A stretch of DNA of 64,000 nucleotides. It comes from Thermoleophilia bacterium SCSIO 60948. Lineage in GTDB: Bacteria > Actinomycetota > Thermoleophilia > Solirubrobacterales > 70-9. Within the stretch, counting starts at the first letter, position 1. Each line of letters starts with the position of its first letter. Where the stretch lies: the NCBI GenBank assembly GCA_021496505.1, contig CP053031.1, positions 2,472,001-2,536,000 on the forward strand. Direction: 5' to 3'. The translations under genes and the position numbers were made by a program. Positions 1 to 64,000 of the stretch are shown piece after piece. The notes below the pieces were generated by a model. The model saw only the letters and a list, made by a program, of their open reading frames with translations, did not search any database and was not told the origin of the DNA.

Positions 1-31
1 GTGAACTGGCTCGACCTCGGAACGCCCTCGG

Positions 32-364
32 CTACCCGGAGCCTCGCCATACTTGGTGACGAAAGCCATCATGATCGACCACGCAAGCTCTGCCGGCGTC
101 GCTCAAATAGGCGAGGGCCTGGCTGACATAACTCGATGGCGTCGTAGGGTCCAGAAGTCGGGCCCTGCGATCGCGTCTCAGGAGCTCCACAAGCTCGGCG
201 CGCTGCCAGTCTCGATCTTGATCTAACGCGTTCAAGATGACATCGACCACATACTGTGGCGGCTTTCGGGGCGGGCGATCTGCCTGTTCATGAACCGGCG
301 CCCGGGCTCCACGCCCCGCGCCCGGCCGCTCGATTGACGGGAGATGCTCGACTACTCGAGCCAT
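32..364 (-). CDS. Small winged-helix-like hypothetical protein
   Basis: This 110-residue protein has no family I can name. The first 35 residues are basic and Pro/Arg-rich. Residues 38-105 read like a winged-helix fold: a helix around YVVDVILNAL, a second helix around ELVELLRRD, a Ser/Thr-rich turn followed by YVSQALAYLSDAG, and a C-terminal hairpin with hydrophobic and basic residues. That arrangement would suit DNA or protein binding, but no catalytic motif is visible. Its ATG lies 2 nt after the stop of the thiamine-diphosphate enzyme upstream, so the two genes are almost certainly co-transcribed. The reading frame is complete inside the window. Confidence 0.55.
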   Translation of the reverse strand: MARVVEHLPSIERPGAGRGARAPVHEQADRPPRKPPQYVVDVILNALDQDRDWQRAELVELLRRDRRARLLDPTTPSSYVSQALAYLSDAGRACVVDHDGFRHQVWRGSG

Positions 365-366
365 CG

Positions 367-2163
367 CTACGCCAGCACAGCCTTGCGTGGATACACGACC
401 CCGGGGTCCGTGAGCACATTCACCAGCGCCGGCTTCCCGCTCGCAAACGCTCGCTCCAATGCGCCCGGCAGCTGAACCGGCTCCCGCACCAACTCCCCAT
501 GCCCCCCAAGCGCCGTGACCACCTCGTCATATCGCGTCCCCTCCCGCAGCTGCGCCGCAATCGAATACCCGTAGAGGTACTTCATCGGGTGCTCCTCGAG
601 CGCCCAGACGCCGTTATTGCCCATCACGCAGACGATCGGCAGGCCGAGGCGGACCATCGTGTCGAACTCGAGGCCCGAGAAGCCGAAGGCGCCGTCGCCG
701 GCGAGCAAGCAGACGGGCTTGTCGGGATGGGCGACCTTGGCGCCGATCGCCTGGCCGGGGCCGGCGCCGAGGCAGCCGTAGGGCCCGGGGTCCATCCAGT
801 AGCCGGGCTCGTAGGTCTCGATCATCTTGCCGGCGTAGGAGACGAAGTCGCCGCCGTCGCCGATCACGATCGTGTCGCGGGGTAGGAACGCGTTGAGCTC
901 GGCGTAGACGCGCATCGGGTGGAGCGGCGAGCGGTCGTCGGCGAGCTCCTCGGCTTCGGCCGCGCGCTTCTCTGACTCCTCATCGGTCACTTGCTTGACC
1001 CAGGCGGCGGTGCGGTCGCGCGAGCCGCCGGCCTCGACCGCGCCCTCTCGGATCGCGGCGAGCGTCGCGCGGATGTCGCCGACGAGCTCGACGTCGGGCG
1101 TACGGTTGGCCGTCAGCTCGTTCGGCGCCGAGTCGAGCCAGAGCAGCTTCGCCTCCTCCCCCACCGACCCGCCGAAGCCGAGCCGGAAGTCGAGTGGGAC
1201 GCCGACGACGAGCACGACGTCGGCCCCCTTCAGTCCCTTGCCCCTCGCCCGCGAGAAGCAGAGTTCGTGGTCGGCCGGCAGACAGCCGCGACCCATGCCG
1301 TTCAGGAAGACGGGGATCCCGAGCTGCTCGGCGAGCGCTCGCAGCTCGTCCTCGCCGCGCGACCAGTAAAGGCCGGTGCCGGCCATGATCGCCGGGCGCT
1401 CGGCCTTGGCGAGGAGGGCGGCGGCCTCGTCGGCGTTGGTTGCGGGAATGGCGTCGGGCGGTGACGCTGGCGTCGGGTCGTCGACCTCGGCCGACGAGAA
1501 GACGATGTCCATCGGATAGTCGACGAAGGTCGGGCCGCTCGGCTGCGCCGTCGCGCTGTCGATCGCCTCGAGCGTCGCGTCCTGGATCCGCGCCGGGTCC
1601 TTGACGGTGCCGGCGCTCTTCGTCACCGGCTCGCAGACCGGAACGTGGTCGAACTCCTGGAGCGAGCCCGATCCCCAGCGGCCCTCGGGCGCGCGGCCCC
1701 CGAGGACGACGATCGGCGAGCGGTTGAAGAGCGCCCCGGCCATCGCGGAGATGCCGTTAGTGACGCCAGGACCTGCGGTCAGCGCGGCGATACCCGGCTC
1801 GCGGGTCGCCTTCGCATACCCCTCGGCGGCCCAGACCGCCGCCTGCTCGTGGCGCGTGTCGACGATCTCGATCCGCTCCTCGCGACAGCCGTCGTAGATC
1901 GAGAAGATGTGGCCGCCGGAGAGGGTGAAGAGTTTCGAGACGCCGCGGGCCTTGAGGGCCTTGGCGATGAGCCGACCGCCGTGAGGGGCGCCTGGCTCGA
2001 CTACCCCGCCGTGCTTGGGGCCGCCCTGAAGGTCGGCGCCGTAGCCGTCGGAGGACTGCCCCTCCTCCACTCCGTTCGATTCGACCTGGCCGTCGCCGGA
2101 CGCCTGCTCGCCTGCCGCCGACGCATCGGTCTGACCCGTCGCGGCGCTCTCCTCGGTTCCCAC
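367..2163 (-). CDS. Thiamine-diphosphate-dependent enzyme, acetolactate synthase-like
   Basis: A 598-residue member of the ThDP-dependent acetolactate synthase / oxalyl-CoA decarboxylase superfamily. The first 60 residues are an unusual acidic, Gly/Gln/Ser-rich extension. The core then follows the usual order: PYR domain (about 62-230) with the catalytic glutamate at E106 in RHEQA, a central FAD/ADP-type domain, and a C-terminal PP domain. The PP domain carries the classical metal/ThDP motif GDG (489-491), 25 residues, then NN (516-517). Reactions in the family join or decarboxylate 2-oxo acids. Which substrate this one uses cannot be told here, and no small regulatory subunit gene (ilvH/ilvN) is adjacent, which argues against a simple IlvB role. 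The GTG start is uncertain because the extension is low-complexity; no better in-frame start is obvious. Confidence 0.85.
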   Translation of the reverse strand: MGTEESAATGQTDASAAGEQASGDGQVESNGVEEGQSSDGYGADLQGGPKHGGVVEPGAPHGGRLIAKALKARGVSKLFTLSGGHIFSIYDGCREERIEIVDTRHEQAAVWAAEGYAKATREPGIAALTAGPGVTNGISAMAGALFNRSPIVVLGGRAPEGRWGSGSLQEFDHVPVCEPVTKSAGTVKDPARIQDATLEAIDSATAQPSGPTFVDYPMDIVFSSAEVDDPTPASPPDAIPATNADEAAALLAKAERPAIMAGTGLYWSRGEDELRALAEQLGIPVFLNGMGRGCLPADHELCFSRARGKGLKGADVVLVVGVPLDFRLGFGGSVGEEAKLLWLDSAPNELTANRTPDVELVGDIRATLAAIREGAVEAGGSRDRTAAWVKQVTDEESEKRAAEAEELADDRSPLHPMRVYAELNAFLPRDTIVIGDGGDFVSYAGKMIETYEPGYWMDPGPYGCLGAGPGQAIGAKVAHPDKPVCLLAGDGAFGFSGLEFDTMVRLGLPIVCVMGNNGVWALEEHPMKYLYGYSIAAQLREGTRYDEVVTALGGHGELVREPVQLPGALERAFASGKPALVNVLTDPGVVYPRKAVLA

Positions 2164-2200
2164 GAGGGGAACGTATCGGGCACCCGGCCCGGTCGCACCG

Positions 2201-3505
2201 CTACCGCTCGTTGAGACCCGTTGGAATCGGTTCGCGGAGGGCGGTCAGAACCTCCTCGATGGCCGTCCTGATCTCGTCCGACAGGCGGCCTTCTTCGTCG
2301 AGTCGCTCTGCCTCCGTCCACGGCCAGTACCGGCGCACTTCGATCCCCGGGCGGACCATGCCTTTGCGCTTGCCGAGCGCGTCAATGAACGTCGTCAACC
2401 CCTTGTCGTCCGCATCGCTCGCATAACCCCTGGCCTTGAGAGTCGGCCAGATCGCGGTTCGCATGACCTCACCGTCTACCCCATGTAGCAAGCGTCCCAC
2501 GTCGTCTCGCCACTGCGCGATGTACTCGGACAAGTCGCCCGCGTCGAAGCTCGAGCTGAGGTAAAGGGGGCTTCGCGCATTCCAGAACCCCAGGTGAGGA
2601 TTTGGCCGGCCTCGCCAGACATCCGGAGCGGAATCAACGAGTTCAAGGAGCCGCTCACACCGATCGGAGGTGTAGAACGTCACTGCCTGACCCTTCAGCT
2701 CGGACGGCCACGTAGACAACACTAGGTATCCCTCAAGAGCCTCGAGAGCGATGCGTTGAGTCGACCTGGATCTCTCGATGAGCAATTCCGCGCCCGAATC
2801 CCCGCGGGTACGAACACCGTCGACAGTCACGACGCCCCGAAGAAGCGCCGTAATTCTCTTCTGGCGACGTTTGGCGTTATCGCCCGCTCGGCGAAGACTC
2901 GTGAACGGGAGCAAATCGGGGAAGTGATCTTCGCCGAAATCAAAGAAGTCGGTTATCAGCGCTGTTTCGGCAGGGCCCAAGCGGCCGGTCTCTGAAAGGT
3001 TCCACCAGTCCTCAAGGAGCCGGTGCCAGCTCAACCCTTCCGCGCGCGAACTGGCCGGCTGAACGCCCTCAAGGCCCAGGTGGGTCACCTGTTTGGTTTC
3101 GCGGCCCTCGAAGATTTTCGATTCAACCGCGATCACGAGGCGACTGCCAAAACGAAGGACGCCGTCCAAACGCTGTCCTTCTCCCTCACGCTCCACTATC
3201 TCACTGGAGCTGAGATCCACATCCTCGTCCGGCGACAGGAACACGCTGAGCAATTCGTCAACCAGCGGGCCTTCGACCTCGCCTTGCGCCGCCGCCGCCC
3301 GATGGTCAGCGGCGAAGACATGGCTCGTTTGCATGTCGACCTCGAGGCCCGGCAGCTGCGCAAGTGGATCCGCTCTCACTCGCCTCAGAAACGCGTCGCA
3401 CGCCGGCGGCACCGTTCGCATAACGATCATGGCGGCCCGGGTGAGCTGATCTTCGTGGCCTGGAGATCCGCTATAGGCGCGGAAAGCGTTCAGATGTCTA
3501 TTCAT
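2201..3505 (-). CDS. PD-(D/E)XK nuclease-like protein
   Basis: A 434-residue protein with a recognisable PD-(D/E)XK signature near residues 111-140: D114 in RLDGVL, a beta-strand with alternating hydrophobics, then E128-S-K130 in AVESK. A conserved-looking helix with E18 precedes it. This is the Mg2+-binding core of many restriction, repair and anti-phage nucleases. The remaining 300 residues match no domain I know. The start is taken at 3505 because GGGAG lies 6 nt upstream of that ATG, whereas the alternative ATG at 3511 sits directly against it. It lies in a less GC-rich patch next to an HNH nuclease gene, so a defence or mobile-element role is plausible, but nothing in the sequence shows it. 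3506-3689 upstream is non-coding. Confidence 0.6.
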   Translation of the reverse strand: MNRHLNAFRAYSGSPGHEDQLTRAAMIVMRTVPPACDAFLRRVRADPLAQLPGLEVDMQTSHVFAADHRAAAAQGEVEGPLVDELLSVFLSPDEDVDLSSSEIVEREGEGQRLDGVLRFGSRLVIAVESKIFEGRETKQVTHLGLEGVQPASSRAEGLSWHRLLEDWWNLSETGRLGPAETALITDFFDFGEDHFPDLLPFTSLRRAGDNAKRRQKRITALLRGVVTVDGVRTRGDSGAELLIERSRSTQRIALEALEGYLVLSTWPSELKGQAVTFYTSDRCERLLELVDSAPDVWRGRPNPHLGFWNARSPLYLSSSFDAGDLSEYIAQWRDDVGRLLHGVDGEVMRTAIWPTLKARGYASDADDKGLTTFIDALGKRKGMVRPGIEVRRYWPWTEAERLDEEGRLSDEIRTAIEEVLTALREPIPTGLNER

Positions 3506-3689
3506 GACCATCTCCCTTAGCTACTGACGGCAGGCCGAGGATGCCGAACTCGCTCGCTCGTTCAGCATCAGACGGTCCGGCGAGCGCGGAGCGTTCCGCG
3601 GGCGCAAAGCCAACCCAGGCGCCTGTGTCGCTCGGTTCACATCGTTCCAACACATTCGAAGGAGACAGACGGAGGGACGCCGGATCCCT

Positions 3690-4772
3690 TCAGGCGTGCG
3701 CCAGGCTCCGTTCGATCGCGCCGCGAGATCCCCGCATCGCCTCGAAATTCCCCGGCCCACGCCACAACAACGCGTCCTGCGGCAGCGCCAAATACGTCGC
3801 CCGCGCCAGACCCGTCGTTCTGCCGCGGTCGTGCTCCCACGACTGCTGGAGCGCCAGTCCGACGAGGTCCTCTCCGCGTCGCTCGAGCCGCTCGGCCCAG
3901 CGCTCAACGTGAAGCGCCGCGGCTCGATGAGCGCTCTTCGCCGAGTTACAGCGCTTACAGGCAACGACGAGGTTCTCGATCCCATCGTCGAGCGAGTGCG
4001 CGTAAGGAAGGAAATGGTCGACATCGTTTGTCGTGATCGAGCCCGCGCAGTAGAAGCAACGGCGGTTCTGCAACAGGGACAGACCCCGGACGAGCTTTCG
4101 TGGGGGGCGGCGCTGTTGATCAAAGAGGAAGCTCTCGAGCCTCGAGGAATCGAGGTAGTTGCGGTTGAGGCCGGCCACCATCTGGGCCCAGCGACCTTCG
4201 ATCTGCGGGCGAAGCAGCGGCGCCAGGCGAACTAGGTGGTCGGATGCACCGCGGAGGAAGCGGATCTCTCGCGAACTCTGGCGGTAGGACGTTCGCGTTG
4301 TCGTTTCATCCCAGTCGATCTCGTAGAGGAACGGCGCGTAAGGGCGCTGGAGGCGAGGGAGCGGCATCTGTGCGGCGGTCCACTCGACGTCGTCGAGAAG
4401 TCGCGGATAGTCGGGGCTTTGCTTGACCGAGTGGATTGACGCGGTCGGGGAGTAGCCGCCGACGGCACGGATCTCGGAGAGCCGCGAGACTATGACGGCC
4501 TTCTTGTTACCGCTCTGGCGCAGAAGCACTGGGCCCGAACGCCCCGGGAACCGCGCCGTCTGCGGCCAATAGATCTCGAGCATCCGCGCGGCGACCGTCG
4601 CGACGCTCAATCGGTCGGGTGCACGGCCGTCCGGACCCGTTCCCTCCCTTGCGCGGTCGATCAGCGCGAGCAGGAGACCGAACTTGTAGGTCGTCGAGAA
4701 GCTCGCCTCGTCGAGCAGTCCTAGAACCTTCGTCCCGAATGAAATCAGCGTGTCGTGTTGCGGCTTACTCAT
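3690..4772 (-). CDS. HNH endonuclease domain protein
   Basis: A 360-residue protein whose C-terminal third contains an HNH (McrA-type) nuclease site. A zinc knuckle is formed by C239/C242 and C272/C275, with the catalytic DVDH motif ending at H253, N267 in ENLVVAC, and N276 following the last cysteine. The 230 residues before it are alpha-helical, lack a recognised domain, and probably provide specificity or partner binding. The ATG at 4772 overlaps the end of the HIT gene by 8 nt, so translation is coupled. A longer reading frame up to 4961 runs through the HIT gene and is not used. HNH proteins of this layout occur in restriction, homing and phage-defence systems; the direct neighbours make a small nuclease operon likely. 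Confidence 0.8.
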   Translation of the reverse strand: MSKPQHDTLISFGTKVLGLLDEASFSTTYKFGLLLALIDRAREGTGPDGRAPDRLSVATVAARMLEIYWPQTARFPGRSGPVLLRQSGNKKAVIVSRLSEIRAVGGYSPTASIHSVKQSPDYPRLLDDVEWTAAQMPLPRLQRPYAPFLYEIDWDETTTRTSYRQSSREIRFLRGASDHLVRLAPLLRPQIEGRWAQMVAGLNRNYLDSSRLESFLFDQQRRPPRKLVRGLSLLQNRRCFYCAGSITTNDVDHFLPYAHSLDDGIENLVVACKRCNSAKSAHRAAALHVERWAERLERRGEDLVGLALQQSWEHDRGRTTGLARATYLALPQDALLWRGPGNFEAMRGSRGAIERSLAHA

Positions 4773-5187
4773 TCCAGTAGGCCGCCCGGTGTGGCAAGAC
4801 CCAGCGCACGCCGCCGCGCGGATCCGCCACATCGCCTTCGTAGCGCGGAATAAGGTGGATGTGAGCGTGAGCGACCGTCTGACCGGCAGACGCCCCGATG
4901 TTGGCTCCGACGTTGATCCCGGCCGCCTCCAGCTCGCGCCGGAGGGTTGCCGCGAGCGCATCCGCGAGGGCCCAAAGATCCGAGCGCTCCTCGTCAGGCA
5001 GAGCCATCAGATCGGTCTCGTGGCGACGCGGAACCACCAGGCTGTGGCCTTCGCTCAGCGGAAATTCGTCGGCGAAGGCGGCCGAGTACTCGGTTTCGGC
5101 GACGAGACTGTCCGTCGCGGCGACTCGGGCACAGAGGACGCAGGGTGCGCCTTCTGGACCGCGCTCATCTGAGGCCGAAGCACTCAC
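4765..5187 (-). CDS. HIT family hydrolase
   Basis: A 140-residue histidine-triad protein, about the normal size of the family. The active-site motif is seen as H107-x-H109-x-H111 (AHAHIHLIP), with the GHSLVVPRRH strand pair earlier (H48, H56) and a CxxC zinc pair at C16/C19 as in Fhit/HINT relatives. HIT enzymes hydrolyse or transfer nucleotide phosphoramidates, dinucleoside polyphosphates or nucleotide sugars. The start is a GTG at 5187 that overlaps the TGA of the upstream wHTH gene by 4 nt (GTGA). It also overlaps the HNH gene by 8 nt. The coupling wHTH-HIT-HNH is unusual for a housekeeping HIT and suggests that a nucleotide substrate is handled together with the nuclease. Confidence 0.85.
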   Translation of the reverse strand: MSASASDERGPEGAPCVLCARVAATDSLVAETEYSAAFADEFPLSEGHSLVVPRRHETDLMALPDEERSDLWALADALAATLRRELEAAGINVGANIGASAGQTVAHAHIHLIPRYEGDVADPRGGVRWVLPHRAAYWNE

Positions 5188-5510
5188 CCGATCGAGTCGA
5201 CCAAGTGCGCCGCCTCGTCGGGCATGAGATAACGGCAGAAACCGGCGCCCGACTCGTCGATCTCGAAAGGCCAGGAGGGCTTTCCGCGCCGATCGGTGAC
5301 GCCCATGGCGTGCGTCGTCCTTCCCAGAGCGCTTAGAGCCCCGCGAACATTCCGGTGGCTTTCCCAGCCGAGACGATCCGCGATCTTCTCGGTGGTCGTA
5401 TTCGGATTCCGGGCGATCTCGACGACGACCGACCACTGGCGAGCAGAGGCGCGCCCGTGAAGCTCGCGGATGTCCTCGGCGCTCCAGCCCCTACATAGAT
5501 CCTTCGCCAT
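5184..5510 (-). CDS. Winged-helix DNA-binding-like protein
   Basis: A 108-residue protein. Residues 20-75 look like a winged helix: SARQWSVVVEIARNP, a TTTEKIADRLG recognition-type helix pair, then RGALSALGR followed by a strand-rich wing. It resembles MarR/ArsR-scale regulators in length but not convincingly in sequence. It is first in a tightly coupled trio: its TGA overlaps the GTG of the HIT gene by 4 nt. As the promoter-proximal gene with a DNA-binding-like fold it could regulate the operon, which is inference only. A short gap of 65 bp separates it from the next gene upstream. Confidence 0.6.
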   Translation of the reverse strand: MAKDLCRGWSAEDIRELHGRASARQWSVVVEIARNPNTTTEKIADRLGWESHRNVRGALSALGRTTHAMGVTDRRGKPSWPFEIDESGAGFCRYLMPDEAAHLVDSIG

Positions 5511-5575
5511 GCGCGGCAGCGTAAGCAGGCGAGCCGTGTCATGCGCCGACGCCCGGGTGGCGCGAGGGAGATCAC

Positions 5576-5971
5576 CTATGTCGGGTATCGGCGGAAGTAG
5601 TCGTCCATCCGCACGCGCGCCAGCTTCAGTGTTGGCGCGGAGAAGAGTCGGTGGTAGGGCTTCGTCTCGTCAAGGACCAGTGTCTCGAGCATCAGATCGG
5701 GTCGGCGCGCTGCCTCAAGGTGCCCGAAGCCGAGGGTCGGGGGCCTGATGATCTTCGCGACCGCCGGGACGAGCAATCCGTCGGCGTGACCGCGATCGAT
5801 CTGCTGCTTGAAGCGGGTGGCCGCGTACTTTTGGGTGCTGCCATCCTTGCGCTCGATCGTGACCTCCTCGCGCGCACGATCGTAAATCTCGAGCGCATCG
5901 CGGTAGAGCTGCTCCAGGGCGGCCGTCGGCTCCTGCGAATCGTCCAGCGGTGGCATCAGCCGATCATCCAT
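5576..5971 (-). CDS. Hypothetical protein
   Basis: A 131-residue soluble protein that I do not recognise. The N-terminal half is helical with many acidic residues (EQLYRDALEIYDRAREEV), followed by a basic segment (KDGSTQKYAATRFKQQI) and a mixed C-terminal half ending in RVRMDDYFRRYPT. No signal peptide, membrane segment or cysteine motif is present. The ATG overlaps the stop of the histidine phosphatase gene upstream by 8 nt, so these two are translationally coupled. A small helper or DNA-binding role is conceivable but unsupported. Confidence 0.55.
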   Translation of the reverse strand: MDDRLMPPLDDSQEPTAALEQLYRDALEIYDRAREEVTIERKDGSTQKYAATRFKQQIDRGHADGLLVPAVAKIIRPPTLGFGHLEAARRPDLMLETLVLDETKPYHRLFSAPTLKLARVRMDDYFRRYPT

Positions 5972-6632
5972 TCCTCGGAAGGCCCGGCGGCAGGTTCACC
6001 GCCAACACCTGGTGCGGAGGCTTTGGGTACCACTTCAAGACCAGCGCGTGGCAGTTGTCAAGCTTGAGCCGGCGGCTGTACTTCGGGTCCGTTCCGGCAA
6101 ACACGCAGGCCATTATCCGTAGCAGACCGCCGTGCGAGAAGCAGACATAGCGGCCCGGCTTTGCCTCGAGCGTTGCGAGGAACTCCGCCGCCTTGGCGGC
6201 CGAGAACGCGATCGGCTCGGCGCCCTCCGGCGCGACTGGGTCCTCCTCGTCCATATAGGCATCGAACAGCGGCGAGAGCTCATGCGTGCCGGCCCAGAGC
6301 TCGTCGAAGGACTGCCCCTCGAAGGGACCGGCTGCCGGCTCGGTCAGGCGCTCGTCGATTTCCGGCGTGATGGCCAGATCGGCGAGGGCCAGCTCCGCGG
6401 TGCGACGTGCGCGCAGGAGCGGTGAGGTGTACGCGGCATCGAGCGCGATCGAACCGAGGACGGGCGCGAGTGACCTCGCGGCCTCCTCGCCCGCTGCCGA
6501 CAGCCTGACGTCGGTGTCGGTAGATGCGATCCCGGAATCGTTGTCGGACGTCGTGCCGTGACGGATCGCGATCAGGCAGTGTTCGTTTCGCTCGGCCGCT
6601 CGAGTCCAGGTGAAGGCGTCCATCGGCCGCAT
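5964..6632 (-). CDS. Histidine phosphatase (phosphoglycerate mutase-like) family protein
   Basis: A 222-residue member of the RHG phosphatase branch. The phosphohistidine motif R24-H25-G26 lies in LIAIRHGTT, the second-site arginine is in SPLLRARRTAE, the acidic patch is at EPAAGPFEGQSFDEL, and the second catalytic histidine is H167 in CFSHGG. These residues together form the phosphate pocket, so the enzyme should be active. Substrates in this family range from sugar phosphates to nucleotides and proteins, and none can be assigned here. The next gene starts 8 nt inside its 3' end. A second ATG at 6623 is an alternative start. Confidence 0.85.
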   Translation of the reverse strand: MRPMDAFTWTRAAERNEHCLIAIRHGTTSDNDSGIASTDTDVRLSAAGEEAARSLAPVLGSIALDAAYTSPLLRARRTAELALADLAITPEIDERLTEPAAGPFEGQSFDELWAGTHELSPLFDAYMDEEDPVAPEGAEPIAFSAAKAAEFLATLEAKPGRYVCFSHGGLLRIMACVFAGTDPKYSRRLKLDNCHALVLKWYPKPPHQVLAVNLPPGLPRNG

Positions 6633-6635
6633 TCT

Positions 6636-7049
6636 TCACTCGGCAGACCGGTCGGGCGCCGGTCCGTTGATCTCGATGTCACTTCGGTAGATCGACCCCG
6701 CCGCCATCCGCACCGCACCCTCGCCGTCGTCACCGAAGAGCTGGCGAGCAGGCCAGGGCGACGTCGAAGCGGTCTCGCTCCTGGGACCTCGTGCTCGAGC
6801 GGGTAGACCGCGTAACGGTCGCGCTCGACGGGGTCGAGCGACCAGGCGATCTCACAAAAGACGAACTGGTCGATCGAGAGGTCCAGGCCGCAGGTCGGAC
6901 AGGTGGTCGTGGTTGCCTCGCGGACGTAGTTCCGATCGGCTGCGAGCTCGGGGGTGACCCACGGACTGATCGACCGGTGCATCCAGTCCCCATAGAAGGA
7001 TCCGGCAGCGGACGCAATGGACCTGAATCTGCTCGCGGGGTGAGGTCAT
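6636..7049 (-). pseudogene. Frameshifted zinc-ribbon gene
   Basis: Three reading frames join into one plausible small protein. It begins at the ATG at 7049 with MTSPREQIQVHCVRC (first CxxC). Near 6985-6990 the sense shifts by one base at a CCCC run, and the frame continues as FYGDWMHRSISPWVTPEL and then CPTCG (second CxxC) and YPLEHEVPG. Around 6770-6785 it shifts again to a frame ending FGDDGEGAVRMAAGSIY and PAPDRSAE before the TGA at 6636-6638. Two paired CxxC motifs indicate a zinc ribbon. Either the gene is decayed or the assembly carries two single-base errors. The short tail could alternatively be a separate ORF beginning at MAAGSIY. The 200 bp upstream, 7050-7249, is a divergent spacer with nothing I recognise. 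Confidence 0.4.
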
Positions 7050-7249
7050 GGAGCAGAGGTCGGTACCTGAACGGCGGGTCTGACGCATTCGCGACCGCCT
7101 CAGGCGATCGGCCCAGTGTCTGCGCCCGGACTGAGCTCGTGCTGCCGATGCCGAACAGCAAGGACCCCAGGGCGTCAGAACTCGGTTGCCGGTTCCGACT
7201 GAGGGCTGCAAGATGGTCGAAGCCCGAATCGATCTCGGAGAGTGAGTGC

Positions 7250-7417
7250 GTGAAGAACAGCGGCGTATACGTGAACCCGAAGACCAAGGTCGTCCACGAC
7301 CCGTCCCGGCGGCACAAGACCGGGAACCGCTGCGCGATGCTTCGGTACCAGGACGACCTCGAGTGGCACCCCAAGCCTCCGCCGGGGACGCGTCCATGCG
7401 GACGCTGCCCCTCGTGA
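7250..7417 (+). CDS. Small Cys/His protein
   Basis: A 55-residue protein starting at GTG 7250 (VKNSGVYVNPKTKVVH). It has the pattern of an Ada-like metal knuckle: a strand pair, a His followed by Arg/His-rich turn (VVHDPSRRH), a single Cys, and a C-terminal PCGRC. Such modules are common in short actinobacterial proteins and in small zinc domains. The stop overlaps the probable GTG start of the next gene by 4 nt (GTGA at 7414-7417), so the two are coupled. The ORF is short and the start uncertain, but its codon pattern and motif make it more likely real than not. Confidence 0.5.
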   Translation: MKNSGVYVNPKTKVVHDPSRRHKTGNRCAMLRYQDDLEWHPKPPPGTRPCGRCPS

Positions 7418-7866
7418 AGGTCCTCGTCGCACGCGGGCCCAAACCCGGAACTTGGACTCGAATTCACCGCGACCCAGGCTGCTCGGGGTTGCGGAAGGGC
7501 GAGCTGGCTGACGGCGCGAGCTACCTCGAGCTTGATCTCGACGACCTCCCGGAGTCGGTCAAGCCGTGCCAGTTTCCGTGCTGCTACCAGGGCTACGCGA
7601 CCGCGTCCGACCTCAAGCGAAGGGTCGGGACCCCGTCTCGCCCCGCAGAGGGGATTCGTGTCGGCCAGGAGGTCGAGTTCCGAAAGCTCGGCGGGTCCGA
7701 GCTGATGCGACGACGAATTGTGCGGGGCCCCGCCGACCGAAGCAAGGACGAGCTCTCAGATGAGACGCCCATCGCGCGAGCGATGATCGGCCGGGAAGCT
7801 GGTGACGTTGCTGACGCTGAACTTCCCGGAAAGACGATTCAGATTGAGATCGTGCGGGTCACCTGA
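7414..7866 (+). CDS. Protein with GreA/GreB-like C-terminal domain
   Basis: About 150 residues from GTG 7414; an upstream ATG at 7396 is possible but loses the 4-nt overlap. The N-terminal half repeats the Cys/His theme of the preceding gene (TRIHRDPGCSG, later PCQFPCC). The C-terminal 70 residues match the GreA/GreB C-terminal fold: GQEVEFRKLGGSE, then DETPIARAMIGREAGDVAD and a final strand PGKTIQIEIV. In Gre factors this FKBP-like domain docks on the RNA polymerase secondary-channel rim. The coiled-coil that reaches the active site is absent, so this is not an ordinary transcript-cleavage factor. It may bind RNA polymerase, or only share the fold. Confidence 0.6.
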   Translation: MKVLVARGPKPGTWTRIHRDPGCSGLRKGELADGASYLELDLDDLPESVKPCQFPCCYQGYATASDLKRRVGTPSRPAEGIRVGQEVEFRKLGGSELMRRRIVRGPADRSKDELSDETPIARAMIGREAGDVADAELPGKTIQIEIVRVT

Positions 7867-7906
7867 ACCTAGGAGTGGCACTGCGCGATTCGTCCTCGTC
7901 TCACAC

Positions 7907-8773
7907 TCAACACGCGGCTCCATCCGAGTCGTCGTCCAGCTCATACGGATCGCCGCCCGAAACGCGAACCGGGCCCTGCGCGTACTTCGGGCCGTCCCCG
8001 CTGCCGCCGGCGCAGTCGTAGTCGTCAGCCGGTGCCAGGCAGGGGCTGTAGCCGGGGGTGCAGTTGCCGCCTCCGCTCGCGCCGGAGCCGCCTGACTGCG
8101 ACCCGGCCGAGGAGGCCTGGCTTGATCCGTCGTACGCGCCCCGATCGCACGCGCTCTTGCCCCACAGCCCCTCATCCTCAGACCTCGCCTTGCTCGCGTA
8201 GCGGCTGAACTCGCTCGCGTACTCGGTGTTGGGCGAGATCGCGAGCGGAGTCGCGTAGCCGTCGCGGACGAGCTCGGCGTTGAAGAACGTGCCGCCGCTC
8301 AGCCAGATGTAGACGAGCGAGCGTCTGTACTGATCCTTGCGCTCGGCGCCGAAGACGTAGAAGACGCGGGTCCCGGGGGCGAGCCGGTCAGCGGTGTAGT
8401 CGGAGGCCTCGGGACCGAAGCACTCGGTCCCGCCGTAGACCTCAGGCGTGTCGACGCCGATCAGACGACTCGGCCCGGTCGCCGCGAGAACGACGGTGTC
8501 GCCGTCGGTGTTCTCGGTGACGGTCGTTGGGCGCGCCTCGGCCGGGATAGCGGGCGAAGGCGAGTGCCGGTCGGGGTTCGCCCGATCCGGCTCCTGCGGC
8601 CCTGATGGATCGCGCCTTTCCCCCGCGCGAGCACGATCTTCAGCGCTGCTGCGCTGCGCCTTCGAACTGCGGTCCCGATCCCGCGGCTCGCGATCGGACT
8701 CGCCGCAGGCAGGCAGGAGCGCAAGGACGAAGGCGAGGAAAATCGTGGCTGGTCGTCGTGGCGGACCCGGCAC
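7907..8773 (-). CDS. Secreted SNase-like nuclease with excalibur domain
   Basis: A 288-residue lipoprotein-type protein. The signal peptide ends in a lipobox (ALLPAC, C23), followed by an 60-residue charged low-complexity linker. Residues 85-205 form a staphylococcal-nuclease-like domain: DGDTV for calcium, the LIGVDTPEV motif, and the RRSLVYIW and LWGK segments. A Ser/Gly linker leads to a C-terminal excalibur calcium-binding motif (DPYELDDDSDGAAC). SNase-excalibur combinations are typical of extracellular nucleases in Gram-positive bacteria. A second, shorter SNase lies at 41562-42110. The start is a GTG at 8773. Confidence 0.85.
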   Translation of the reverse strand: MPGPPRRPATIFLAFVLALLPACGESDREPRDRDRSSKAQRSSAEDRARAGERRDPSGPQEPDRANPDRHSPSPAIPAEARPTTVTENTDGDTVVLAATGPSRLIGVDTPEVYGGTECFGPEASDYTADRLAPGTRVFYVFGAERKDQYRRSLVYIWLSGGTFFNAELVRDGYATPLAISPNTEYASEFSRYASKARSEDEGLWGKSACDRGAYDGSSQASSAGSQSGGSGASGGGNCTPGYSPCLAPADDYDCAGGSGDGPKYAQGPVRVSGGDPYELDDDSDGAAC

Positions 8774-8875
8774 GGGGTCACCGTAGAGATCGGCTACCGA
8801 ACGAGGCTTCGCTCAGACTGACCTCTCTACGCACGGACCTTGGCCCTGGCCCTGCTCACGAACTGTGCCCGCGCC

Positions 8876-9451
8876 CTACCCCACCCGTTTCGCCCGCAGC
8901 ACCACCTTCAGCCGGTTCGGCGGGTCCTCGTTGCCTCGCAGCGTTCCCTCGAACCGCTTGCCGAGCCCCGTCCCGCCCTTCGGCCCCGTGAACTTTCCGG
9001 TGATCGAGTAGAAGCCGTCGGTGTTGCAGGCGGGCGACACGCCCTTTGCCTCGACTCGCTGCGCCTTGCGGCCGGTCTTCAGGACGAGCTTGTAGTCGCC
9101 GGGCGCGTTCTTGTCGCCCTTCGAACGCCAGGTGCGCTTGCCCTTCCGCTTGCCCTTGCCCTCGCCGCGGAGGTCGTCCTCGGTCATCTTCGTCGGGCAG
9201 AGGTCGGAGTCGAGGAACGAGCCCTTGACGCTCACCGTCTTCGGTCCCGTCTTGCGCCCGCTCACCTTCCAGGGCAGCGTCTCGTCGGGCTCGCTGCCGG
9301 CGAAGCGCCAGGTCCCCTCGTACTTGACGACCTTGCCCTTCTTGGCCGCCGCGGTCTCGGCGGACGGAGCCGACGGGTCGGCGTTGGCGCCGCCGACGAC
9401 GATCGCGGCGACGAGGAGCGGGACGATGGCGAGCGGGGCGAATCGGCGCAT
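8876..9451 (-). CDS. Secreted protein of unknown function
   Basis: A 191-residue protein beginning MRRFAPLAIVPLLVAAIVVGG, a clear Sec signal peptide with cleavage around residue 25. The mature part is Lys/Gly-rich and strand-rich, with two cysteines (LCPTKM and SPACNTDG) that could form a disulfide. I do not recognise the family. The start at 9451 is chosen because the reading frame upstream of it is antisense to the next gene and lacks a signal sequence in the right place. It lies in tail-to-tail distance from the SNase gene and is probably exported. Confidence 0.65.
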   Translation of the reverse strand: MRRFAPLAIVPLLVAAIVVGGANADPSAPSAETAAAKKGKVVKYEGTWRFAGSEPDETLPWKVSGRKTGPKTVSVKGSFLDSDLCPTKMTEDDLRGEGKGKRKGKRTWRSKGDKNAPGDYKLVLKTGRKAQRVEAKGVSPACNTDGFYSITGKFTGPKGGTGLGKRFEGTLRGNEDPPNRLKVVLRAKRVG

Positions 9452-9524
9452 TCGCGCAGTATCGGCGAGGAACGAGCGAACGCAAAGCCGCTTGGGTCCG
9501 GCGGCCGAGCTAGCTTCGGCGACG

Positions 9525-9959
9525 ATGGCCGCCAAGCCCACCACCGTCGACGAGTACCTCGCCGCGCTGCCCGACGACCGCCGCGAGGCGCTCTCCCAGA
9601 TCCGCGAGGAGATCCTCGCCAACCTCCCCGACGGCGTCGAGGAGTCGATGAGCTTCGGGATGCCGACCTACGAGGTCCCGCTCGAGCGCAGCGGCCCGAC
9701 CTACAACGGCAAGCCGCTGATGTACGCCGCGCTCGCCTCGCAGAAGCGATACATGGCCGCCTACCTGACCTGTGCCTACCTCGACGAGAGCGACCGCCAG
9801 TGGATCGAGTCGCGCTTCGCCGAGGCCGACAAGAAGCTCGACATGGGCAAGTCGTGCCTGCGCTTCCGCAGCCTCGACGACCTGCCCGACGGCGTCATCG
9901 GCGAGGCGGTCGGTCGCAAGTCCGTGGACGAGTTCGTCCGCGCGCACGAGCGCTCGTAG
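9525..9959 (+). CDS. DUF1801 / YdhG-like protein
   Basis: A 144-residue cytosolic protein starting MAAKPTTVDEYLAALPD. It shows the DUF1801 layout: the VDEYLAALPDDRREALSQIR helix, then EESMSFGMPTYE, a strand GKPLMYAALASQKRYMAAYL, and a C-terminal helix in ADKKLDMGKSCLRFRSLDDLP. Proteins of this family are widespread, small and of uncertain biochemistry (one branch relates to iron-sulfur/frataxin-like folds). It diverges from the secreted protein gene at 9451 and converges on the antiporter gene. Confidence 0.8.
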   Translation: MAAKPTTVDEYLAALPDDRREALSQIREEILANLPDGVEESMSFGMPTYEVPLERSGPTYNGKPLMYAALASQKRYMAAYLTCAYLDESDRQWIESRFAEADKKLDMGKSCLRFRSLDDLPDGVIGEAVGRKSVDEFVRAHERS

Positions 9960-9983
9960 CGTCGTTCGCCGGACAGCGCGAGC

Positions 9984-11669
9984 TCAGTCCACCGGCCGGC
10001 CCTTGAGCTGCAACCCGATCTCGTCGGCGTCGAGCGTCGCGAGCACGGCCTCGATCGCCTCGGCGCTAAGCAGGCCGTCGTCGCGGGCGTCGAGGATGGC
10101 CTCGCGCTGTGCGCGGATCACTGCGATCCGCGTTCGCTTGACGTCGTCGGTCGCGGCGCGGTCGCCTGAGCCGCTCAGCGCGGCGAGTGCGTCGCGCTCG
10201 GAATCCGAGACGTCGGCGGCGCCGGTCACGTCACCCGCTGCTCGCTCGAGCAGCGCCATGATCTGGCTCCGTTCCTCGCGATTCGCCTCCTCAGGCGCAC
10301 CCTCGCCCGCCCGCGCCCAGGCCAGTACGCGCGGCAGCGAGAGGCCCTGGACGAGCAACGATGCGGTCGCGACGAGGAACGCGATCAGGACGAGGAGCGA
10401 GCGGTCGGGGGTGTCGGCGGGCAGCGTCTGGGCGGCGGCGACCGTCACCGCGCCGCGCATCCCGGCCCACACGATCACGGTCCCGTCGCGGTCGCCGAGC
10501 GGCTGGGAGAGGAAGTAGTCGATGTCCGACGTCGCTCGCCGGATCCGTGTGCGGGCGCGCTCGATTCGCCGCGGCGACGGCTCGCGTCCCGAGCCGAAAC
10601 CGCGGCGGCTCTCGGCGAGCTTCTTCGGGTCGTCGAGGCGCTCCTCGAAGGACGCGAGCCGCGGCTTCATCGCCTCTCCCCTCTTGGCTCGGCGCCGCAG
10701 CCGCCCGAGCAGGGCCTTGACGTAGACGCCGCGGACGAACAGCGCGATCGCGAGCGAGGCGGCCGCGAGAGCGAAGGCCGTGGCGATCCCGTCGTCGCTC
10801 GCCTCGACGTCGGCGAACAGGGCGTAGAACTCGAGTCCCATCACTAGGAACACACCGCCCTCGAGCACGAACTCGACGGTCTGCCAGTTGACGCGATCGG
10901 ACATCCGATGCTCGGGCGAGAGCTTTCGCGGCCCCGAGTAGCCCGTGACGAGTCCCGCGACGACCGCCGCTACGAGTCCCGAGGCGCCGAGCTCGTCGGC
11001 GGGGATCGCGGCGAGGAACGGGACGGTGAACGAGATCACGGTGTTGACCGTCGGGTCGGAGACCCGCGAGCGAACGGCGAGGTTGAGGTTCCCGACGAGC
11101 AGACCGATCGCCGCGGCGATCCCGACCGCGACCGCGAAGTCGGCGATCACGCCGCCGACCGAGATCGACGCGCCCGCCGCGGCAACGGCGGCGCGCAGCA
11201 AGACGAGCGCGGTCGCGTCGTTCAGCAGGCTCTCGCCCTCCAGCACCGTCGCCACCCAGGGCCGCACGCCGGCGCGCTTGGCGATCTTCGTCGCGACGGC
11301 GTCCGTCGGGCTGACGATCGCCCCGAGCGCGATCGCGAAGCCGAGGTCGAGATCGGGCACGACCCAGTTGAGGAACAGGCCGATCAGCGTCGCGCTCGCG
11401 AGGACGAGCAGCACCGATAGACCGGCGATCGGCCGGAATTCGCGGCGGAAGCTCGTCGCCGGCATCTGGACCGCGGTGGCGTAGAGGAGCGGCGGCAGGA
11501 CGCCGCCGATGATCCATTCGGGGTCGACCTCGACCTCGGGGACGAACGGCAGCGAGCTGATCGCGATCCCGGTCAGGACGAGGAGCAACGGCGCGGCCAC
11601 GCCGAGCCGTGGTTCGAGGACGCTCGCGGCGGCGATCACGAGCAGTCCGGCGAGGACGAGGAGCTCCAC
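9984..11669 (-). CDS. Na+/H+ antiporter, CPA1 (NhaP/NHE) family
   Basis: A 561-residue membrane protein with about 12 hydrophobic segments in the first 400 residues. The CPA1 signature is plain: GAIVSPTDAVATKIAK with the ion-site Asp, then VLEGESLLNDATALVL containing the conserved ExxxND. A cytoplasmic loop of about 80 residues rich in Arg/Glu interrupts the last helices, and a C-terminal helical tail carries a SARP-free regulatory region. It should exchange Na+ or K+ for protons at the cytoplasmic membrane. The ATG at 11669 is about 115 bp from the divergent oxidoreductase gene, and this spacer must hold both promoters. Confidence 0.93.
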   Translation of the reverse strand: MELLVLAGLLVIAAASVLEPRLGVAAPLLLVLTGIAISSLPFVPEVEVDPEWIIGGVLPPLLYATAVQMPATSFRREFRPIAGLSVLLVLASATLIGLFLNWVVPDLDLGFAIALGAIVSPTDAVATKIAKRAGVRPWVATVLEGESLLNDATALVLLRAAVAAAGASISVGGVIADFAVAVGIAAAIGLLVGNLNLAVRSRVSDPTVNTVISFTVPFLAAIPADELGASGLVAAVVAGLVTGYSGPRKLSPEHRMSDRVNWQTVEFVLEGGVFLVMGLEFYALFADVEASDDGIATAFALAAASLAIALFVRGVYVKALLGRLRRRAKRGEAMKPRLASFEERLDDPKKLAESRRGFGSGREPSPRRIERARTRIRRATSDIDYFLSQPLGDRDGTVIVWAGMRGAVTVAAAQTLPADTPDRSLLVLIAFLVATASLLVQGLSLPRVLAWARAGEGAPEEANREERSQIMALLERAAGDVTGAADVSDSERDALAALSGSGDRAATDDVKRTRIAVIRAQREAILDARDDGLLSAEAIEAVLATLDADEIGLQLKGRPVD

Positions 11670-11783
11670 GAAACGAATTCTGTCCGTCGCGACCTGAGCG
11701 CGCCCTCAACTACGGCGGCCGGTGAGGAACCGCGACCTCGGCGCCACGACTATCCGGATGCGCGCAACGGGTAGTCGGAGAGC

Positions 11784-12479
11784 ATGAAGATCGGAATCAT
11801 CGGAGCAGGCAACATCGGCGGCGTCCTCGCGAAGCGGTTCACCGAACTCGGCCACGAGGTCGAGATCGCGAACTCGCGCGGCCCGGACACGCTCGGCGAG
11901 ATCGCCAAGCGGACCGGAGCGACCCCGGTCGAGGTCACCGACGCGCCTCGCGACAAGGAGGTCGTCGTCGTGACGATCCCGATGGTCAACGTGCCCGACC
12001 TGCCCGACGGGCTGTTCGACGACGCGCCCGAGGGCCAGGTCGTCGTCGACACCTGCAACTACTACCCGCGCCAGCGCGACGGCGCGATCGACGCGCTCGA
12101 GCAGGGCACGCTCGAGTCGGTCTGGGTCTCAGAGCAGATCGGGCGCCCGGTGATCAAGGCGTTCAACAACATCTACTTTTCGAGCCTCGACGCGGGCGGC
12201 AAGCCGGCCGGCGCCGAGGATCGGATCGCGCTGCCGGTCTCGGGCGACGACGAGGGTCAGAAGGGCGTCGTCATCGGGCTGATCGACGATCTCGGCTTCG
12301 ACGCGGTCGACGTCGGCTCGCTCGAGGATTCGTGGCGCCAGCAGCCCGGCACCCCGGTCTACACCGCCGATGGCGACGCCGCCGAGGTCCGCGAGGCGCT
12401 CGACGCCGCTTCGCGCGAGCGCCCAGAGGAGTTCACCGCGACCTCCGACAGCCCCGGGAGCTTCAACTCGCCGGCCTGA
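11784..12479 (+). CDS. NAD(P)-binding oxidoreductase, F420-dependent NADP reductase-like
   Basis: A 231-residue Rossmann protein. The dinucleotide motif GAGNIGG opens the chain (MKIGIIGAGNIGG), followed by NSRGPDTL at the end of the second strand, which favours NADP(H). The rest follows the 'NADP oxidoreductase, coenzyme F420-dependent' family: VVTIPMVNVPDLP, KAFNNI, SGDDEGQKGVV, GLIDDLGFDAVDVG. It precedes the carboxymuconolactone decarboxylase-like gene by 74 bp and that gene is coupled to an ECF41 sigma factor. Oxidoreductases are among the typical partners of ECF41 factors, so the three genes plausibly form one regulated unit. Confidence 0.88.
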   Translation: MKIGIIGAGNIGGVLAKRFTELGHEVEIANSRGPDTLGEIAKRTGATPVEVTDAPRDKEVVVVTIPMVNVPDLPDGLFDDAPEGQVVVDTCNYYPRQRDGAIDALEQGTLESVWVSEQIGRPVIKAFNNIYFSSLDAGGKPAGAEDRIALPVSGDDEGQKGVVIGLIDDLGFDAVDVGSLEDSWRQQPGTPVYTADGDAAEVREALDAASRERPEEFTATSDSPGSFNSPA

Positions 12480-12553
12480 CCCAGGGCCTCCTGTCACATC
12501 CGCGTCCCCGGCGGTGTCCCCTTGTCGAGAGTCACCGACCGAGAGGACGCGAG

Positions 12554-13150
12554 ATGTCGACAAGAGCACGGATTCCGCAGTCGCAGGTAACGGGCCCCTA
12601 CGGGGCGCTCGTCAAGCGGATGGGCAAGAAGATGGGCGGCGGCGAACTGCCGGAGGGCGTCGGGGTCATGTGGCACAACCGCAAGGTCCTCAACTTCGGC
12701 TTCGGCCTCGGCCGCAAGTCCGACAAGTGGGACGCCTGCGACGACAGCCTCAAGGCCTACGCCTCGATGGCCGCGGCGGCGAAGATCGGCTGCGAGTTCT
12801 GCCTCGACCTCCACTACTTCAAGGTCCACAACGAGGGCATGGACGAGCGCAAGGCGCGCGAGGTGCCGCGGTGGCGCGAGTCGGACGTGTTCACTCCGCT
12901 CGAGCGCGACGCGATGGAATACGCCGAGGCGATGAGCGCCACCCCGCCGACCGTGACCGACGAGCTGTCCGACCGGCTGCTCGCTCAGATCGGACCGGCC
13001 GCCCTGGTCGAACTCGCCGCCTCGATCGCGCTGATGAACTTCTACTCGCGCTCGAACGTCGCGCTCGGGATCAGCGCCCACGGGTTCGCCGCCTCGTGTG
13101 ACCTCGCGCCGCTCGCGCGGCCGAGTGAGCCCGTAGCCTCGGCCGCATGA
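12554..13150 (+). CDS. Carboxymuconolactone decarboxylase family protein (AhpD-like)
   Basis: A 198-residue protein of the CMD/AhpD fold. The characteristic redox or proton-relay motif appears as AAAAKIGCEFCLDLHYF, a CxxC with the following His. Residues after that are helical, with EAMSATPPTVTDELSDRL and an aromatic end. The start ATG at 12554 is preceded by GAGAGGACGCGAG, a good ribosome site. Its TGA overlaps the ATG of the sigma factor gene by 4 nt (ATGA). Genes of this family are the best-known neighbours and probable targets of ECF41 sigma factors; here the coupling is at the level of translation. Confidence 0.9.
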   Translation: MSTRARIPQSQVTGPYGALVKRMGKKMGGGELPEGVGVMWHNRKVLNFGFGLGRKSDKWDACDDSLKAYASMAAAAKIGCEFCLDLHYFKVHNEGMDERKAREVPRWRESDVFTPLERDAMEYAEAMSATPPTVTDELSDRLLAQIGPAALVELAASIALMNFYSRSNVALGISAHGFAASCDLAPLARPSEPVASAA

Positions 13151-14037
13151 CCAGCGAAGTCGAGGGCGATCCGTTCGCCCGGCATCGCAGCCTGCTGTTC
13201 ACGGTCGCCTACGAGATGCTCGGCTCGGCGGCGGACGCCGAGGACGTGGTGCAGGAGGCGTGGATCCGCTGGGACGCGCTCGGCGAAGAGCGGCGTGCGG
13301 AGGTCCGCGACCCGCGCGCCTACCTCGTGCAGGTCGCAACGCGGCAGGCGCTCAATCGGCTGCGGACCGTCTCGCGCCGGCGCGAGGAGTACTTCGGTGA
13401 GTGGCTGCCTGAGCCGGTGCGGACGAGCCCCGACGTCGCCGAGGACGTCGAGCTCGCCGAGGGAGTCTCGCTGGCGATGCTGACCGTGCTCGAGACGCTC
13501 GGCCCGGCCGAGCGCGCGGTCTTCGTGCTGCGCGAGATCTTCGACTTCGGCTACGAGGAGATAGCAACCGCGATCGAGAAGTCACCTGCCGCGGTACGTC
13601 AGATCGCCCACCGCGCCCGCGAGCACGTCGCGGCGCGACGGCCGCGGATGGAGGTCGACCGCGGGGAGCAGGAACGGGTCGTCGAGCGGTTCCTCGCAGC
13701 GATCCAGGGCGGTGACCTCGAGGCGCTGATGGAGGTGCTGGCGCCCGACGTCGTCCTGATCTCCGACGGCGGCGGGATCGCGCAGGCAGCCATCCGGCCG
13801 ATCAGGGGGCAGAAGACGGTCGCGAGGCTGTTGTCTCGGATCGGCGCCGGGCTCGAGGTGAGCGGCATCGGCCTCGTCGCGCTGAACGGGGCCACCGCGG
13901 CCCTGCTCGACATCGAGGGCGACTTCCGCACCGCGATCAACTTCGCGGTCGAGGACGGGCGGATCACACGCATCCTCACGGTCCGCAATCCGGAGAAGCT
14001 GGCGCGGATCGACGAGGTCGCGGAGCTGCGCCGCTAG
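13147..14037 (+). CDS. ECF41-type RNA polymerase sigma factor
   Basis: A 296-residue extracytoplasmic-function sigma factor. Region 2 lies at about 10-75 (LLFTVAYEMLGSAADAEDVVQE, promoter -10 recognition) and region 4 at about 105-165 (LETLGPAERAVFVLREIFDFGYEEIA, -35 recognition). The family-specific traits are all present: WLPEP in the linker (86-90), DGGG (207-210) and NPEKL (281-285) in a SnoaL-like C-terminal domain that replaces an anti-sigma factor. In studied ECF41 members that domain tunes activity. The gene overlaps the CMD-family gene by ATGA, the standard genomic pair for this group. The target promoter was not identified here. Confidence 0.93.
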   Translation: MTSEVEGDPFARHRSLLFTVAYEMLGSAADAEDVVQEAWIRWDALGEERRAEVRDPRAYLVQVATRQALNRLRTVSRRREEYFGEWLPEPVRTSPDVAEDVELAEGVSLAMLTVLETLGPAERAVFVLREIFDFGYEEIATAIEKSPAAVRQIAHRAREHVAARRPRMEVDRGEQERVVERFLAAIQGGDLEALMEVLAPDVVLISDGGGIAQAAIRPIRGQKTVARLLSRIGAGLEVSGIGLVALNGATAALLDIEGDFRTAINFAVEDGRITRILTVRNPEKLARIDEVAELRR

Positions 14038-14069
14038 CGCGAGCCGCACCGGGCCCGGTCACCCGCTGC

Positions 14070-14444
14070 TCAGTCGAGCAGCTCCGTGTCGGCGTCGGAA
14101 TACGGCGGCGAGCAGACGCAGAGCAGAACGAGCGCCGTCCCCTCGGCGGCCCACAGCTTGTGCGAGTGCCCGTGCGGGATCACGACCGCCTGGCCCGCCT
14201 CGACCTCGAACTCGTGCTCGTCGAGTCGCATCCGCCCGCTGCCCGAGGTGAACATGTAGATCTCCTCGGAGGCACGGTGGAGATGCTCGCGGGTCTCGCC
14301 GCCCGCGAAGATCCGCGCCTCAGCGACCGAGCTCGCCTTCGCACCCGACGAGCGCTGAACGAGTTCGCGGACCGCCGATCCATCGGGAGCGATGAGCGGT
14401 GTGGCGGCCGTCGTATCGACGATCCGTGGCTTCAGCGTCGGCAT
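14070..14444 (-). CDS. Cupin domain protein
   Basis: A 124-residue single-cupin protein starting MPTLKPRIVD. The two cupin motifs are visible: HLHRASEEIYMFTSGSG with metal ligands H and E, and GQAVVIPHGHSHKLWA with the third histidine. A single small beta-barrel of this sort binds a metal and often acts as a dioxygenase, isomerase or sensor; the substrate is unknown. The ATG at 14444 was chosen over an upstream frame start at 14501 because residues before it are not cupin-like. It converges on the sigma factor gene across a short spacer containing the palindrome ACCGGGCCCGGT (14048-14059). Confidence 0.85.
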   Translation of the reverse strand: MPTLKPRIVDTTAATPLIAPDGSAVRELVQRSSGAKASSVAEARIFAGGETREHLHRASEEIYMFTSGSGRMRLDEHEFEVEAGQAVVIPHGHSHKLWAAEGTALVLLCVCSPPYSDADTELLD

Positions 14445-14539
14445 GCGCAAGCATCCTCGCGTAAAGGCGCTGAACAGGGGCCGGCCGCGTTGGAGCGGCA
14501 CAGCGGGCCCGGCCGGCCGCCGGGGATGGCGGGCCGCGC

Positions 14540-14713
14540 TCAGCCCTCGGCGCGGCGCACGCTCGTGGCGCGAACCCCGCGGGGCAGCGGGCCGATCCAG
14601 CGCGGCCGCGGCTCCTGGGCCCGGGGACGGGGCTCGGGTGCGGGCGGGGCCGCGGGCCGGGACTCGCGCGTCGACGGGCGATTCGTGTTCATCAGTTGGA
14701 GCATGAACTTCAT
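14540..14713 (-). CDS. Possible 57-residue small protein
   Basis: An ATG at 14713 opens a 57-codon frame starting MKFMLQLMNTNRPS and ending SVRRAEG. It is Pro/Arg-rich in the middle (PAPEPRPRAQEPRPR) with a WIGPLPRG turn. It has no recognised homologue in my knowledge and no strong ribosome site. It sits 22 bp downstream of the 11-bp triple repeat and about 95 bp upstream of the cupin gene on the same strand, so it may be a leader or small peptide. Chance ORFs of this length are common at such GC content. Confidence 0.3.
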   Translation of the reverse strand: MKFMLQLMNTNRPSTRESRPAAPPAPEPRPRAQEPRPRWIGPLPRGVRATSVRRAEG

Positions 14714-14734
14714 GCTCGGAGCCTCGCCGGGTGC

Positions 14735-14767
14735 GGTTGCGAGGCGATTGCGAGGAGGTTGCGGCGC
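14735..14767 (+). promoter_or_regulatory. Triple 11-bp direct repeat, SARP-type operator candidate
   Basis: Three consecutive 11-bp units GGTTGCGAGGC, GATTGCGAGGA, GGTTGCGGCGC, each starting exactly one helical turn after the last. The TTGC core is invariant and the preceding base goes G-A-G. Direct heptamers at 11-bp spacing are what SARP/BTAD activators bind in Streptomyces. The site lies upstream of the minus-strand small ORF and cupin gene. The rest of 14445-14865 holds nothing else I recognise. A second site of the same layout is at 22803-22832. Confidence 0.5.
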
Positions 14768-14865
14768 GTGGACCGGCTCCGGGAACGGGTCTCAGTCGAG
14801 GTGGTCTGTCCCCGATGCGGCGAAAGCCGCCGAGCGCCGAGGTGAGCCGGCGCTCGGGCGGGCTC

Positions 14866-15411
<546 letters not shown>

Positions 15412-15513
15412 GACGGGCGCCAGCCTAGACCCTGTCGTCAAGCCCGATGTTGGTTCCCGACCGAGGACTTTTCGCGGACCTACCGAGGCAAACCGCGGGT
15501 AGCGCCGCGACGC

Positions 15514-18219
15514 TCAGTTCGTCGGCTCGCTCAGCGCCGCGAGCGCCTCGTCACGGCGGATCCGCGCCAGCCCGGCGATCCGGTCCTCGATCCCGAACGC
15601 GAGCACGAGGTGCTCGCCGTCGGCGGCCATCCCCGTGCACATCTCGATCGGGCTGCGCGAGAAGCTGAACGGGCCGCTGATCCCTGCCAGCCGGAGCTCG
15701 TCGTCGAGCAGCACGAGCCGGTGGCGGTAGGTGCGCCCGTCCGCGAACAGGACCTCGTGGACGCAGAAGAGCGTCCCGCCAGGGACGTCGACGCCCTGGG
15801 ATCCGCCGCGCAGCCCCGCCGCCCAGCGCGGGCCGGGACGCTCGGAGAGGACCTGGAGGGCGCCCGTGTCAGGGTCGCACTCGAGCACCCGCGCCGGTGA
15901 GGAGCTGTAGACCAGGAGCAGCCGGCCGTCGCGGACGAACGGCATCCAGTTCTTCTCGTCGCGACCGGGCTCGGGGCCGGCGAGGATCGTGGTCCGCGTG
16001 ACCCGCGGCCCGTCGAGCCCGAGCAGCGCCATCTCGCAGCGCGAGGCGGGGTTTCGGTCGCGGACGGCCGCGAGCCCGTACCAGCGCCCGCCGACCTCGA
16101 TCAGGCGGATGTCCTCGTGGCCCTGGACCAGCGACGGGAATGTCGGGGGCCCGGCCGACCGGTCGACGATCGGCTCGGCCGTGCGGAGCCCGAGCCCCGC
16201 GTCGGCGCCGACGAGGTAATTGCGGGTGCGGACCGCCGACTCGCCATCGCGGACGACGTACGAGGCGCCGTCCACCGTGTAGTTGGCGCTCCGCACGACG
16301 AGCCGGAAGCCGTCGCCGTCGGGCGCGATCGTCGGATTGAACTGCGCCCAGTCGTCGTCGAGGTCGAGCCGGACCTCGGCCGTCGCGGCGCTCGGAAACA
16401 GCTCGGAGAGCTCGCGCGCCTCGGCGTGCTCGGGACCGACGTCGTGGCCGAGCGCGACGAGGCAGTGGCGGACGTTCTCGCGCACCGTCGCGACCATCTC
16501 GCCCGGCAGGTCGTCGGAGGCGAGCAGCACGCGGCCCGCCTCGAGCGCCTCCTCGACCTCGCCGGCGTAGAAGGCCGAGATCGAGACCTCGAAGGCGAGG
16601 CCCCAGCGATAGACGTCGCGATGGACGAAGAGGTTGTCGTCGGGAGGCGGGATCTCGAGCCCGCTGCGGGCGAGCATCAGGGCGCTGTGATGGGCGCCCC
16701 GGATGCGCTGGAAGCGGGCGAGCTCGTGGAGCGGCTCGGCGCGGGTCGGCCGCAGCTCCCAGGCAGCGAGCAGCGCCGCGATCGCCTCGTCGTCGTCCTC
16801 GCGGGCGAGCAGCGCGCCGACCTGGAACGCGGCGTAGAAGACCTCCTCGTCCCAGCCGCCGAGCTCGACGCGGCGGCGGTAGAGCTCGGTCGCCCGCCGG
16901 TTGTGGCCGAGGTCGCGGAGCGTCTGGGCGAGGTAGAACGTCGCCCGCTCGTCGTCGGGGTGGGCGGCGAGGTCGCGCTCGAGCAGCCGATGATCGCGCT
17001 CGAACTTGTCGGCCTTGCTGCCGCCGTCGCCGTGGTGGTTGATGACGAGCGCCGGCAGCGTCTGGCGATGCTGGTCGCCGTCGAGCGTCAGGTACTCGTG
17101 CGTCGAGCCCTGATAGCGCCACGGACGGTCGGCGCGGACGAGCCGCGGGATCGCGTAGTCGACGTCGCCCGAGTGGCGCAGCAGGTAGGAGTCGGCGACG
17201 AGCGGCGGCATCGGCCCGCGGATCTCGACGGTCTGGTCGGCGTCGATCAGCAGCAGGTAGTCGGTGTGCCCGCGCGCGAGCTCGAGCGCCTCGGTGCGGT
17301 TGTGGCCGAAGTCGACCCACTCGCGATGGTGCACCTGGCCGGGGATGCCGTCGAGCGCCTGCTCGGTGAGCTGCGGGGTGTCGTCGGTCGAGCCCGTGTC
17401 GCAGATCGTCCAGTGGTCGATCAGGTCGCGGACCGAGTCGAGGCAGCGCTCGATCACGGCGGCCTCGTCACGGACGATCATCGACAACCCGATCGTCCGG
17501 CGCGGCGGCGCGATGCCGACCGGCTCGGGCGGGTCCTCGCCGTCGAGCACGTAGTCCGAGCGCGGCCACGGCTGTCCGGCGACGTGCAGGTGCATGTCGT
17601 CGGTCGGCCGGATCGTCGACGGGGCGGCGTCCTGGATCCCGAGCGACGGCCAGGCCGTGAAGCCGCCCGAGGGGATCGTCAGGCATTCAGGCGGCTCGGG
17701 GAGCTCGGCCGGGGCGAGATCGCCCCATTGCGCGACGAGCCGACGCGCGTAGTCCTCCGAGACCCAGTAGCAGTGGAGCCCCCAGGTCGCGTGGCTGATC
17801 TGGCAGAGGTTGTGGCGCTCGGGCTCGACCCCGGCCCAGACGAGATCGGCGACGTCGTCGGCGAGCAGATGCCCGAGCAGCAGGCACGGCGCGCCGGGCG
17901 GCAGGTTGTCGAACGCCGCCTCCGCCAGCCGGACGAAGTCGCGGTGGAGCATCAGGTCGTCCTCGCAGAGGATCAGGCCCTGCGAGTGCTCGGCCGGACC
18001 GCCTAGCCACTCGCGCATCGAGCGCAGGTGCTGGGAGAAGTTGTCGGCGGCGCGAGCGGCCTTCGCCGCGTCGGGGTCGAGCCCGGTGACGTCGGCGCCG
18101 TCGAGCAGCCGGAACGTCATCCGCTCGAGCAGGCCGAGCTGCTTGAGCCGCCACGTCAGACGCTCGCGGCGCTCGACGCTCCCACGCAGGCTGAGGCAAC
18201 TCATCGGCGGCAGCGCCAT
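15514..18219 (-). CDS. Multidomain glycosyltransferase: GT25-like, GT2, TPR, propeller
   Basis: A 901-residue cytosolic protein with at least four parts. Residues 1-235 resemble GT25 glycosyltransferases (SLRGSVERRERL, then ILCEDDLMLH with an acidic metal motif). Residues 240-430 are a GT2-type domain: GLSMIVRDEAAVIERCLDSV, CDTGSTDDT and LLIDADQ. Residues 440-570 are TPR-like helical repeats. Residues 590-901 look like a five-bladed propeller as in GH130/GH43-related proteins (FNPTIAPDGDGFRLV, GHEDIRLIEVGGRWYGLAA, KNWMPFVRDGRLLLVYSSSP). Both transferase halves have their key acidic residues. The combination suggests an enzyme that adds two sugars and also recognises a glycan. A second ATG at 18204 is an alternative start. 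The target is unknown. Confidence 0.75.
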   Translation of the reverse strand: MALPPMSCLSLRGSVERRERLTWRLKQLGLLERMTFRLLDGADVTGLDPDAAKAARAADNFSQHLRSMREWLGGPAEHSQGLILCEDDLMLHRDFVRLAEAAFDNLPPGAPCLLLGHLLADDVADLVWAGVEPERHNLCQISHATWGLHCYWVSEDYARRLVAQWGDLAPAELPEPPECLTIPSGGFTAWPSLGIQDAAPSTIRPTDDMHLHVAGQPWPRSDYVLDGEDPPEPVGIAPPRRTIGLSMIVRDEAAVIERCLDSVRDLIDHWTICDTGSTDDTPQLTEQALDGIPGQVHHREWVDFGHNRTEALELARGHTDYLLLIDADQTVEIRGPMPPLVADSYLLRHSGDVDYAIPRLVRADRPWRYQGSTHEYLTLDGDQHRQTLPALVINHHGDGGSKADKFERDHRLLERDLAAHPDDERATFYLAQTLRDLGHNRRATELYRRRVELGGWDEEVFYAAFQVGALLAREDDDEAIAALLAAWELRPTRAEPLHELARFQRIRGAHHSALMLARSGLEIPPPDDNLFVHRDVYRWGLAFEVSISAFYAGEVEEALEAGRVLLASDDLPGEMVATVRENVRHCLVALGHDVGPEHAEARELSELFPSAATAEVRLDLDDDWAQFNPTIAPDGDGFRLVVRSANYTVDGASYVVRDGESAVRTRNYLVGADAGLGLRTAEPIVDRSAGPPTFPSLVQGHEDIRLIEVGGRWYGLAAVRDRNPASRCEMALLGLDGPRVTRTTILAGPEPGRDEKNWMPFVRDGRLLLVYSSSPARVLECDPDTGALQVLSERPGPRWAAGLRGGSQGVDVPGGTLFCVHEVLFADGRTYRHRLVLLDDELRLAGISGPFSFSRSPIEMCTGMAADGEHLVLAFGIEDRIAGLARIRRDEALAALSEPTN

Positions 18220-18259
18220 GACCGGCGCAATCTAGGCGAGACCGGCCGGGGCGGCGAGG

Positions 18260-19747
18260 TCAGCCGTCGGCGCGGGGATCGGTCCCGGCGTCGAGCCGCG
18301 CGCCCGAGAGCTCGGCGATCTGCGCGTGCCCGACGTCGTCGCTGCGCGGCGCGAGCTCCTCGAAGGAGAGCCCCGACGCTTCGAGCGCGTGCCGGGTGTC
18401 GGGGTCGAGATCTTGCTCCGCGCGCACGACGTCGCCGCGGCCGCCCTGGTCGAGTTCGCCGACCACGAAGCGCGGAGCGCCGACGATCTCCGACGCGCTC
18501 AGGCCGCGGTCGCGCGCGAGCAGGAGCTGGGCGTGGATCTGGGGCTGCGCCCTCCCGCCCATCGTCCCGTGCGCGGCGACGAGCCCGTCGCCCTCGGCGA
18601 GCACGGGCATCAGCGTGTGGGCGGGCCGCTTGCCGGGCTCCCAGCGATTCGGCGACGCGGGGTCGAGCGAGAACGAGGCGCCGCGGTTGTGGCAGAGGAT
18701 GCCGGTGTCGGGCTCGAGCAGCGCGGCGCCGAAGGCGTGGAAGACGCTCATGATCAGGCTGACGGCACGCCCGTCGCGATCGACCGCGCAGACCGCGACC
18801 GTGTCGCCGTCTGGAGCCGCCGAGGGCTCGCCGGGTGCCGAGGGGTTCCGCATCTCGGCCAGGTACTCGGGCGCGAGCAGACGCTCGACCGGGACGTCCT
18901 CGAACGCCGGATCGGCGAGCCAGCGGTCACGATCGCGGGCGGCGGCCGCGAAGAGGCGAGCGACGGCGACCGGGTCGTCATCGCCGCCGAGTCCGCCGAG
19001 GATCTGGAGCAGCGAGACGCCCTGCGAGTTCGGCGGCGCGGTCGAGACCCGCAGGCCGCGCCACTCGGTCCGCAGCGGCTCCGCCGCCTCGACCTCGAAA
19101 CGCTCGAGATCTGACGGCTGGAGCGCGGCGCCGTGCCCGGCGAGACCGGCGCAGAATCGACGCCCTAGCGCGCCGCCGTAGAAGCTCTCGACACCGTCGC
19201 GGGCCAGCGTCTCGAGCGTGGCGCCGAGCGCGGGCTGGCGAAGCTCGTCACCCTCGGCGAGTGGCGAGCCGCCCGGCGCGAGGACGGCGGCGAGCCCGGG
19301 GTCGGCGCGAATGTCGGCGGCGTGGTTGCGGATCGACCTGGCGAGCGACGGGGCGACCGCCACGCCGCCCGTGGCGAGGCCGACCGCGGGCCCGAGCAGC
19401 GCTCCGAACTCCATCGCGCCGCCGGCCCGGTGGACGACGCGAAGACCGGCGAGCGCACCGGGGACCGTGATCGTCTCGGGTCCGGTGAGCGGCATCGAGT
19501 GTCCCTCGGGACGCCGTGCGCCCAGCGGCACGGGGCCGCTCGCGTTGAGGACCGTGCTCGACCCGTCCGGGCCGCGGACGATGGCGATGACGTCGCCCCC
19601 GATCGCGCACATGTGCGGAAAGGCGACCCCGAGGACCGCGGCCGCGCAGACCGCGGCGTCGAGGGCGTTCCCGCCGTCGGCGAAGACGCGCGAACCGGCC
19701 TCGGTCGCGGCCGTGTGCGGTGTCGCGAGTGTCCCGAAGCCCTCCAC
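18260..19747 (-). CDS. Gamma-glutamyltransferase family protein
   Basis: A 495-residue Ntn-hydrolase of the GGT family. The N-terminal half has HTAATEAGSRVFADGGNALDAAVCAA, the GGD loop (AIGGD) and PETITVPGA. The autocatalytic cleavage site that makes large and small subunits is at T316 in PDGDTVAVCAVD, the new N-terminal nucleophile. A downstream stretch has GTMGGRAQPQIHAQ, the usual oxyanion/glutamate-binding GG. No signal peptide is evident, so it may act in the cytosol, and substrates may be glutathione-like thiols, acylated lactams or gamma-glutamyl peptides. It lies next to an EamA permease. Confidence 0.85.
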   Translation of the reverse strand: MEGFGTLATPHTAATEAGSRVFADGGNALDAAVCAAAVLGVAFPHMCAIGGDVIAIVRGPDGSSTVLNASGPVPLGARRPEGHSMPLTGPETITVPGALAGLRVVHRAGGAMEFGALLGPAVGLATGGVAVAPSLARSIRNHAADIRADPGLAAVLAPGGSPLAEGDELRQPALGATLETLARDGVESFYGGALGRRFCAGLAGHGAALQPSDLERFEVEAAEPLRTEWRGLRVSTAPPNSQGVSLLQILGGLGGDDDPVAVARLFAAAARDRDRWLADPAFEDVPVERLLAPEYLAEMRNPSAPGEPSAAPDGDTVAVCAVDRDGRAVSLIMSVFHAFGAALLEPDTGILCHNRGASFSLDPASPNRWEPGKRPAHTLMPVLAEGDGLVAAHGTMGGRAQPQIHAQLLLARDRGLSASEIVGAPRFVVGELDQGGRGDVVRAEQDLDPDTRHALEASGLSFEELAPRSDDVGHAQIAELSGARLDAGTDPRADG

Positions 19748-19776
19748 CTGGATCGCGGCGAAACGTACCCGCAGGC

Positions 19777-20532
19777 TCAGGTCGCGATCAGGACCACTCC
19801 CGCGACCACGCCGAGCGCGCAGAGCCCGCGCCTGCGGCCGTGCGGCTCGCCGAGCAGCAGCGAGCCGGCGAGCGCCCCGATCACGATGCTGAGCTCGCGG
19901 ACCGGCGCGACAAGCGCGACCGTCGCGAGCTGGAGCGCAGCAAGGACGAGGATGTAGGCGAGCGGGCTCAGTACCGCGACGCCGAGCACCGCTCGGCGCT
20001 GCTCGCGCCAGACCGCGGCGACGTCGGCGCGGCGGACGTTCGCCGCCGGCGTCAGCAGCGCCGTGCGGAAGATCTCGGTGCCCCAGTAATACGTGACGAC
20101 GCTGACCGTTATCTCGTTTCCGACGGCGTTGGCGTCCCAGAGCGTGTAGCTCGCGATCAGCACACCGGTCGCCAGCGCGAACCCGATCGTCGCGCCGTCG
20201 CCGGCTCGCGGCCGGCCGGTCAGCGCGATGATCGACCCGACGATGACGAGTGCACCGGCGATCTCGCCCGCGTTCGGCCGCTCACCGAGCAGGACGATCG
20301 CGAGCGGCACGGCCAGCAGCGGGCCGGTGCCACGGGCGAGCGGATAGACGACCGAGAGGTCCCCCGAGGCGTAGCCGCGCTGGAGCAGGATGAAGTAGGC
20401 GGCGTGGAGCAGCCCGCTCCCGGCCATCAGTCCGATCAGCGCCGGATCGACCGTGCCGCCGGCGATCAGCAGCGCCGCGACGCCGGGGACCGTCCACAGC
20501 ACGGTCGCCGCGGCGCCGAAGGACCAGACCAC
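19777..20532 (-). CDS. EamA/DMT-family membrane transporter
   Basis: A 251-residue hydrophobic protein with nine predicted helices. The repeated EamA features are visible (LARGTGPLLAVPLAIVLLGERP, then APVRELSIVIGALAGSLLLGEP). The GTG at 20532 has a strong site GGGGGAGG seven bases upstream. However, the same frame extends upstream as ALTLAAAFAHAGWNLLAKR, which looks like a genuine first EamA helix, and no ATG, GTG or TTG occurs in that stretch. Either an uncommon start codon is used near 20620, or the protein has lost its first helix, or there is a sequence error. Such carriers export metabolites or drugs; the substrate is unknown. Confidence 0.8.
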   Translation of the reverse strand: MVWSFGAAATVLWTVPGVAALLIAGGTVDPALIGLMAGSGLLHAAYFILLQRGYASGDLSVVYPLARGTGPLLAVPLAIVLLGERPNAGEIAGALVIVGSIIALTGRPRAGDGATIGFALATGVLIASYTLWDANAVGNEITVSVVTYYWGTEIFRTALLTPAANVRRADVAAVWREQRRAVLGVAVLSPLAYILVLAALQLATVALVAPVRELSIVIGALAGSLLLGEPHGRRRGLCALGVVAGVVLIAT

Positions 20533-20627
20533 GGCGACGCCTCCCCCGGCCCGCTTGGCGAGGAGGTTCCAGCCCGCGTGCGCAAAAGCGGCCGCGAGGG
20601 TAAGTGCGAGGGCGACAAGCTCCGTGG

Positions 20628-20647
20628 AGCGGAACCCTAGTTCCGCT
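20628..20647. promoter_or_regulatory. Palindrome between divergent EamA and Ohr genes
   Basis: AGCGGAAC, a 4-base gap, then GTTCCGCT gives an 8-bp perfect inverted repeat 25 bp upstream of the Ohr start. Ohr genes are usually controlled by MarR-type OhrR repressors that bind palindromes close to the start. No ohrR is adjacent; the MarR gene at 21865 has a different operator (21803-21833). It could equally control the divergent transporter. Confidence 0.4.
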
Positions 20648-20671
20648 TCCTACGCCTACGAAGGAGACCGG

Positions 20672-21112
20672 ATGCCCGACGACCACCTCTACGAGATCAG
20701 CTCCACCGCGACCGGAGGACGCGCCGGCCACGTCAGCTCGGCCGACCCCGAGCTCGAGCTCGACCTCGCGCTGCCGGAGTCGATGGGCGGCGACGGCCAG
20801 GCCAGCGGCACCAACCCGGAGCAGCTGTTCTCGGCCGGCTGGTCGGCGTGCTTTCAGCAGGCCGTGCTGGCGATCGGCCGCTCCCGAGACATCGACGTCG
20901 ACGGTTGCGAGGTGTCGGTCACAGTCGGGCTGGTCGGCGAGATGAAGAAGGGTCTCGACCTGACGGCGAGGATCGACGTCGACCTCCCGAACGCGGACCC
21001 GTCCGAGGCGCAGAAGATCGTCGACATCGCCCACAAGGGCTGCCCCTACAGCCGGGCGACCCGCGGCAACATCGACGTCGAGCTGAACGTCGCGAACACG
21101 GCCTCGGCCTAG
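20672..21112 (+). CDS. ohr: Organic hydroperoxide resistance protein, OsmC/Ohr family
   Basis: A 146-residue protein of the Ohr/OsmC fold. It has the two redox cysteines in the usual places: the first in LFSAGWSACFQQAV (helix start) and the second in HKGCPYSRATRGN. The conserved early motif ATATGGRAGHVSS appears here as STATGGRAGHVSS. The enzyme reduces organic hydroperoxides using a dithiol donor in the cytoplasm. The ATG at 20672 is preceded by GAAGGAGACCG, a good ribosome site. Transcription ends at the strong hairpin 21128-21169. Confidence 0.9.
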   Translation: MPDDHLYEISSTATGGRAGHVSSADPELELDLALPESMGGDGQASGTNPEQLFSAGWSACFQQAVLAIGRSRDIDVDGCEVSVTVGLVGEMKKGLDLTARIDVDLPNADPSEAQKIVDIAHKGCPYSRATRGNIDVELNVANTASA

Positions 21113-21127
21113 GTCCTCGGAACGAAG

Positions 21128-21169
21128 AACGTCCCGGAGTGACCCCCGTGGGGGCCTCTCCGGGACGTT
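21128..21169. terminator. Bidirectional hairpin terminator
   Basis: AACGTCCCGGAG and its exact reverse complement CTCCGGGACGTT flank a CCCCCGTGGGGG core, a 12-bp stem with an inner stem. It lies between the convergent Ohr and YceI genes and can end transcripts from both sides. The poly-U tail is weak, as usual at this GC content. Confidence 0.75.
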
Positions 21170-21215
21170 GAACTCCTCGAGCGGGGCCGCGGCGCCGCGG
21201 CCCGCGGGGAGGGTG

Positions 21216-21764
21216 CTAGGCCTGCTTGACGGCCGAGATGTCGAGCGTCAGCTTGACCTTGTCGCCGACGAGGACGTTGCCCGACCCGAGGGCCTGGTTC
21301 CAGACCATGTCGAAGTCCTTGCGGTTGACCTGACCGCTGACCTCGAGACCGACGCGGTCGTTGCCCCAGGGATCGGTGTCGGCGCCAGTGATCTCGGCGT
21401 CGAGCGTGATCTCCTTGGTGATCCCGTTGATCGTGATGTCGCCGGTGATCTTCAGGTCGTCGCCGTCGCCCTCGATCGACTTCGACTCGAAGCGGATCTG
21501 CGGGTTGTCCTCGGCGCCGAAGAAGTCGTTCGAGCGCAGGTGCTCGTCACGCTTGGCGTCGTTGGTGTCGACCGTGTCGGCCGCGACCGTGCCGGATGCC
21601 TTGACGGTGCCGTCCTCGGCGACCTCGAGCGAACCCTCGAAGTCGGTGAACTCGCCGCGGACGTTGGCGATTCCCATGTGCTTGACCGAGAAGCCGACCT
21701 TGGAGTGGCTCTTGTCGACGGCCCAGGTGCCGGTCTCGATCGTGGACTGTGTGGCGGTGCTCAT
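21216..21764 (-). CDS. YceI family protein
   Basis: A 182-residue lipocalin-like barrel. Typical YceI features are present: GTWAVDKSHSKVGFSVKHMGIANVRGEF at the start, then SNDFFGAEDNPQIRFESKSI, ITINGITKEITLDAEI, and a VSGQVNRKDF strand. These proteins bind long isoprenoid-type lipids. No signal peptide is visible, so it is likely cytosolic, unlike many Gram-negative members. The ATG at 21764 is supported by AGGAGGA nine bases upstream; a GTG at 21773 is less well placed. It diverges from a MarR gene with a shared operator palindrome (21803-21833), which is the most probable control point. Confidence 0.9.
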   Translation of the reverse strand: MSTATQSTIETGTWAVDKSHSKVGFSVKHMGIANVRGEFTDFEGSLEVAEDGTVKASGTVAADTVDTNDAKRDEHLRSNDFFGAEDNPQIRFESKSIEGDGDDLKITGDITINGITKEITLDAEITGADTDPWGNDRVGLEVSGQVNRKDFDMVWNQALGSGNVLVGDKVKLTLDISAVKQA

Positions 21765-21802
21765 CGTGGGCACTCCTCCTGTTGTCTGTTCGGGGTGGAA
21801 GT

Positions 21803-21833
21803 AGTTGCGCTAACAACCTTTGCTAGCGCAACT
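21803..21833. promoter_or_regulatory. MarR operator palindrome
   Basis: AGTTGCGCTA and its perfect reverse complement TAGCGCAACT are separated by 11 bases, in the divergent spacer between YceI and the MarR-type gene. A related half site GTTGTCAGCGCAAC overlaps the TTG start of the regulator at 21864-21877. This is the layout expected for autorepression together with control of YceI. Confidence 0.75.
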
Positions 21834-21864
21834 GTAGCACACGATTTGCGAGGAGGCGGTAAAG

Positions 21865-22458
21865 TTGTCAGCGCAACGTTCTCCAGCCTCCCCCGCCGAG
21901 ACCACCGAGCCGATGACCGACACGACGACAGAGCCCTCCCCCACCGTCCCGACCGGCGACGGCGCCTGCGCGTACGTCATTGGCGACCAGGGAGTCGAGG
22001 AGTTGAGCGGCACGGCGGGCGAGGCATGGATCGGCCTGCTCGAGACCTACAAGAGCCTGACCCGCGCGCTCGAGACGGAGCTCGAGGCGAGTCACGGACT
22101 GACGCTCTCCTCGCTCGAGACGCTCGGCCGCCTCGCCGCCGCGGAGGAGGGCCGGCTGCGGCTCTCCGAGCTCGCCGCCGAGACCGGCCTGTCGGTCAGC
22201 CGCATGTCTCGCATCGTCGACTCGCTCGGCGACCGCGGGCTCGTCGAGCGCGTGCGCTGCCCGTCGGATGCTCGGGCGATCCACGTCTCGCTCACCGACG
22301 CCGGGCTCGAGCTCGCCCGCGGCGCCCAGGCGACGCACCTGCGCGCCGTCCAGGAGCGGTTCTTCGACCGCCTCTCCGAGGACGAGGTCGCAAGCCTCGC
22401 CGGAATCTTCGGTCGCTTCGCCCCCCGCGCCGCCGAGCGCTGCCTGGCCGGCGAGTAG
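21865..22458 (+). CDS. MarR-family transcriptional regulator
   Basis: A 197-residue regulator. The first 45 residues are an unstructured Thr/Pro-rich extension. Residues 60-180 have the MarR winged helix: ALETELEASHGLTLSSLETLGRLA, then LRLSELAAETGLSVSRMSRIVDSLGDRGLVERV (recognition helix and wing), and a C-terminal dimerisation helix. It is predicted to bind the palindrome 21803-21833 and to repress YceI and itself. The start is TTG at 21865 because AGGAGG lies eight bases upstream; an ATG at 21913 would give a shorter protein. Ligand unknown, perhaps an isoprenoid or phenolic compound given the YceI partner. Confidence 0.9.
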   Translation: MSAQRSPASPAETTEPMTDTTTEPSPTVPTGDGACAYVIGDQGVEELSGTAGEAWIGLLETYKSLTRALETELEASHGLTLSSLETLGRLAAAEEGRLRLSELAAETGLSVSRMSRIVDSLGDRGLVERVRCPSDARAIHVSLTDAGLELARGAQATHLRAVQERFFDRLSEDEVASLAGIFGRFAPRAAERCLAGE

Positions 22459-22922
22459 CGCCCACGGCCGCACCCGCACCCGCGCGACTCACCCCAGCGC
22501 CTGAACCGAGCCAACCCCTCACCGGAGAGGGCCGGCTCGATCGAGACCCGCGGAGCGACCCGCTCGGCGCGACTCGCCCAGCTCCGAATCGAGCCTGACG
22601 CTCCCCGGAAAGGTCAACCTCGATCCAGACCCCCGCCCCCGCCGCGAACCCTCCATCCCGCCCGGACCCGATCCCCTCGTCGCAATCCGCAAGCGCCCGC
22701 CGCGCCCGCAACACGCCGAGCGGAACGCCACACCCCATCGCAACCGCTTGGACAAGCCAGATTGCAACCCCAACGCACCCGCTTGCGATCCCCAACCGCA
22801 GATCGCAACGCGGCTGCAATGTCGCTGCAACCCCCTCGGTGCAGTCTCCCGGCCATCGCAGAGCTCGTCCGCTCCGCGAAGCCTTTGAGACCAGACCACA
22901 CGAACTTCGGGGGAAGATCGAA
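22459..22922. promoter_or_regulatory. Intergenic regulatory region with GCAAC/GTTGC repeats
   Basis: In 464 bp with no convincing gene, GCAA(C/T) recurs at 22682, 22708, 22740, 22764, 22805, 22816 and 22827. The last three are exactly 11 bp apart; on the reverse strand they read GTTGC, ATTGC, GTTGC, the same order as at 14736-14762. TTGCGATC (22783-22790) and GATCGCAA (22801-22808) form a perfect 8-bp inverted repeat. The region is directly upstream of a small membrane peptide gene and two BTAD regulators, so it is a probable control region for them. Confidence 0.5.
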
Positions 22923-23057
22923 ATGACCAGGACCGAGACGCACATCTGCCTCGCACTCGGACTTCTCGTCATGCTCGCCGTCGCGATCTCGCTGCTCGGC
23001 GTCGGTGGCGCCGAGCACCAGGTCGCCGCCGCCGGTGAGCTCTCGCGCCTCGGCTAG
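22923..23057 (+). CDS. Small single-span membrane peptide
   Basis: A 44-residue ORF starting MTRTETHICLALGLLVMLAV, with one hydrophobic segment from about residue 8 to 28 and a polar tail ending LSRLG. GGGGGAAG lies upstream of the ATG at a normal spacing. The gene ends 32 bp before the BTAD regulator start. Such peptides are common leaders or membrane adaptors, and a chance ORF is possible. No family is recognised. Confidence 0.45.
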   Translation: MTRTETHICLALGLLVMLAVAISLLGVGGAEHQVAAAGELSRLG

Positions 23058-23089
23058 GGCCGGAACCGCCGGCCGCACCGGCTGGGCCG

Positions 23090-26000
23090 ATGGAACTCAA
23101 CCCGTATGCCGACCGCGACGGGCCGCCCAGCCGCTTCCATATTCTCCCCGCGGTGCCCCCGGCCGCGCAGGTGAGGATCAGGCTCTGCGGGTCACTCGCC
23201 ATGGACGTGGGTGATCGCGGCGACGGAGCCGACGCCAGCTTCCCCGGCCGTCAGGGCCGCCTCCTCTTCGCCTTCCTCGTCCTCAACCGCGGCGCCAGGG
23301 TGAGCCGCGACGCGATGGTCGACGCCGTCTGGGGCGAGAACCCGCCCGCGAACCCCGAGGCCGGCCTCGCGACGATCCTCTCGCGCCTGCGGCGCACCCT
23401 CGGCGCCGACATCCTGCCCGTCCGCGACCTGCCCGAGATCGAGCTCGGGGACAACGCCTGGGTCGACGTCGAGCGGGCGCGGGAGCTCGAGGCCGAGGCG
23501 CGCGAGGCGCTGGCCGCCGGTCAGGCCGAGGCCGCCGCGGAGGCGGCGCGCGAGGCGTCGGCGATCACCGCCGAGACGTTCATGGCCGGGTTCGACGCCG
23601 ACTGGATCGACGCCGAGCGCGCGCGGCTCTCAGACCTCCACCTCGAACTGCTCGCGACCCGGGCTGAGGCGGCGCTGGCCCTGGGACTGTTCGCCGAGGC
23701 CGAGCGCGCCGCCGGCGAGCTCCGCGCGCTCGAGCCCTACCGCGAGACGAACCACGCGCGCTCGATGCGGATCCTGCGGGCGCAGGGCAACATCGCGGCG
23801 GCGCTCTTGATCTACGAGGAGGTCCGGACCCTGCTGCGTGACGAGCTCGGGACCGGGCCGGGCGCCGAGCTGCGCGAGCTCCACGCGGCGCTGCTCGCCG
23901 AGTCGCCCGAGGAGCTCCAAGCCGACCCCACCCCGCCGAGCCCCGCGCCCGAACCGGCCCCAGCCGCGACGAAGCCCGCGGACGGGGGCAGCCCGCTGCG
24001 GCTGCCGCCGCCGATCCGCGTCGGCGCCGACGGGCCGCTGTCCGGCCGCTCCGTTGACCTCGCGGCGATCTCCGCCGCCGCCGAGCGCGCCGCCGAGCTG
24101 CCACACCTCGTCCTCGTCTCAGGCGAGCCGGGGATCGGCAAGACGCGCCTGATCTCGGAGTTCAGCTCGATCTCGCACGAGCTCGGCTCCGACGTCCTCT
24201 ACGGCCGCACCTTCGAGGGCGACTTCGTCCCCTACGGGGCCTGGATCGAGGCGCTTCGCGAGATGATCGCCGAGGCCGACGAGGAGCTCCTCGCCGAGTG
24301 GGCGAGCAGCCGCGAGGAGTCCTGGCTCGCCAACCTCGTCCCGGAGATCGGGCGCCGGATCCCGGCGGTGCGGCCGACGAGCGCCCGCGACGCCGAGGCC
24401 GACCGCTACGGCCTGCTCGAGGCGGTCTCCTCGCTGCTCGAGCTGAGCGCCGTGAGGCGGCCGCTCGTCATCTGCCTCGAGGACCTCCACTGGGCCGACG
24501 CGTCGGCGCTCGGACTGCTCTCGCATGTGATCCGGCTCTCGCGCGCGCCGCTCTGCGTCGTCGCGACCACGCGCCCGACCGGTCTCGCCACCGGCCATCC
24601 GCTCGCCCGGACCGTCGCCGAGCTCGACCGCTCCGGCCAGGTCTCACGCGTCTCGCTCACCGGCCTCGACCGCTCGGCTATCGAGGAGCTGACGAGCGGG
24701 CTCGAGGAGGCCGGGCCCGAGCTGACCGACCACCTGTTCGAGGAGACGGCCGGCAACCCGTTCTTCCTCGGCGGCATCCTGCGTGCCGGCGTCGGCGCCG
24801 GCGTTCCCGAGGACGTCCGCGCCGCGGTCGAGCAGCGGGTCGCAGCGCTCGGCGAGGACCCCGCCGAGGTGATCCGCAGCGCGAGCATCCTCGGCCGCAG
24901 CTTCGGCTCCGCGCTCGCCGAACGGATGCTCGGGGGATCCGACGAGGCCGTCGCGCGGCTCGACGACGCGCTCGCGGCCGCCGAGTCCGCGGGGCTGCTG
25001 ATCGAGGACCCGGCGATGCCGGGCGCTCTCACCTTCACCCACGCCCTGATCCCGGCGACGCTCGCCGACGGGATCGGGGCGACCCGGCGCCGGCGCCTCC
25101 ACGCCCGCGCGGCGGCGGCGATGCTCGAGCTCGAGGGCGGACCGTCGGCCGTGCCCGCCGCCGAGGTCGCCAGCCACCTGATCGCGAGCGGCAGCGCCGA
25201 TCCGGACCTGATCGTGCGGATGTGCCGCCAGGCCGCCGAGGACGCGACCGCGCTGCTCGCCCACGAGGACGCCGCGGCGCAGCTCGGGTTCGCGATCGAG
25301 GCGATCCGCGATTCGCGCCCGGAGCTGCGGCTCGAACTGCTGATCGAGCGCGGCGACGCCGAGAACCGGGCCGGGAACGGGGAGCGCGCCGAGGCGATCT
25401 TCCTCGAGGTCGCCGAGGCGGCCCGCACGGCAGGCGACGGCGAGCTGCTCGCGACGGCGGCGCTCGGCTACGGCGGCCTCGGCTTCGGCGGCGTGTGGTG
25501 GCGGCGCTTCGGCGTCCCCGAACCGACCCAGATCGAGCTGCTCCGCGACGCCGAGCGACTCCTCGACCCAGGCTCGTCGCGGCGCTCGGAGATCCTCGGC
25601 CGGCTCGCGACGGAGATCTACTTCGTCGAGCCGCCGCCCGAGCGGATGCGACTCAGCGCCGAGGCGCTCGAGATCGCCGAGCGCGGCGAGGACGAGCGCC
25701 GGCTCGCCTACGCGCTGTCGAACCGCCGGATCGCGCTCTGGGGTCCGGATCACGCCGACGAGGCGCGCGCGGTCAGCGAGCGGATGCTCGCGATCGGCGA
25801 GGCGCTCGGCGACCGGACGATCGAGATCAGCGCGCTCGCCTGGCTGATCATCGACCTGCTCGAGGCCGGCGATGCCGCGGGCTGCGACCGCGCGATCGAC
25901 CGCCTCGACGCCGTCGGCCGCGAGCTCGGCCTGCCGGTCTACGAATGGCACCTGAGCCAGATGCGGGCGATGCGCTCGCTGATGAGCGACCCGCTGAACC

Positions 26001-26695
26001 TCGCCGAGGGGATCTGCCACGGCAGCTTCGAGCTCGGCCGCGCGCTCCAGCCCGAGAACGCCTACCAGGCGTATTCGAGCCAGCTGATCATGCTCCGCGA
26101 CTTCCAGGGCCGGCTCGGCGAGGTCGAGCCGATGGTCCGCCAGCTGAGCGAGGCGCTCGCGGGCGCCGTGCCGGCGTGGAGCGCCGGGCACGCCGCGACG
26201 CTGATCGCGACGGGTGAGCGCGACGAGGCGCACGCGATCTACTCCGGCCTGGCCTCGAACCTCGACGCGGTCCCGCGCGACATCGGCTGGAACGCGGCGA
26301 TGGCGTGGCTCACGAAGCTCGCGGTGGAGTTCGAGGACCGGGCGACGGCCGAGCGACTGCTCGCCGAGCTCGGGCCGCGGAGCGGGCGGATCGGGGTCGT
26401 CGCGAGCGGCACGTTCTCGACCGGCCCGTTCGACGCCCAGGTCGGGCGCCTGGCGATGCTGACCGGGCAGGTCGAGCTCGCGGTCGAGCGGCTCTCGTCG
26501 GCGCGCGAGCTCTGCGTGCGGATCGGAGCGCTGAACCTCCAGGCCGCCGCCGAGGCCGATCTGATCGCGGCGCTCGGGATGCGAGACGCGGACGGCGATG
26601 CGGCACGCGCGGCCGAGCTTCGCGAGTCGGTGCTGGTGCTCGCGCGCGATCACGGACTCGACGCGATCGCCGCCCGCGTCGGCACCCTCGCCTGA
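23090..26695 (+). CDS. BTAD-family regulator with AAA ATPase and TPR domains
   Basis: A 1201-residue regulator of the SARP/AfsR-like large type. Residues 28-110 form an OmpR-type winged helix (QVRIRLCGSLAMDV, then GRQGRLLFAFLVLN and GLATILSRLRRTLG). Residues 110-270 are the bacterial transcriptional activation domain. Then follows an AAA_16 ATPase with Walker A GEPGIGKT (345-352) and Walker B VICLEDLHWAD (about 460-470). Residues 700-1190 are TPR-like helices. It should bind DNA direct repeats and use ATP hydrolysis and TPR contacts to sense a signal. Its close paralogue lies immediately downstream, so this is a tandem duplication. Possible binding sites are the 11-bp triplets at 22805 and 14736. 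A later GTG start at 23171 (VRIRLCGS) is possible. Confidence 0.9.
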   Translation: MELNPYADRDGPPSRFHILPAVPPAAQVRIRLCGSLAMDVGDRGDGADASFPGRQGRLLFAFLVLNRGARVSRDAMVDAVWGENPPANPEAGLATILSRLRRTLGADILPVRDLPEIELGDNAWVDVERARELEAEAREALAAGQAEAAAEAAREASAITAETFMAGFDADWIDAERARLSDLHLELLATRAEAALALGLFAEAERAAGELRALEPYRETNHARSMRILRAQGNIAAALLIYEEVRTLLRDELGTGPGAELRELHAALLAESPEELQADPTPPSPAPEPAPAATKPADGGSPLRLPPPIRVGADGPLSGRSVDLAAISAAAERAAELPHLVLVSGEPGIGKTRLISEFSSISHELGSDVLYGRTFEGDFVPYGAWIEALREMIAEADEELLAEWASSREESWLANLVPEIGRRIPAVRPTSARDAEADRYGLLEAVSSLLELSAVRRPLVICLEDLHWADASALGLLSHVIRLSRAPLCVVATTRPTGLATGHPLARTVAELDRSGQVSRVSLTGLDRSAIEELTSGLEEAGPELTDHLFEETAGNPFFLGGILRAGVGAGVPEDVRAAVEQRVAALGEDPAEVIRSASILGRSFGSALAERMLGGSDEAVARLDDALAAAESAGLLIEDPAMPGALTFTHALIPATLADGIGATRRRRLHARAAAAMLELEGGPSAVPAAEVASHLIASGSADPDLIVRMCRQAAEDATALLAHEDAAAQLGFAIEAIRDSRPELRLELLIERGDAENRAGNGERAEAIFLEVAEAARTAGDGELLATAALGYGGLGFGGVWWRRFGVPEPTQIELLRDAERLLDPGSSRRSEILGRLATEIYFVEPPPERMRLSAEALEIAERGEDERRLAYALSNRRIALWGPDHADEARAVSERMLAIGEALGDRTIEISALAWLIIDLLEAGDAAGCDRAIDRLDAVGRELGLPVYEWHLSQMRAMRSLMSDPLNLAEGICHGSFELGRALQPENAYQAYSSQLIMLRDFQGRLGEVEPMVRQLSEALAGAVPAWSAGHAATLIATGERDEAHAIYSGLASNLDAVPRDIGWNAAMAWLTKLAVEFEDRATAERLLAELGPRSGRIGVVASGTFSTGPFDAQVGRLAMLTGQVELAVERLSSARELCVRIGALNLQAAAEADLIAALGMRDADGDAARAAELRESVLVLARDHGLDAIAARVGTLA

Positions 26696-26757
26696 GCCCA
26701 GCCGGCTCGCGCCGCGACCCGGCCCACATCGCCGCCGCGCTTTCGTAATCTCCGGCC

Positions 26758-29700
26758 GTGCCCACGGCCGACCAGGTGCGGATCCGCCTCTGCGGCTCGC
26801 TCGGTCTCGAGATCGAGGGCGAGGGACTCGAGGAGCGCCTGCCGGGGCGCCAGGGGCGACAGCTGTTCGCGTTCCTGGTCCTGAACCGTGGCCGATCCTC
26901 CTCCCGCGGTGAGATCGTCGAGGCGATCTGGGGTGAGCGCCAGCCCGCCAACCCCGACGCCGGCCTCGCCACCGTCCTGTCGCGACTGCGAAGGGTCGTC
27001 GGGCAGGAGCGCCTGCCGGCCCGCGACCTGCCGGCGCTCGAGCTCGGGGACGACCCCTGGATCGACGTCGAGGTCAGCGTCGCGCTCGAGCGTGAAGCGC
27101 TCGCGGCGCTCGACGCAGGACGCCACGAGGAAGCGGGCGTCGCGGCGGCCGCGGCGCTGACGATCACCGCCGAGCCGCTGCTCGCCGGCTTCGACGCCGA
27201 CTGGCTCGACGCCGAACGCGCTCTGCTCGCCGACCGCCACCTCGAGATGCTGGCGGTGGCGACCGAGTCCTCGCTCGCGCTCGGCCGCCTCGCCGAGGCC
27301 GAGCGGACCGCCCGCGAGCTCGTCGACCGCGAGCCGTTTCGCGAGACGAACCACGCCCGGTTGATGCGGGTGCTGCGCGCCCAGGGCAACCTCGGCGAGG
27401 CGCTGCTCGCCTACGAGCGCGCCCGCGCGATCCTGCGCGAGGAGCTCGGGACGAGCCCCGGCGGCGAGCTGCGCGAACTGCACGCCGAGCTACTCGCGGA
27501 GGAGGCCGCCGAGGAGGCCGAGGCCCCGGCGCGGACCACGGAGGCGAGCGGACGAAGGGGAGCCGCCGACGCCGGCGCGGCGAGCGTGGGCGCAGGCGGC
27601 GCGGCGATCGGGCACGAGCGCGGCCCGGCCCCGGCGCTGCGGCTTCCGCCGTCGGTGGAGCAGGCCACGCGCGGCCCGATCGTCGGCCGCGGCGCTGACC
27701 TCGTCGAGCTCGACGCCGCCTTCGGCGACTCGACCGGGCGCCCGATGTTCGCGCTCGTCTCCGGCGAGCCCGGGATCGGCAAGACCCGGCTCGTCGCCGA
27801 GTACGCCAAGCGCGCGCACGAGCGCGGCACGACGGTTCTCTACGGCCGCACGACCGAGGGCAATCCGCTCCCCTACGGCGCCTGGATCGAGGCGCTTCGC
27901 GAGGCGATCGACCAGGTCGACGAGGAGCTGCTGCGCGGATGGGCGGCCGGCGGCGCCGACCCCCGGATCTCGATGCTGATCCCGTCGCTGACCCGCCGTC
28001 TCGGCGCGCCGGCCGCCGAGCCGACGGGCGACATGGCGACCGATCGGCTGCGGCTCTTCGACTCGATCCTCGCGCTGCTCGAGCTGCTCGCCGAGCGGGG
28101 CCCGTTGCTCGTCTGCCTCGAGGATCTCCACTGGGCCGACACGCCGGCGGCGCTCGGCGCGCTGACCCACGCCCTGCGCTACGGCCGCCACCCGATCTCG
28201 TTCCTGGCGACGACCCGCGCCGGCGGACTCGCGACGGGTCACCCGCTCGCCAACCTCGTCGCCGACCTCGGCCGCGAGGGCCAGGTCCGGCGGCTCTCGC
28301 TGCCCGGCCTGGGGCCAGAGGCGATCGCGGAGCTGACCGCCGGTCTGCCGGGCGCGGGCGAGGAGCTGACCGAGCGCCTCTACGAGGAGACGGCCGGCAA
28401 CGCGTTCTTCCTCCAGGGGATCCTGCGCGCGCCGCGGATCCTCGACGGTGTTCCCGACGACGTCCGAGGCGCCGTCGAGCAGCGTGTCTCGGCGCTCGGC
28501 CCGGACGGCGAATCGATGCTCCGAACGGCGTCGATCTTCGGCCGCAGCTTCTCCTTCGACGCGCTCGAGCGCCTGCTCGAGATCGGCGAGGACAAGCTGT
28601 TCAACGAGCTCACCGCGGCCGAGGAGGCCGGGCTCGTCGCCGAGGAGGCGGGCGCGCCGGGGCGGTTCTCCTTCACCCACGCGCTGATTGGCACGACGCT
28701 CGCCGACTCGCTCGGCGCCGCCCGCAGGCTGAAGCTCCACCGCCGGGCGGCCGACGTCCTGCGCGAGCTCGAGCCCTACGACCCGAACGCGACCGCGGCC
28801 CAGATCGCGCGCCACCTGCTCGCCGGGCTGAGCGGCGATCCCAGCGACGCGATCGAGTACTCGCGCCGCGCCGCGGCCGAGGCGGCGAGCCAGCTCGCGC
28901 TCGAGGACGCAGCCGAGCATCTGCGCCACGCGCTCGACGCCAACGAGCGCTTCGGCGGCGCCGATCGCGATCGGCGCGCGGCGATCCTGCTCGAGCTCGC
29001 CGACGCCGAGAACCGGGCCGGCAACAGTGCCCGCGGCGAGGAGTGCGCGCTCGAGCTCGTCGAGATCGCGCGCGTCAAAGACGACGGGGAGATGCTCGCG
29101 CGGGCCGCGCTCGCCTACGGCGGCGGCGGGTTCGGCGGGGTCTGGTGGCGTGAGTTCGGGGCCGCCGACGAGACCCACATCTCGCTGCTCCGCGAGGCCG
29201 CCGAGCGCGAGGACCTCGACGACGGCTGGCGCGCCGACGTCTTCGGGCGGCTCGCGACCGAGCTCTACTTCGCCGGCGAGGGCACCGAGCGCGACCGCCT
29301 GAGCCGCGAGGCCGTCGAGCTCGCCGAGCGCTACGGCGATCCGGCGACGCTGGGCTACGCGCTCTCGAACCGGCGGATAGCGCTCTGGGACCCCGACCAC
29401 GTCGAGGAGTGGGCGCCGAACGACGAGCGGATGCTCGAGCTCGGCCGCGAGATCGGCGACGCCGCGACCGAGCAGATGGGGCACGCGTGGCTCGTCGTCG
29501 ACCGGATGGAGCGCTGCGAGGTCGCACGGGTCGACGAGCACATCGCGGCCTATCGCGGTTTCGCCGAGCGCTCCGGCGCGCCGATCGATCTCTGGAACCT
29601 CGCGCTCTTCAACGGCATGCGGGCGGCGATGGAGCGACCGGTGGCCGAAGCCGAGCGCGTCTTCGAGTACGCCTACGAAGTCGGCAAGCGGGTCCAGCCC

Positions 29701-30351
29701 GAGAACGCGCGTCAAGGACTGCGAACCCAGCTCTTCACCCCGCTCGCCCTGCAGGGCCGAACACCCGAGCTCGAGGAGGACGTCCGCAGGCTCGTCGACG
29801 AATACCCCGCGGTACCGGCCTGGCGCGCGGGCCTGGCCAACATCCTGCTGAACGCGGGCCATGTCGACGAGGCGCGCGAGGTCTTCGACCGGCTGGTGGC
29901 AGAGCTCGACGAGATTCCGCGCGACGTCGCGTGGGCGGCGGCGATGACCTGGCTCGCCAACACCTGCCAGCTGCTCGCCGACGCCGATGCCGCCGAGCGC
30001 CTCTACGCGGCCTATTCGTTCCGGGCCGAGTACGTCGGCGTGATCTCGTTCGGGCTGGCGATCACGGCCCCCGGCCACCACGACCTGGGCCTGCTCGCGC
30101 TCACCGCCGGCCGGATCGACGACGCCGAGTCGCACTTCGCCGAGTCGATCGAGATGTGCCGGCGGATGGGCGCCGTCAACTTCGAGGCGATGTCCGAGAT
30201 CGGCATGACGATGTGCCTGCTCACCCGGGGTGGCGAGCCCGCCGGGGTGCGCACCCACGCCGGCCGCGCCGGCGAGATCGCGCGCGCCAACGGTCTGACG
30301 CTGATCGAGCAGCTCGCCGACGCCGCCCAGGGCGCGACGGTCGGCGCCTAG
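26758..30351 (+). CDS. Second BTAD-family regulator with AAA ATPase and TPR domains
   Basis: A 1197-residue paralogue with the same layout as the preceding gene: winged helix at 6-85 (QVRIRLCGSLGLEIEGEG), BTAD about 90-245, a Ser/Ala/Glu linker, AAA ATPase with Walker A GEPGIGKT (336-343) and Walker B LVCLEDLHWAD, and a long TPR-like tail. Shared stretches such as LLAGFDADWLDAERA and RETNHARLMRVLRAQGN show recent common origin. The GTG start is 62 bp after its paralogue's stop, so both are probably on one transcript. The stop overlaps the convergent adenylate cyclase stop by 4 nt. Differences in the linker and TPR region suggest a different signal. Confidence 0.9.
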   Translation: MPTADQVRIRLCGSLGLEIEGEGLEERLPGRQGRQLFAFLVLNRGRSSSRGEIVEAIWGERQPANPDAGLATVLSRLRRVVGQERLPARDLPALELGDDPWIDVEVSVALEREALAALDAGRHEEAGVAAAAALTITAEPLLAGFDADWLDAERALLADRHLEMLAVATESSLALGRLAEAERTARELVDREPFRETNHARLMRVLRAQGNLGEALLAYERARAILREELGTSPGGELRELHAELLAEEAAEEAEAPARTTEASGRRGAADAGAASVGAGGAAIGHERGPAPALRLPPSVEQATRGPIVGRGADLVELDAAFGDSTGRPMFALVSGEPGIGKTRLVAEYAKRAHERGTTVLYGRTTEGNPLPYGAWIEALREAIDQVDEELLRGWAAGGADPRISMLIPSLTRRLGAPAAEPTGDMATDRLRLFDSILALLELLAERGPLLVCLEDLHWADTPAALGALTHALRYGRHPISFLATTRAGGLATGHPLANLVADLGREGQVRRLSLPGLGPEAIAELTAGLPGAGEELTERLYEETAGNAFFLQGILRAPRILDGVPDDVRGAVEQRVSALGPDGESMLRTASIFGRSFSFDALERLLEIGEDKLFNELTAAEEAGLVAEEAGAPGRFSFTHALIGTTLADSLGAARRLKLHRRAADVLRELEPYDPNATAAQIARHLLAGLSGDPSDAIEYSRRAAAEAASQLALEDAAEHLRHALDANERFGGADRDRRAAILLELADAENRAGNSARGEECALELVEIARVKDDGEMLARAALAYGGGGFGGVWWREFGAADETHISLLREAAEREDLDDGWRADVFGRLATELYFAGEGTERDRLSREAVELAERYGDPATLGYALSNRRIALWDPDHVEEWAPNDERMLELGREIGDAATEQMGHAWLVVDRMERCEVARVDEHIAAYRGFAERSGAPIDLWNLALFNGMRAAMERPVAEAERVFEYAYEVGKRVQPENARQGLRTQLFTPLALQGRTPELEEDVRRLVDEYPAVPAWRAGLANILLNAGHVDEAREVFDRLVAELDEIPRDVAWAAAMTWLANTCQLLADADAAERLYAAYSFRAEYVGVISFGLAITAPGHHDLGLLALTAGRIDDAESHFAESIEMCRRMGAVNFEAMSEIGMTMCLLTRGGEPAGVRTHAGRAGEIARANGLTLIEQLADAAQGATVGA

Positions 30352-31988
30352 CGGCGCCCGAGGCGCTCGAGCCGACCCGGCGCGCGGACTCCGTGGCTCT
30401 CGGCGTCCTCGCGGTCGCCGGCGGGCGCAGCGCGGCCGGTGTCGTTCGGAGGCTCGGCCACCGCGTCGCGGTCGCCGAAGCGCGGCGCGTAGAGCTCGAC
30501 CTTGTCGTCGATCCCGCGGAGCCCGAAGAGCCCGCGGCTCGTCGCCTCGAAGTCACCCTCGATCTGCTGCCACGTGTCGGCTGTGATCAGCACCCGGTCA
30601 CCGGTCTCGCGGGTCGCCTTCTCGGTCCGCGAGGCGATGTTGACCGCGTTGCCGATGACCGAGAAGTCGAGCCGTCCGCCGCCGCCGATCGAACCGGCGA
30701 CGACGCGGCCTGAGTTGATGCCGATGCCGACGTCGAGGCCGAGCGGGGAGCGGCGCTCGACGGCCGACTCGATCTCGTGCGCGATCTCGCAGGCGGCGCG
30801 GACCGCGCGGGTGGCGTGGTCGGGGAACGGCTCGGGCGCGCCGAAGACGGCGATCAGGCCGTCGCCGACGAACTTGTCGACATGGCCGCCGTTGCGGGCG
30901 ATCAGCGGGACGATCCGCTCGAACAGTCGGTTCAGGCTGGCGACGATCTGCTGCGGCGTCGCGTCGGCGGCGAAGCGCGTGAACTCGCGGACGTCGCAGA
31001 ACAGGACCGTGACGTCGCGCTCGACGCCGCCCTCGTCGAAGCTGTCGCTGAGGATGTAGTCGGCGACGTCCTCGTCGAGGTAGGTGCCGAAGGCGTCACG
31101 GATCCGCTCGCGCTCGGCGAGGCCGTGGATCATCTCGTTGAACGACGCCGTCAGCTCGCCGAGCTCGTCACCGCTCGTCACCGGCACCCCGCGCTCGTAG
31201 TCGCCGTCGTTCACGCGCTCCATCGCGCGGCGCAGCTCGGCGATCGGACCGAGGATCGACTTCGAGAGCAGCAGCGAGAGCTCGAGCGAGATCGTCGTCG
31301 CGACCGCGACCGCGATCAGGACGTCGACGCCGAGATCGACGCTCTCGCCGCCGCCGGTGAGACTGGCGACGACGAGGCCCGCGATCACGTTGATGAGCGG
31401 CAGCGAGATCCCCATCTTCCAGCGCAGCGGCAGCGCGGCGAAGCCGGCCTCGGCGCGCGGCGAGGCGCCGCGATCGATGTCGAGCAGGACCGGTCGCATC
31501 CCCATCTCGAGCACGAGGTAGTGGAGGATCGCGACGTAGCCGACGGCGACCATCGCGCCGGCGAACAGCGGCAGGAACGCGAGCGCCGGGAGGCCGAACA
31601 GGATCACCGTCGCGATCACGGTCGGCAGGACGCAGACGACGATCGGGATCCACAGATAGCGACGCACCATCCCGAGCGGCGTCCCGGCGGCCGCCCGCCA
31701 GGCGGCCTCCGCGGACTCGGGGTCGCGCCGGCCCGCGATCCAGCGCTCGGCCGGATCGAGCAGCGGCAGCGTCGCGCGGAGGCTGAGGATGATCGACAGG
31801 ACGGTCGTCGCGAGCGTGATCGCGCCGACCAGCAGGTAGTCCTCGCCGGGCCCCTCGAAATAGAACGAGAACAGCGCCAGGCTCGCCGCCGCGATCGGGA
31901 TCGCGGTCAGCATCTCGAGCGTCAGGAAGAGCTTCGGGTAGCGGTGCCCGAGCCGTCCGTAGAGCCACGTCAGCGCGATCAGGAGCAT
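30348..31988 (-). CDS. Membrane class III adenylate cyclase with HAMP domain
   Basis: A 546-residue protein with six hydrophobic segments in residues 1-245, a HAMP linker (about 248-300), then a class III cyclase domain (325-480). Catalytic residues are present: metal aspartates D332 (FCDVREF) and D376 (FVGDG), adenine-selecting K372 and D441 (LDFSVIG), transition-state N450 and R454 (NAVNIASR). An acidic/Arg tail follows. It should make cAMP from ATP in response to a membrane or cytoplasmic cue. The start ATG is at 31988. It converges with the BTAD gene by a 4-nt overlap; a functional link with these regulators is speculation. Confidence 0.9.
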   Translation of the reverse strand: MLLIALTWLYGRLGHRYPKLFLTLEMLTAIPIAAASLALFSFYFEGPGEDYLLVGAITLATTVLSIILSLRATLPLLDPAERWIAGRRDPESAEAAWRAAAGTPLGMVRRYLWIPIVVCVLPTVIATVILFGLPALAFLPLFAGAMVAVGYVAILHYLVLEMGMRPVLLDIDRGASPRAEAGFAALPLRWKMGISLPLINVIAGLVVASLTGGGESVDLGVDVLIAVAVATTISLELSLLLSKSILGPIAELRRAMERVNDGDYERGVPVTSGDELGELTASFNEMIHGLAERERIRDAFGTYLDEDVADYILSDSFDEGGVERDVTVLFCDVREFTRFAADATPQQIVASLNRLFERIVPLIARNGGHVDKFVGDGLIAVFGAPEPFPDHATRAVRAACEIAHEIESAVERRSPLGLDVGIGINSGRVVAGSIGGGGRLDFSVIGNAVNIASRTEKATRETGDRVLITADTWQQIEGDFEATSRGLFGLRGIDDKVELYAPRFGDRDAVAEPPNDTGRAAPAGDREDAESHGVRAPGRLERLGRR

Positions 31989-32096
31989 CGGTGTTGACGG
32001 ATTGTCCCATCGCCCGGCCTGAACGGCCAGTTCGAACGGGGTCGTTCAAGCTTCGCCGACGCTCAAGTATCCGCGCGCGGCTCCGATGAACCACTC

Positions 32097-33056
32097 GTGA
32101 GCGGTGTTGCGCAAGCCATCCCGGAGCCGAACGGCGGCCTGCCGCTGCCGCTCGAGGGCTCTGCCGCGCGAGTCCTCGCCGCGGTCCACGACGCCTGCGG
32201 GTCGGTGACCGCGATCCGGCTTCCCGCCGTACTCTCGGGCACCGCGATTCGCCGCGTCAGCTGCAGCGGCTGCAGCGAGGCCTACGCCTGCGGCCCGCTC
32301 GTCGACCTCGGAATCGAGACGGCGGTCGACGCGCCGGCGCCGCGCCGCCACGCCCGCCGCTCGCTGCCCACGCTCCCGTCGCTCCCATCGCTTCCCTCTC
32401 TGCCCCGGCGCCGTCGCTCGTCCGGGTCCGCGTCGCCGATGAGCCCCCGCGAGCGCCTGCTGCGGGTCGCGGCGATCCCGCTCGCCGGGGTCGCCGTCCT
32501 GGCGATCCTGATCGCGATCCGCGGCGGCGACGACGCGATCCCCGAGCCCTCGGCCCGCGCCAGCGCGAGCTCGCAGGCGAATGCCGATGCGACCGCGAAG
32601 GCGCTCGAGAAGGCCGGTAAGGACGCGAGCATGGTCAGCGGCGCATCGTTCTCGCTCGCGCTGCCACCCGGCTGGAAGCAGACCGATCCGAGCTCGGGTG
32701 CCAGCTTCGCCGCCGTCGCGCCCGACAAGGCCGCCGACGCGACGCTGTGGATCGAGCGCGACCCGAACCTCTCCTTCGCCGACTTCGAGCAGCGCTCGCT
32801 CGGTCAGCTCGAGCAGCTCGCCGGCTCGGCGAGCGTCGTCGAGCGGGTCAGCGGGCCGTCGGAGGAGGCCTCGTCGGTGCGGCTCGCGGCGGACGCGCCC
32901 GAGGGCACCCCGGCCTACGAGGTCCTGCTCCGAGTCTCGGGCCCGTACCGCTACTACCTCTCGACCACCCTCGACCCGGACGCCTCGCCGAAGGATGCCG
33001 AGGCGCTCGAGCTGATCGCCGGATCGCTCGTCCCGACGGCTGCGGGCGAGGGCTGA
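32097..33056 (+). CDS. Single-span membrane protein with LpqN/PsbP-like C-terminal domain
   Basis: A 319-residue protein. The N-terminal cytosolic part (1-115) has a cysteine cluster VSCSGCSEAYACG and a basic Pro/Leu-Ser repeat (LPSLPSLPSLPRRRR). A single membrane helix follows at about 122-142 (LLRVAAIPLAGVAVLAILIAI). The extracytoplasmic part (165-315) has FSLALPPGWKQTDP and a series of strands resembling LpqN/PsbP-type domains. I cannot assign a function. Start is GTG 32097. Four bases separate its stop from the next gene, so both are likely in one operon. Confidence 0.7.
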   Translation: MSGVAQAIPEPNGGLPLPLEGSAARVLAAVHDACGSVTAIRLPAVLSGTAIRRVSCSGCSEAYACGPLVDLGIETAVDAPAPRRHARRSLPTLPSLPSLPSLPRRRRSSGSASPMSPRERLLRVAAIPLAGVAVLAILIAIRGGDDAIPEPSARASASSQANADATAKALEKAGKDASMVSGASFSLALPPGWKQTDPSSGASFAAVAPDKAADATLWIERDPNLSFADFEQRSLGQLEQLAGSASVVERVSGPSEEASSVRLAADAPEGTPAYEVLLRVSGPYRYYLSTTLDPDASPKDAEALELIAGSLVPTAAGEG

Positions 33057-33060
33057 GCCG

Positions 33061-33819
33061 ATGCGCTCGCGGGGGTCCATCCTCGGTCGCCGGCGCGTGC
33101 TCGCGCTCGCCTGCCTCGCGGTCCTGGCGCCGTTCCCGGCGCTCGCGGTCGACGGCGAAGACGCCGTCGCCTCGATCGACGTGAACGCGAGCCTGCGCGG
33201 CTGCGGCCTGATGAACTCGCAGATCGTCTGCACGATCGACGCGAGCTGGAGCGAGGTCGAGGGCGCGGACCGCTACACCGCTGCGGTCGTCGCCCCCGAC
33301 GGCACCGTCACCGACGCCGGCGAGGCCGGCGCGGGCGGCACGTCGATCTGGGTCCCCTACGTCGGCGACGGCACCTACTCGGTCCGCGTCTCGGCCTACG
33401 GAGACCCCGACGAGGACGGTGAGACGCAGCGCGTCGCGAGCGGCTCGAGCACCGGGACGACCGGCCCGGCGGGCGTCCGCGGCGGCACCGGCGGTGCGGG
33501 CAGCGGCGTCGTCGAGGCCCCGAGCGACGAAGCCCAGCCCGCCGATCCCGCCGAGCCCGGCGCCGAGCAGCCCGAGACGACGACACCCGAGACGACCGTC
33601 CCGCCCGAGACGACGATTCCGCCCGAGACCACGGTGCCGCCGGAGACGACGACGCCGGAGCCCGTCTGCACCGACCCGACGCCCGAGCAGATCGCCGAGC
33701 GCGAGGCGATCGAAGCCGAGCGCCAGGCGCTGATCGACGAGGCGCGCGAGGCCGGCGAGCCGGAGCCGACCTTCGATCCCCTGCCCCCGCTCGAGCCGGT
33801 CTGCGAACCGGCCGGCTGA
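33061..33819 (+). CDS. Secreted protein with Pro-Glu-Thr repeats
   Basis: A 252-residue exported protein. Residues 1-30 are a signal peptide with a Tat-like GRRRV followed by LALACLAVLAPFPALA. Residues 35-130 read as a small beta-domain with two cysteines (RGCGLMNSQIVCTID) resembling a fibronectin-like module. Then comes a flexible stretch of PETT repeats (about 170-212) and a charged C-terminal helix ending in a Cys-Pro-rich segment (VCTDPTPE and EPVCEP). It may be a surface adhesin-like protein. A strong hairpin terminator follows at 33824-33868. Confidence 0.65.
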   Translation: MRSRGSILGRRRVLALACLAVLAPFPALAVDGEDAVASIDVNASLRGCGLMNSQIVCTIDASWSEVEGADRYTAAVVAPDGTVTDAGEAGAGGTSIWVPYVGDGTYSVRVSAYGDPDEDGETQRVASGSSTGTTGPAGVRGGTGGAGSGVVEAPSDEAQPADPAEPGAEQPETTTPETTVPPETTIPPETTVPPETTTPEPVCTDPTPEQIAEREAIEAERQALIDEAREAGEPEPTFDPLPPLEPVCEPAG

Positions 33820-33823
33820 GCCT

Positions 33824-33868
33824 CGAGCGACGATCCGCGGCCACCTGGTGGCGGCGATTCGTCGCTCG
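33824..33868 (+). terminator. Hairpin terminator
   Basis: CGAGCGACGA and its exact reverse complement TCGTCGCTCG form a 10-bp stem, and inside it GGCCACC pairs with GGTGGC. It lies 5 bp after the stop of the preceding gene and 47 bp before the tRNA gene. Confidence 0.7.
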
Positions 33869-33914
33869 ACCCTGGACCTGACTCGGGCCGCCGCGCCGGA
33901 GCTACGATCGCCGG

Positions 33915-33999
33915 GCCCGGGTAGACAAACTGGCAAAGTCAGCGCACTTAAAATGCGTCGCCCGCAAGGGCTCTGCGGGTTCGATTCCCGCTCCGGGCA
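33915..33999 (+). tRNA. tRNA-Leu(UAA)
   Basis: An 85-nt class II tRNA. The acceptor stem pairs GCCCGGG with TCCGGGC, the anticodon stem pairs GCGCA with TGCGT, and the seven-base loop CTTAAAA carries the anticodon TAA, which reads leucine codons UUA/UUG. A long variable arm (GCCC-GCAA-GGGC) confirms tRNA-Leu, and the T-arm ends GGGTTCGATTCCC. The 3' CCA is not encoded. A TACGAT box starts 12 bases upstream (33903-33908) and may be its -10. Confidence 0.93.
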
Positions 34000-34123
34000 T
34001 CGAACCCCTCGAGCCACCCGGCCGGCCGGCTCGGACCACCCACGACCTGCTCGCCTCACGCGGCCCGGCGCGGGCGAATGTCCCGTCCGGGCCTGTCCTG
34101 AAGTTCATTAAGAGTGGTTGAAA

Positions 34124-34148
34124 GAAACCTTCGCGCCTCCGAAGCGTT
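34124..34148 (+). promoter_or_regulatory. ECF-type promoter candidate upstream of the sigma gene
   Basis: GAAAC (34124-34128) is followed after 16 bases by CGTT (34145-34148), the usual -35 and -10 of ECF sigma promoters (GAAC/GAAAC and CGT). It precedes the ECF sigma gene, so autoregulation is likely. Another TTGAAA at 34118 has no well-spaced -10 partner. Confidence 0.45.
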
Positions 34149-34220
34149 GTTACCTTGAGGGTGGCCGTTCGGCGCATCGCAGCCCGCGCTGCGCGCGGCG
34201 CGGAGCGGCCCTCGCACCCG

Positions 34221-35762
34221 ATGGAGGCACAGACGCTCACAACCGCCGGCCGCGCCGGACTGCTCGCGCGGCGCTCGCCGGTCATGCGCCTACAGGGCGA
34301 CGACCGCCTGATCGCGATGATCCGGGCCGGCAACGACCGCGCCTTCGAGGTCCTCTTCGACCGCTACCACGCCCGTCTGCTCGCCTTCTGTCGCGGGATG
34401 CTGCGCTCCTCCGAGGACGCCGAGGACGTCCTCCAGGAGGTCTTCGCCAACGCCCACGCGGCGATCCTCGCCGACAACCGCAAGATCATCGCGCGGCCGT
34501 GGCTCTACCGGATCGCCCGCAATCGCTGCCTCAACCACCTGCGAAAGCCGGTCGCCGAGAACCAGGAGACGATGGACGTGCTGCCCGCCAACGGCGGCGC
34601 CACAGTGGCCGACCACGTCGCCGAGCGCGAGGACTTCCGCGATCTCGTCGCCGACGTCCGCGACCTGCCCGAGACCCAGCGCTCGGCACTGCTGCTGCGC
34701 GAGATGGAGGCGCTCTCCTACGAGGAGATCGCGGCGACGATGGACACCACCGTCCCCGCGGTCAAGTCGCTGCTCGTCCGCGCGCGGATGTCGCTCGCCG
34801 AGGCCGGCGAGTCGCGCCGCCTTACCTGCGGTGACGTCCGGCTCGAGCTCGCCGAGGCCGCCGAGGGGCTCGCCAAGGCCTCCGGCGCCGCCCGGCGCCA
34901 CATCAAGCGCTGCGAGCGCTGCACCACCTTCCGCAAGCAGCTCCGAGCCGATGGCCGCGGGCTGACCGCGATCTCGCCGTTCGTCCCGCTCGCCCCGCTC
35001 GCGCTGATCAAGGCGCTCGGCGGCAAGCTCGGCTTCGGCACCGGCTCCGGCGGTGCCGCTGGAACCGCAGGCACCGCAGGCACCGCGGGCACCGGCGCGG
35101 TTGCCTCGGGCGGTGCCGCCGCCGGCGCCTCGGGCGCCGCCGCGACCGCCGCCGCGGGTGGCTTCGGTGGCGCCGTCGCGGCCAAGGCCGTCGCGACCGC
35201 CGCGACCGCCGCGCTGCTCACCGCCGGGGCCGTCGGCGTGGAGAGCCGCGTCAACTCGGAACCGCAGCCGGCGCCCGAGACGATCGCCCAGACCGATCCG
35301 TCGAAGATCGCTGCGGTCGAGCCCGGCGTCCACGGCAGCGGCAGCGATCACAGCCGCCACGTCGCCGTGGCTCCGGCCGCGACCGCGGAGACCGCGGCGC
35401 GGCCGGCCGCGCCCGCCGACGAGCCGCAGCCGCAGACGCAGGCCGACGAGCCGGCCCCCGCCCCCGAGCCCGCGCCCTCAGAGCCGCCCGCGACCGACGT
35501 CGACGGGGAGCAGCCGGCCGAGCCCGAGACCGATTCCGCGAGCGTGCCCCCTCCCGTGACCGATGAGCCGGAGGCGACCGACGAGGGCGCCGGCTCGGGC
35601 TACAGCGAGGGCGGCGAGACGCTGCCCGGCATCGGCGGCTCCGGATCGGTCGGTGAGGAGCCCGAGACTCCTCCCGCCGAGCCCGCCGACCCGACCCCGG
35701 TCGAGCCCGCGCCCGATGAGGCCGAGGGCTTTGGCGCCGAGGCCGCGCCGGTCTCGGACTGA
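34221..35762 (+). CDS. ECF sigma factor with fused zinc-motif and membrane-like C-terminal extension
   Basis: A 513-residue protein. Sigma region 2 lies at about 27-95 (LIAMIRAGNDRAFEVLFDRYHARL, then AEDVLQEVF and WLYRIARNRCLN) and region 4 at about 135-185 (LPETQRSALLLREMEALSYEEIAATM). Directly after it comes HIKRCERC, the HxxxCxxC of zinc anti-sigma domains, so sensor and sigma may be in one chain. A Gly/Ala-rich hydrophobic region follows (about 270-355), perhaps a membrane segment, then a Pro/Glu-rich extracytoplasmic tail of about 150 residues. The start is uncertain: ATG 34221 is taken, ATG 34284 is also possible. The last 163 bp overlap the histidine kinase gene in antisense. Confidence 0.85.
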   Translation: MEAQTLTTAGRAGLLARRSPVMRLQGDDRLIAMIRAGNDRAFEVLFDRYHARLLAFCRGMLRSSEDAEDVLQEVFANAHAAILADNRKIIARPWLYRIARNRCLNHLRKPVAENQETMDVLPANGGATVADHVAEREDFRDLVADVRDLPETQRSALLLREMEALSYEEIAATMDTTVPAVKSLLVRARMSLAEAGESRRLTCGDVRLELAEAAEGLAKASGAARRHIKRCERCTTFRKQLRADGRGLTAISPFVPLAPLALIKALGGKLGFGTGSGGAAGTAGTAGTAGTGAVASGGAAAGASGAAATAAAGGFGGAVAAKAVATAATAALLTAGAVGVESRVNSEPQPAPETIAQTDPSKIAAVEPGVHGSGSDHSRHVAVAPAATAETAARPAAPADEPQPQTQADEPAPAPEPAPSEPPATDVDGEQPAEPETDSASVPPPVTDEPEATDEGAGSGYSEGGETLPGIGGSGSVGEEPETPPAEPADPTPVEPAPDEAEGFGAEAAPVSD

Positions 35763-36598
35763 TCCGCCCCGTTCCCCTGCCACGGCAGCCGCGCGCGGGC
35801 GAGCGTACCCGCTCCGTCGCGGGTGTCGAGCTCGAAGCTGCCGCCCGCGGTCTCGATTCGCTGCGCCACCGAGGCGAGGCCGACGTGGCCCTCGCGGAGC
35901 GCCTCCTCGCGGCGACCGGGGGCGATGCCGATTCCGTCGTCGAGGACCTCGAGCAGCACGTCGTCGCCGAAGCGGCGCAGCGACAGCCGCACGCGCGTCG
36001 CCCCGGAGTGCAGAGCCGCGTTGTCGACGAGCTCGCGCGCGACTCCGAACAGCAGCTCGTCCTGCGCGCCTGAGACCGTCCCCGCGATCTCGAGCTGAGA
36101 CTCGAACCCGCCACGGCGCTCGGCCGCCGCGAGGTGGAAGCGCAGCGCGTGCTCGAGCCCGCCGCGCTCGAGCGAGACCGGGTGCAGCGAGCCGACCGCC
36201 TCGCGTACGCGGCTGATCGCCATCCCGACGACCTCGTGCGCCCGCGTGACCTGGGCCCGCCCCGGCGCCGCCTCGAGCAGCTCCTGATGGGCGGCCAGGA
36301 GGCTCTGCAAAGCATCGTCGTGGAGCCGCTCGGCGATCCGCATCCGGGTCCGCTGCTCCGCTTCGGCGACCTGGGAGACGAGCTGGCCGCGCTCGGTCGC
36401 GAGCCGCGCGATCTCGGCGTTCTGGCGGCGGATCTTCGCCTCGGCCTCGCGCCGGGCATCGAGCTCGCGCCTGAAGCGCAGGCGCTCGTGGCGAAGCGTG
36501 CGCTCGCGGCTGGCGAGCACGCCTGCGACCCCGGCGAGCGCGAAGGCGACGACCCCGGCCCGGCGCTGCGCGACGCGACGCGGCCCGGACGAGGCCAC
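35600..36598 (-). CDS. NarL-type sensor histidine kinase
   Basis: A 332-residue kinase. One hydrophobic segment at about 14-30 is followed by a coiled coil (35-85), then the HisKA_3 phosphoacceptor H93 in AERLHDDALQSLL, and an HATPase domain with ELVDNAALHS (N box) and LDDGIGI (G1). No extracellular sensor is present, so the signal probably comes from the membrane or cytosol. The conserved domain ends near LPWQG; the last 58 or so residues are a Ser/Gly/Pro tail encoded opposite the sigma gene. GTG 36598 lies 2 bases after the response-regulator stop, so the two are co-transcribed. Confidence 0.9.
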   Translation of the reverse strand: MASSGPRRVAQRRAGVVAFALAGVAGVLASRERTLRHERLRFRRELDARREAEAKIRRQNAEIARLATERGQLVSQVAEAEQRTRMRIAERLHDDALQSLLAAHQELLEAAPGRAQVTRAHEVVGMAISRVREAVGSLHPVSLERGGLEHALRFHLAAAERRGGFESQLEIAGTVSGAQDELLFGVARELVDNAALHSGATRVRLSLRRFGDDVLLEVLDDGIGIAPGRREEALREGHVGLASVAQRIETAGGSFELDTRDGAGTLARARLPWQGNGADQSETGAASAPKPSASSGAGSTGVGSAGSAGGVSGSSPTDPEPPMPGSVSPPSL

Positions 36599-36600
36599 GC

Positions 36601-37254
36601 TCAGCGCAGCAGGCCTTGGCGCATCGCCTCGGCGACCGCCGCGGCGCGGTCGGAGACGCCGAGCTTCTCGTAGAGCGTGTGGAGGTGCGACTTGACGGTC
36701 GTCGGGCTGAGGTGGATCCGGCGGCCGATCGCGGGCGCGGAGAGGCCGTCGGCGATCAGCTCGAGCACCTCGGCCTCGCGTGCGGTCAACTCCGGCTTCG
36801 CCGGCTGGAGCTCGCGGTCGCGGATCTCGCTGGCGAGCCCCGCCTGGACCTCGGGGGCGAGCGCCGTGCGACCGGAGGCGACGGTGACGATCGCGTCGCA
36901 GATCTCCTGGCGCGAGGCCTCCTTCGAGAGGTAGCCCTTGGCCCCCGCGGCGACCGTCTGGTAGGCGAGCTCGGACTCCATGAACGCGGAGATGAACAGG
37001 ACCTCGGTCGCGGCGCGCTCGCTTCGCAGCTTGCTCAGGACCTCGGTCCCGTCGAGCTCGGGCATGCGGATGTCGAGGACGGCGACGTCGGGCTCGGTGC
37101 GGCGGATCTCCTCGAGCGCCCCGCGCCCGTCGCCGGCCTCGCCGACGAGCTCGAGATCGTCGCGCTCGCGGACCGCGCGGACGATTCCCTCGCGATAGAT
37201 CGGATGGTCGTCAGCGACGATCACCCGCACCGGTGCGGCGGTCTGCCCGATCAC
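36601..37254 (-). CDS. NarL/FixJ-type response regulator
   Basis: A 217-residue regulator. The receiver domain (10-125) has the acidic pair ADDHP, the phosphoacceptor D61 in AVLDIRMPELDG, the Ser in LFISAF and the Lys in YLSKEA. The LuxR-type helix-turn-helix (148-212) reads LTAREAEVLELIADGLSAPAIGRRIHLSPTTVKSHLHTLYEKLG. It forms a pair with the downstream kinase (2-base spacing). GTG 37254 is taken as start; a TTG at 37257 is directly adjacent. The targets are unknown. Confidence 0.92.
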   Translation of the reverse strand: MIGQTAAPVRVIVADDHPIYREGIVRAVRERDDLELVGEAGDGRGALEEIRRTEPDVAVLDIRMPELDGTEVLSKLRSERAATEVLFISAFMESELAYQTVAAGAKGYLSKEASRQEICDAIVTVASGRTALAPEVQAGLASEIRDRELQPAKPELTAREAEVLELIADGLSAPAIGRRIHLSPTTVKSHLHTLYEKLGVSDRAAAVAEAMRQGLLR

Positions 37255-37292
37255 CAAACCAACCTACCGCCCGCGGACGACGCCGGGCGCGG

Positions 37293-37679
37293 TCAGCCCT
37301 CGGGGCGGCGCTCAGGGCCGGTCGGAGGGTCCTCGCCGGTCTCGAGCTCGCGAGCCAGCGCGAAGCCGACCGCGGCGCCGACCATCATCCCGAGCCGCGT
37401 CTCCTCGGCGAGCAGCGTCGCGATCGCCGTCGCGCGCTCGGCCTCATCGTCGATCGCGGCGACCTTCCTGACCGCGTCGTCATGGGGCTCGCCGAACCAG
37501 CCGCCGTCCGACAGGGCATGGGCGAGGATCCGCTGGAGCCCGGGCGCGGCGACGGCGATCGTCGCCTCGGCCTCGGCGATCCCGCCGCCCTCGGCGAGCG
37601 CCTGCACCGCGGCTTCGATCCGCCGCTCGCGCTCGTCGCGGGACCCGCCCGGGCCGGCGGTGCCGCCCGCGGTGGCCAT
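37293..37679 (-). CDS. Hypothetical protein, helical
   Basis: A 128-residue, mostly helical protein. It begins with a Gly-rich leader (MATAGGTAGPGGS), then has an acidic/Arg helix pair (DERERRIEAAVQALAEGG), a WFGEPHDD segment and a moderately hydrophobic helix LGMMVGAAVGFALARELE near the end. I know no family for it. Its ATG overlaps the O-methyltransferase stop by one base (TGATG), so translation is coupled to that enzyme. Confidence 0.6.
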   Translation of the reverse strand: MATAGGTAGPGGSRDERERRIEAAVQALAEGGGIAEAEATIAVAAPGLQRILAHALSDGGWFGEPHDDAVRKVAAIDDEAERATAIATLLAEETRLGMMVGAAVGFALARELETGEDPPTGPERRPEG

Positions 37680-38335
37680 CAGCGCTTCCTCGCCAGCGTG
37701 ATCCCGTCGGCGATCGCGAGCATCGCGAGGTCGATCCGCTCGTCGGTGGCGAGCCGGCGGTTGAGCTCGTCGAGCGCGTCGGCGTTGGCCGAGCGCTCGC
37801 CCGCGGGCGCGGCGACCTCGCCGCTGTAGAGGACGTTGTCGAGGACGATCAACCCGCCCGGCCGCGTGCGCTCGAGGGTCGCCTCGAAGTAGTCGCCGTA
37901 GGAGACCTTGTCGGCGTCGATGAAGACGAGGTCGAAGCTCGCCGCGGCGGGCAGCGCGCTGAGCGTGTCGAGCGCCGGGCCGACGACGATCTCGGCCCGG
38001 GCCCCGATCCCCGCGCGCTCGAAGTTCCGCGCCGCGATCGCCGCGAACTCATCGCTCAGCTCGCAGCACAGCAGGCGCCCGCCCGGCGCGAGGCCGCGGG
38101 CGATGCAGATCGCCGAGTAGCCGGTGAAGGTCCCGATCTCGAGCGCGTCACGAGCGCCGGTCAGCTGCGCGATCAGGGTCATGAAGGCGCCCTGGTCGGG
38201 CGAGATCTGCATCACGGCGACCTCGCCCATCGCCTCGGTCTCGGCCTGGATCCGAGCGAGGACGTCGTCCTGACGCGAGCCGAACTCGACGACGTAGTCG
38301 GCCAGGCGCTCATCGAGCTGGAGGAACTTGGCCAT
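37679..38335 (-). CDS. O-methyltransferase family 3 (CCoAOMT-like)
   Basis: A 218-residue SAM-dependent methyltransferase. Motif I is EIGTFTGYSAI, with further SAM contacts in LLCCELSDEFA and the acidic metal-binding stretch FIDADK; a second metal ligand lies in VLDNVLYSG. This is the family of metal-dependent catechol-type O-methyltransferases. The start ATG at 38335 gives MAKFLQLDERLADYV, which matches the usual N-terminus; a longer frame to 38422 is not needed. The target molecule cannot be told here. Confidence 0.88.
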   Translation of the reverse strand: MAKFLQLDERLADYVVEFGSRQDDVLARIQAETEAMGEVAVMQISPDQGAFMTLIAQLTGARDALEIGTFTGYSAICIARGLAPGGRLLCCELSDEFAAIAARNFERAGIGARAEIVVGPALDTLSALPAAASFDLVFIDADKVSYGDYFEATLERTRPGGLIVLDNVLYSGEVAAPAGERSANADALDELNRRLATDERIDLAMLAIADGITLARKR

Positions 38336-38354
38336 CGCCGGAGTTCTCGCCGGC

Positions 38355-39206
38355 CTACTCGCCGCCGCGGTGGCGGCGCCCCGCGACCGCGACGAAGCCG
38401 AGCAGCAGCCCGAGGATGCCACCGACGATCCCCGCCCAGAGGTTCGCGAGCCCGACGACGGCCGGCAGCGCCAGCAGCACCGCGGTCGAGACGACGATCG
38501 CGATCGGCCACGCGCCCTCGTCGCTCGGATCGGCGCGGCGCTCGGCCTCGCGGATCACGTACCAGGCGCCGAGCGCTCCGAGCGCGATCCCGTTGCCGCC
38601 GCCGGCCGCCATCACATCGGCCCCGAGCAGGCCCTCGATCGCCACGGCGCCGAGCATCCCGACGGCGCCGCAGGCGAGCGCGAGTAGCGCTGTCGCGAGG
38701 CTGCCGATCCGGCGCTCGATTCCGCCGAGGAAGATCGCCATCGCCAGGCCGCACGCGAACAGGTAGCCGGCACCGCCGCCGCCGAGCGGACCGCCGTAGA
38801 CGAACGGCGCGGTGACGTAGCGCCACGGCTCGAAGTCGATCTCGGGGACGAGACCGGCGATCGCGCCGGCCTCGGACGGAAACAGCGGGACGGCGGTGGC
38901 GACGATCAGGACGACCGCCGAGATCGCGATCACCGCGATCGAGACGTAGGGCACGGCGAGCGACTGCTCATACAGGGCCGAGGCCGCGGCCGAGCGCCCG
39001 CGTTTGGCTCGGCGCTCGGCGGCCTTGCGGCGACTCTTGTCGCGGCGTGTCTCCTGGACCCGGACCTCGTCTCCGACGCGCTCGAGCTTCGGGGCCCGCC
39101 GGCGCAGCCGGTTGCCGCAGTACGGGCACTCGGTTACGTACGGACTGTTCTCGGCGCCGCAGTTCTTGCAGACGACGCTGAGCTCAGGTGACGAGGACTC
39201 CGACAT
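38355..39206 (-). CDS. Rhomboid-like membrane protein lacking the catalytic dyad
   Basis: A 283-residue protein. A zinc ribbon opens it (C13, C16, C27, C30), then a basic linker, then six hydrophobic segments from about 86 to 275. Rhomboid traits are seen in EPWRYVTAPFVYGG and AIFLGGIERRIGS, matching the WR and ERR motifs. But the active-site GxSG is GGNG (203-206) with N205 in place of Ser, and the histidine helix reads NLWAGIVGG with A258 in place of His. So it is probably a pseudo-protease in the iRhom sense, able to bind but not cut membrane proteins. The ATG at 39206 follows GGGGAGAG. Confidence 0.8.
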   Translation of the reverse strand: MSESSSPELSVVCKNCGAENSPYVTECPYCGNRLRRRAPKLERVGDEVRVQETRRDKSRRKAAERRAKRGRSAAASALYEQSLAVPYVSIAVIAISAVVLIVATAVPLFPSEAGAIAGLVPEIDFEPWRYVTAPFVYGGPLGGGGAGYLFACGLAMAIFLGGIERRIGSLATALLALACGAVGMLGAVAIEGLLGADVMAAGGGNGIALGALGAWYVIREAERRADPSDEGAWPIAIVVSTAVLLALPAVVGLANLWAGIVGGILGLLLGFVAVAGRRHRGGE

Positions 39207-39260
39207 CTCTCCCCATCGAGAATACCCGCGCGCGCTCAGCGGACGCGATCGCTGAGGCCG

Positions 39261-40373
39261 CTAGGGCCGCGTGTGCTCGATGACCTCGTCGACGACCTCG
39301 CGGAGCTCTCCCCCGCGTTCGAGCATCGCGAGCTGGCGATGAGCCCCCGTGTTGTGGTCGAGCAGGTCGAAGACGCCGTCGAGCTCGGCCTCGCAGCGCA
39401 GGTCCTGCGCGTGCTCGCGCACCTGCTCGGCGAGCCGCCGGACCATCTCCGGCGCCGGCACCTGCTCGCCGCGGCGGAAATCGACGAGGTTGCCGTCCGT
39501 GCCGCGGATCGCGGCGCGGATCTTGTTGTCGTCGATCAGCTCCGTCGGGTACTCGACCATCGGCTCCTCGGCGTCGAAGGCGACGCTCAGGCGCTTGGCG
39601 AGCGCGGCGACGAGCGCCGAGAGCGAGACGGTGTGCTCGAGTCGGGTCTGCTGGTCGAAGATCCGCGTCTCGACCGTCCCGATGCCCGGGTGCGGGCGGA
39701 CGTCCCACCACAGATACGTGTAGTCCTCGATCGCGCCGGCGCGCATCATCAGCTCGACGCGGTGGGAGAAGATCTCCCAGGTGCCGTAGTGGGGCGGGAT
39801 CCCGACGCGCGGGAAGGCGCGGAAGATCGGCGTCCGCGAGCTCATCAACCCGGTCGCCTCGCCGCGCCAGAACGGTGAGTTCGCGCTCAGGGCGAGCAGC
39901 ATCGGCAGGTAGCGGCGGATCCCGTCGGCGACGTAGATCGCGCGGTCGGGCTCGGAGATCGCGACGTGGACGTGGGTCCCGAAGATCAGCTCCTGGCGGG
40001 CGATCATCCTGAGCTCGCCGACGAGCCCGGCGTAGCGCTCGCCTGGGGTGAGCGGGACGTCCTCCCAGCGCGCGAAGGGATGCGTGCCGGCGGCACCGAT
40101 GTGCAGACCCCTTGCCTCGGCGATGTCGATGACCATCCGCCGCAGGTCCGCGAGCTCGCGGCCGGCGTCGCCGATCGTCTGGCACGGCCGGGTCGCGATC
40201 TCGAGCACGGCCTGGTGAAGCTCGGGCTTGACCTGGCCCTCGTGTTCCGCCGGCACCGCGGCGAGCAGGTCGGTGATCGCCGGCGCGAGGCCCATGCCGT
40301 CGGCGTCGAGGATCATCAGCTCCTCCTCGATCCCGACGGTGAACTCGGGCGCCTTGAAGCTGTGCTCGATCAA
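39261..40373 (-). CDS. Carboxylate-amine ligase, YbdK/GCS2 family
   Basis: A 370-residue ATP-dependent ligase of the glutamate-cysteine ligase type 2 family. Signature parts are TVGIEEELMILD at the start, FGTHVHVAI, WRGEATGLMSSRTPIF and the ending TLLEHNTGA-type stretch (here DLLDHNTGAHRQ). It joins an amino acid to a carboxylate, in many actinobacteria glutamate to cysteine. The start is TTG 40373; no ATG or GTG is in frame close by, and the ribosome site is weak. The next upstream 200 bp (40374-40576) are non-coding and hold the aldolase promoter. Confidence 0.85.
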   Translation of the reverse strand: MIEHSFKAPEFTVGIEEELMILDADGMGLAPAITDLLAAVPAEHEGQVKPELHQAVLEIATRPCQTIGDAGRELADLRRMVIDIAEARGLHIGAAGTHPFARWEDVPLTPGERYAGLVGELRMIARQELIFGTHVHVAISEPDRAIYVADGIRRYLPMLLALSANSPFWRGEATGLMSSRTPIFRAFPRVGIPPHYGTWEIFSHRVELMMRAGAIEDYTYLWWDVRPHPGIGTVETRIFDQQTRLEHTVSLSALVAALAKRLSVAFDAEEPMVEYPTELIDDNKIRAAIRGTDGNLVDFRRGEQVPAPEMVRRLAEQVREHAQDLRCEAELDGVFDLLDHNTGAHRQLAMLERGGELREVVDEVIEHTRP

Positions 40374-40576
40374 ATCGATGGCACGCCGCCGAGGAGCACT
40401 CCCCCCTCCGGTCTCGCGTGGCGGCGATCGTAGCCCGCGGGCCGGGCGGCGGCGAGCGCGATCGCCGCGATTGCAGAGGAGGTTTCGATGCGCGACCCTG
40501 GGCGGCCCCATAACCTCACGGAACCCGGGACAGGATGCCCGGTCCGATCAAAGAACCAGAAGGGAAGCACGCAGCG

Positions 40577-41497
40577 ATGGAGATGAAGACGGCCGCCCAG
40601 CAGAAGTCCCTGCTCTCAGGGCTCGCGCCCGGCAAGAAGGCTCGCCTTCACCGGATGCTGTTCGAGTTCGGTCCCGGCAACGGCACGCTGATGCTGCTGC
40701 CGATCGACCAGGGGATCGAGCACGGCCCCCGCGACTTCTTCCCGAACCCGGCCTCCAAGGACCCGGACTACATCTTCGAGTTCGCGCGCGACGCGGGCTA
40801 TTCGGCGCTCGCCTGCCAGATCGGCCTGGCGACGAAGTACTTCCCCGACTACGCCGGCGAGGTGCCGCTGATCCTCAAGGTCAACGGCAAGACCGACATT
40901 CCGCCGAGCGGCCGCGCGCTGTCGACGCTGAACGCCTCCGTCGAGGACGCGGTGCGACTCGGCGCCGAGGCGATCGGCTACACGCTTTACGTCGGCTCGC
41001 CGCGCCAGGACGAGGACCTGCTCCAGCTCAAGTCGGTGCGCGAGGACTGCGACCGCTACGGGATGCCGCTCGTCATCTGGGCCTACCCGCGCGGCGAGGC
41101 GGTCGAGTCGAAGGGCGGCCAGAACTCGTTCTACGCGATCGACTACGCGGCGCGGATGGCGATGGAGATGGGCGCCGACGTCGTCAAGCTGAACATGCCG
41201 AAGGTCGGCCTCGACACCGACAAGGACTCGCCCGCTCCGTACAACGAGATGGAGGTCTCCCAGGACGAGGCGATCCGCTCGTGCGTCGAGTCCTCGGGCC
41301 GGGCGCTGACGGTGCTCTCGGGCGGGTCGAAGATCGACGACGACAAGCTGCTCGAGCAGACGCGCGCGATCATGCAGGCCGGCGGCCAGGGCGTCATCTA
41401 CGGCCGCAACGTGTGGCAGCGCGAGCGCAGCGAGGCACTCGAGATCGTCGAGCAGATCAAGGAGATCATGCTCTCCAACGTCACCCGGACGCCGTAG
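40577..41497 (+). CDS. fbaB: Class I fructose-bisphosphate aldolase, DhnA/FbaB type
   Basis: A 306-residue TIM-barrel aldolase that forms a Schiff base. The barrel residues include LLPIDQGIEHGPRDF, VNGKTDIPPSG and the Schiff-base lysine in ADVVKLNMPKVG. It makes or splits fructose 1,6-bisphosphate in glycolysis and gluconeogenesis. The ATG at 40577 is preceded by GAAGGGAAG; a second ATG at 40583 is close. Transcription ends at the hairpin 41513-41535. It stands alone, without other glycolytic genes near. Confidence 0.9.
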   Translation: MEMKTAAQQKSLLSGLAPGKKARLHRMLFEFGPGNGTLMLLPIDQGIEHGPRDFFPNPASKDPDYIFEFARDAGYSALACQIGLATKYFPDYAGEVPLILKVNGKTDIPPSGRALSTLNASVEDAVRLGAEAIGYTLYVGSPRQDEDLLQLKSVREDCDRYGMPLVIWAYPRGEAVESKGGQNSFYAIDYAARMAMEMGADVVKLNMPKVGLDTDKDSPAPYNEMEVSQDEAIRSCVESSGRALTVLSGGSKIDDDKLLEQTRAIMQAGGQGVIYGRNVWQRERSEALEIVEQIKEIMLSNVTRTP

Positions 41498-41512
41498 TCC
41501 GGCTCCGGCTCC

Positions 41513-41535
41513 GCGCTCGCCGGGGTGGCGAGCGC
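41513..41535 (+). terminator. Hairpin terminator
   Basis: GCGCTCGCC and GGCGAGCGC form a perfect 9-bp stem with a 5-base loop, 15 bp after the aldolase stop codon. Confidence 0.7.
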
Positions 41536-41561
41536 CGGGCCGGCGGGGTTGACGCCCTCGC

Positions 41562-42110
41562 ATGCCCAATCCCGCCCGGATCGCGCGCAGCCGTGTGGGG
41601 ATCATCTCGATCCTCTCGCTGCTCGCCCTGCTCGCCACGGTCATATCCGGCCGCGGCCCCGGCGGATTCGGGCCGCCGGGCGACGCCGGCGAGCTCGAAC
41701 CGGGCGCGACGCTCAACGCCGAGGTCACGCGCGTCGTGGACGGCGACACGTTCGAAGCCGAGCTGCCCGGCGGCGAGACCGAGGACGTGCGGATGATCGG
41801 GGTCGACACGCCCGAGACGGTCGACCCCGACGAGCCCGTCGGCTGCTACGGACAGCAGGCGAGCGATTACACGAAGCGGACGCTCGACGGCCGCGCGGTC
41901 GAACTCGAGCTCGGCGCGGAGCCCCGCGACGACTACGGGCGGCTGCTCGCCTACGTCGTGCTCGACGGCGAATCGGTCAACGCCCAGCTGCTCGAGCGGG
42001 GCCTCGCCGAGACGCTCACGATGGCGCCGAACGACGCGATGGCCGCTCGCTTCGCGGCGCTCGAGCGCGACGCGGCCGCGGCCGGGCGCGGTCTCTGGGG
42101 TGCCTGCTAG
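41562..42110 (+). CDS. Secreted SNase-like nuclease
   Basis: A 182-residue staphylococcal-nuclease-like protein. The signal segment (VGIISILSLLALLATVI) is followed by the nuclease domain with VDGDTF, MIGVDTPE, and the RLLAYVVL and LWGAC parts. It is shorter than the nuclease at 7907-8773 and has no excalibur domain. A cysteine pair (VGCYGQQ and LWGAC) may form a disulfide in the exported form. Confidence 0.85.
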   Translation: MPNPARIARSRVGIISILSLLALLATVISGRGPGGFGPPGDAGELEPGATLNAEVTRVVDGDTFEAELPGGETEDVRMIGVDTPETVDPDEPVGCYGQQASDYTKRTLDGRAVELELGAEPRDDYGRLLAYVVLDGESVNAQLLERGLAETLTMAPNDAMAARFAALERDAAAAGRGLWGAC

Positions 42111-42144
42111 CTAAGGATCTGCACACACAGTGCTCAGATCACGC

Positions 42145-42172
42145 TTGGGTTTCCCTCCGATATTGCTAGTCT
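42145..42172 (+). promoter_or_regulatory. Sigma-70-type promoter candidate
   Basis: TTGGGT (42145-42150) and TAGTCT (42167-42172) with a 16-base spacer lie 83 bp upstream of the ATG at 42255, in an otherwise non-coding stretch. The region is notably less GC-rich than its surroundings, as expected for a promoter. Confidence 0.35.
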
Positions 42173-42254
42173 GCGAGCGCCGCCACGGCCCGTCCGCACT
42201 TTCCCTTGCATGGTTGGGATTTGCGTTTCGCGGGCATCGGAAGGCATCACCACT

Positions 42255-42494
42255 ATGCGGATGGAACAGAGCTACACGGACTTCGAGGCCGCCTGGCAGG
42301 CAGAGGCGGCGATGGAGAAGCGTCGTCGCTCCCAGCTCCGCCAGCGCGCCGCCGCACGCTCGCGCCACCGCCGCATCCAGCAGACCGAGACCCGCGGCCG
42401 TGTCCGCTTCTCGGTCCTGTTCATCTGTCTCGCGCTGACCGTCGTCACGGTGACGATCGTGATGTTCGAGACGCTCGCGATGCTGATGGGCTGA
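42255..42494 (+). CDS. Small single-span membrane protein
   Basis: A 79-residue protein beginning MRMEQSYTDFEAAW. Residues 15-50 are very basic (KRRRSQLRQRAAARSRHRR), and a single membrane helix follows (FSVLFICLALTVVTVTIVMF). The positive-inside rule puts the long N-terminus in the cytosol. GGAAGG lies upstream of the start. No family is recognised; a septation or cell-wall adaptor role is one possibility, but unsupported. Confidence 0.6.
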   Translation: MRMEQSYTDFEAAWQAEAAMEKRRRSQLRQRAAARSRHRRIQQTETRGRVRFSVLFICLALTVVTVTIVMFETLAMLMG

Positions 42495-42536
42495 GCCCTC
42501 GGGCTCGCCCGGGACCTCGCCGCCCGCCCCTGAGGA

Positions 42537-42791
42537 CTAGGAAGCCGAACCGTTGGAGTCGGCGAGCCGGCTCGCCGCAAGCTCGATCGACGCTTCGTGG
42601 CCGTCCTCGTGACCGTTCTCGGCCGCCAGGTCGGCGTCGATCTCGATCTTGATCTCCTTGCGGTAGACCGGAACCTCTCGCGGGGCGGTGATCCCGAGCC
42701 GGATCTTGTCGCGCGAGACGGCAAGCACCGAAACCTCGATGTCATCGCCGATGACGATGCTCTGGTTGATCTTGCGCGTCAGGACAAGCAT
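42537..42791 (-). CDS. csrA: Carbon storage regulator CsrA
   Basis: An 84-residue RNA-binding dimer protein of the CsrA/RsmA family. The defining stretches are MLVLTRKINQSIVIGDDIEV and the arginine-rich face REVPVYRKEI. The C-terminus is some 15 residues longer than the usual 60-75. CsrA binds GGA motifs in mRNA leaders, often around flagellar genes and in Bacillus with FliW. No flagellar gene or fliW lies in the window. GGAG sits five bases before the ATG at 42791. Confidence 0.93.
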   Translation of the reverse strand: MLVLTRKINQSIVIGDDIEVSVLAVSRDKIRLGITAPREVPVYRKEIKIEIDADLAAENGHEDGHEASIELAASRLADSNGSAS

Positions 42792-42978
42792 CCATTCTCC
42801 CGTCGGCCGGCCCGCGCCACGACGTGGCGCGGTGGTGTCTCGATCGGCTTCGAGCAACCGAGACTAGACAGCGAGATCGCCGCGCACGCCGGTTCCCTTG
42901 CGCGCCATCCGTCGCATCGGCACGGGCGTGCGCCCAGCGGGGTGGGTGGCCGGGGGTTCGTTAGGGTCAGGTCCCCAG

Positions 42979-43560
42979 ATGGCCAAGAAACCGCTTCGCT
43001 CCCAGCTCAATCAGATCCGCGCCTGGGTCCGCCAGGGCCGCACCGACGCCTGGATCGCCCACCAGCTCGAGGTCCCCGCCGCCGAGCTCCGCGAGTTCCG
43101 CCGCCGCCACGAGCTTTCCGCCGACGATGAGGACACCGGCGAGATCGACCTCCGCGATGAGATCGAGGCCGAGATCGAGGCGACGATGGCTGCCGCGGAC
43201 GAGGAGGACGACGACGAGGACGCCGACGACGATGACGACGGCGACTCGGACGACGACCCTGCCGACGGCTCCCCGCGCCCCAAGCGCCGGCGCCGCAGGC
43301 GTCGCCGCGGTGGCGGCGGAGGCGGTCGCGGCAAGACCCTCGAGGCGACCTTCGACCACGGCGAGACCGACGGCTACGGGCTCTGGCTCGACCCGGCGAT
43401 CGCCGAGGAGACCGTCTACACGGAGCACTGGGCGGGCCACCACAAGCTCGAGGTCACGATCGAGACCGACCGCATCGTGATCCGCCGTGCCGGCGCCGGT
43501 TCGCAGAACGGTGGCGGAGCCGGCGGCGAGGACCAGGGCGGCGCCGACCCCGCGGAGTAG
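42979..43560 (+). CDS. HTH-like protein with acidic and Arg-rich segments
   Basis: A 193-residue protein. Residues 1-50 look like a helix-turn-helix (QLNQIRAWVRQGRTDAWIAHQLEV). Then follows a very acidic stretch (about 60-95, mostly D/E), a run of Arg (KRRRRRRRR) with Gly, and a C-terminal beta-domain (YGLWLDPAIAEETVYTEHW to RIVIRRAG). A protein with a charged hinge and possible DNA or RNA binding is suggested. I do not know the family by function. It diverges from csrA with a 187-bp spacer. Confidence 0.6.
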   Translation: MAKKPLRSQLNQIRAWVRQGRTDAWIAHQLEVPAAELREFRRRHELSADDEDTGEIDLRDEIEAEIEATMAAADEEDDDEDADDDDDGDSDDDPADGSPRPKRRRRRRRRGGGGGGRGKTLEATFDHGETDGYGLWLDPAIAEETVYTEHWAGHHKLEVTIETDRIVIRRAGAGSQNGGGAGGEDQGGADPAE

Positions 43561-43581
43561 CGACGGGCCGGGGGCCCGGGG

Positions 43582-46500
43582 CTAGTCGTTGGCCCCGCCC
43601 CCCGCGTCGTGCTCGGCGACGCGACGAAGGATCTTCGCCGCCTTGAGCTCCTCGGCGCCCATCGCCTCGAGCGCATCCTCGTAGCGGCGCTCGACGGCCT
43701 CGCGCTCCTCCGGCGCGACGTGCTCGCGCCAGCGGCCTGAGCCGGCCTCCTCGTCGGTCAGCCGGCCCTTGAAGTAGCGCTTCATCGGCATCTCGTCCTC
43801 GAGCTCGAGGAAGTCGATGAGCTTCGCGTAGATGATCCGCCGGCGTGTGCGGATCAGCTCGTCGAGGCTGATCGTGACCGTGCGGTCGCTGTCGGCGGCC
43901 ACCAGCTCGTGCTCGAGCGAGCGCAGCCTCCCCTCCCAGGCCTCGACGCGGCGCTCGGGCACGCTGACGGCGCCGTTTCGCGCCGCGCCGGGCGGTGGTG
44001 GCGGCGCCCCGTCGTCATCGCTCGCGGCGAGATCGCGACCGTCGCGCAGCACGTGCACGATGCGCGCGCCCGGCACGACCGCGAGCAGCTCACGCGGCCC
44101 GATCCGCGAGCCGCTCGCGTCGATCAGCAGCCCGGGCTTGCCGTACTCGGAGGCGATCGTCCAGACGAGATCGAGCAGCAGGTCGCGTGCCGCCTCCTGT
44201 GGCGAGGCGGCGCTGGCCCCGGCGAGGCGTTCGAGCGCGGCCCGCATCCGCAGCTCAGGCACGAGCCGGTGGAAGGGGTCGCCGGCCTCGCCGGCGCGGA
44301 TCTCCCCGAGGCGCCGCGCGAGGCCCGGAGCGTCGATGTCGCCCGCGGTCAGCTCGGCGACCCCGTCGAGAACGGCGTCGAGCGCCGCGCCGCGCGCGAT
44401 CAGGGCATAGACCGAGTGGTGTTCGAGCAGCGCACCGACGAGTGCCGGGCCGGTCGTGTCGGCTCCGGTCAGGAAGACGATCGCCGCCGGACCCGCGATC
44501 GGCTCGGCGAGCGCCGGCGCCGGCGCAGCGCTCTCCTCCTCCCCGGCCTCGCCGGTCACGGGACCGGATGCGGCGACGGGCTCGCCGGCGCGCTCGGGCG
44601 CGCTCTCGGCGTCGCCGGCGGTCGCGACCGGGACCTCCTCCGACACGTCCCAGACCCGCGGCCGGGCCGCGAGGTCGGCCACGAGGTCCTCGAGCGCGCG
44701 GATGTCGTGCGAATCCGCGCCCTCGGAGAACAGCCGCCGCATCGACTGGTCGCGGACCGCCCGCGGCGAGTCGGCGAAGACGAACTCGGCGATCTGCGCG
44801 TCGAGCCGCGAGGCGCCGTCGATCGAGGCGCCGCCGGCGCGGCCGGCGCGGCGGAGCAACGCGACGAGGTGGGCGTTTCGCTCCGCGCGCTCGGCATCCT
44901 CGCCGGCGGTCAGCTCGGGCACGGGGATCCGGCGCTCGACGGCCTCGCGGAGCGCGTCGCGCTCGGTCGGCCCGAGCGTCGCGATTCCGGCGTGGAGGTC
45001 GGTCGTGTCGGCGCGCCCCGAGCCGAGGGAGCGGATCACGTGAAGCAGCGGGCGGCGGTGCTTCTCCGGGATCGCGCCGGTGACGATCAGGAGCACGAGA
45101 TAGAGGATTCCGAGGCCGATCGCGATCAGGACCTCGAAGACCTCCGGCACGGTCGGCAGCACGTAGAAGAGGCCGCCGCAGAACAACGCGCAGGCAGCGG
45201 TCCTGGCAACCCACGAATACGGGAACGCGATCGGGTCCGGGCCGAACTGCCCGCGCAGGAAGATGCCGAGCGAGGGCACCCCGAAGGCGACGACGAGCCC
45301 GACCGGCGCGGCGTAGACGCCGAGCGCGCCGACGGTCGCGATCGTGACGCCGACGAAGGCGAACGCCGCCCCGACGACGCAGGTGATGAAGACCCGCCGC
45401 GTCTTGCCGGGCCAGCTCGAGGACTGGTTGACGGTCCGAAGCAGCGCCGGGCCGATGATCCCGATCGCCGTCGCGGGGATCAGCCCGCCCGCCTCGCCGA
45501 ACGTCTCGGGGACGATCTGGACGAGCAACTCGCCGACGAGCGTCGTCGCGAGCACCGTCGAGATGCAGAGCATCACGAAGTAGGCGAGGTACTCGCCGCG
45601 CTGCGTCGCCTTGCCGTACTGGTCCTTGGCGGCCTCGAACACCGAGGCGCGGCGCAGCGGGCGCATCGCCATCCGCAGGCCCTGGGGCGCGAACGAGGCG
45701 ATGAACCCGAGTCGCGAGGCGAGCAGGTAGACGCCGAGCGAGGCGTCGTCGACGAACCGCGAGAGGATGAAGACGTCGGCGTTCTGGATCGCCCAGAGCG
45801 AGGTGATGATCGGCACTCGTGGCGCGCCGCGGACGACGATCCGGAGCGTCTCGCGCGGGTCGAACGCGAGCTCGAAGCTGCCGCGGAGCAGCACGACGTC
45901 GAGCAGCGCGCCGATCAGGGTGCCGATGGCCGCTCCGGCGATCGCCCCGGCCAGTCCCTCGCCGGCGATCAGCAGCGCGAGGGTGCCGCCGAACGCGAGC
46001 ACCGGCCTCGACCCCTCGGCGACCAGGAACGCGACCGGACGGTGCTCGAACCAGAGCACGATCGACGCGGTGCGGATGAACGCGGTCGCGCCGCCGAGGA
46101 TCCCCGCCCAGACGATCAGGTTTGCGTCCTGGGGGTCGTTCAGCAGGATCTCGGCGATCGGCTCGCGCAACACGACTACGACCGCGGTCCCGATCACGCC
46201 GAGAAACGCCGCCCAGATCAGCCCGACGCCGAGCGTGCGGACCGGGGAGTCGGCGACGTCGGAGGCGTCGTCGTCCTCGTCGTCGCCGCCGTCGTCGTCG
46301 TCGGAGCCGCCGAAGACGCGCCTGATGATCCCCGGCTTGCAGGCGATCGCGAGCAGCTGGCCGAGCATCATCGCGAGGAAGAACAGGAGCCCGTAGCGGC
46401 CGAGCTCGCTCGGGCCGAGGAAGAGCGCGATCGCGAACAGCGTCCCCATCTGCGCGAGGGCGTTCCACAGCGTCGCGAGGCCGTGGACGCCCGACAGCCG

Positions 46501-46704
46501 GACCGCTTTGACGCCGAGCAGCGCCGCGCTCCCGCCGGGGTTCGTGGCGACCTTCTGCTCGGCGGCGATCGGCTCGGGGGCCGGCTTCGGGCGGCGGCGC
46601 TGCTTCGGGCGCGACGCGACGCGCAGGTAGACCTCGCCCGCCGACCCCGGCGGCAGCGGGTCGACGGCCCCTCCACGTCCCCCCTGGCGCCCCTCGGCGC
46701 TCAT
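43582..46704 (-). CDS. MOP-type flippase fused to a sulfotransferase domain
   Basis: A 1040-residue fusion. Residues 55-550 are a polysaccharide flippase-like transporter with about 12-14 helices; a very acidic loop (GGSDDDDGGDDEDDDASD, about 130-150) lies after the second helix. A linker with Ala/Glu/Pro follows, then from 741 a sulfotransferase fold. The 3'-phosphate motif RIVHVLRDGRD (881-891) is intact, but the 5'-phosphosulfate loop reads TGADTTG (746-752), without the usual basic residue, so activity is uncertain. The joined domains suggest that a lipid-linked glycan is sulfated as it is exported. ATG 46704 is one base after the stop of the next sulfotransferase gene. Confidence 0.8.
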   Translation of the reverse strand: MSAEGRQGGRGGAVDPLPPGSAGEVYLRVASRPKQRRRPKPAPEPIAAEQKVATNPGGSAALLGVKAVRLSGVHGLATLWNALAQMGTLFAIALFLGPSELGRYGLLFFLAMMLGQLLAIACKPGIIRRVFGGSDDDDGGDDEDDDASDVADSPVRTLGVGLIWAAFLGVIGTAVVVVLREPIAEILLNDPQDANLIVWAGILGGATAFIRTASIVLWFEHRPVAFLVAEGSRPVLAFGGTLALLIAGEGLAGAIAGAAIGTLIGALLDVVLLRGSFELAFDPRETLRIVVRGAPRVPIITSLWAIQNADVFILSRFVDDASLGVYLLASRLGFIASFAPQGLRMAMRPLRRASVFEAAKDQYGKATQRGEYLAYFVMLCISTVLATTLVGELLVQIVPETFGEAGGLIPATAIGIIGPALLRTVNQSSSWPGKTRRVFITCVVGAAFAFVGVTIATVGALGVYAAPVGLVVAFGVPSLGIFLRGQFGPDPIAFPYSWVARTAACALFCGGLFYVLPTVPEVFEVLIAIGLGILYLVLLIVTGAIPEKHRRPLLHVIRSLGSGRADTTDLHAGIATLGPTERDALREAVERRIPVPELTAGEDAERAERNAHLVALLRRAGRAGGASIDGASRLDAQIAEFVFADSPRAVRDQSMRRLFSEGADSHDIRALEDLVADLAARPRVWDVSEEVPVATAGDAESAPERAGEPVAASGPVTGEAGEEESAAPAPALAEPIAGPAAIVFLTGADTTGPALVGALLEHHSVYALIARGAALDAVLDGVAELTAGDIDAPGLARRLGEIRAGEAGDPFHRLVPELRMRAALERLAGASAASPQEAARDLLLDLVWTIASEYGKPGLLIDASGSRIGPRELLAVVPGARIVHVLRDGRDLAASDDDGAPPPPPGAARNGAVSVPERRVEAWEGRLRSLEHELVAADSDRTVTISLDELIRTRRRIIYAKLIDFLELEDEMPMKRYFKGRLTDEEAGSGRWREHVAPEEREAVERRYEDALEAMGAEELKAAKILRRVAEHDAGGGAND

Positions 46705-46705
46705 C

Positions 46706-47635
46706 TCAGATCGACCAGCGCCGGAAGCGGCGGCCCGAGAGCTCGCGCATCCGAGCCGCGTCCTCGCGCAGCTCGGCGAGGACGTCGTCGGGGATCGCGG
46801 CGACGAGGTCGTCGCGCGCCGGGCGCTCGATCCGCCTGGCCAGCGGCCAGTAGCCGCTCGCCAGCGCCCAGGCGCGCTCGGGGACGACGCGGCGCGCGGA
46901 CTTGGCGCGTGACTTCGCGAGCCGGTTGCCGAGCGGGGTCGGGCGCGTCTTTCGGTCCGTGCGGTGGCGCTCGTGGCGGAAGCGCGGGTGGGTGAAGTCG
47001 GGCGCGACGCCGGCGAAGTCGAAGACCGTGCGAAGCGTCTTCTCGCGGTCGGCGCGCAGGTCCTCCTGCTCGATGATCAGCACCTGATCGAGCGAGTAGT
47101 ACTCGAGGAAGCGCGAGAGCTGGTCGTGGTAGAGGCTGCGCGCGACGTAGGTCGTGCGGTCGCGGCGGAGCGTCTCGGTGAGGCCGGTCTGCGTGCGCTG
47201 CTTGGCGTAGTTGTGGACCCAGTGGGCGCCGATCCGCTCGATCGGGTCGCGGACGATGTAGATCAGCCGCACGTCGGGAACGACGGAGTGCATCCGCGCC
47301 GGGACGCCGGAGAAGACCGGGTCGGCGGTGTAGTTCGGCGAGGCCTCGCCGCGGATCGGCTTCGAGGGGTCGAACAGACCCCGGTACCACTCGACGCCGC
47401 GGTCCCAGTTGCGCTCGCGGATGAAGAAGTTGACCTCCTTCGGCTGCGACATCTGGATCTCGGGGTGCAGGCCGAGGTAGAAGTGCAGGCCGCTCGTGCC
47501 GCACTTCTGGGCGCCGATCACGATCAGGTTCGGAAGCGCGCCGCGCTCGGCTCCGGGAGCCAGCGCCACGGATCCGCGCTCCGCGGCCTCGGGGGACCCC
47601 GGGTCGCGTCGATCGCCTTCTGAGCCTGATTGCAT
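46706..47635 (-). CDS. Sulfotransferase
   Basis: A 309-residue PAPS-dependent sulfotransferase of the heparan-type group. The 5'-phosphosulfate loop is AQKCGTSG (K44, T47, S48), and the 3'-phosphate motif is YIVRDPIERIGAHW with RDP at 129-131. A conserved start (LPNLIVIGAQKCGTS) follows a 30-residue leader. It resembles the gene at 57178 closely. It should move sulfate from PAPS to a sugar hydroxyl or amine in the cytosol. The upstream glycosyltransferase and the downstream flippase fusion lie within a few bases, so these three probably form one operon. Confidence 0.9.
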   Translation of the reverse strand: MQSGSEGDRRDPGSPEAAERGSVALAPGAERGALPNLIVIGAQKCGTSGLHFYLGLHPEIQMSQPKEVNFFIRERNWDRGVEWYRGLFDPSKPIRGEASPNYTADPVFSGVPARMHSVVPDVRLIYIVRDPIERIGAHWVHNYAKQRTQTGLTETLRRDRTTYVARSLYHDQLSRFLEYYSLDQVLIIEQEDLRADREKTLRTVFDFAGVAPDFTHPRFRHERHRTDRKTRPTPLGNRLAKSRAKSARRVVPERAWALASGYWPLARRIERPARDDLVAAIPDDVLAELREDAARMRELSGRRFRRWSI

Positions 47636-47647
47636 CAGTCGCGCAGG

Positions 47648-49183
47648 CTACCGCCGATCGCGGGCGCCCACCCCTCGGCGCGAGCCCACGATCGCGGCCG
47701 CTCGCGGCGGTACGCGGCCGAGCTCGAGCACGGTCTTCGGTCGCGGGCGGCGGGCCATGATCTCGCCCAGGCGGCGCTCGCAGAACGCGTCCCAGTCGAG
47801 GCCCGACGCGCGGGCGAGGTACTCGCCCTCGGCCGGGATCCGCTCGAACCCGACCCCGGCGGCGAGCAGGGCCGAGAAGTCGAGCGCGTCGGTGATCACG
47901 AGCGTCCGGCGCGGCGACTCGCCGCTGCGCCGAAGCGCGTCGGCGATCGCGTGCGGGAGCTCGGCGGTGGCGAGTCCGAAGGCGAGCACGACGGTGCGCA
48001 CCCGCGGGCGCTCGACGGTCTGGCGACCGATCCGCGACACGGTGCGCGGCACGCTCGAGGCGAAGATCCAGCGGCGGCGGAGCGCCGACGAGGAGGAGGG
48101 CACCGGCGCTTCGATGGCAGCCTCAGCGCCGTCGGCGCCGCCACCCGCGTCCTGGGCCGCGCTCGCGAGATCGGCTCGCTCGCCGGAGGCGAGGCCCTCG
48201 AGCCAGCGCGCGGCCTGCTCCGCCCCGTCGGGCTCGGGCAACGCCCCGAGCCGATCCTCGATCGCCTCACGCTCGGAGCGGTCGAGCAGGCCGTCGAGCC
48301 GCGCTTCGAGCTCCGGGTCGTCGGGGCCGGTGCAGGCCTCGCCGAGTCCAGCCTCGCGCGCCCAGGCGGCGCGGCGCGGCTGGTCGTCGGTCTGGCGCGG
48401 CATCGGCACGTAGAGCGCCGGGACGCCGAGCGCGATCAGCTCGTGGAAGGCGTTGTAGCCCGCCGCCACGACGGCGAGATCGAACGTCGAGGCGAAGCGC
48501 GAGATCGGATAGGTCGGTGGCAGGACGGTGACCCCGTCGGGCGCCTCGCCGAGGTCGGCGAGCGTCGAGGAGAACGCCGCCACCTGGAGTCCGGGGCGGC
48601 CCGAGAGGTGTTCGAGGCAGCGCCGATTGGCCTCGCGCACGCCCGGGCCCTGGCCGAGCTGGACGAGCGCGGTCGGGCGGTGAGGGTTCAACCCGAGCTC
48701 GGCGGCGGCGATCTCGCGCGAGGGGACCTCGGAGCGGTCGATCAGGACGACGGGGCCGACCCGGTGGGCCTCGGCGCGGCGCGCGACGGTCGGGCCGCGA
48801 TCGGCGTCGGCCGCGAGCTCTCCGGGCTCGAGCACGTGATCGAACAGACCCGTGCGATGGAGCGGAGAGGTGTCCGAGCTCGGCAGCCACATCGGCCGGC
48901 GACACCAGACGAGCGGGGCGCCGGAGGCCCGCATCGCCGGGACGACCCGTTCGTAGGGGTGCGTGCCGTCGAACATGACGACCCTCGGCTGCAGGTCGCG
49001 GACGATCGAGTCGACCCTGGCACGGGTCCGCCACGTCCAGGCGATGTCGTTGCCGGCGCCGGGGCGGTCGTAGGACGCGATGTATTCGACCGGGAACCCG
49101 AGCCCCGAGACCACGGGTGCCGCCGCCGAGAAGGTCAGGAAGACGGGCTCGTATCCGGCGCCGAGGCGCCGCGCGATCGCCAT
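47648..49183 (-). CDS. Glycosyltransferase, MurG/UGT-like (GT-B)
   Basis: A GT-B glycosyltransferase of 511 residues from ATG 49183. The nucleotide-sugar part reads VVAAGYNAFHELIALGVPALYVPMPRQTDDQ, the MGT/MurG-like donor motif. The reading frame continues upstream as ILFVTSNGTGLGHLTRS, the true N-terminal strand and GT-B glycine loop, but no ATG, GTG or TTG occurs before the TGA near 49325. Initiation at CTG 49231 or ATC 49234 is possible, or an error in the sequence. A C-terminal extension of about 170 residues carries a second domain without known motif. Donor and acceptor are unknown. Confidence 0.8.
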   Translation of the reverse strand: MAIARRLGAGYEPVFLTFSAAAPVVSGLGFPVEYIASYDRPGAGNDIAWTWRTRARVDSIVRDLQPRVVMFDGTHPYERVVPAMRASGAPLVWCRRPMWLPSSDTSPLHRTGLFDHVLEPGELAADADRGPTVARRAEAHRVGPVVLIDRSEVPSREIAAAELGLNPHRPTALVQLGQGPGVREANRRCLEHLSGRPGLQVAAFSSTLADLGEAPDGVTVLPPTYPISRFASTFDLAVVAAGYNAFHELIALGVPALYVPMPRQTDDQPRRAAWAREAGLGEACTGPDDPELEARLDGLLDRSEREAIEDRLGALPEPDGAEQAARWLEGLASGERADLASAAQDAGGGADGAEAAIEAPVPSSSSALRRRWIFASSVPRTVSRIGRQTVERPRVRTVVLAFGLATAELPHAIADALRRSGESPRRTLVITDALDFSALLAAGVGFERIPAEGEYLARASGLDWDAFCERRLGEIMARRPRPKTVLELGRVPPRAAAIVGSRRGVGARDRR

Positions 49184-49284
49184 CGAGCGCGTCAGGTGGC
49201 CGAGGCCGGTGCCGTTCGAGGTGACGAACAGGATCCGCTGCGGCGCGGCGCCCCCGTCGGGCGCCCGGGACGTCGGCGATGCGG

Positions 49285-50397
49285 CTACTCCCCCACCTCT
49301 CGCTCGCGCTCCTCGACGGTTTCATCCTCGCCGTCGAGCTCGCCCTCGTAGTCGGGGTCCTGTTCGGCCGCGTCGGGATCCTCGCCGCGGGCACGCGCGG
49401 CACGGCGCTCGTCCGAGCGCTCGAGCGCCTCGCGGAGCAGCGGCGCCGAGCTGACGCCGTCGGCCTCGAGCGAATCGAGGATCTCGCGATAGCGAGCGTC
49501 GATCTGGGCCTGCTTTCGCTCCGAGAGACCGCGCCGCCAGCGCTCCTCGTTGGCCGACCCCGAGCTCATCCGGCGGCGGACGAAGTGCTTCGTGCGCCTG
49601 CCCTGGCTGACGCCCGCGAAGTTGAGCAGTCGCCGCAGCTCGATCTTGCGCTGACCGGGCTCGAGGAACGATCCGAGCTCGACCTCGATCAGACGGTCGT
49701 CGGGGATCAGCCTGGCGCCGCGGTCGACCCCGCGAAGCCGTGCCTCCCACCAGTCGAGACCCTGGCGCCGGGTCCGTGGGTAGATCAGCAGCCGCTTCTG
49801 CGAGACGCGCGAGGCCGAGGCGTCGCGCCCGTCGCGGACGGCGTGGATGAAGCGCGCCTCGGGGAACAGCTTCAGCATCGTCTCGGCCTGGAGGATCGTG
49901 TCGCAGCTCTGCTCGATGATCCCGCTCATCCGCTCGTCGCGCTGGGGCTCGAGCCACAGCAGGTCGAAGAACAGGTTGCGGCAGGCCGCGATCGGATCGG
50001 CGTCGTAGGCGGACTCGAAGCGATCGACGGCCGGATCGAAGACCTCGCGCGGTACGTAGCGGTGCAGGCCGCGCATCTTGTCGGTGCGAAACCCCTTCCA
50101 CCAGTAGCCGCGGAGGCGCTCGACGAACTGCTGCTTCGAGACCTCGCCGGCGAGCAGGCCGGGGTAGCCGTCGGCGTCGGCGTGGAAGCGGCACTCGATC
50201 GGGACGAGGCCGTAGTTGACGTTCTTCGACAGCAGCCGGGCGAGGATGTGGGTCCCCGAGCGCCCCGTCCCGCCGACGAAGACGACCGGCGCGGGGTCGG
50301 GCGCGCGGCCCTCGCCGCGTCCGCGGTTCTCGGGATCCTCGATCACCCGGGTGCCCGGTTCTGCGACCGGACCTGATTCGGCATTCTCGTGCGCCAC
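49285..50397 (-). CDS. Sulfotransferase
   Basis: A 370-residue sulfotransferase from GTG 50397. The phosphosulfate loop is GGTGRSGTH (GRSGTH at 45-50), and the 3'-phosphate motif is RFIHAVRDGRDASASRV. The C-terminus is acidic (GEDPDAAEQDPDYEGELDG). It is divergent from three tandem sulfotransferases over a 43-bp spacer. The longer upstream reading frame runs into the divergent gene and is not used. It acts on the same kind of acceptor as its relatives, presumably a glycan, which is inferred from the neighbours. Confidence 0.88.
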   Translation of the reverse strand: MAHENAESGPVAEPGTRVIEDPENRGRGEGRAPDPAPVVFVGGTGRSGTHILARLLSKNVNYGLVPIECRFHADADGYPGLLAGEVSKQQFVERLRGYWWKGFRTDKMRGLHRYVPREVFDPAVDRFESAYDADPIAACRNLFFDLLWLEPQRDERMSGIIEQSCDTILQAETMLKLFPEARFIHAVRDGRDASASRVSQKRLLIYPRTRRQGLDWWEARLRGVDRGARLIPDDRLIEVELGSFLEPGQRKIELRRLLNFAGVSQGRRTKHFVRRRMSSGSANEERWRRGLSERKQAQIDARYREILDSLEADGVSSAPLLREALERSDERRAARARGEDPDAAEQDPDYEGELDGEDETVEEREREVGE

Positions 50398-50440
50398 GAA
50401 GCGCGAAGGATAGGCGCGAGCTCCTACCCTGAGGACCGCG

Positions 50441-51310
50441 ATGGAGGACGCGCCCGACCAGCTCCCCGAGCCGATCTTCGTCGGTGGCGTCGGTCGCAGT
50501 GGCACCCACGTGATGGCGAAGCTCCTCGACCAGCACCCGCGCTTCCATCGCGTGCGCACCGAGGCGCGCCTCCACTCCTCCCCGCACGGGCTCGCCGATC
50601 TCGATGCGGGACGGACGACGCTCGAGGAGTTCGGCGAGCGGATGCGCGGTCACTGGTGGCTGCGCGGCGCCAACGCGCGCCAGGGACTCAGCCGGATCGT
50701 CGAGCGCGAGACGTTCGACGCCGCGATGGAGACGTTCGAGTCCGGCTTCGAGGCCGACCCGCGCGGCGCGGCCAGGACGCTCATCGACTCGCTGCTCTCA
50801 CCCGGGGCCGAGGCGGCCGGTAAGCCGGTCTGGGTCGAGATCACGGGCCACAACGTCGAGGCCGCCTCCTACCTGCTCGAGCTCTATCCGCGGGCGCGGT
50901 TCATCAACATGGTCCGCGACGGTCGCGCGGTCGTCGCGGCGACGCTCAAGAAGCCCGACCTCACCGACGAGCCGAAGCGCGCGCTGAAGCGCTGGGAGCA
51001 CATGATCCGCGCCGCCGACGGTTCGTTTCGCGCCCTACCCCCCGGCGTGATGCTGAACGTCGCGCTCGACGACCTGACCGCCCACGACCGCGAGCGCACG
51101 CTCGACTCGGTCATCCGGCACTGCGAGATCGCCGATCCCGAGCCGATCCGCGAGTGGTTCGCCCGTGAGGTCTCGGCCGAGCGCGCGCATGTCGGCGGCT
51201 GGCGCGAGCGGATGGCCCCGGCGGATGTGCGCTGGGTCGATCGCCGCTATCGCCGGCTCGTCGGGCGGATGCATCGCGACGGCATAACCTGGGCGCCCGA
51301 ACCGCGATGA
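50441..51310 (+). CDS. Sulfotransferase, first of three tandem paralogues
   Basis: A 289-residue sulfotransferase. The phosphosulfate loop is GGVGRSGTH (GRSGTH 18-23), and the 3'-phosphate site is INMVRDGRAVVAATL (RDGR 159-162). Further shared stretches with the next two genes are HNVEAASYLLELYPRA, LDDLTAHDRERTL and SAERAHVGGWRERM. The stop overlaps the ATG of the second gene by 4 nt. As in the paralogues, no signal peptide or membrane segment is found, so it works in the cytosol before or during export. Confidence 0.9.
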   Translation: MEDAPDQLPEPIFVGGVGRSGTHVMAKLLDQHPRFHRVRTEARLHSSPHGLADLDAGRTTLEEFGERMRGHWWLRGANARQGLSRIVERETFDAAMETFESGFEADPRGAARTLIDSLLSPGAEAAGKPVWVEITGHNVEAASYLLELYPRARFINMVRDGRAVVAATLKKPDLTDEPKRALKRWEHMIRAADGSFRALPPGVMLNVALDDLTAHDRERTLDSVIRHCEIADPEPIREWFAREVSAERAHVGGWRERMAPADVRWVDRRYRRLVGRMHRDGITWAPEPR

Positions 51311-52299
51311 GCAGCACCGAATCACAGCCCGGGGCGAGCGTCGACGCCGACACGGCGCCGTACCCGCATCCGATCTTCGTCGGCGGCTCGGCGCGCGCCG
51401 GAACGCACGCGATGGGCCGGCTGATCGCCGCCGATCCGCGCTACCACCTGGTCGACGTCGAGGCGCGCTTCCACTGCGCGACCGGCGGGCTCACCGACCT
51501 GCTCGAGGGCAAGGGCTCGGTCGAGGACTTCCTGCGGCGCTGCCGTCAGCAGTGGTACCGGCGCGGACTCCAGAACCACGTCGGCCTCCAGAAGGTGATC
51601 GGCGAGGACGAATTCGAGGCGGCTCTGGCGCCGTTTCCCGCCGATTTCGAGGCTGACCCGTGGGCGGCGTGCCGCAAGCTGACCCACGCGCTGCTCGACC
51701 CCGGTGCCGAGCGCGAGGGCAAGCCGGCCTGGGCCGAGGTCTCGGGCTCGAACATCCGCTCCGCGCCGACGCTTCTGCGGCTGTTCCCGAACGCGCGCTT
51801 CGTCCACATGGTCCGCGACGGTCGCGCCGTGACCGCGGCGATCCTTCGAAAGCGCGACATGACCGACGACGTCGAGCGCGCCTTCGGCCACTGGGAGACG
51901 CGCGTCAAGCGCTCCGACGAGGCGCTGCGGACGCTGCCCGAAGGCCACGCGCTGACCGTCTTCCTCGACGACCTCACAGCGCACGATCGCGACAACACCT
52001 TCAACCGGCTCGCGAGCTTCCTCGAGCTCGACGACCCCGAGCCGATGCGGACCTACTTCGACGCGAAGATCTCCTCCGAGCGAGCCCACGTCGGCAAGTG
52101 GCGCGAGCGGATCTCGCCCGCCGATGCGCGCTGGGTCGACCGCCGCTACCGGCGCCTGGTGCGCGAGCTGCGCCGCGACGGGGTCGACTGGGTGCCCGAG
52201 CCCGAGCCGCAGGACAGCGCGGTCGAGCGGATCGCGGAGCGCGCCGGCGAACCGGTCGCGAAGCTGGCCGAGAAGGCGCGCGAGCTGCGAAGCCGATGA
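51307..52299 (+). CDS. Sulfotransferase, second of three tandem paralogues
   Basis: A 330-residue sulfotransferase with the loop GGSARAGTH (26-34), slightly changed from GRSGTH but keeping the basic residue. The 3'-phosphate motif is VHMVRDGRAVTAAIL. A 20-residue N-terminal and a 40-residue C-terminal extension, helical and charged, distinguish it from its neighbours. ATGA overlaps join it on both sides. Loop and extension differences suggest a different acceptor position. Confidence 0.9.
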   Translation: MSSTESQPGASVDADTAPYPHPIFVGGSARAGTHAMGRLIAADPRYHLVDVEARFHCATGGLTDLLEGKGSVEDFLRRCRQQWYRRGLQNHVGLQKVIGEDEFEAALAPFPADFEADPWAACRKLTHALLDPGAEREGKPAWAEVSGSNIRSAPTLLRLFPNARFVHMVRDGRAVTAAILRKRDMTDDVERAFGHWETRVKRSDEALRTLPEGHALTVFLDDLTAHDRDNTFNRLASFLELDDPEPMRTYFDAKISSERAHVGKWRERISPADARWVDRRYRRLVRELRRDGVDWVPEPEPQDSAVERIAERAGEPVAKLAEKARELRSR

Positions 52300-53162
52300 G
52301 CGGGGCGGACGGCTTCCCGCGGCCGATCTTCGTCGGCGGCGTCGGGCGCTCCGGCACCCACGTCATGGGCCGGATGCTGAACGAGCATCCGCGCTACCAC
52401 TGGATCCCGACCGAGGTCCGCTTCCACGCCTCGAAGGGCGGGCTGCCCGATCTGTGCCGCGGCGAGACGACGCTCGAGCGTTTCCTGTCGGAGATGCGCG
52501 GGCGCTGGTTCATCCGCGGCGCCAACGCGCGCAACGGCCTCCAACGGGTCACCGACCGCGAGGGTCTCGAGGCGGCGCTCGAGGAGTTCGAGGCGGGCTT
52601 CGAGGCCGACCGCGAGGGCGCGAGCGGACGCCTGATCCGGCGGCTGCTCGACCCGCCCGCCGAGGCGGCCGGCAAACCCGGCTGGGTCGAGATCACGGGC
52701 CAGACGATCGAGGAGGCGCCGTTCCTGCTGCGGCTGTTCCCCGAGGCCAAGTTCATCAACATGGTCCGCGACGGCCGCGCCGTCGTCGCGGGGATGCTGA
52801 AGAAGGTCGACCTGACCGACGACCCGGCGGTCGCGCTCGAGAAGTGGACCGGCATGGTCGAGGCCGCCGACCGGGCGATCGACGCGGTCGGGGCCGACCG
52901 CGTCCTCACCGTGCCGCTGGACGACCTGACCGCGCACGACCGCGACGCGACGCTCGAGCGCGTCATCGCCTTCACCGAGCTCGACGACCCGAGTCCGGTC
53001 CGTGCCTACTTCGAGCGCGAGATCTCGGCCGAGCGGGCGCACGTCGGCGGCTGGCGCGAGCGGATGGCGCCGGCCGACGTCCGCTGGGTCGATCGCCGCT
53101 ACAAGCGCGTGATCCGCCAGCTCCATCGCGACGGCGTCGACTGGGCGCCTGCTCCGCGCTAG
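52296..53162 (+). CDS. Sulfotransferase, third of three tandem paralogues
   Basis: A 288-residue sulfotransferase starting MSGADGFPRPIFVGG. The loop is GRSGTH (17-22), and the 3'-phosphate motif is INMVRDGRAVVAGML. It is closer to the first paralogue than to the second (shared LDDLTAHDR and SAERAHVGGWRERMAPADVRW). The ATG overlaps the preceding TGA by ATGA. It ends 26 bp before the convergent sulfatase gene stop, so the operon ends here. Confidence 0.9.
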   Translation: MSGADGFPRPIFVGGVGRSGTHVMGRMLNEHPRYHWIPTEVRFHASKGGLPDLCRGETTLERFLSEMRGRWFIRGANARNGLQRVTDREGLEAALEEFEAGFEADREGASGRLIRRLLDPPAEAAGKPGWVEITGQTIEEAPFLLRLFPEAKFINMVRDGRAVVAGMLKKVDLTDDPAVALEKWTGMVEAADRAIDAVGADRVLTVPLDDLTAHDRDATLERVIAFTELDDPSPVRAYFEREISAERAHVGGWRERMAPADVRWVDRRYKRVIRQLHRDGVDWAPAPR

Positions 53163-53187
53163 CCGGCCGCGGCGCTCCTCGGGCCCG

Positions 53188-54657
53188 TCAGCCGCAGGCC
53201 GCGCCGGCGCAGCTCTCGAGCGCCGTCAGGCGCACGCGCATCTCCCCGAGGATCGCGGCGTACCCCGGGTCGGTCGCGAGGTTCGTGAGCTGGAAGTGGT
53301 CCTCGGCCCGGTCATAGAGCTCCTCGTAGGTCTGACCGTCGACCCGCTGGCGGATGTAGGTCCAGCGCTCGGAGCGGACCGAGGCGCCGACCTGGCCGGG
53401 GGCGCCGCCGTCGCGATTCTCAGTCAGGACGTGGCGGTCGGCGTAGGCCTCCGGGTCGGAGGCGATCGCCTGGAGCGCGACGCCGTCCGGGGTCTTCGGC
53501 GGCGCCGCGCCGGCGGCCTCGAGTACGGTCGCGGCGAGGTCGACGCTCGTCACCGGCACGTCGACGTCACGGCCCCTGAACCCGGGACCCCTGATCGCCA
53601 GCGGCACCCCGGCGCTCTCTTCGTAGAGGAGGGTCTTCTTCGCCAGGCGGTGCTCGCCGAGCATGAAGCCGTTGTCGGAGGTGAAGACGAAGATCGTGTT
53701 CGAGAGCTCGCCGGCGGCGCGGAGCCGGTCGCGGATTCGCGCGACCGCCTCGTCGACGGCGAGCAGCGACTCGCCGCGGCCCTTGAAGCGACGCTTGAGG
53801 TTCTGGATCTTGCCGAACCCCAGCTCGGGGACCTGGAGGAAGCTCGGCTTGTCGGAGACGTCGGCCTCGTTGAAGGACGGCGGCTCGGGGAACGGCACGT
53901 CGTTGAACTCGCCCTGGTGGCGCGGCGCCGGTCGCGGATCTCGCGCACCCGCGCCGCCGCCGGACTCGCCGTGTGGAGCGTGGGTCGAGAGCATCAGGAA
54001 GAAGGGCTTGCGGCGCTTCGCGCTGACCGCGGTCTGCTGCGAGGCGAGTCGCGCGAGGACGTCGGTCTGGTAGTCGCGAGCTCGGTTCCCGAACTGGCGG
54101 ATGCGCTTCCCGTCGACGCTCAGCGCCCAGTCGAAGAGGTCGTAGCGGACGAGCGCGAGGAACCGCGACCAGCCGGGTGGCGCCTCGCCCGCCGGGTCAC
54201 CGGGCGCGGCGTCGTCTTCCCATCCGTTCAGGTACTTCCCGACGAGGACGTTGCGGTAGCCGGCATCGGCGAGCGACGTCGCGACCGTGCTGGACGCGTC
54301 GAACTGCGGGACGCAGGAGCGGTTGCCGCCGCCCTCGACCGCGCCCGAGTTGTGGGCGAACTGGCCGCTGAGGAAGCTCGCACGCGACGGGCAGCAGAGC
54401 GGGAATGCAGCCGACGCGTCACGGAACTCGACACCCCGCCCCGCGATCTCGCGTCGCACGACGGGCATCCGGCGCATCGCGCGACGGTCGGCGTCGTCGG
54501 TCATGACGACGACGATGTTCGGGCGCTCGTCGGGCGCCGCCGCCTGTGCCGCTCGCTCGCGCCAGGCCGTCTCGTCCCCTCGCGCAGCGTCGACCGTGAG
54601 GAGCGCCGCGAGTCCCGCCGCGAGGGCGAGCGCGGCGCGGCGCCTCACCTGTTGCAC
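53188..54657 (-). CDS. Secreted sulfatase, formylglycine type
   Basis: A 489-residue sulfatase. The signal peptide (LALAAGLAALLTVDAA) is followed by the metal-binding start IVVVMTDDAD (D54, D55) and the modification site PLCCPSRASF, in which C88 of CxPSR is turned into formylglycine. Later metal ligands lie in FVFTSDNGFMLGEH. It should hydrolyse sulfate esters outside the cell. The formylglycine-generating enzyme is not in the window. It overlaps the second sulfatase gene by 13 nt and shares much of its sequence (ADVSDKPSF, APHGE). Confidence 0.92.
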   Translation of the reverse strand: MQQVRRRAALALAAGLAALLTVDAARGDETAWRERAAQAAAPDERPNIVVVMTDDADRRAMRRMPVVRREIAGRGVEFRDASAAFPLCCPSRASFLSGQFAHNSGAVEGGGNRSCVPQFDASSTVATSLADAGYRNVLVGKYLNGWEDDAAPGDPAGEAPPGWSRFLALVRYDLFDWALSVDGKRIRQFGNRARDYQTDVLARLASQQTAVSAKRRKPFFLMLSTHAPHGESGGGAGARDPRPAPRHQGEFNDVPFPEPPSFNEADVSDKPSFLQVPELGFGKIQNLKRRFKGRGESLLAVDEAVARIRDRLRAAGELSNTIFVFTSDNGFMLGEHRLAKKTLLYEESAGVPLAIRGPGFRGRDVDVPVTSVDLAATVLEAAGAAPPKTPDGVALQAIASDPEAYADRHVLTENRDGGAPGQVGASVRSERWTYIRQRVDGQTYEELYDRAEDHFQLTNLATDPGYAAILGEMRVRLTALESCAGAACG

Positions 54658-56135
54658 TCCGCGCCGGCGCAGTCACGCAGCTCGTCGACCCTCTGGGCCA
54701 ACCGCGCCTGCTCGGAATCGCTCGTCGCGTTCGAGTCGTAGATGTTCTGGAGCTGGAACGGGTCCCTGTTCAGGTCGTAGAGCTCGTACTCGCGCGGCTC
54801 GCCGGCCTGCTTGTGCTCGGCGTAGAGGTTGTCGCGTGACCGCAGGCCGACGGAGAACGAGTTCTCGAGCAGCAGCTCGCGATCGCGGGCCATCTGGGGG
54901 TCGTCGATCAGCGGCAGCATCGAGATCCCGTCCATCTCGACGAGCGGGCGCGTGCCCGCGGCGTCGAGGATCGTCGGCGCGAGGTCGACATTGCTGGTCT
55001 GCTGGGTTCGGACCTCGCCCTTCGGGATCCCGGGACCGCGGATCAGCATCGGCACCCGGACGCTCTCCTCATACAGCAGGCTCTTGCCGGTCCAGCGATG
55101 CTGGCCCGACATCCGTCCGTTGTCGGAGGTGAAGATCACGTAGGTGTTCCGCCACTCGTCACGCTGCTTGAGCGTGCGCTTGATCCGCCCGATCATGTCG
55201 TCGACCGCGAGCAGGCTCTCGGCGCGGGCGCGGTAGCGCTCCTCGAGCCCTCTGATCTGACGCTCGCTGAGCGGCTCCTTGTTCTGGATGAACGACGGCT
55301 TGTCGGAGACGTCCTCCTCGTTGAACGAGGGCGGCTTGGGAAGCTCGAGCTGGTCGAAGCGGCCCTCGTGGCGCGGAGCGGGGCGAGGGTTGGGCTTGCC
55401 GCCGTAGGCCGCCTCACCGTGCGGCGCGAGCGGCTGGACCGTGAGAAAGAACGGGTCTCGTTTCTTCGAGGACTTGCGGATGAAGTCGACGGCCTCGTCG
55501 GACTCGACGTCGGTCAGGTAGTCCTTCGGGCGCTTGCCGTAGCGGCGGATCTTGCCGTTGTCGTTTGCCCGCCAGCCGAACATCTTGCTGTCGAGGTTGG
55601 AGAAGAACGTGTCGAACCCGCGCGGGATGTTCTTCGGCCGCTTCTCGGCGCGGTTCGGATAGCCGTTCATGAACTTGCCGATGAAGCCGGTCCGGTAGCC
55701 GTCGCGCTGCAGCGCGCGCGGAGCGGTCCCGCGGTCATCGAACTGGCCGTAGCCGCCGTCGGGCGGGTGGTTGCCCCGCACGCCGTGGTTGTGCGCGTAC
55801 TGGCCGGTCAGCAGCGTCGCGCGCGACGGCGAGCAGAGCGGATAGCTCGCGTAGAAGTTCTCGAACTCGACGCCGCCGCGGCCGAGCACGCGCTTCGTCG
55901 TTCGCATCTTGCGCATCGACAGCAGGTCCTGATCGTCGGTCATCACGACGACGAAGTTCGGGCGCTTGTCGGCGCGCGCCTCCTCGCGGGCGGCGCTCGC
56001 GCTCGGTTCGCGCAGCATCGCGAACCCGAGACCGATCGCGGTCAGGGCGAGCGAGGAGAACAGGGCCCGGACGAAAAGGCGGGAACGCAGGGCTCCCGTC
56101 GGCCAGGCGAAACTTTTCACGCGGTTCCGCGACAC
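54645..56135 (-). CDS. Secreted sulfatase, formylglycine type
   Basis: A 496-residue sulfatase from GTG 56135. A hydrophobic signal/anchor (LFSSLALTAIGLGF) follows a basic leader. The metal site is VVVMTDDQD (D67, D68) and the formylglycine motif is PLCSPSRATLL (C101). The ligand stretch VIFTSDNGRMSGQHR is intact. It is a paralogue of the preceding gene. With so many sulfotransferases next to it, it could trim or recycle the organism's own sulfated glycan, or protect it from foreign ones; the sequence does not tell which. Confidence 0.92.
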   Translation of the reverse strand: MSRNRVKSFAWPTGALRSRLFVRALFSSLALTAIGLGFAMLREPSASAAREEARADKRPNFVVVMTDDQDLLSMRKMRTTKRVLGRGGVEFENFYASYPLCSPSRATLLTGQYAHNHGVRGNHPPDGGYGQFDDRGTAPRALQRDGYRTGFIGKFMNGYPNRAEKRPKNIPRGFDTFFSNLDSKMFGWRANDNGKIRRYGKRPKDYLTDVESDEAVDFIRKSSKKRDPFFLTVQPLAPHGEAAYGGKPNPRPAPRHEGRFDQLELPKPPSFNEEDVSDKPSFIQNKEPLSERQIRGLEERYRARAESLLAVDDMIGRIKRTLKQRDEWRNTYVIFTSDNGRMSGQHRWTGKSLLYEESVRVPMLIRGPGIPKGEVRTQQTSNVDLAPTILDAAGTRPLVEMDGISMLPLIDDPQMARDRELLLENSFSVGLRSRDNLYAEHKQAGEPREYELYDLNRDPFQLQNIYDSNATSDSEQARLAQRVDELRDCAGAECNR

Positions 56136-56208
56136 GGCAGGTAGGCAGCGTAATAGCGCAACGTCAGCTTTCCTTAAGACCGCCGCGGCCTGGGCGACCG
56201 CCTGCGGT

Positions 56209-57084
56209 CTACTCGGCGGTGCCGAAGAACCCGAGCAGCCGCTGGGAGACCGCGTCGGGCTGCTCCTCGGGCAGCCAATGCCCGGCGCCGGGCACGGTCT
56301 CGATGCGGACGTTCGAGGCGTGCGCCTCTAGGCCGCGGAACGCGGTTCGCGGCACGAAGTCGGCCTTCCCGCGCATCGCCAGGACGGGCATCTCCAGCCG
56401 CTTGTCCGAGTAGCGGCCCGAGAGGACCGGCGCGAGCTCGCTCGCGAAGAAGGTCCGGTTGAGGAGCGCCGAGGCGCGGGCGCGGGTCGAGGCGCGCAGG
56501 TCGCGGGCGTAGATCCGCTGCACGTCCTGCTTGAGATCGCCCTTCGACTTCGCGCCCTGGCGGATCCGCCTGGCGACGAAGGTGTTGCGGGAGTGCAGGC
56601 GGCGCGCGACGCCGGGGACGGCCGGAACGAGGCCGGGCCAGAGCCCACGCAGCGAAGGCAGGTCGCGCGGGCCGATCCAGGGCGTCGGGAAGCTCATCAC
56701 CGCGAGCTGCTCGACCCGCTGAGGGGCCTGGAGACCGGCGAGGCACGAGATCCAGGCACCCCAGTCGTGGCCGACGAGGCGGAAGCGCTCGAGCTCGAGC
56801 GCGTCGACGACCCGCAGGACGTCGGCCGCCATGTTCTCCTTGTCGAAGCCCTCCCAGGCGATGTCGGTCCAGCCGAAACCGCGCAGGTCGACCGCGATCA
56901 CGCGGTGCTTCTCTGCGAGCTGGGGCATCACGAGCCGCCACGCGTACCAATGCTCGGGCCAGCCGTGGACGAGCACGACGGGGGGCGCGTCCTCGGGGCC
57001 GAGGCTCGCGACGTGGAAGTTCATCTCGCCGGCGCGCACGAAGCGGTGCTTGACGCCGTCGACCTTTGGCATCTCGAAGGCCAT
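56209..57084 (-). CDS. Alpha/beta hydrolase, epoxide hydrolase-like
   Basis: A 291-residue hydrolase. The oxyanion loop HGWPEHW (40-46) and nucleophile GHDWG (D107) are those of the epoxide hydrolase/dehalogenase branch, and the final histidine lies in GAGHWLPEE. The cap domain is helical with many Arg residues. The enzyme could act on epoxides or haloalkanes. The ATG at 57084 is chosen because the upstream frame is antisense to the next gene. It is divergent from a sulfotransferase over 93 bp and may not be part of the glycan pathway. Confidence 0.85.
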   Translation of the reverse strand: MAFEMPKVDGVKHRFVRAGEMNFHVASLGPEDAPPVVLVHGWPEHWYAWRLVMPQLAEKHRVIAVDLRGFGWTDIAWEGFDKENMAADVLRVVDALELERFRLVGHDWGAWISCLAGLQAPQRVEQLAVMSFPTPWIGPRDLPSLRGLWPGLVPAVPGVARRLHSRNTFVARRIRQGAKSKGDLKQDVQRIYARDLRASTRARASALLNRTFFASELAPVLSGRYSDKRLEMPVLAMRGKADFVPRTAFRGLEAHASNVRIETVPGAGHWLPEEQPDAVSQRLLGFFGTAE

Positions 57085-57177
57085 AGCGGCGCGCGATGTT
57101 AACGACGGCCGGGGGGCCGAGCCGAAGCGCTTGGCGCAGCGGTCGGGCCCGGGTCGCGGCGGTATCGTGCCGTCGCC

Positions 57178-57993
57178 GTGGAAGGCGCGCTGCCGAACAT
57201 GGTCATCATCGGGGTCCAGAAGTGCGGGACGACCGCGCTTCACAGCTACCTCGCCCGGCATCCCGAGATCTCGATGTCGAAGCCGAAGGAGCTCGACTTC
57301 TTCATCTCCGGCGAGGGCGGGCGCTGGGAGCAGGGCCTCGACTGGTACCGCGAACGCTTCGACCCCTCGACGCCGGTCCGCGGCGAGTCCTCGCCGAACT
57401 ACACCGCCGATCCGAAGTTCCCGGGCGTCGCCGAGCGGATGGCGCGGACGATCCCGGACGCGAAGCTGATCTTCATGGTCCGTGACCCGATCGACCGGGT
57501 GCGCTCGAACTATGTCCACACGTACTCGAACCGCGTCGAGTCACGGCCGATCGAGCAGGCCGTCCTCGATCCGGCCTCGGAGTACCTGGCGCGCTCGCGC
57601 TACCACCACCAGCTCTCGATCTACCTCGAGCACTTCCCGAGCGAGCAGATCCTCGTCCTCGAGCAGGACGAGCTCTCCCACAACAACCGCGAGACCCTTC
57701 CGCGCGTGTTCCGCTTCCTCGGGGTCCGCGACGACGTCTGGCGCGACGCGTTCGAGAAGCGACGGCTCGAGAGCTCGTCGCGGCGCCGGCGGACCGCGCT
57801 CGGCAACCAGGTCGCGAAGCGGGTCTCGATGAAGCGCTGGCGCGGGATCCGCGACCGGCGCCCGTTCTCGAAACCGTTCGAGCGGCCGGAGATCTCCGAC
57901 GAGCTCCGGGCACGGATCGCCGATGCCCTGCGCGACGACATCACGAGGTTCCGCGAGCTGACCGGGCGGTCGTTCGAGAACTGGTCGGTGTAG
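57178..57993 (+). CDS. Sulfotransferase
   Basis: A 271-residue sulfotransferase from GTG 57178. The phosphosulfate loop is VQKCGTTA (K15, T18, T19), and the 3'-phosphate motif FMVRDPIDRVRSNY has RDP at 102-104. It is a close paralogue of the gene at 46706 (shared SSPNYTADPKF-type and FDPS segments). It ends FENWSV, as the other ends FRRWSI. It is separated from the other sulfotransferases by the sulfatases and a hydrolase gene, which indicates dispersal after duplication. Confidence 0.9.
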   Translation: MEGALPNMVIIGVQKCGTTALHSYLARHPEISMSKPKELDFFISGEGGRWEQGLDWYRERFDPSTPVRGESSPNYTADPKFPGVAERMARTIPDAKLIFMVRDPIDRVRSNYVHTYSNRVESRPIEQAVLDPASEYLARSRYHHQLSIYLEHFPSEQILVLEQDELSHNNRETLPRVFRFLGVRDDVWRDAFEKRRLESSSRRRRTALGNQVAKRVSMKRWRGIRDRRPFSKPFERPEISDELRARIADALRDDITRFRELTGRSFENWSV

Positions 57994-58378
57994 GCGGCGG
58001 CTGCGGTCGTGGGCTGGTGGCGTCCCGCTCGGGGCGTCGGTGGTGGGTGCGGCGCGTGGTCTGGTTGCATCGAGGGGAGGACCCTGGGTGCGCTGGGTGG
58101 GTTCGGGCGGTCCGTGACGAGGCATCGTCGGATAGGTGCCCCTATAGGGCTCCAGGGTGACTTTGCCTCGCTCCCGAGACGTCTTCGGCGGGGCGTTTGT
58201 CGGACCCGGTTGCTCTGCAACCACCTACGGACGATGCCTCCCTCCGCGCGGCTCCGAACCCGCACCAACCCGCGCGAAGGCTCGCGGGAGACAGACCAGC
58301 TCCCGACCGAACCCGGCTCCGGTCCCCCCTACCTGACTCGGCCACCCCGCCGGCGGACGACCACCGACAGACCGAGCC
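57994..58378. other. Intergenic stretch between convergent genes
   Basis: In these 385 bp no credible gene is seen. It holds the palindrome GGTTGCTCTGCAACC (58208-58222), which could be a short terminator stem or a binding site, and CCCTATAGGG (58140-58149). No long U-rich hairpin is present. Confidence 0.5.
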
Positions 58379-59920
58379 CTAGGACGACCCCGCCGAACCC
58401 CCCGAGCCGTTCGACTCCCCGCCGAAGCGTTGCTTGAGCTTCGAGGCTGCGGTCCGGGCGGGCCGCAGACGCCAGAGCCGCGGCGGTTTCTCGATCGCGG
58501 CGAGCTCGGTCTCGAGCTCGTCGGCGCGGTTTCGGAATTCGCGCGCCTTCAGGCGCTCGCTCGCGGTGCGCTCGCGCAGCCGCTCGGCCTTCTCGGCCAT
58601 GTCGAGGGCGCGGTCGCGGAAACGCAGGTGCTGGACGCGCTCATGATCGCGGTCGGTCGCCGCGGCGAGCGGTCCGTGCTCGGTGACCTGCGGCTCCTCG
58701 ACGCCGTGGCGGCGGACGCTGACCTCGACCCCGCTGACCCAGCGCTCGCCGAACATCCGCCCGAGGACGACCTCGACCGGCTCATCGGCGGCCTCTGCGA
58801 CGCGGCGAGCCCGGCCGAGCGCCCCGCTTCGAAAGACCTCGATCATCGTCTCCTGCGGCGGCGCGCCGGGGACGGTCACGTGGAGGGCGCCGGCCGCGTC
58901 CTCGATCACGAGCCGCATCAGGTCGCCGAGCGTGCGCCGGTCCGGCAGCGCGACGCCGGGGACGACCAGCTGGATCGGGCTCGCGCAGAAGCCGTCGAGC
59001 GACGAGCGGCCGAAGCTCGCGCGGTCGTCGGCGTCGACGGCGGCCTCGAGCAGCGGTCCCGCGGATTCGGACTGGACCCGGATCTCGGCGTCGGCGGTCT
59101 CGCTCGCGAGCAGCGCCGAGACGGTCGCCGCCGCCTCCTCGTCGCTCGCCTCGCCGACGTCGACGTTGACGAGCGCCGCCGGCACGAGGTGCCTGCGGGT
59201 CGAGCCGAGGCGCCTGAAGGGCGGCAGCGCGACGCGCGCGCCGAGCGTCGGCCATCCGGCCTCGATCGAGCGCAGCTCCGTCGTCCCGGCCTCGGCGACG
59301 GCCGTCGCCATGGCCGATCCGCGGTCGTCGTAGGGCGTCGGCGAGGCGGCCTCGGGGATCGGCACGAACAGCGAGCCGTGGCTCTCGAGCCGCGCGGCGA
59401 GCTCGATCCGGCGGGTGCTGAGGCCGCCGACGGCCTCGAGCTTCTCGCGACGCAGCGAGACGTTGCCGAGCGCCCCGAGCAGATGGGTGCCGCTGACCGG
59501 CTCCATCAGATCGCGGGTCATGTCCATCGCCAGCCCGAGCGGCTCGAGCGCACCCTCCTCGAGCGGCGGCGCCGACCCGAAGCAGACGACGTCGGTCGCG
59601 GCGAGCTGGCGGCGCAGGTGCTCGGTTATCAGGCCCGGCGCCGGCTCCGAGCCGGCAGCCAGGAGGATCACCACCTCGCCGGTCGCGTTCCCCGCCTCTT
59701 CGACGCTCAGGACCTCGGTCAGCTCGGCGGGATGCTCTGAACGGCCGAGCGCCGCGTGCGTGTGCGAGGCGAGCGAGCGCGGGTCCGTGCCGTCGCAGAT
59801 GACGCTGACACGGGTCGAGCGCGTCGCCTCGGCGTCAAGCGGCTCGAGCTCGCGCCAGCGGTTGCCGCCCGCGCTCGCCGGGGCGAGCGAGCCGGGGCTC
59901 GGGTCTGGGGACGAGCTCAT
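58379..59920 (-). CDS. Glycosyltransferase-like protein with coiled-coil tail
   Basis: A 513-residue protein. Residues 35-190 follow the outline of a GT2 domain (STRVSVICDGTD, VVILLAAGSEP, ALGNVSLRREKLEAVGG), but the DxD metal motif is not evident, so it may be inactive. The middle part contains further strand-rich segments, and residues 430-485 form a coiled coil of Arg/Glu/Ala, followed by a basic tail. It may bind sugars or scaffold other transferases. It is divergent from the first of two GT2 genes. I cannot name a substrate. Confidence 0.55.
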   Translation of the reverse strand: MSSSPDPSPGSLAPASAGGNRWRELEPLDAEATRSTRVSVICDGTDPRSLASHTHAALGRSEHPAELTEVLSVEEAGNATGEVVILLAAGSEPAPGLITEHLRRQLAATDVVCFGSAPPLEEGALEPLGLAMDMTRDLMEPVSGTHLLGALGNVSLRREKLEAVGGLSTRRIELAARLESHGSLFVPIPEAASPTPYDDRGSAMATAVAEAGTTELRSIEAGWPTLGARVALPPFRRLGSTRRHLVPAALVNVDVGEASDEEAAATVSALLASETADAEIRVQSESAGPLLEAAVDADDRASFGRSSLDGFCASPIQLVVPGVALPDRRTLGDLMRLVIEDAAGALHVTVPGAPPQETMIEVFRSGALGRARRVAEAADEPVEVVLGRMFGERWVSGVEVSVRRHGVEEPQVTEHGPLAAATDRDHERVQHLRFRDRALDMAEKAERLRERTASERLKAREFRNRADELETELAAIEKPPRLWRLRPARTAASKLKQRFGGESNGSGGSAGSS

Positions 59921-59982
59921 CGCGGCGGCATGCTACCCGCGGCCCGCCGCGAGGCTGGGCGCGGGGACCCCGGGCTTCTAGA

Positions 59983-61584
59983 GTGCCGCCGACCTTGTCC
60001 GACGGCGAGTCGAGATCCACGGCCCGCGCCGCGATCGGAGAACCGCTCGCGGTTCGCGTCGGCTTTGCCGGGGGGAACGCCAAGCGGGTGCTCGGCGGCG
60101 GCGTCGAGGCGATCGACGTCGACGCCGGTGACGAAGCGCCGCCGGGCGTCGCGGCCATCGTCGCCGATGCTGGTGGGCGCGAGGCCGAGCTCGAGGCGCT
60201 GGCGGCGAAGGCCGGAGTGCCGCTGATCGTCCTCGACACCGACGGTGCGCAAGGCCGTGGCCACCGAATCGGCGCGCCGGGCGACGGCAGGCTCGCCGCG
60301 GCGCCGACGCTCGACCCGCGCCAGGTCAACCCGATCGAGTTCCGCCACACCGAGGTCGCCGGCTTCGGCTGCCTCGTCAGCGGCGGGCGGGTCGCCGGGC
60401 TGGCGGCGGCGTTCGCGGAGCTGGCGGAGGCGGCGAGCGGAGAGCCGCTCGAGATCTACACGCTGCCCGGCGCCGAGCTCGGCGACGTCGACCCGCGCCA
60501 CCGCGTCCACGAGCTCGCGGCGCCGCGGCCGAAGGGCGTCGTTCGCAACGTCCGCTCGCGCCTCGGCATCCTCGACCACCCGGCCTTCCACGGCTCCGAA
60601 TGGGAGCGGGCGGGCTGGATCGCAAAGCTCTGCGCCTCGGGGATGCCGGTCGTCGTCGCGGGGATGTCAGATCGGCTGCGAGAGCTGCTCGGTCCCGAGC
60701 TCTCGGGGCTGCTCGAGGGCGTGAGCGCGGCGGCGCTGTCTGATCTCGACGAGCGCGAGCGGATCTCGGTCGGGCTTCGGCGCGCCGCCCTGCGAAACCA
60801 CTCCTCGATCGAGCGCTGGCGACAGATCGCGGCGTTTGCGGGGATCGAGGTCCCCGACCGGCCGAAGGTCTCGGTCGTCTTCGCGACCCGGCGCGAGGAG
60901 TGGCTTCCGTTCGGGCTCGCCCAGATCGAGCGCCAGTCCTATGAGCCGATGGAGCTCTGCGTCTGCCTGCACGGCCGCCGCTTCTTCTCCGAGGCGGCCG
61001 AGCAGACGATCCGAGACAACTACTCGGGTGAGTTCCAGGTGATCTGGGTCGACGAGGAGCTGACGCTCGGCGACGCCCTCAACTCAGGCGTCGCGGCGAC
61101 CGACGGCGAGCTCGTCACGAAGATGGACGACGACGACTTCTACAACGTCGACCACCTCTGGGACCTGATGCTGGCGAGCGAGTACTCGGGGGCGGCGCTG
61201 GTCGGCAAGGCGGCGGAGTTCGCGTATCTGGACTGGGTCGATCTGACGATCCGCCGCTTCATGGGCGACGCCGAGACCGACCACCCGAGACTTGCCGGCG
61301 GCGGGCTCGCCGCTCGCCGCAAGCCGCTGGAGGCGATCGGTGGCTGGCCGCAACGCTCGCGTGGCGAGGACACCTGGGTCGTCAAGAACATGAAGCGCTC
61401 CGGCGAGAAGACCCACCGCACCCACGGCTACGGCTACATCCTCAACCGCCACGGCCGCGGCCACACCTGGAACACCTACGCCGACTACTTCCTGATCCAG
61501 TCCCAGCGCGAGTACCGCGGCCTGCGCTTCGACGTCACGGCGATCGAGCCCCCGGCCGAGGACCTGGTGCCCCGCGGCGACTAG
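59983..61584 (+). CDS. Family 2 glycosyltransferase
   Basis: A 533-residue protein from GTG 59983. The N-terminal 195 residues are a variable domain without a clear family. The GT2 domain starts about residue 288 (KVSVVFATRREEWLPFGLAQIERQ), with the metal motif KMDDDDFY around residue 380 and GGGLAARR, then GWPQRSRGEDTWVV with a conserved ED near the base-binding end. It should transfer a sugar in the cytosol. The middle 665 bp are almost identical to the next GT2 gene, while both ends differ. The stop overlaps that of the convergent gene by 4 nt. Confidence 0.85.
   Translation: MPPTLSDGESRSTARAAIGEPLAVRVGFAGGNAKRVLGGGVEAIDVDAGDEAPPGVAAIVADAGGREAELEALAAKAGVPLIVLDTDGAQGRGHRIGAPGDGRLAAAPTLDPRQVNPIEFRHTEVAGFGCLVSGGRVAGLAAAFAELAEAASGEPLEIYTLPGAELGDVDPRHRVHELAAPRPKGVVRNVRSRLGILDHPAFHGSEWERAGWIAKLCASGMPVVVAGMSDRLRELLGPELSGLLEGVSAAALSDLDERERISVGLRRAALRNHSSIERWRQIAAFAGIEVPDRPKVSVVFATRREEWLPFGLAQIERQSYEPMELCVCLHGRRFFSEAAEQTIRDNYSGEFQVIWVDEELTLGDALNSGVAATDGELVTKMDDDDFYNVDHLWDLMLASEYSGAALVGKAAEFAYLDWVDLTIRRFMGDAETDHPRLAGGGLAARRKPLEAIGGWPQRSRGEDTWVVKNMKRSGEKTHRTHGYGYILNRHGRGHTWNTYADYFLIQSQREYRGLRFDVTAIEPPAEDLVPRGD
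60558..61222 (+). repeat. 665-bp near-identical direct repeat, copy A
   Basis: This segment of the GT2 gene is repeated at 63121-63785 at an offset of 2563 bp. By eye only one base differs (C at 60690, G at 63253). The borders are sharp: sequence identity drops at once to that of distant paralogues. No transposase or terminal inverted repeat is present, so recombination between genes is the likely cause. Confidence 0.95.
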
Positions 61585-62432
61585 CCCGAGAGCTTGCGCG
61601 AGCGGGCGCGATCGATCGCGAAGCGACGGGCTCGCCTGCCCTGCTGCTTGACCGTCCGCGTCCCCGAGCGGGCCGCCGACGGGACCACCGAGGCGGCGTC
61701 GCGGGCTTGGCGCGAGCGCATCGCCGCCCACGCCCTCGGGCTCAGCTCGGCGAGCCGGCGCTCGAAGAGCACGACGCGTGCGCGCTCGTGACGCGTGCGC
61801 AGGCGGTCGCGGGCGAGGACCTGCGAAACGGCGTCGAAGCGCGAGCGGTAGGTCGCCGAGCGGGCGCGGTTTCGCAGGTGCTCGCCGCGCTCGTCGGCCA
61901 GGCTCCCGAGACCGAGCGTGCCCGCCGTCTCGGCGAGGCCGCCGCCCGCGCGGGTGAGCTTGTGGACGCCGACCGTCCTGGCGGGCCCGCCGCCGGCCTT
62001 CGCCGCCACGATCCGTCGCCGCGCCGTCCGCGCGGCGACCGGGTCGACGCCGCTAAGCCTCGACGGGTGCCGTGGGACCGCTACGACGAGCCGGCCCCCG
62101 TCGCCCAGCTCCCGCTCGATCGCGTCGAGTGTCTCCCGGCCGAGCTCCACTCCGGCCGGGAGGTCGATCAGAAGCTCTTGATCCCTCGGCTCAGAGCGGA
62201 CTCTGCCGACGAGAGAGACGTGCGGATCCGGGTCGAGCAGCTCGCGCAGGGCGTCGCGCTGCGGCGAGCGCTCGTCGAGGCCCACCTCGACACGGAGGTG
62301 GCCGGGCCGTGCGCCGAGGGCCGAGTCGACGCTGAGCAGAACGTCGGCGACGCTCGCGCTCCCCGCGTCGACCACGACGAGGACGTCGCGGCCGGCGCTA
62401 CGTCCGTCCTGGGCTGGCTCCGGAGGCGTCAA
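61581..62432 (-). CDS. Hypothetical, degenerate glycosyltransferase-like
   Basis: A 283-residue protein from TTG 62432. The N-terminal 120 residues show a GT-A-like start (VLVVVDAGSASVADVLLSVDSAL, then RLVVAVPRHP), without DxD. The C-terminal part is very basic (many Arg, ending ARRFAIDRARSRKLSG) and helical. A distant relation to the 58379 gene is possible. It is convergent with one GT2 gene and divergent from the other. An accessory role in the same pathway is possible, but nothing shows it. Confidence 0.5.
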   Translation of the reverse strand: MTPPEPAQDGRSAGRDVLVVVDAGSASVADVLLSVDSALGARPGHLRVEVGLDERSPQRDALRELLDPDPHVSLVGRVRSEPRDQELLIDLPAGVELGRETLDAIERELGDGGRLVVAVPRHPSRLSGVDPVAARTARRRIVAAKAGGGPARTVGVHKLTRAGGGLAETAGTLGLGSLADERGEHLRNRARSATYRSRFDAVSQVLARDRLRTRHERARVVLFERRLAELSPRAWAAMRSRQARDAASVVPSAARSGTRTVKQQGRRARRFAIDRARSRKLSG

Positions 62433-62506
62433 GGGCGCGGATCGTAGCGGTGCGCTGCCCGCCGGACGGGGTCGGCGCGCCGTTTGCGCAATGCTCCCGC
62501 TCGCCC

Positions 62507-64000
62507 GTGGCCGACCCGGAGACGACAGAGCGAAAGAACGAGTGGACCTATCCGGAGCCGCCGCCCGAGACGATCGGGCGCCCGCTGCCGCTCGAGGTCG
62601 CGTTCCTGGGTGATGAGGCGCGCCATCCGCTCGGCGACCGGGTCAACGCCCACGGGCCCGGTCCGTCGAGCTGGCCGTCGCGGCTCGATCTGCTGATCGT
62701 CGATTCGGCGAGCGCCGCCGACCCCGCCGTGCTTTCCGCCGCGAGTGAGCGCGGGGCGCGGATCGTCGGGCTGCGGCGCGCCGGTACCCAGCCCTCGTCA
62801 CCAGCCGGCGTCGAGCTCGAGATCGGCGACGTGGCGGCGGGCGAGAACGCGCTGCCGCTCGCGCCCGCGCTCGACCCGACCCGCTTCAACCCGCTGCTCT
62901 TCAAGCGCGACGGCGTCTCCGGCTTCTGGGCGCTCGTCCGCCCCGGCGCCGACCTCGACCGCCTCGGCGAGGCCGACGAGCTGCTCGCCGAGGCCGCGAA
63001 CTACGAGCCGGTGACGCTCCGCGGTGTCCGCGGCATCCAGTTCCTCGAACTGCCGGAGGAGGTGATCCCAGGCTCGTCGGTCGAGGAGGACGATCCCGAG
63101 CTCCAGGACGCGCTGCAGAAGCGCCTCGGCATCCTCGACCACCCGGCCTTCCACGGCTCCGAATGGGAGCGGGCGGGCTGGATCGCAAAGCTCTGCGCCT
63201 CGGGGATGCCGGTCGTCGTCGCGGGGATGTCAGATCGGCTGCGAGAGCTGCTGGGTCCCGAGCTCTCGGGGCTGCTCGAGGGCGTGAGCGCGGCGGCGCT
63301 GTCTGATCTCGACGAGCGCGAGCGGATCTCGGTCGGGCTTCGGCGCGCCGCCCTGCGAAACCACTCCTCGATCGAGCGCTGGCGACAGATCGCGGCGTTT
63401 GCGGGGATCGAGGTCCCCGACCGGCCGAAGGTCTCGGTCGTCTTCGCGACCCGGCGCGAGGAGTGGCTTCCGTTCGGGCTCGCCCAGATCGAGCGCCAGT
63501 CCTATGAGCCGATGGAGCTCTGCGTCTGCCTGCACGGCCGCCGCTTCTTCTCCGAGGCGGCCGAGCAGACGATCCGAGACAACTACTCGGGTGAGTTCCA
63601 GGTGATCTGGGTCGACGAGGAGCTGACGCTCGGCGACGCCCTCAACTCAGGCGTCGCGGCGACCGACGGCGAGCTCGTCACGAAGATGGACGACGACGAC
63701 TTCTACAACGTCGACCACCTCTGGGACCTGATGCTGGCGAGCGAGTACTCGGGGGCGGCGCTGGTCGGCAAGGCGGCGGAGTTCGTCTACCTCGACGAGA
63801 TCGGAGTGACCGTCCGCCAGATCTCCCAGGACGTCGACACCCGGATGGCCGGCGGCGGCATGATGGCGCGCCGCCAGGCGCTCGTCGCCCAGCGCGGCTG
63901 GCCGCTTCGGACCCGCGGCGAGGACCTCGCGATGATCCGGATGTTCAACCGCAACGGCTACGTGATCCACCGGATCCCGCCGCACGGCTACATCCTCAAC
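62507..64000 (+). CDS. Family 2 glycosyltransferase, partial at window end
   Basis: From GTG 62507 the frame is open for 498 codons to the edge of the window, so the C-terminus is missing. The N-terminal 204 residues form a variable domain (PLEVAFLGDEARH, GVSGFWALVRPGADLDRL) with no close match to that of the previous GT2. Residues 205-426 are nearly identical to it, including KVSVVFATRREEW and KMDDDDFY. After that the sequence diverges again (EFVYLDEIGVTVRQ, then GGGMMARRQALVAQRGWP). The final visible part GYILN matches the paralogue. It is a GT2 paralogue with altered ends, likely another donor or acceptor. Confidence 0.85.
   Translation, partial: MADPETTERKNEWTYPEPPPETIGRPLPLEVAFLGDEARHPLGDRVNAHGPGPSSWPSRLDLLIVDSASAADPAVLSAASERGARIVGLRRAGTQPSSPAGVELEIGDVAAGENALPLAPALDPTRFNPLLFKRDGVSGFWALVRPGADLDRLGEADELLAEAANYEPVTLRGVRGIQFLELPEEVIPGSSVEEDDPELQDALQKRLGILDHPAFHGSEWERAGWIAKLCASGMPVVVAGMSDRLRELLGPELSGLLEGVSAAALSDLDERERISVGLRRAALRNHSSIERWRQIAAFAGIEVPDRPKVSVVFATRREEWLPFGLAQIERQSYEPMELCVCLHGRRFFSEAAEQTIRDNYSGEFQVIWVDEELTLGDALNSGVAATDGELVTKMDDDDFYNVDHLWDLMLASEYSGAALVGKAAEFVYLDEIGVTVRQISQDVDTRMAGGGMMARRQALVAQRGWPLRTRGEDLAMIRMFNRNGYVIHRIPPHGYILN
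63121..63785 (+). repeat. 665-bp near-identical direct repeat, copy B
   Basis: This is the second copy of the segment at 60558-61222. It covers codons 205-426 of the partial GT2 gene and differs by one base seen by eye. The frame is kept, so both genes stay intact. Confidence 0.95.

Follow-up and report, generated by a model that had tools for sequence, protein, structure and literature searches.

A HIT-HNH gene pair as a proposed, hitherto undescribed restriction system directed at DNA with chemical modifications

A locus in the genome of Thermoleophilia bacterium SCSIO 60948 (GCA_021496505.1; one contig of 3.42 Mb, CP053031.1) raises the question of what a HIT-family protein and an HNH nuclease encoded in overlapping genes do together. 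We analyzed positions 2,472,001-2,536,000 of the forward strand and refer to this whole stretch of 64,000 nt as the window. The original prediction had taken three coupled genes in a less GC-rich patch, coding for a winged-helix, a HIT and an HNH protein, to be a compact defence or toxin-type module.

Gene layout and conservation of the locus

The three genes are stop-free frames on the minus strand and are joined by overlaps of 4 and 8 nt as described (Table 1). Pfam matches confirmed the identities proposed for the HIT protein and for the HNH protein (HNH_4, 1.2e-8; HNH, 8.1e-8). The patch is also real, with a GC content of 61-67% at 2-8 kb in comparison to 69-76% at 10-20 kb.

Table 1. Positions of features in the window, counted from its first nucleotide
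Feature	Positions	Strand	Remark
Possible PD-(D/E)XK nuclease gene	2201-3511		436 aa; D...ESK motif
HNH protein gene	3690-4772	-	360 aa, ATG start; SBD-like N-domain and C-terminal HNH nuclease
HNH core, residues 239-281	3930-4058	-	C239, C242, D252, H253, N267, N276, K279 (Pfam)
N-domain, residues 8-203	4164-4751	-	best structural matches, at borderline Z, are McrA sulfur-binding domains (SBDs)
M136-P137	4362-4367	-	P137 in 69/69; residue 136 is M in 42, Y in 11 and Q in 8 of 69
Y29-K30	4683-4688	-	invariant (69/69); putatively placed where SBDs carry the H-R/H-K of the sulfur cavity
HIT-family protein gene	4765-5187	-	140 aa, GTG start; Pfam HIT 1.8e-23; PADLOC ThsC2 1.8e-13
Overlap of HIT stop and HNH start, ATGAGTAA	4765-4772	-	8 nt
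Histidine triad H107-x-H109-x-H111, HIT protein	4855-4869	-	intact
Overlap of winged-helix-like gene and HIT gene, GTGA	5184-5187	-	4 nt
Winged-helix-like gene	5184-5510	-	108 aa
Gene of a protein without family match	5576-5971		131 aa; 8-nt overlap with the phosphatase gene

For the lead gene, position and overlap stood as predicted, but its family did not gain the same support. Its best Pfam matches (DUF3489, 9.9e-4; MarR, 0.14) lie below every curated cut-off, and a winged helix is therefore plausible at best. The gene had relatives in 0 of 110 loci (tblastn, 1e-3) and was present in 1 of 198 genomes of a phylum draw, namely its own. With no relative of this gene in the 110 loci or in the 197 other genomes, the trio was rejected as a conserved unit. 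The search for the same trio elsewhere, which the original prediction had suggested, thus came back empty, and what is conserved is the HIT-HNH pair. The winged-helix-like gene is a local extra outside of the conserved module.

Adjacent genes were considered as further parts and rejected. The PD-(D/E)XK call for one neighbor (P0004) rests on a motif recognized by eye and matched no family in Pfam, NCBIfam or the best 25 of 55 PADLOC matches; the protein was found in 0 other loci among the 110 (tblastn, 1e-3). Neighbor P0005 was not found in other loci at 1e-3 either. The predicted phosphatase was confirmed (His_Phos_1, 1.2e-36), and the sole relative of this protein (P0006) in the 110 loci lies about 5.5 kb from the HNH gene in genome G103, where loci L052 and L070 overlap and represent one place.

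Pairing across genomes and exchange of the partner

We scanned 84,980 named species genomes for the HNH protein and retained the 80 best of the 295 relatives detected. HIT genes were placed by profile and not by gene calls, because our own gene caller, in its later version, missed the HIT gene of the window. A HIT gene lies beside the HNH gene in 49 of the 80 loci (best 80 of 295), directly upstream on the same strand in 42 and in other arrangements in 7, of which 4 are convergent and directly downstream; because the query behind the similarity ranking was itself HIT-linked (5 of the 13 rows of its alignment), these shares are not unbiased frequencies. The junction measured 30 nt or less in 41 of the 42 upstream cases, with overlapping genes in 20, and the HxHxHxxP triad was intact in all 49 HIT partners. 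By record title, the HNH loci belong to Actinomycetota, Myxococcota, Planctomycetota, Acidobacteriota, Elusimicrobia, Beta- and Gammaproteobacteria and others. Since distant phyla show the same gene order with equally short distances, we exclude chance as the origin of the HIT-HNH junction.

In an even draw of 396 Actinomycetota genomes, 15 genomes besides the window's own contained a long relative of the HNH protein (E ≤1e-20), and a HIT gene stood beside it in two (G103 and G341). A phage collection held no relative; for viral contigs the figure was 4 of 64 candidate stretches, one of them with a near full-length relative. The reverse test found a close match to the HIT protein in 10 genomes among 386 of the Actinomycetota draw: within the fetched stretches, the HIT was beside an HNH gene in three, fused to a SauUSI-like enzyme in two, and neither in five. 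A methyltransferase-HNH pair is located on an IMG/VR contig classed as viral (L150, positions 9986-10990), and the pair may therefore travel on phage or satellite DNA.

The partner is not always a HIT protein. A TehB-like methyltransferase was detected in 12 of the 80 loci (6 upstream, 5 near, 1 further off), and HIT and methyltransferase occurred together in none of the 80. By its profile matches to Methyltransf_25 and TehB (5.6e-9; TPMT, 1.5e-3, below cut-off), this enzyme is of the small-molecule kind and not a DNA methyltransferase. In a quick tree of 91 HNH proteins, the HIT and methyltransferase labels required at least four changes, including one switch inside a starred pair (HIT in L119, methyltransferase in L138). 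This exclusive and repeated replacement suggests that both partners have equivalent roles. At one further locus, from an uncultured Psychrobacter (L139), a NUDIX hydrolase takes the place of the partner; here HNH, NUDIX (PADLOC PDC-S07, 4.1e-46) and a SauUSI-like enzyme follow in a row (9998-14387). Neither HIT nor methyltransferase was present in 19 of the 80 loci; an upstream sequence that breaks off within 300 nt accounts for only 3 of these. At HIT-less loci (L057, L083 and L104, also L093 and L101), another, distinct HNH-like gene was observed near the HNH gene.

HNH protein, SauUSI-type enzymes and defence genes

The listed residues of the HNH core are invariant or nearly so in 69 sequences, with D252, H253, N267 and N276 invariant. 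Structure prediction gave a confident model of the protein (pLDDT 94.5; N-domain alone, 93.5). Compared with PDB chains, its top four rows were SBDs of SprMcrA and ScoMcrA, with Z values of 8.2, 7.9, 7.7 and 7.5 over 139-141 residues at an rmsd of 3.4-3.6 (best: 7cc9, Z 8.2, 141 aligned), and such values of 7-8 are borderline, within the stated background of the tool. Cas9 HNH domains, IscB and CBASS Cap5 followed, aligned on residues 220-334. The N-domain alone gave SBDs in its top three rows (SprMcrA first; 7ccj, Z 7.2, 133 of 159 residues), followed by the winged helix of human ORC1 (Z 6.7, 100 residues). Foldseek ranked SBDs low for the N-domain (E 2.6), an hmmsearch of its profile against PDB chains had no hit at E ≤10, and hhalign comparisons with 10 SBDs were not significant in local or global mode. 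A comparison of HIT and SBD profiles was used as a rough negative.

The sulfur cavity of SBDs is formed by H116, R117 (mostly K), Y164 (Y164M binds tighter), P165 (the most conserved) and A168, as given in excerpts of PMC6224610. By eye, TYKxALLLAL of the HNH protein resembles APHKPLLLL of SBDs, and MPLPxLQ resembles YPFxxLxSDG. M136-P137 is a candidate counterpart of Y164-P165, proposed by eye and from a short, non-significant hhalign segment.

The phosphorothioate-dependent SBD-HNH restriction enzymes ScoMcrA, SprMcrA and EcoWI share domain order, size, the C-terminal HNH and a sporadic distribution with our protein, and their SBD gives the best, though borderline, structural match to its N-domain. 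Several differences set it apart. Their family profile NF045808, which finds full-length members in other genomes, did not match it at E ≤1; about 60 extra residues separate its two putative pocket motifs; a Tyr (Y29, 69/69) stands at the putative place of the SBD His; its HNH is of the Cas9/IscB type; and it has a HIT or methyltransferase partner, of which the available text of PMC7461809 makes no mention for SBD-HNH enzymes. The HNH protein may work like SBD-HNH enzymes; we leave it outside that family, because the Z values are near background, profiles give no support and the motif likeness was seen by eye.

A second link leads to SauUSI-type enzymes, which combine PLD, helicase and DUF3427 domains and, according to the accessible part of PMC3874153, cleave DNA containing 5mC and 5hmC with ATP. 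In two genomes, proteins of 1330 and 1337 aa have a HIT of the same subfamily as their N-terminal domain, together with PLD, ResIII, helicase C and DUF3427 domains. On a Polaromonas plasmid, a PLD-helicase protein carries the methyltransferase in this N-terminal position. The HIT and methyltransferase fusion enzymes match PADLOC mREase_IV, the SauUSI kind. Both HIT fusions (L190, 1573-5562; L191, 1290-5300) also possess an unusual Peptidase_S24-like segment before DUF3427.

SauUSI-like genes are frequent neighbors of the pair, being present in the flank of 11 of the 80 named HNH loci, with one partial match (L105). In whole genomes (that of the window plus 38 from the 80 loci, chosen once the flanks had been scanned), a SauUSI-like gene was detected at 1e-60 in 12 of 39 and fell within the fetched HNH flank in 6 of these 12 (L095, L112, L117, L139, L148 and L149), with a chance expectation of about 0.06 of 12 (20 kb per ~4-Mb genome). 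The genome of the window yielded no SauUSI-like gene at 1e-60. SauUSI-type enzymes differ from the pair in using another nuclease and an ATP-driven helicase; PLD, ResIII and DUF3427 were absent from the six window proteins at 2201-6632 (Pfam; best 25 of 55 PADLOC matches).

As to the link with defence islands, which the original prediction had proposed to check, HIT-HNH often adjoins restriction or other defence genes. Neighbors of relatives include BREX, a McrBC-like pair with type I RM genes and CRISPR I-Fv. In Noviherbaspirillum aerium SIR2-HerA genes, and in N. galbum a QatA gene, lie close upstream of HIT-HNH (L109, 6313-8991, and L134, 3843-5810, respectively). We compared 137 neighbor proteins of 20 HIT loci (of 49) with 137 control proteins (of 153) from arbitrary places in some of these genomes. 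At 1e-15, the neighbors matched 127 PADLOC families and the controls 3. The contrast counts families and not proteins, many families are redundant kinase models (PD-T4-6) that two members match, and the scan covered genes of up to 900 aa and thereby no SauUSI-like ones. HNH relatives at L072 and L086 stand among ordinary genes, and in Herbaspirillum huttiense (L124, 6469-7512) a HIT-HNH pair directly follows an apparent dnaA-dnaN-gyrB at the start of the chromosome record, as read by eye. Ssp genes accompanied the HNH relative in 1 of 107 loci, and dndC exceeded its cut-off in 1 of 39 genomes tested, a number too small to judge a link with the phosphorothioate writers. The Ssp case, a mere lead, is plasmid pTS1 of Treponema saccharophilum (L049, 183-8924), with the HNH relative divergent to an SspA-SspC-SspB-like phosphorothioation cluster (SspC, 5.9e-128).

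Other described systems share single parts with the pair. Thoeris type II likewise has a HIT accessory protein in a defence operon, ThsC, which the window HIT matches; unlike in Thoeris, no ThsA or ThsB was found among the six window proteins (2201-6632; best 25 of 55 PADLOC matches). Septu and retron PtuB and TIGR02646 HNH proteins resemble the HNH protein in the nuclease core, to which the match is limited, and no PtuA ATPase model was matched by the six window proteins among the best 25 of 55 PADLOC matches. No model in NCBIfam, or among those 25, spans the whole HNH protein. HIT and HNH as one defence system were not found in the open-access literature (without preprints); passages of the PADLOC paper name both domains in different systems. 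The expectation that no described system has exactly this set thereby agrees with PADLOC (best 25 of 55 matches), NCBIfam and the open-access literature.

Proposed function and alternatives

We propose, at a probability of about one half, that the HIT and HNH genes form a type IV-like restriction module which depends on DNA modification and in which the nucleotide-processing partner can be exchanged. The proposal starts from the observed pairing and coupling of the genes, partner exchange, intact catalytic motifs, defence neighborhoods and partner fusion to SauUSI-type enzymes; the mark that is read, the substrate of the HIT protein and the protective role are inferred. Points against it are the borderline SBD similarity, the Tyr in the position of the SBD His, the 19 of 80 loci with neither partner, the HIT share of 2 in 15 in the even Actinomycetota draw and the loci among ordinary genes. 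The HNH protein would read a chemical DNA mark with its SBD-like N-terminal domain, and its HNH domain would cut close to this mark. The HIT enzyme, which is co-translated, would hydrolyze altered nucleotides that are set free by the HNH attack or compete with it. Host DNA would thereby stay free of marked nucleotides, and the host chromosome would be spared by the nuclease. In some lineages the TehB-like methyltransferase, and in one locus the NUDIX hydrolase, would act in place of the HIT enzyme.

The leading candidate for the mark is phosphorothioate. Human HINT1 converts nucleoside 5'-phosphorothioates to nucleotides and H2S, as stated in the available portion of PMC8775712, and by analogy a link between HIT and phosphorothioates would fit an SBD-like reader. 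That SauUSI-type enzymes also make use of HIT suggests a broader range of modified nucleotides, and, because SauUSI reads methylcytosine, a story based on sulfur only is weakened. We consider it doubtful that the module restricts phosphorothioate DNA and also disposes of the sulfur, in such a way that the SBD-like HNH enzyme cuts sulfur-marked DNA, HIT desulfurates the released nucleoside phosphorothioates and the TehB/TPMT-like enzyme that replaces HIT methylates the same sulfur. If true, the restriction enzyme would have a companion devoted to the debris that its attack on the modification leaves behind.

The predicted defence character thus holds for the pair and not for the trio, and a toxin-type module is possible, with weaker support than modification-dependent restriction. 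The HNH protein could be a latent toxin and the HIT or methyltransferase its enzymatic antitoxin, acting by removal or alteration of a nucleotide on which the nuclease depends. A small gene in first place, overlapping junctions, mobile settings and mutually exclusive partners would suit such an arrangement, but 19 of 80 HNH genes, and whole clades, have neither partner nearby, 7 of the 49 HIT genes stand elsewhere than directly upstream, and the HIT and methyltransferase modules are also fused to SauUSI-type restriction enzymes; we regard it as rather unlikely. A signal-controlled effector, in which the N-domain senses a nucleotide signal made during infection and HIT degrades the signal as an off-switch, appears unlikely. 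It could draw on the ThsC2 match, since ThsC is proposed to act on the signal as an off-switch in Thoeris type II (PMC8565338, in part), and on the Cap5 rows of the structure comparison; yet no cyclase, TIR or SIR2 gene is a constant neighbor in the loci read, and the best matches of the N-domain are DNA-binding SBD and winged-helix folds.

The patchy distribution, the plasmids and the restriction-rich neighborhoods argue against a DNA repair pair, in which the nuclease incises damaged DNA and HIT removes adenylate or other blocks from 5' ends, and the swap with a methyltransferase is hard to explain by repair. HIT proteins of the aprataxin-like kind remove adenylate from 5' ends, HIT chemistry acts on nucleotidyl groups, and several pairs stand among ordinary genes, and the Herbaspirillum pair follows the apparent dnaA-dnaN-gyrB; on balance we hold repair to be quite improbable. 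That HIT and HNH are unrelated cargo hitchhiking in mobile regions is very improbable: HIT genes are common and several loci lack the pair, but the tight spacing is kept across phyla despite differing surroundings, and HIT and methyltransferase never co-occur in the 80 loci.

If modification-dependent restriction by HIT-HNH is right, the restriction of modified DNA would comprise more than cutting, and unrelated type IV-like enzymes would draw on common, interchangeable partners (HIT, methyltransferase, NUDIX). It would further assign a testable function to a HIT subfamily that is an orphan and to an HNH family of large size, and would provide a candidate for a new reader of marks on the DNA backbone or bases.

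What the first reader, a model, noticed from the sequence alone, without database searches (positions are those of the whole stretch)
43582..46704. Flippase fused to a sulfotransferase with an altered phosphosulfate loop
One chain joins a MOP-type exporter (12-14 helices) and a sulfotransferase fold. The 3'-phosphate motif is intact but the first loop reads TGADTTG, lacking the basic residue of GRSGTT/QKCGTS. It may sulfate during export or bind PAPS or sulfated glycan as a sensor.
Basis: partly seen in the sequence, partly recalled or inferred. Interest (0 to 1): 0.75.

Follow-up and report, generated by a model that had tools for sequence, protein, structure and literature searches.

The report
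Flippase fused to a dead sulfotransferase
A Solirubrobacterales-type actinobacterium carries a membrane protein that probably flips a sugar-lipid across the membrane and has, fused to its tail, a sulfate-transferring enzyme domain whose catalytic residues are gone, suggesting the dead enzyme was kept as a docking or control piece for the exporter.

Summary
ORF 43582-46704(-) encodes one 1040-aa chain: a 14-helix MOP flippase (MurJ/WzxE-like fold), a conserved tail (to ~690), a disordered linker (~691-738) and a sulfotransferase-fold domain (~739-1034; AF2 pLDDT 87; nearest fold TPST1/2, Z 18.4). Coding signal stays in one frame across the linker.

The sulfotransferase domain lost more than the basic residue. 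The 5'-phosphosulfate loop GTGRSGTH is GADTTGPA, the presumed catalytic Glu (ExRFH) is gone, and a WW pair is deleted. It lost 18 of 27 conserved columns in its N-terminal half but kept 12 of 12 in its C-terminal half, including the 3'-phosphate motif. It is best read as a pseudo-sulfotransferase, not an enzyme that sulfates during export.

Relatives carry flippase plus tail as a free-standing gene, usually in the same syntenic sulfation locus beside separate intact sulfotransferases. In family, order, class and phylum searches the fusion appeared only here. The closest known arrangement is mycobacterial MurJ/MviN: a flippase with a linker and a pseudokinase that recruits an inhibitor. Likely role: a non-catalytic docking or control module for the flippase. 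Limits: one genome, no expression data, originating sulfotransferase class unresolved.

The parts
43582..46704 (-). Fusion ORF, 1040 aa: MOP flippase + tail + linker + pseudo-sulfotransferase
45082..46536 (-). 14-TM MOP flippase domain (res ~57-541)
   Evidence: AF2 model; Foldseek hits MurJ, WzxE, MATE; conserved in relatives
46246..46308 (-). Acidic loop between TM2 and TM3, GGSDDDDGGDDEDDDASDVAD (res 133-153), after the conserved GxIxRxFGG motif
   Evidence: acidic in all 11 aligned relatives
44635..45066 (-). Conserved cytosolic-side tail after TM14 (res ~547-690); the free-standing relatives end shortly after it
44491..44634 (-). A/E/P-rich disordered linker (res ~691-738)
   Evidence: pLDDT about 35; coding frame continuous
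43603..44490 (-). Sulfotransferase-fold domain, catalytically degenerate (res ~739-1034)
44443..44469 (-). Degenerate 5'-PSB loop TGADTTGPA (res 746-754); consensus GGTGRSGTH
44020..44046 (-). Retained 3'-phosphate-binding motif RDGRDLAAS (res 887-895)
46706..47635 (-). Intact Sulfotransfer_1/3 gene (QKCGTS loop) ending 1 nt before the fusion start codon; syntenic in relatives
47648..49183 (-). GT28/MurG-like glycosyltransferase, syntenic
   Evidence: weak Pfam/NCBIfam hits; synteny
49285..50469 (-). Intact class A Sulfotransfer_3 gene
50441..51310 (+). Intact class D Sulfotransfer_3 gene
51307..52299 (+). Class D Sulfotransfer_3 gene (loop RAGTH)
52263..53162 (+). Intact class D Sulfotransfer_3 gene
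53188..54657 (-). Sulfatase
54645..56135 (-). Sulfatase
42898..43560 (+). Convergent gene of unknown family that marks the 3' border of the locus in relatives too

Best explanation
The protein is the Wzx-type (MOP) lipid-linked glycan flippase of a sulfated-glycan or glycolipid locus. In this lineage a duplicated or relocated sulfotransferase of that locus became fused, through a flexible linker, to the flippase's conserved cytosolic tail and then lost catalysis. The pseudo-sulfotransferase keeps the fold and the 3'-phosphate half but not the 5'-phosphosulfate loop or the presumed catalytic Glu. It most likely works as a non-catalytic docking or control module at the cytosolic mouth of the flippase, holding sulfotransferases or their sulfated product near the exporter or gating export, much as the pseudokinase on mycobacterial MurJ/MviN recruits a regulator. 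Shown: the fusion frame, the fold, the lost and kept residues, the synteny and the absence from relatives. Inferred: cytosolic placement (even number of helices), the sulfated-glycan cargo, and the docking or control role.
For: Fold and homology. Loss confined to the catalytic half: 18/27 conserved columns lost in the N half, 0/12 in the C half, Fisher p 8e-5; the 29 intact locus sulfotransferases lose at most 7 in total. No stop codon despite an end branch of 1.8-2.0 against a median of about 0.25, which suggests the fold is still constrained. Flippase and sulfotransferase genes are neighbours in most relatives: conserved order ST-ST-GT-ST1-flippase; in G213 an ST stop codon TAG abuts the flippase ATG in the same frame; in G026 a class A ST overlaps the flippase start. 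An APS kinase is present, so PAPS can be made. The genome has a separate MurJ, so this flippase is not the lipid II flippase. Precedent: MviN pseudokinase recruits inhibitory FhaA (PMC12599244; PMC6180346).
Against: Only one genome carries the fusion, so conservation of the fused domain itself cannot be shown. The long branch is also what decay looks like. No interaction partner is known, and the cargo is inferred from neighbours only. The conserved-column test used a boundary (residue 878) chosen after seeing the pattern.
Confidence: 0.5

Rival explanations
1. Decaying passenger: a sulfotransferase was fused by chance, became inactive and is drifting with no function while the flippase works as before.
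For: Very long branch; no other genome has it; relatives' flippases work without it; codon signal somewhat weaker in residues ~690-900.
Against: No stops or frameshifts; confident fold; 12 of 12 C-half conserved columns kept, a pattern not expected from even drift.
Confidence: 0.22
2. Ligand sensor: the domain still binds PAP(S) through the 3'-phosphate half, or binds a sulfated glycan, and gates the flippase according to sulfation state.
For: RDGRDLAAS with Arg and Ser at the canonical spacing is kept while the transfer half is lost.
Against: The loop that holds the 5'-phosphate is gone (Gly, Arg, Ser, Thr replaced), so nucleotide affinity may be low; no binding data.
Confidence: 0.15
3. Sequencing or assembly error removed a stop codon between two adjacent genes, a flippase and a sulfotransferase-like gene.
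For: Fusion seen in one genome only; in G213 a single TAG separates an ST and a flippase in the same frame.
Against: Coding signal continues in the annotated frame across residues 690-740; no ribosome-site-like sequence seen before GTG716; in the studied relatives the next gene after the flippase is the convergent marker gene, not a sulfotransferase. Even then the domain would still be a pseudo-sulfotransferase.
Confidence: 0.07
4. Active sulfotransferase with an unorthodox phosphosulfate loop that sulfates the lipid-linked glycan as it is flipped.
For: Sulfotransferase fold and 3'-phosphate motif retained; published reviews note that some sulfotransferases have non-consensus motifs (PMC9372746, PMC11625862).
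Against: Arg of 5'-PSB, Thr of 5'-PSB, the presumed catalytic Glu, and the Arg and His after it are all lost, each 100% conserved in the 29 intact locus sulfotransferases.
Confidence: 0.06

Closest known systems
Mycobacterium tuberculosis MurJ/MviN (14-TM MOP flippase + linker + pseudokinase)
   Same: MOP flippase, functional tail after TM14, then a catalytically dead enzyme domain at the C-terminus (PMC12599244, PMC6180346)
   Different: Dead domain is a sulfotransferase, not a kinase; flippase is not MurJ (separate MurJ in the genome); no known partner
Human tyrosylprotein sulfotransferases TPST1/TPST2
   Same: Closest solved fold, Z 18.4; locus sulfotransferase profile matches at E about 1e-19
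   Different: Lacks the 5'-PSB Arg and the catalytic base (this one), only 12-14% identical, fused to a flippase
Wzx/WzxE polysaccharide flippases
   Same: MOP fold, gene neighbourhood with glycosyltransferase
   Different: Acidic loop after TM2, ~140-aa conserved tail, and the fused domain
Free-standing flippase of the same locus in other Solirubrobacterales (e.g. L010, L042)
   Same: Up to ~50% identity over residues 30-690, same synteny
   Different: No sulfotransferase domain

Membership tests
Sulfotransferase (PF13469 Sulfotransfer_3 / TPST-like) | Pfam curated cut-off (27 bits) | tested here: not met
   19.2 bits whole protein, 22.7 bits for the domain alone
Sulfotransferase (PF13469 Sulfotransfer_3 / TPST-like) | PAPS-dependent sulfotransferase fold | tested here: met
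   AF2 pLDDT 87; TPST1/2 Z 18.4, rmsd 3.8 over 241 residues
Sulfotransferase (PF13469 Sulfotransfer_3 / TPST-like) | 5'-PSB loop with Arg/Lys and Gly-Thr | tested here: not met
   GADTTGPA; Arg->Thr, Thr->Pro
Sulfotransferase (PF13469 Sulfotransfer_3 / TPST-like) | Catalytic base Glu (ExRFH motif; role assigned from TPST, PMC9372746) | tested here: not met
   Glu->Gly, Arg->Ala, His->Asp
Sulfotransferase (PF13469 Sulfotransfer_3 / TPST-like) | 3'-PB motif R...S | tested here: met
   RDGRDLAAS
Sulfotransferase (PF13469 Sulfotransfer_3 / TPST-like) | Sulfate transfer activity | not testable with these tools
   needs enzyme assay
MOP / Wzx flippase | 12-14 TM MOP fold | tested here: met
   14 membrane-length helices by my count; MurJ, WzxE and MATE matches, E 2.5e-7 and below 1e-3 for 52 chains
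MOP / Wzx flippase | Pfam Polysacc_synt or MatE over cut-off | tested here: not met
   23.6 vs 28.2 and 23.1 vs 24.9 bits
MOP / Wzx flippase | Export of a lipid-linked glycan | not testable with these tools
   inferred from fold and neighbours
MurJ (lipid II flippase) | Match to PF03023 MurJ | tested here: not met
   the genome's MurJ lies at C1:1997064-1998365; this locus is not among the matches
MviN-type flippase-pseudoenzyme | C-terminal pseudokinase | tested here: not met
   C-terminal domain has a sulfotransferase fold

The most novel reading that the evidence does not exclude
A flippase that carries a pseudo-sulfotransferase as a built-in checkpoint: the domain binds the sulfated product, PAP or a sulfotransferase partner and allows export only when the glycan is correctly sulfated.
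Probability: 0.25. Interest if true: 0.75.

Novelty: new variant of a known kind. Interest (0 to 1): 0.5.

Why it matters
Pseudoenzymes fused to transporters are a plausible way to tie synthesis to export, but few cases outside the mycobacterial MurJ pseudokinase are described in what I read. A sulfotransferase version would extend the principle to sulfated glycans and give a single-chain system for testing whether sulfation state gates a MOP flippase. It also marks a conserved, apparently undescribed sulfotransferase-GT-flippase locus in Solirubrobacterales.

Tried and rejected
The search for related loci with the single protein in genome contigs gave no relatives; the alignment-based scan then gave 11, all without the fusion in one frame; the L062 match spanning residues 30-1035 is a separate ST gene upstream of the flippase. 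A mixed alignment of flippases and sulfotransferases (A3) misplaced the sulfotransferases and was not used for folding, so the full-length domain packing was not modelled. Placing the fused domain in sulfotransferase class A, B or C failed: one tree put it next to A, another beside B and A; AU tests do not reject B (p 0.22) or C (p 0.25), only D (p 0.02); HMM scores tie A and C (157.4 and 157.1 bits). The idea that G025 holds a sulfotransferase remnant after its flippase stop was rejected: the region encodes the convergent marker gene. A frameshift artefact was rejected on coding signal. Literature searches for a sulfotransferase-flippase fusion returned two papers; I looked into one, which does not report such a fusion, and for a pseudo-sulfotransferase one unrelated review; the library is partial.

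Full report
What is there. The ORF at 43582-46704 on the minus strand is a single 1040-residue frame. GC3 is 0.86-1.00 along its length, and a codon-usage score trained on 16 other window genes favours the annotated frame in every 30-codon window from residue 561 to 1025, including the linker. The preceding sulfotransferase gene (46706-47635) ends one base before its ATG, so the two are probably translationally coupled.

Flippase half. Pfam sees Polysacc_synt and MatE just under the curated cut-offs. An AF2 model of residues 1-734 from 11 relatives (pLDDT 77) has 14 membrane-length helices by my count, and Foldseek ranks MurJ, WzxE and MATE structures first. The genome's MurJ is elsewhere. In all relatives an acidic run follows the conserved GxIxRxFGG motif in the loop after TM2, and a tail of about 140 residues follows TM14. 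With an even number of helices and a basic N-terminus both ends should be cytosolic (inference), which is where PAPS is made; an APS kinase is encoded.

Sulfotransferase half. BLAST links the domain to the sulfotransferases of the same locus in relatives at up to 132 bits. The AF2 model (pLDDT 87.3, pTM 0.85) matches human TPST1/2 at Z 18.4. Across 29 intact locus sulfotransferases, 39 columns are at least 90% conserved. The fused domain loses 18 of 27 in the N-terminal half and 0 of 12 in the C-terminal half (Fisher p 8e-5; the dividing line was drawn after seeing the pattern). Lost: three of the four key 5'-PSB letters and their neighbours (GTGRSGTH to GADTTGPA), the Glu of ExRFH together with its Arg and His, and a WW pair. 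Kept: RDGR...S, the Trp, Leu, WR and Tyr positions of the C-terminal half. In known sulfotransferases the 5'-PSB Lys/Arg, a His or Glu base and the 3'-PB Ser are the activity-critical motifs (PMC9372746; PMC11625862). That the Glu of ExRFH is the base here is by analogy with TPST and was not tested. The domain is therefore almost certainly not a sulfotransferase in function.

Relatives. The window genome's nearest named relatives are Solirubrobacterales MAGs. Its GTDB family shares the order: sulfatases - class A ST - class B/C ST - GT28-like - ST1 - flippase, then a convergent marker gene, CsrA and a nuclease. The flippase with its tail is free-standing in all relatives examined, including the genus-mate G024, whose flippase stops after 668 residues (its contig ends 51 bases later, so what follows is unknown). 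In G000 and G024 the class B and C sulfotransferases are missing between class A and the GT; it is tempting to see the fused domain as a relocated B or C gene, but the trees cannot decide between A, B and C. Searches of the family (50 genomes), order (232), class (399) and phylum (396), which overlap in part, found no second fusion.

Coupling in relatives. In G213, of another family of the order, an ST gene ends with TAG directly followed, in the same frame, by the flippase ATG; in G026 a class A ST overlaps the flippase start. Flippase and sulfotransferases are thus repeatedly next to each other even where they are not fused.

Interpretation. The best reading is a pseudo-sulfotransferase tethered to the exporter. 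The mycobacterial MurJ/MviN gives the working model: a 14-TM flippase, a functional linker that binds a partner, and a dead kinase domain that recruits an inhibitor (PMC12599244; PMC6180346). Whether the module here docks partner sulfotransferases, senses PAP or sulfated glycan, or is an evolving passenger cannot be settled from one genome. I put about 0.5 on docking or control, 0.22 on passenger, 0.15 on ligand sensor, 0.07 on an artefact and 0.06 on an active enzyme.

Noticed in passing
L054:9547-10416(+) and L052:4557-5348(-): Two free-standing class C sulfotransferases in relatives G021 and G019 (same genus g3) have also lost the PSB Arg (to His/Phe), the ExRFH Glu (to Ala) and the 3'-PB Ser: a second, independent inactivation at the same locus.
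   Followed up: partly
window 46246-46308 and the same loop in L010, L042-L051: An 8-12 residue Asp/Glu run is kept in the loop after TM2 of this flippase family, right after a conserved GxIxRxFGG motif; no known function.
   Followed up: no
window 44635-45066: The ~140-residue tail after TM14 is conserved across three families of the order and matches no Pfam domain; it resembles in position the essential CwlM-binding linker of mycobacterial MurJ.
   Followed up: partly
L067:7238-7246: In G213 a sulfotransferase stop codon TAG is immediately followed by the flippase ATG in the same frame.
   Followed up: yes
whole genome G000: About 17 Sulfotransfer_3 loci in a 3.4 Mb genome, plus sulfatases and an APS kinase: unusually sulfation-rich.
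   Followed up: partly
window 42898-43560: Convergent gene with a long acidic and Arg-rich middle and conserved ends, no Pfam match, always next to the locus and csrA in relatives.
   Followed up: partly
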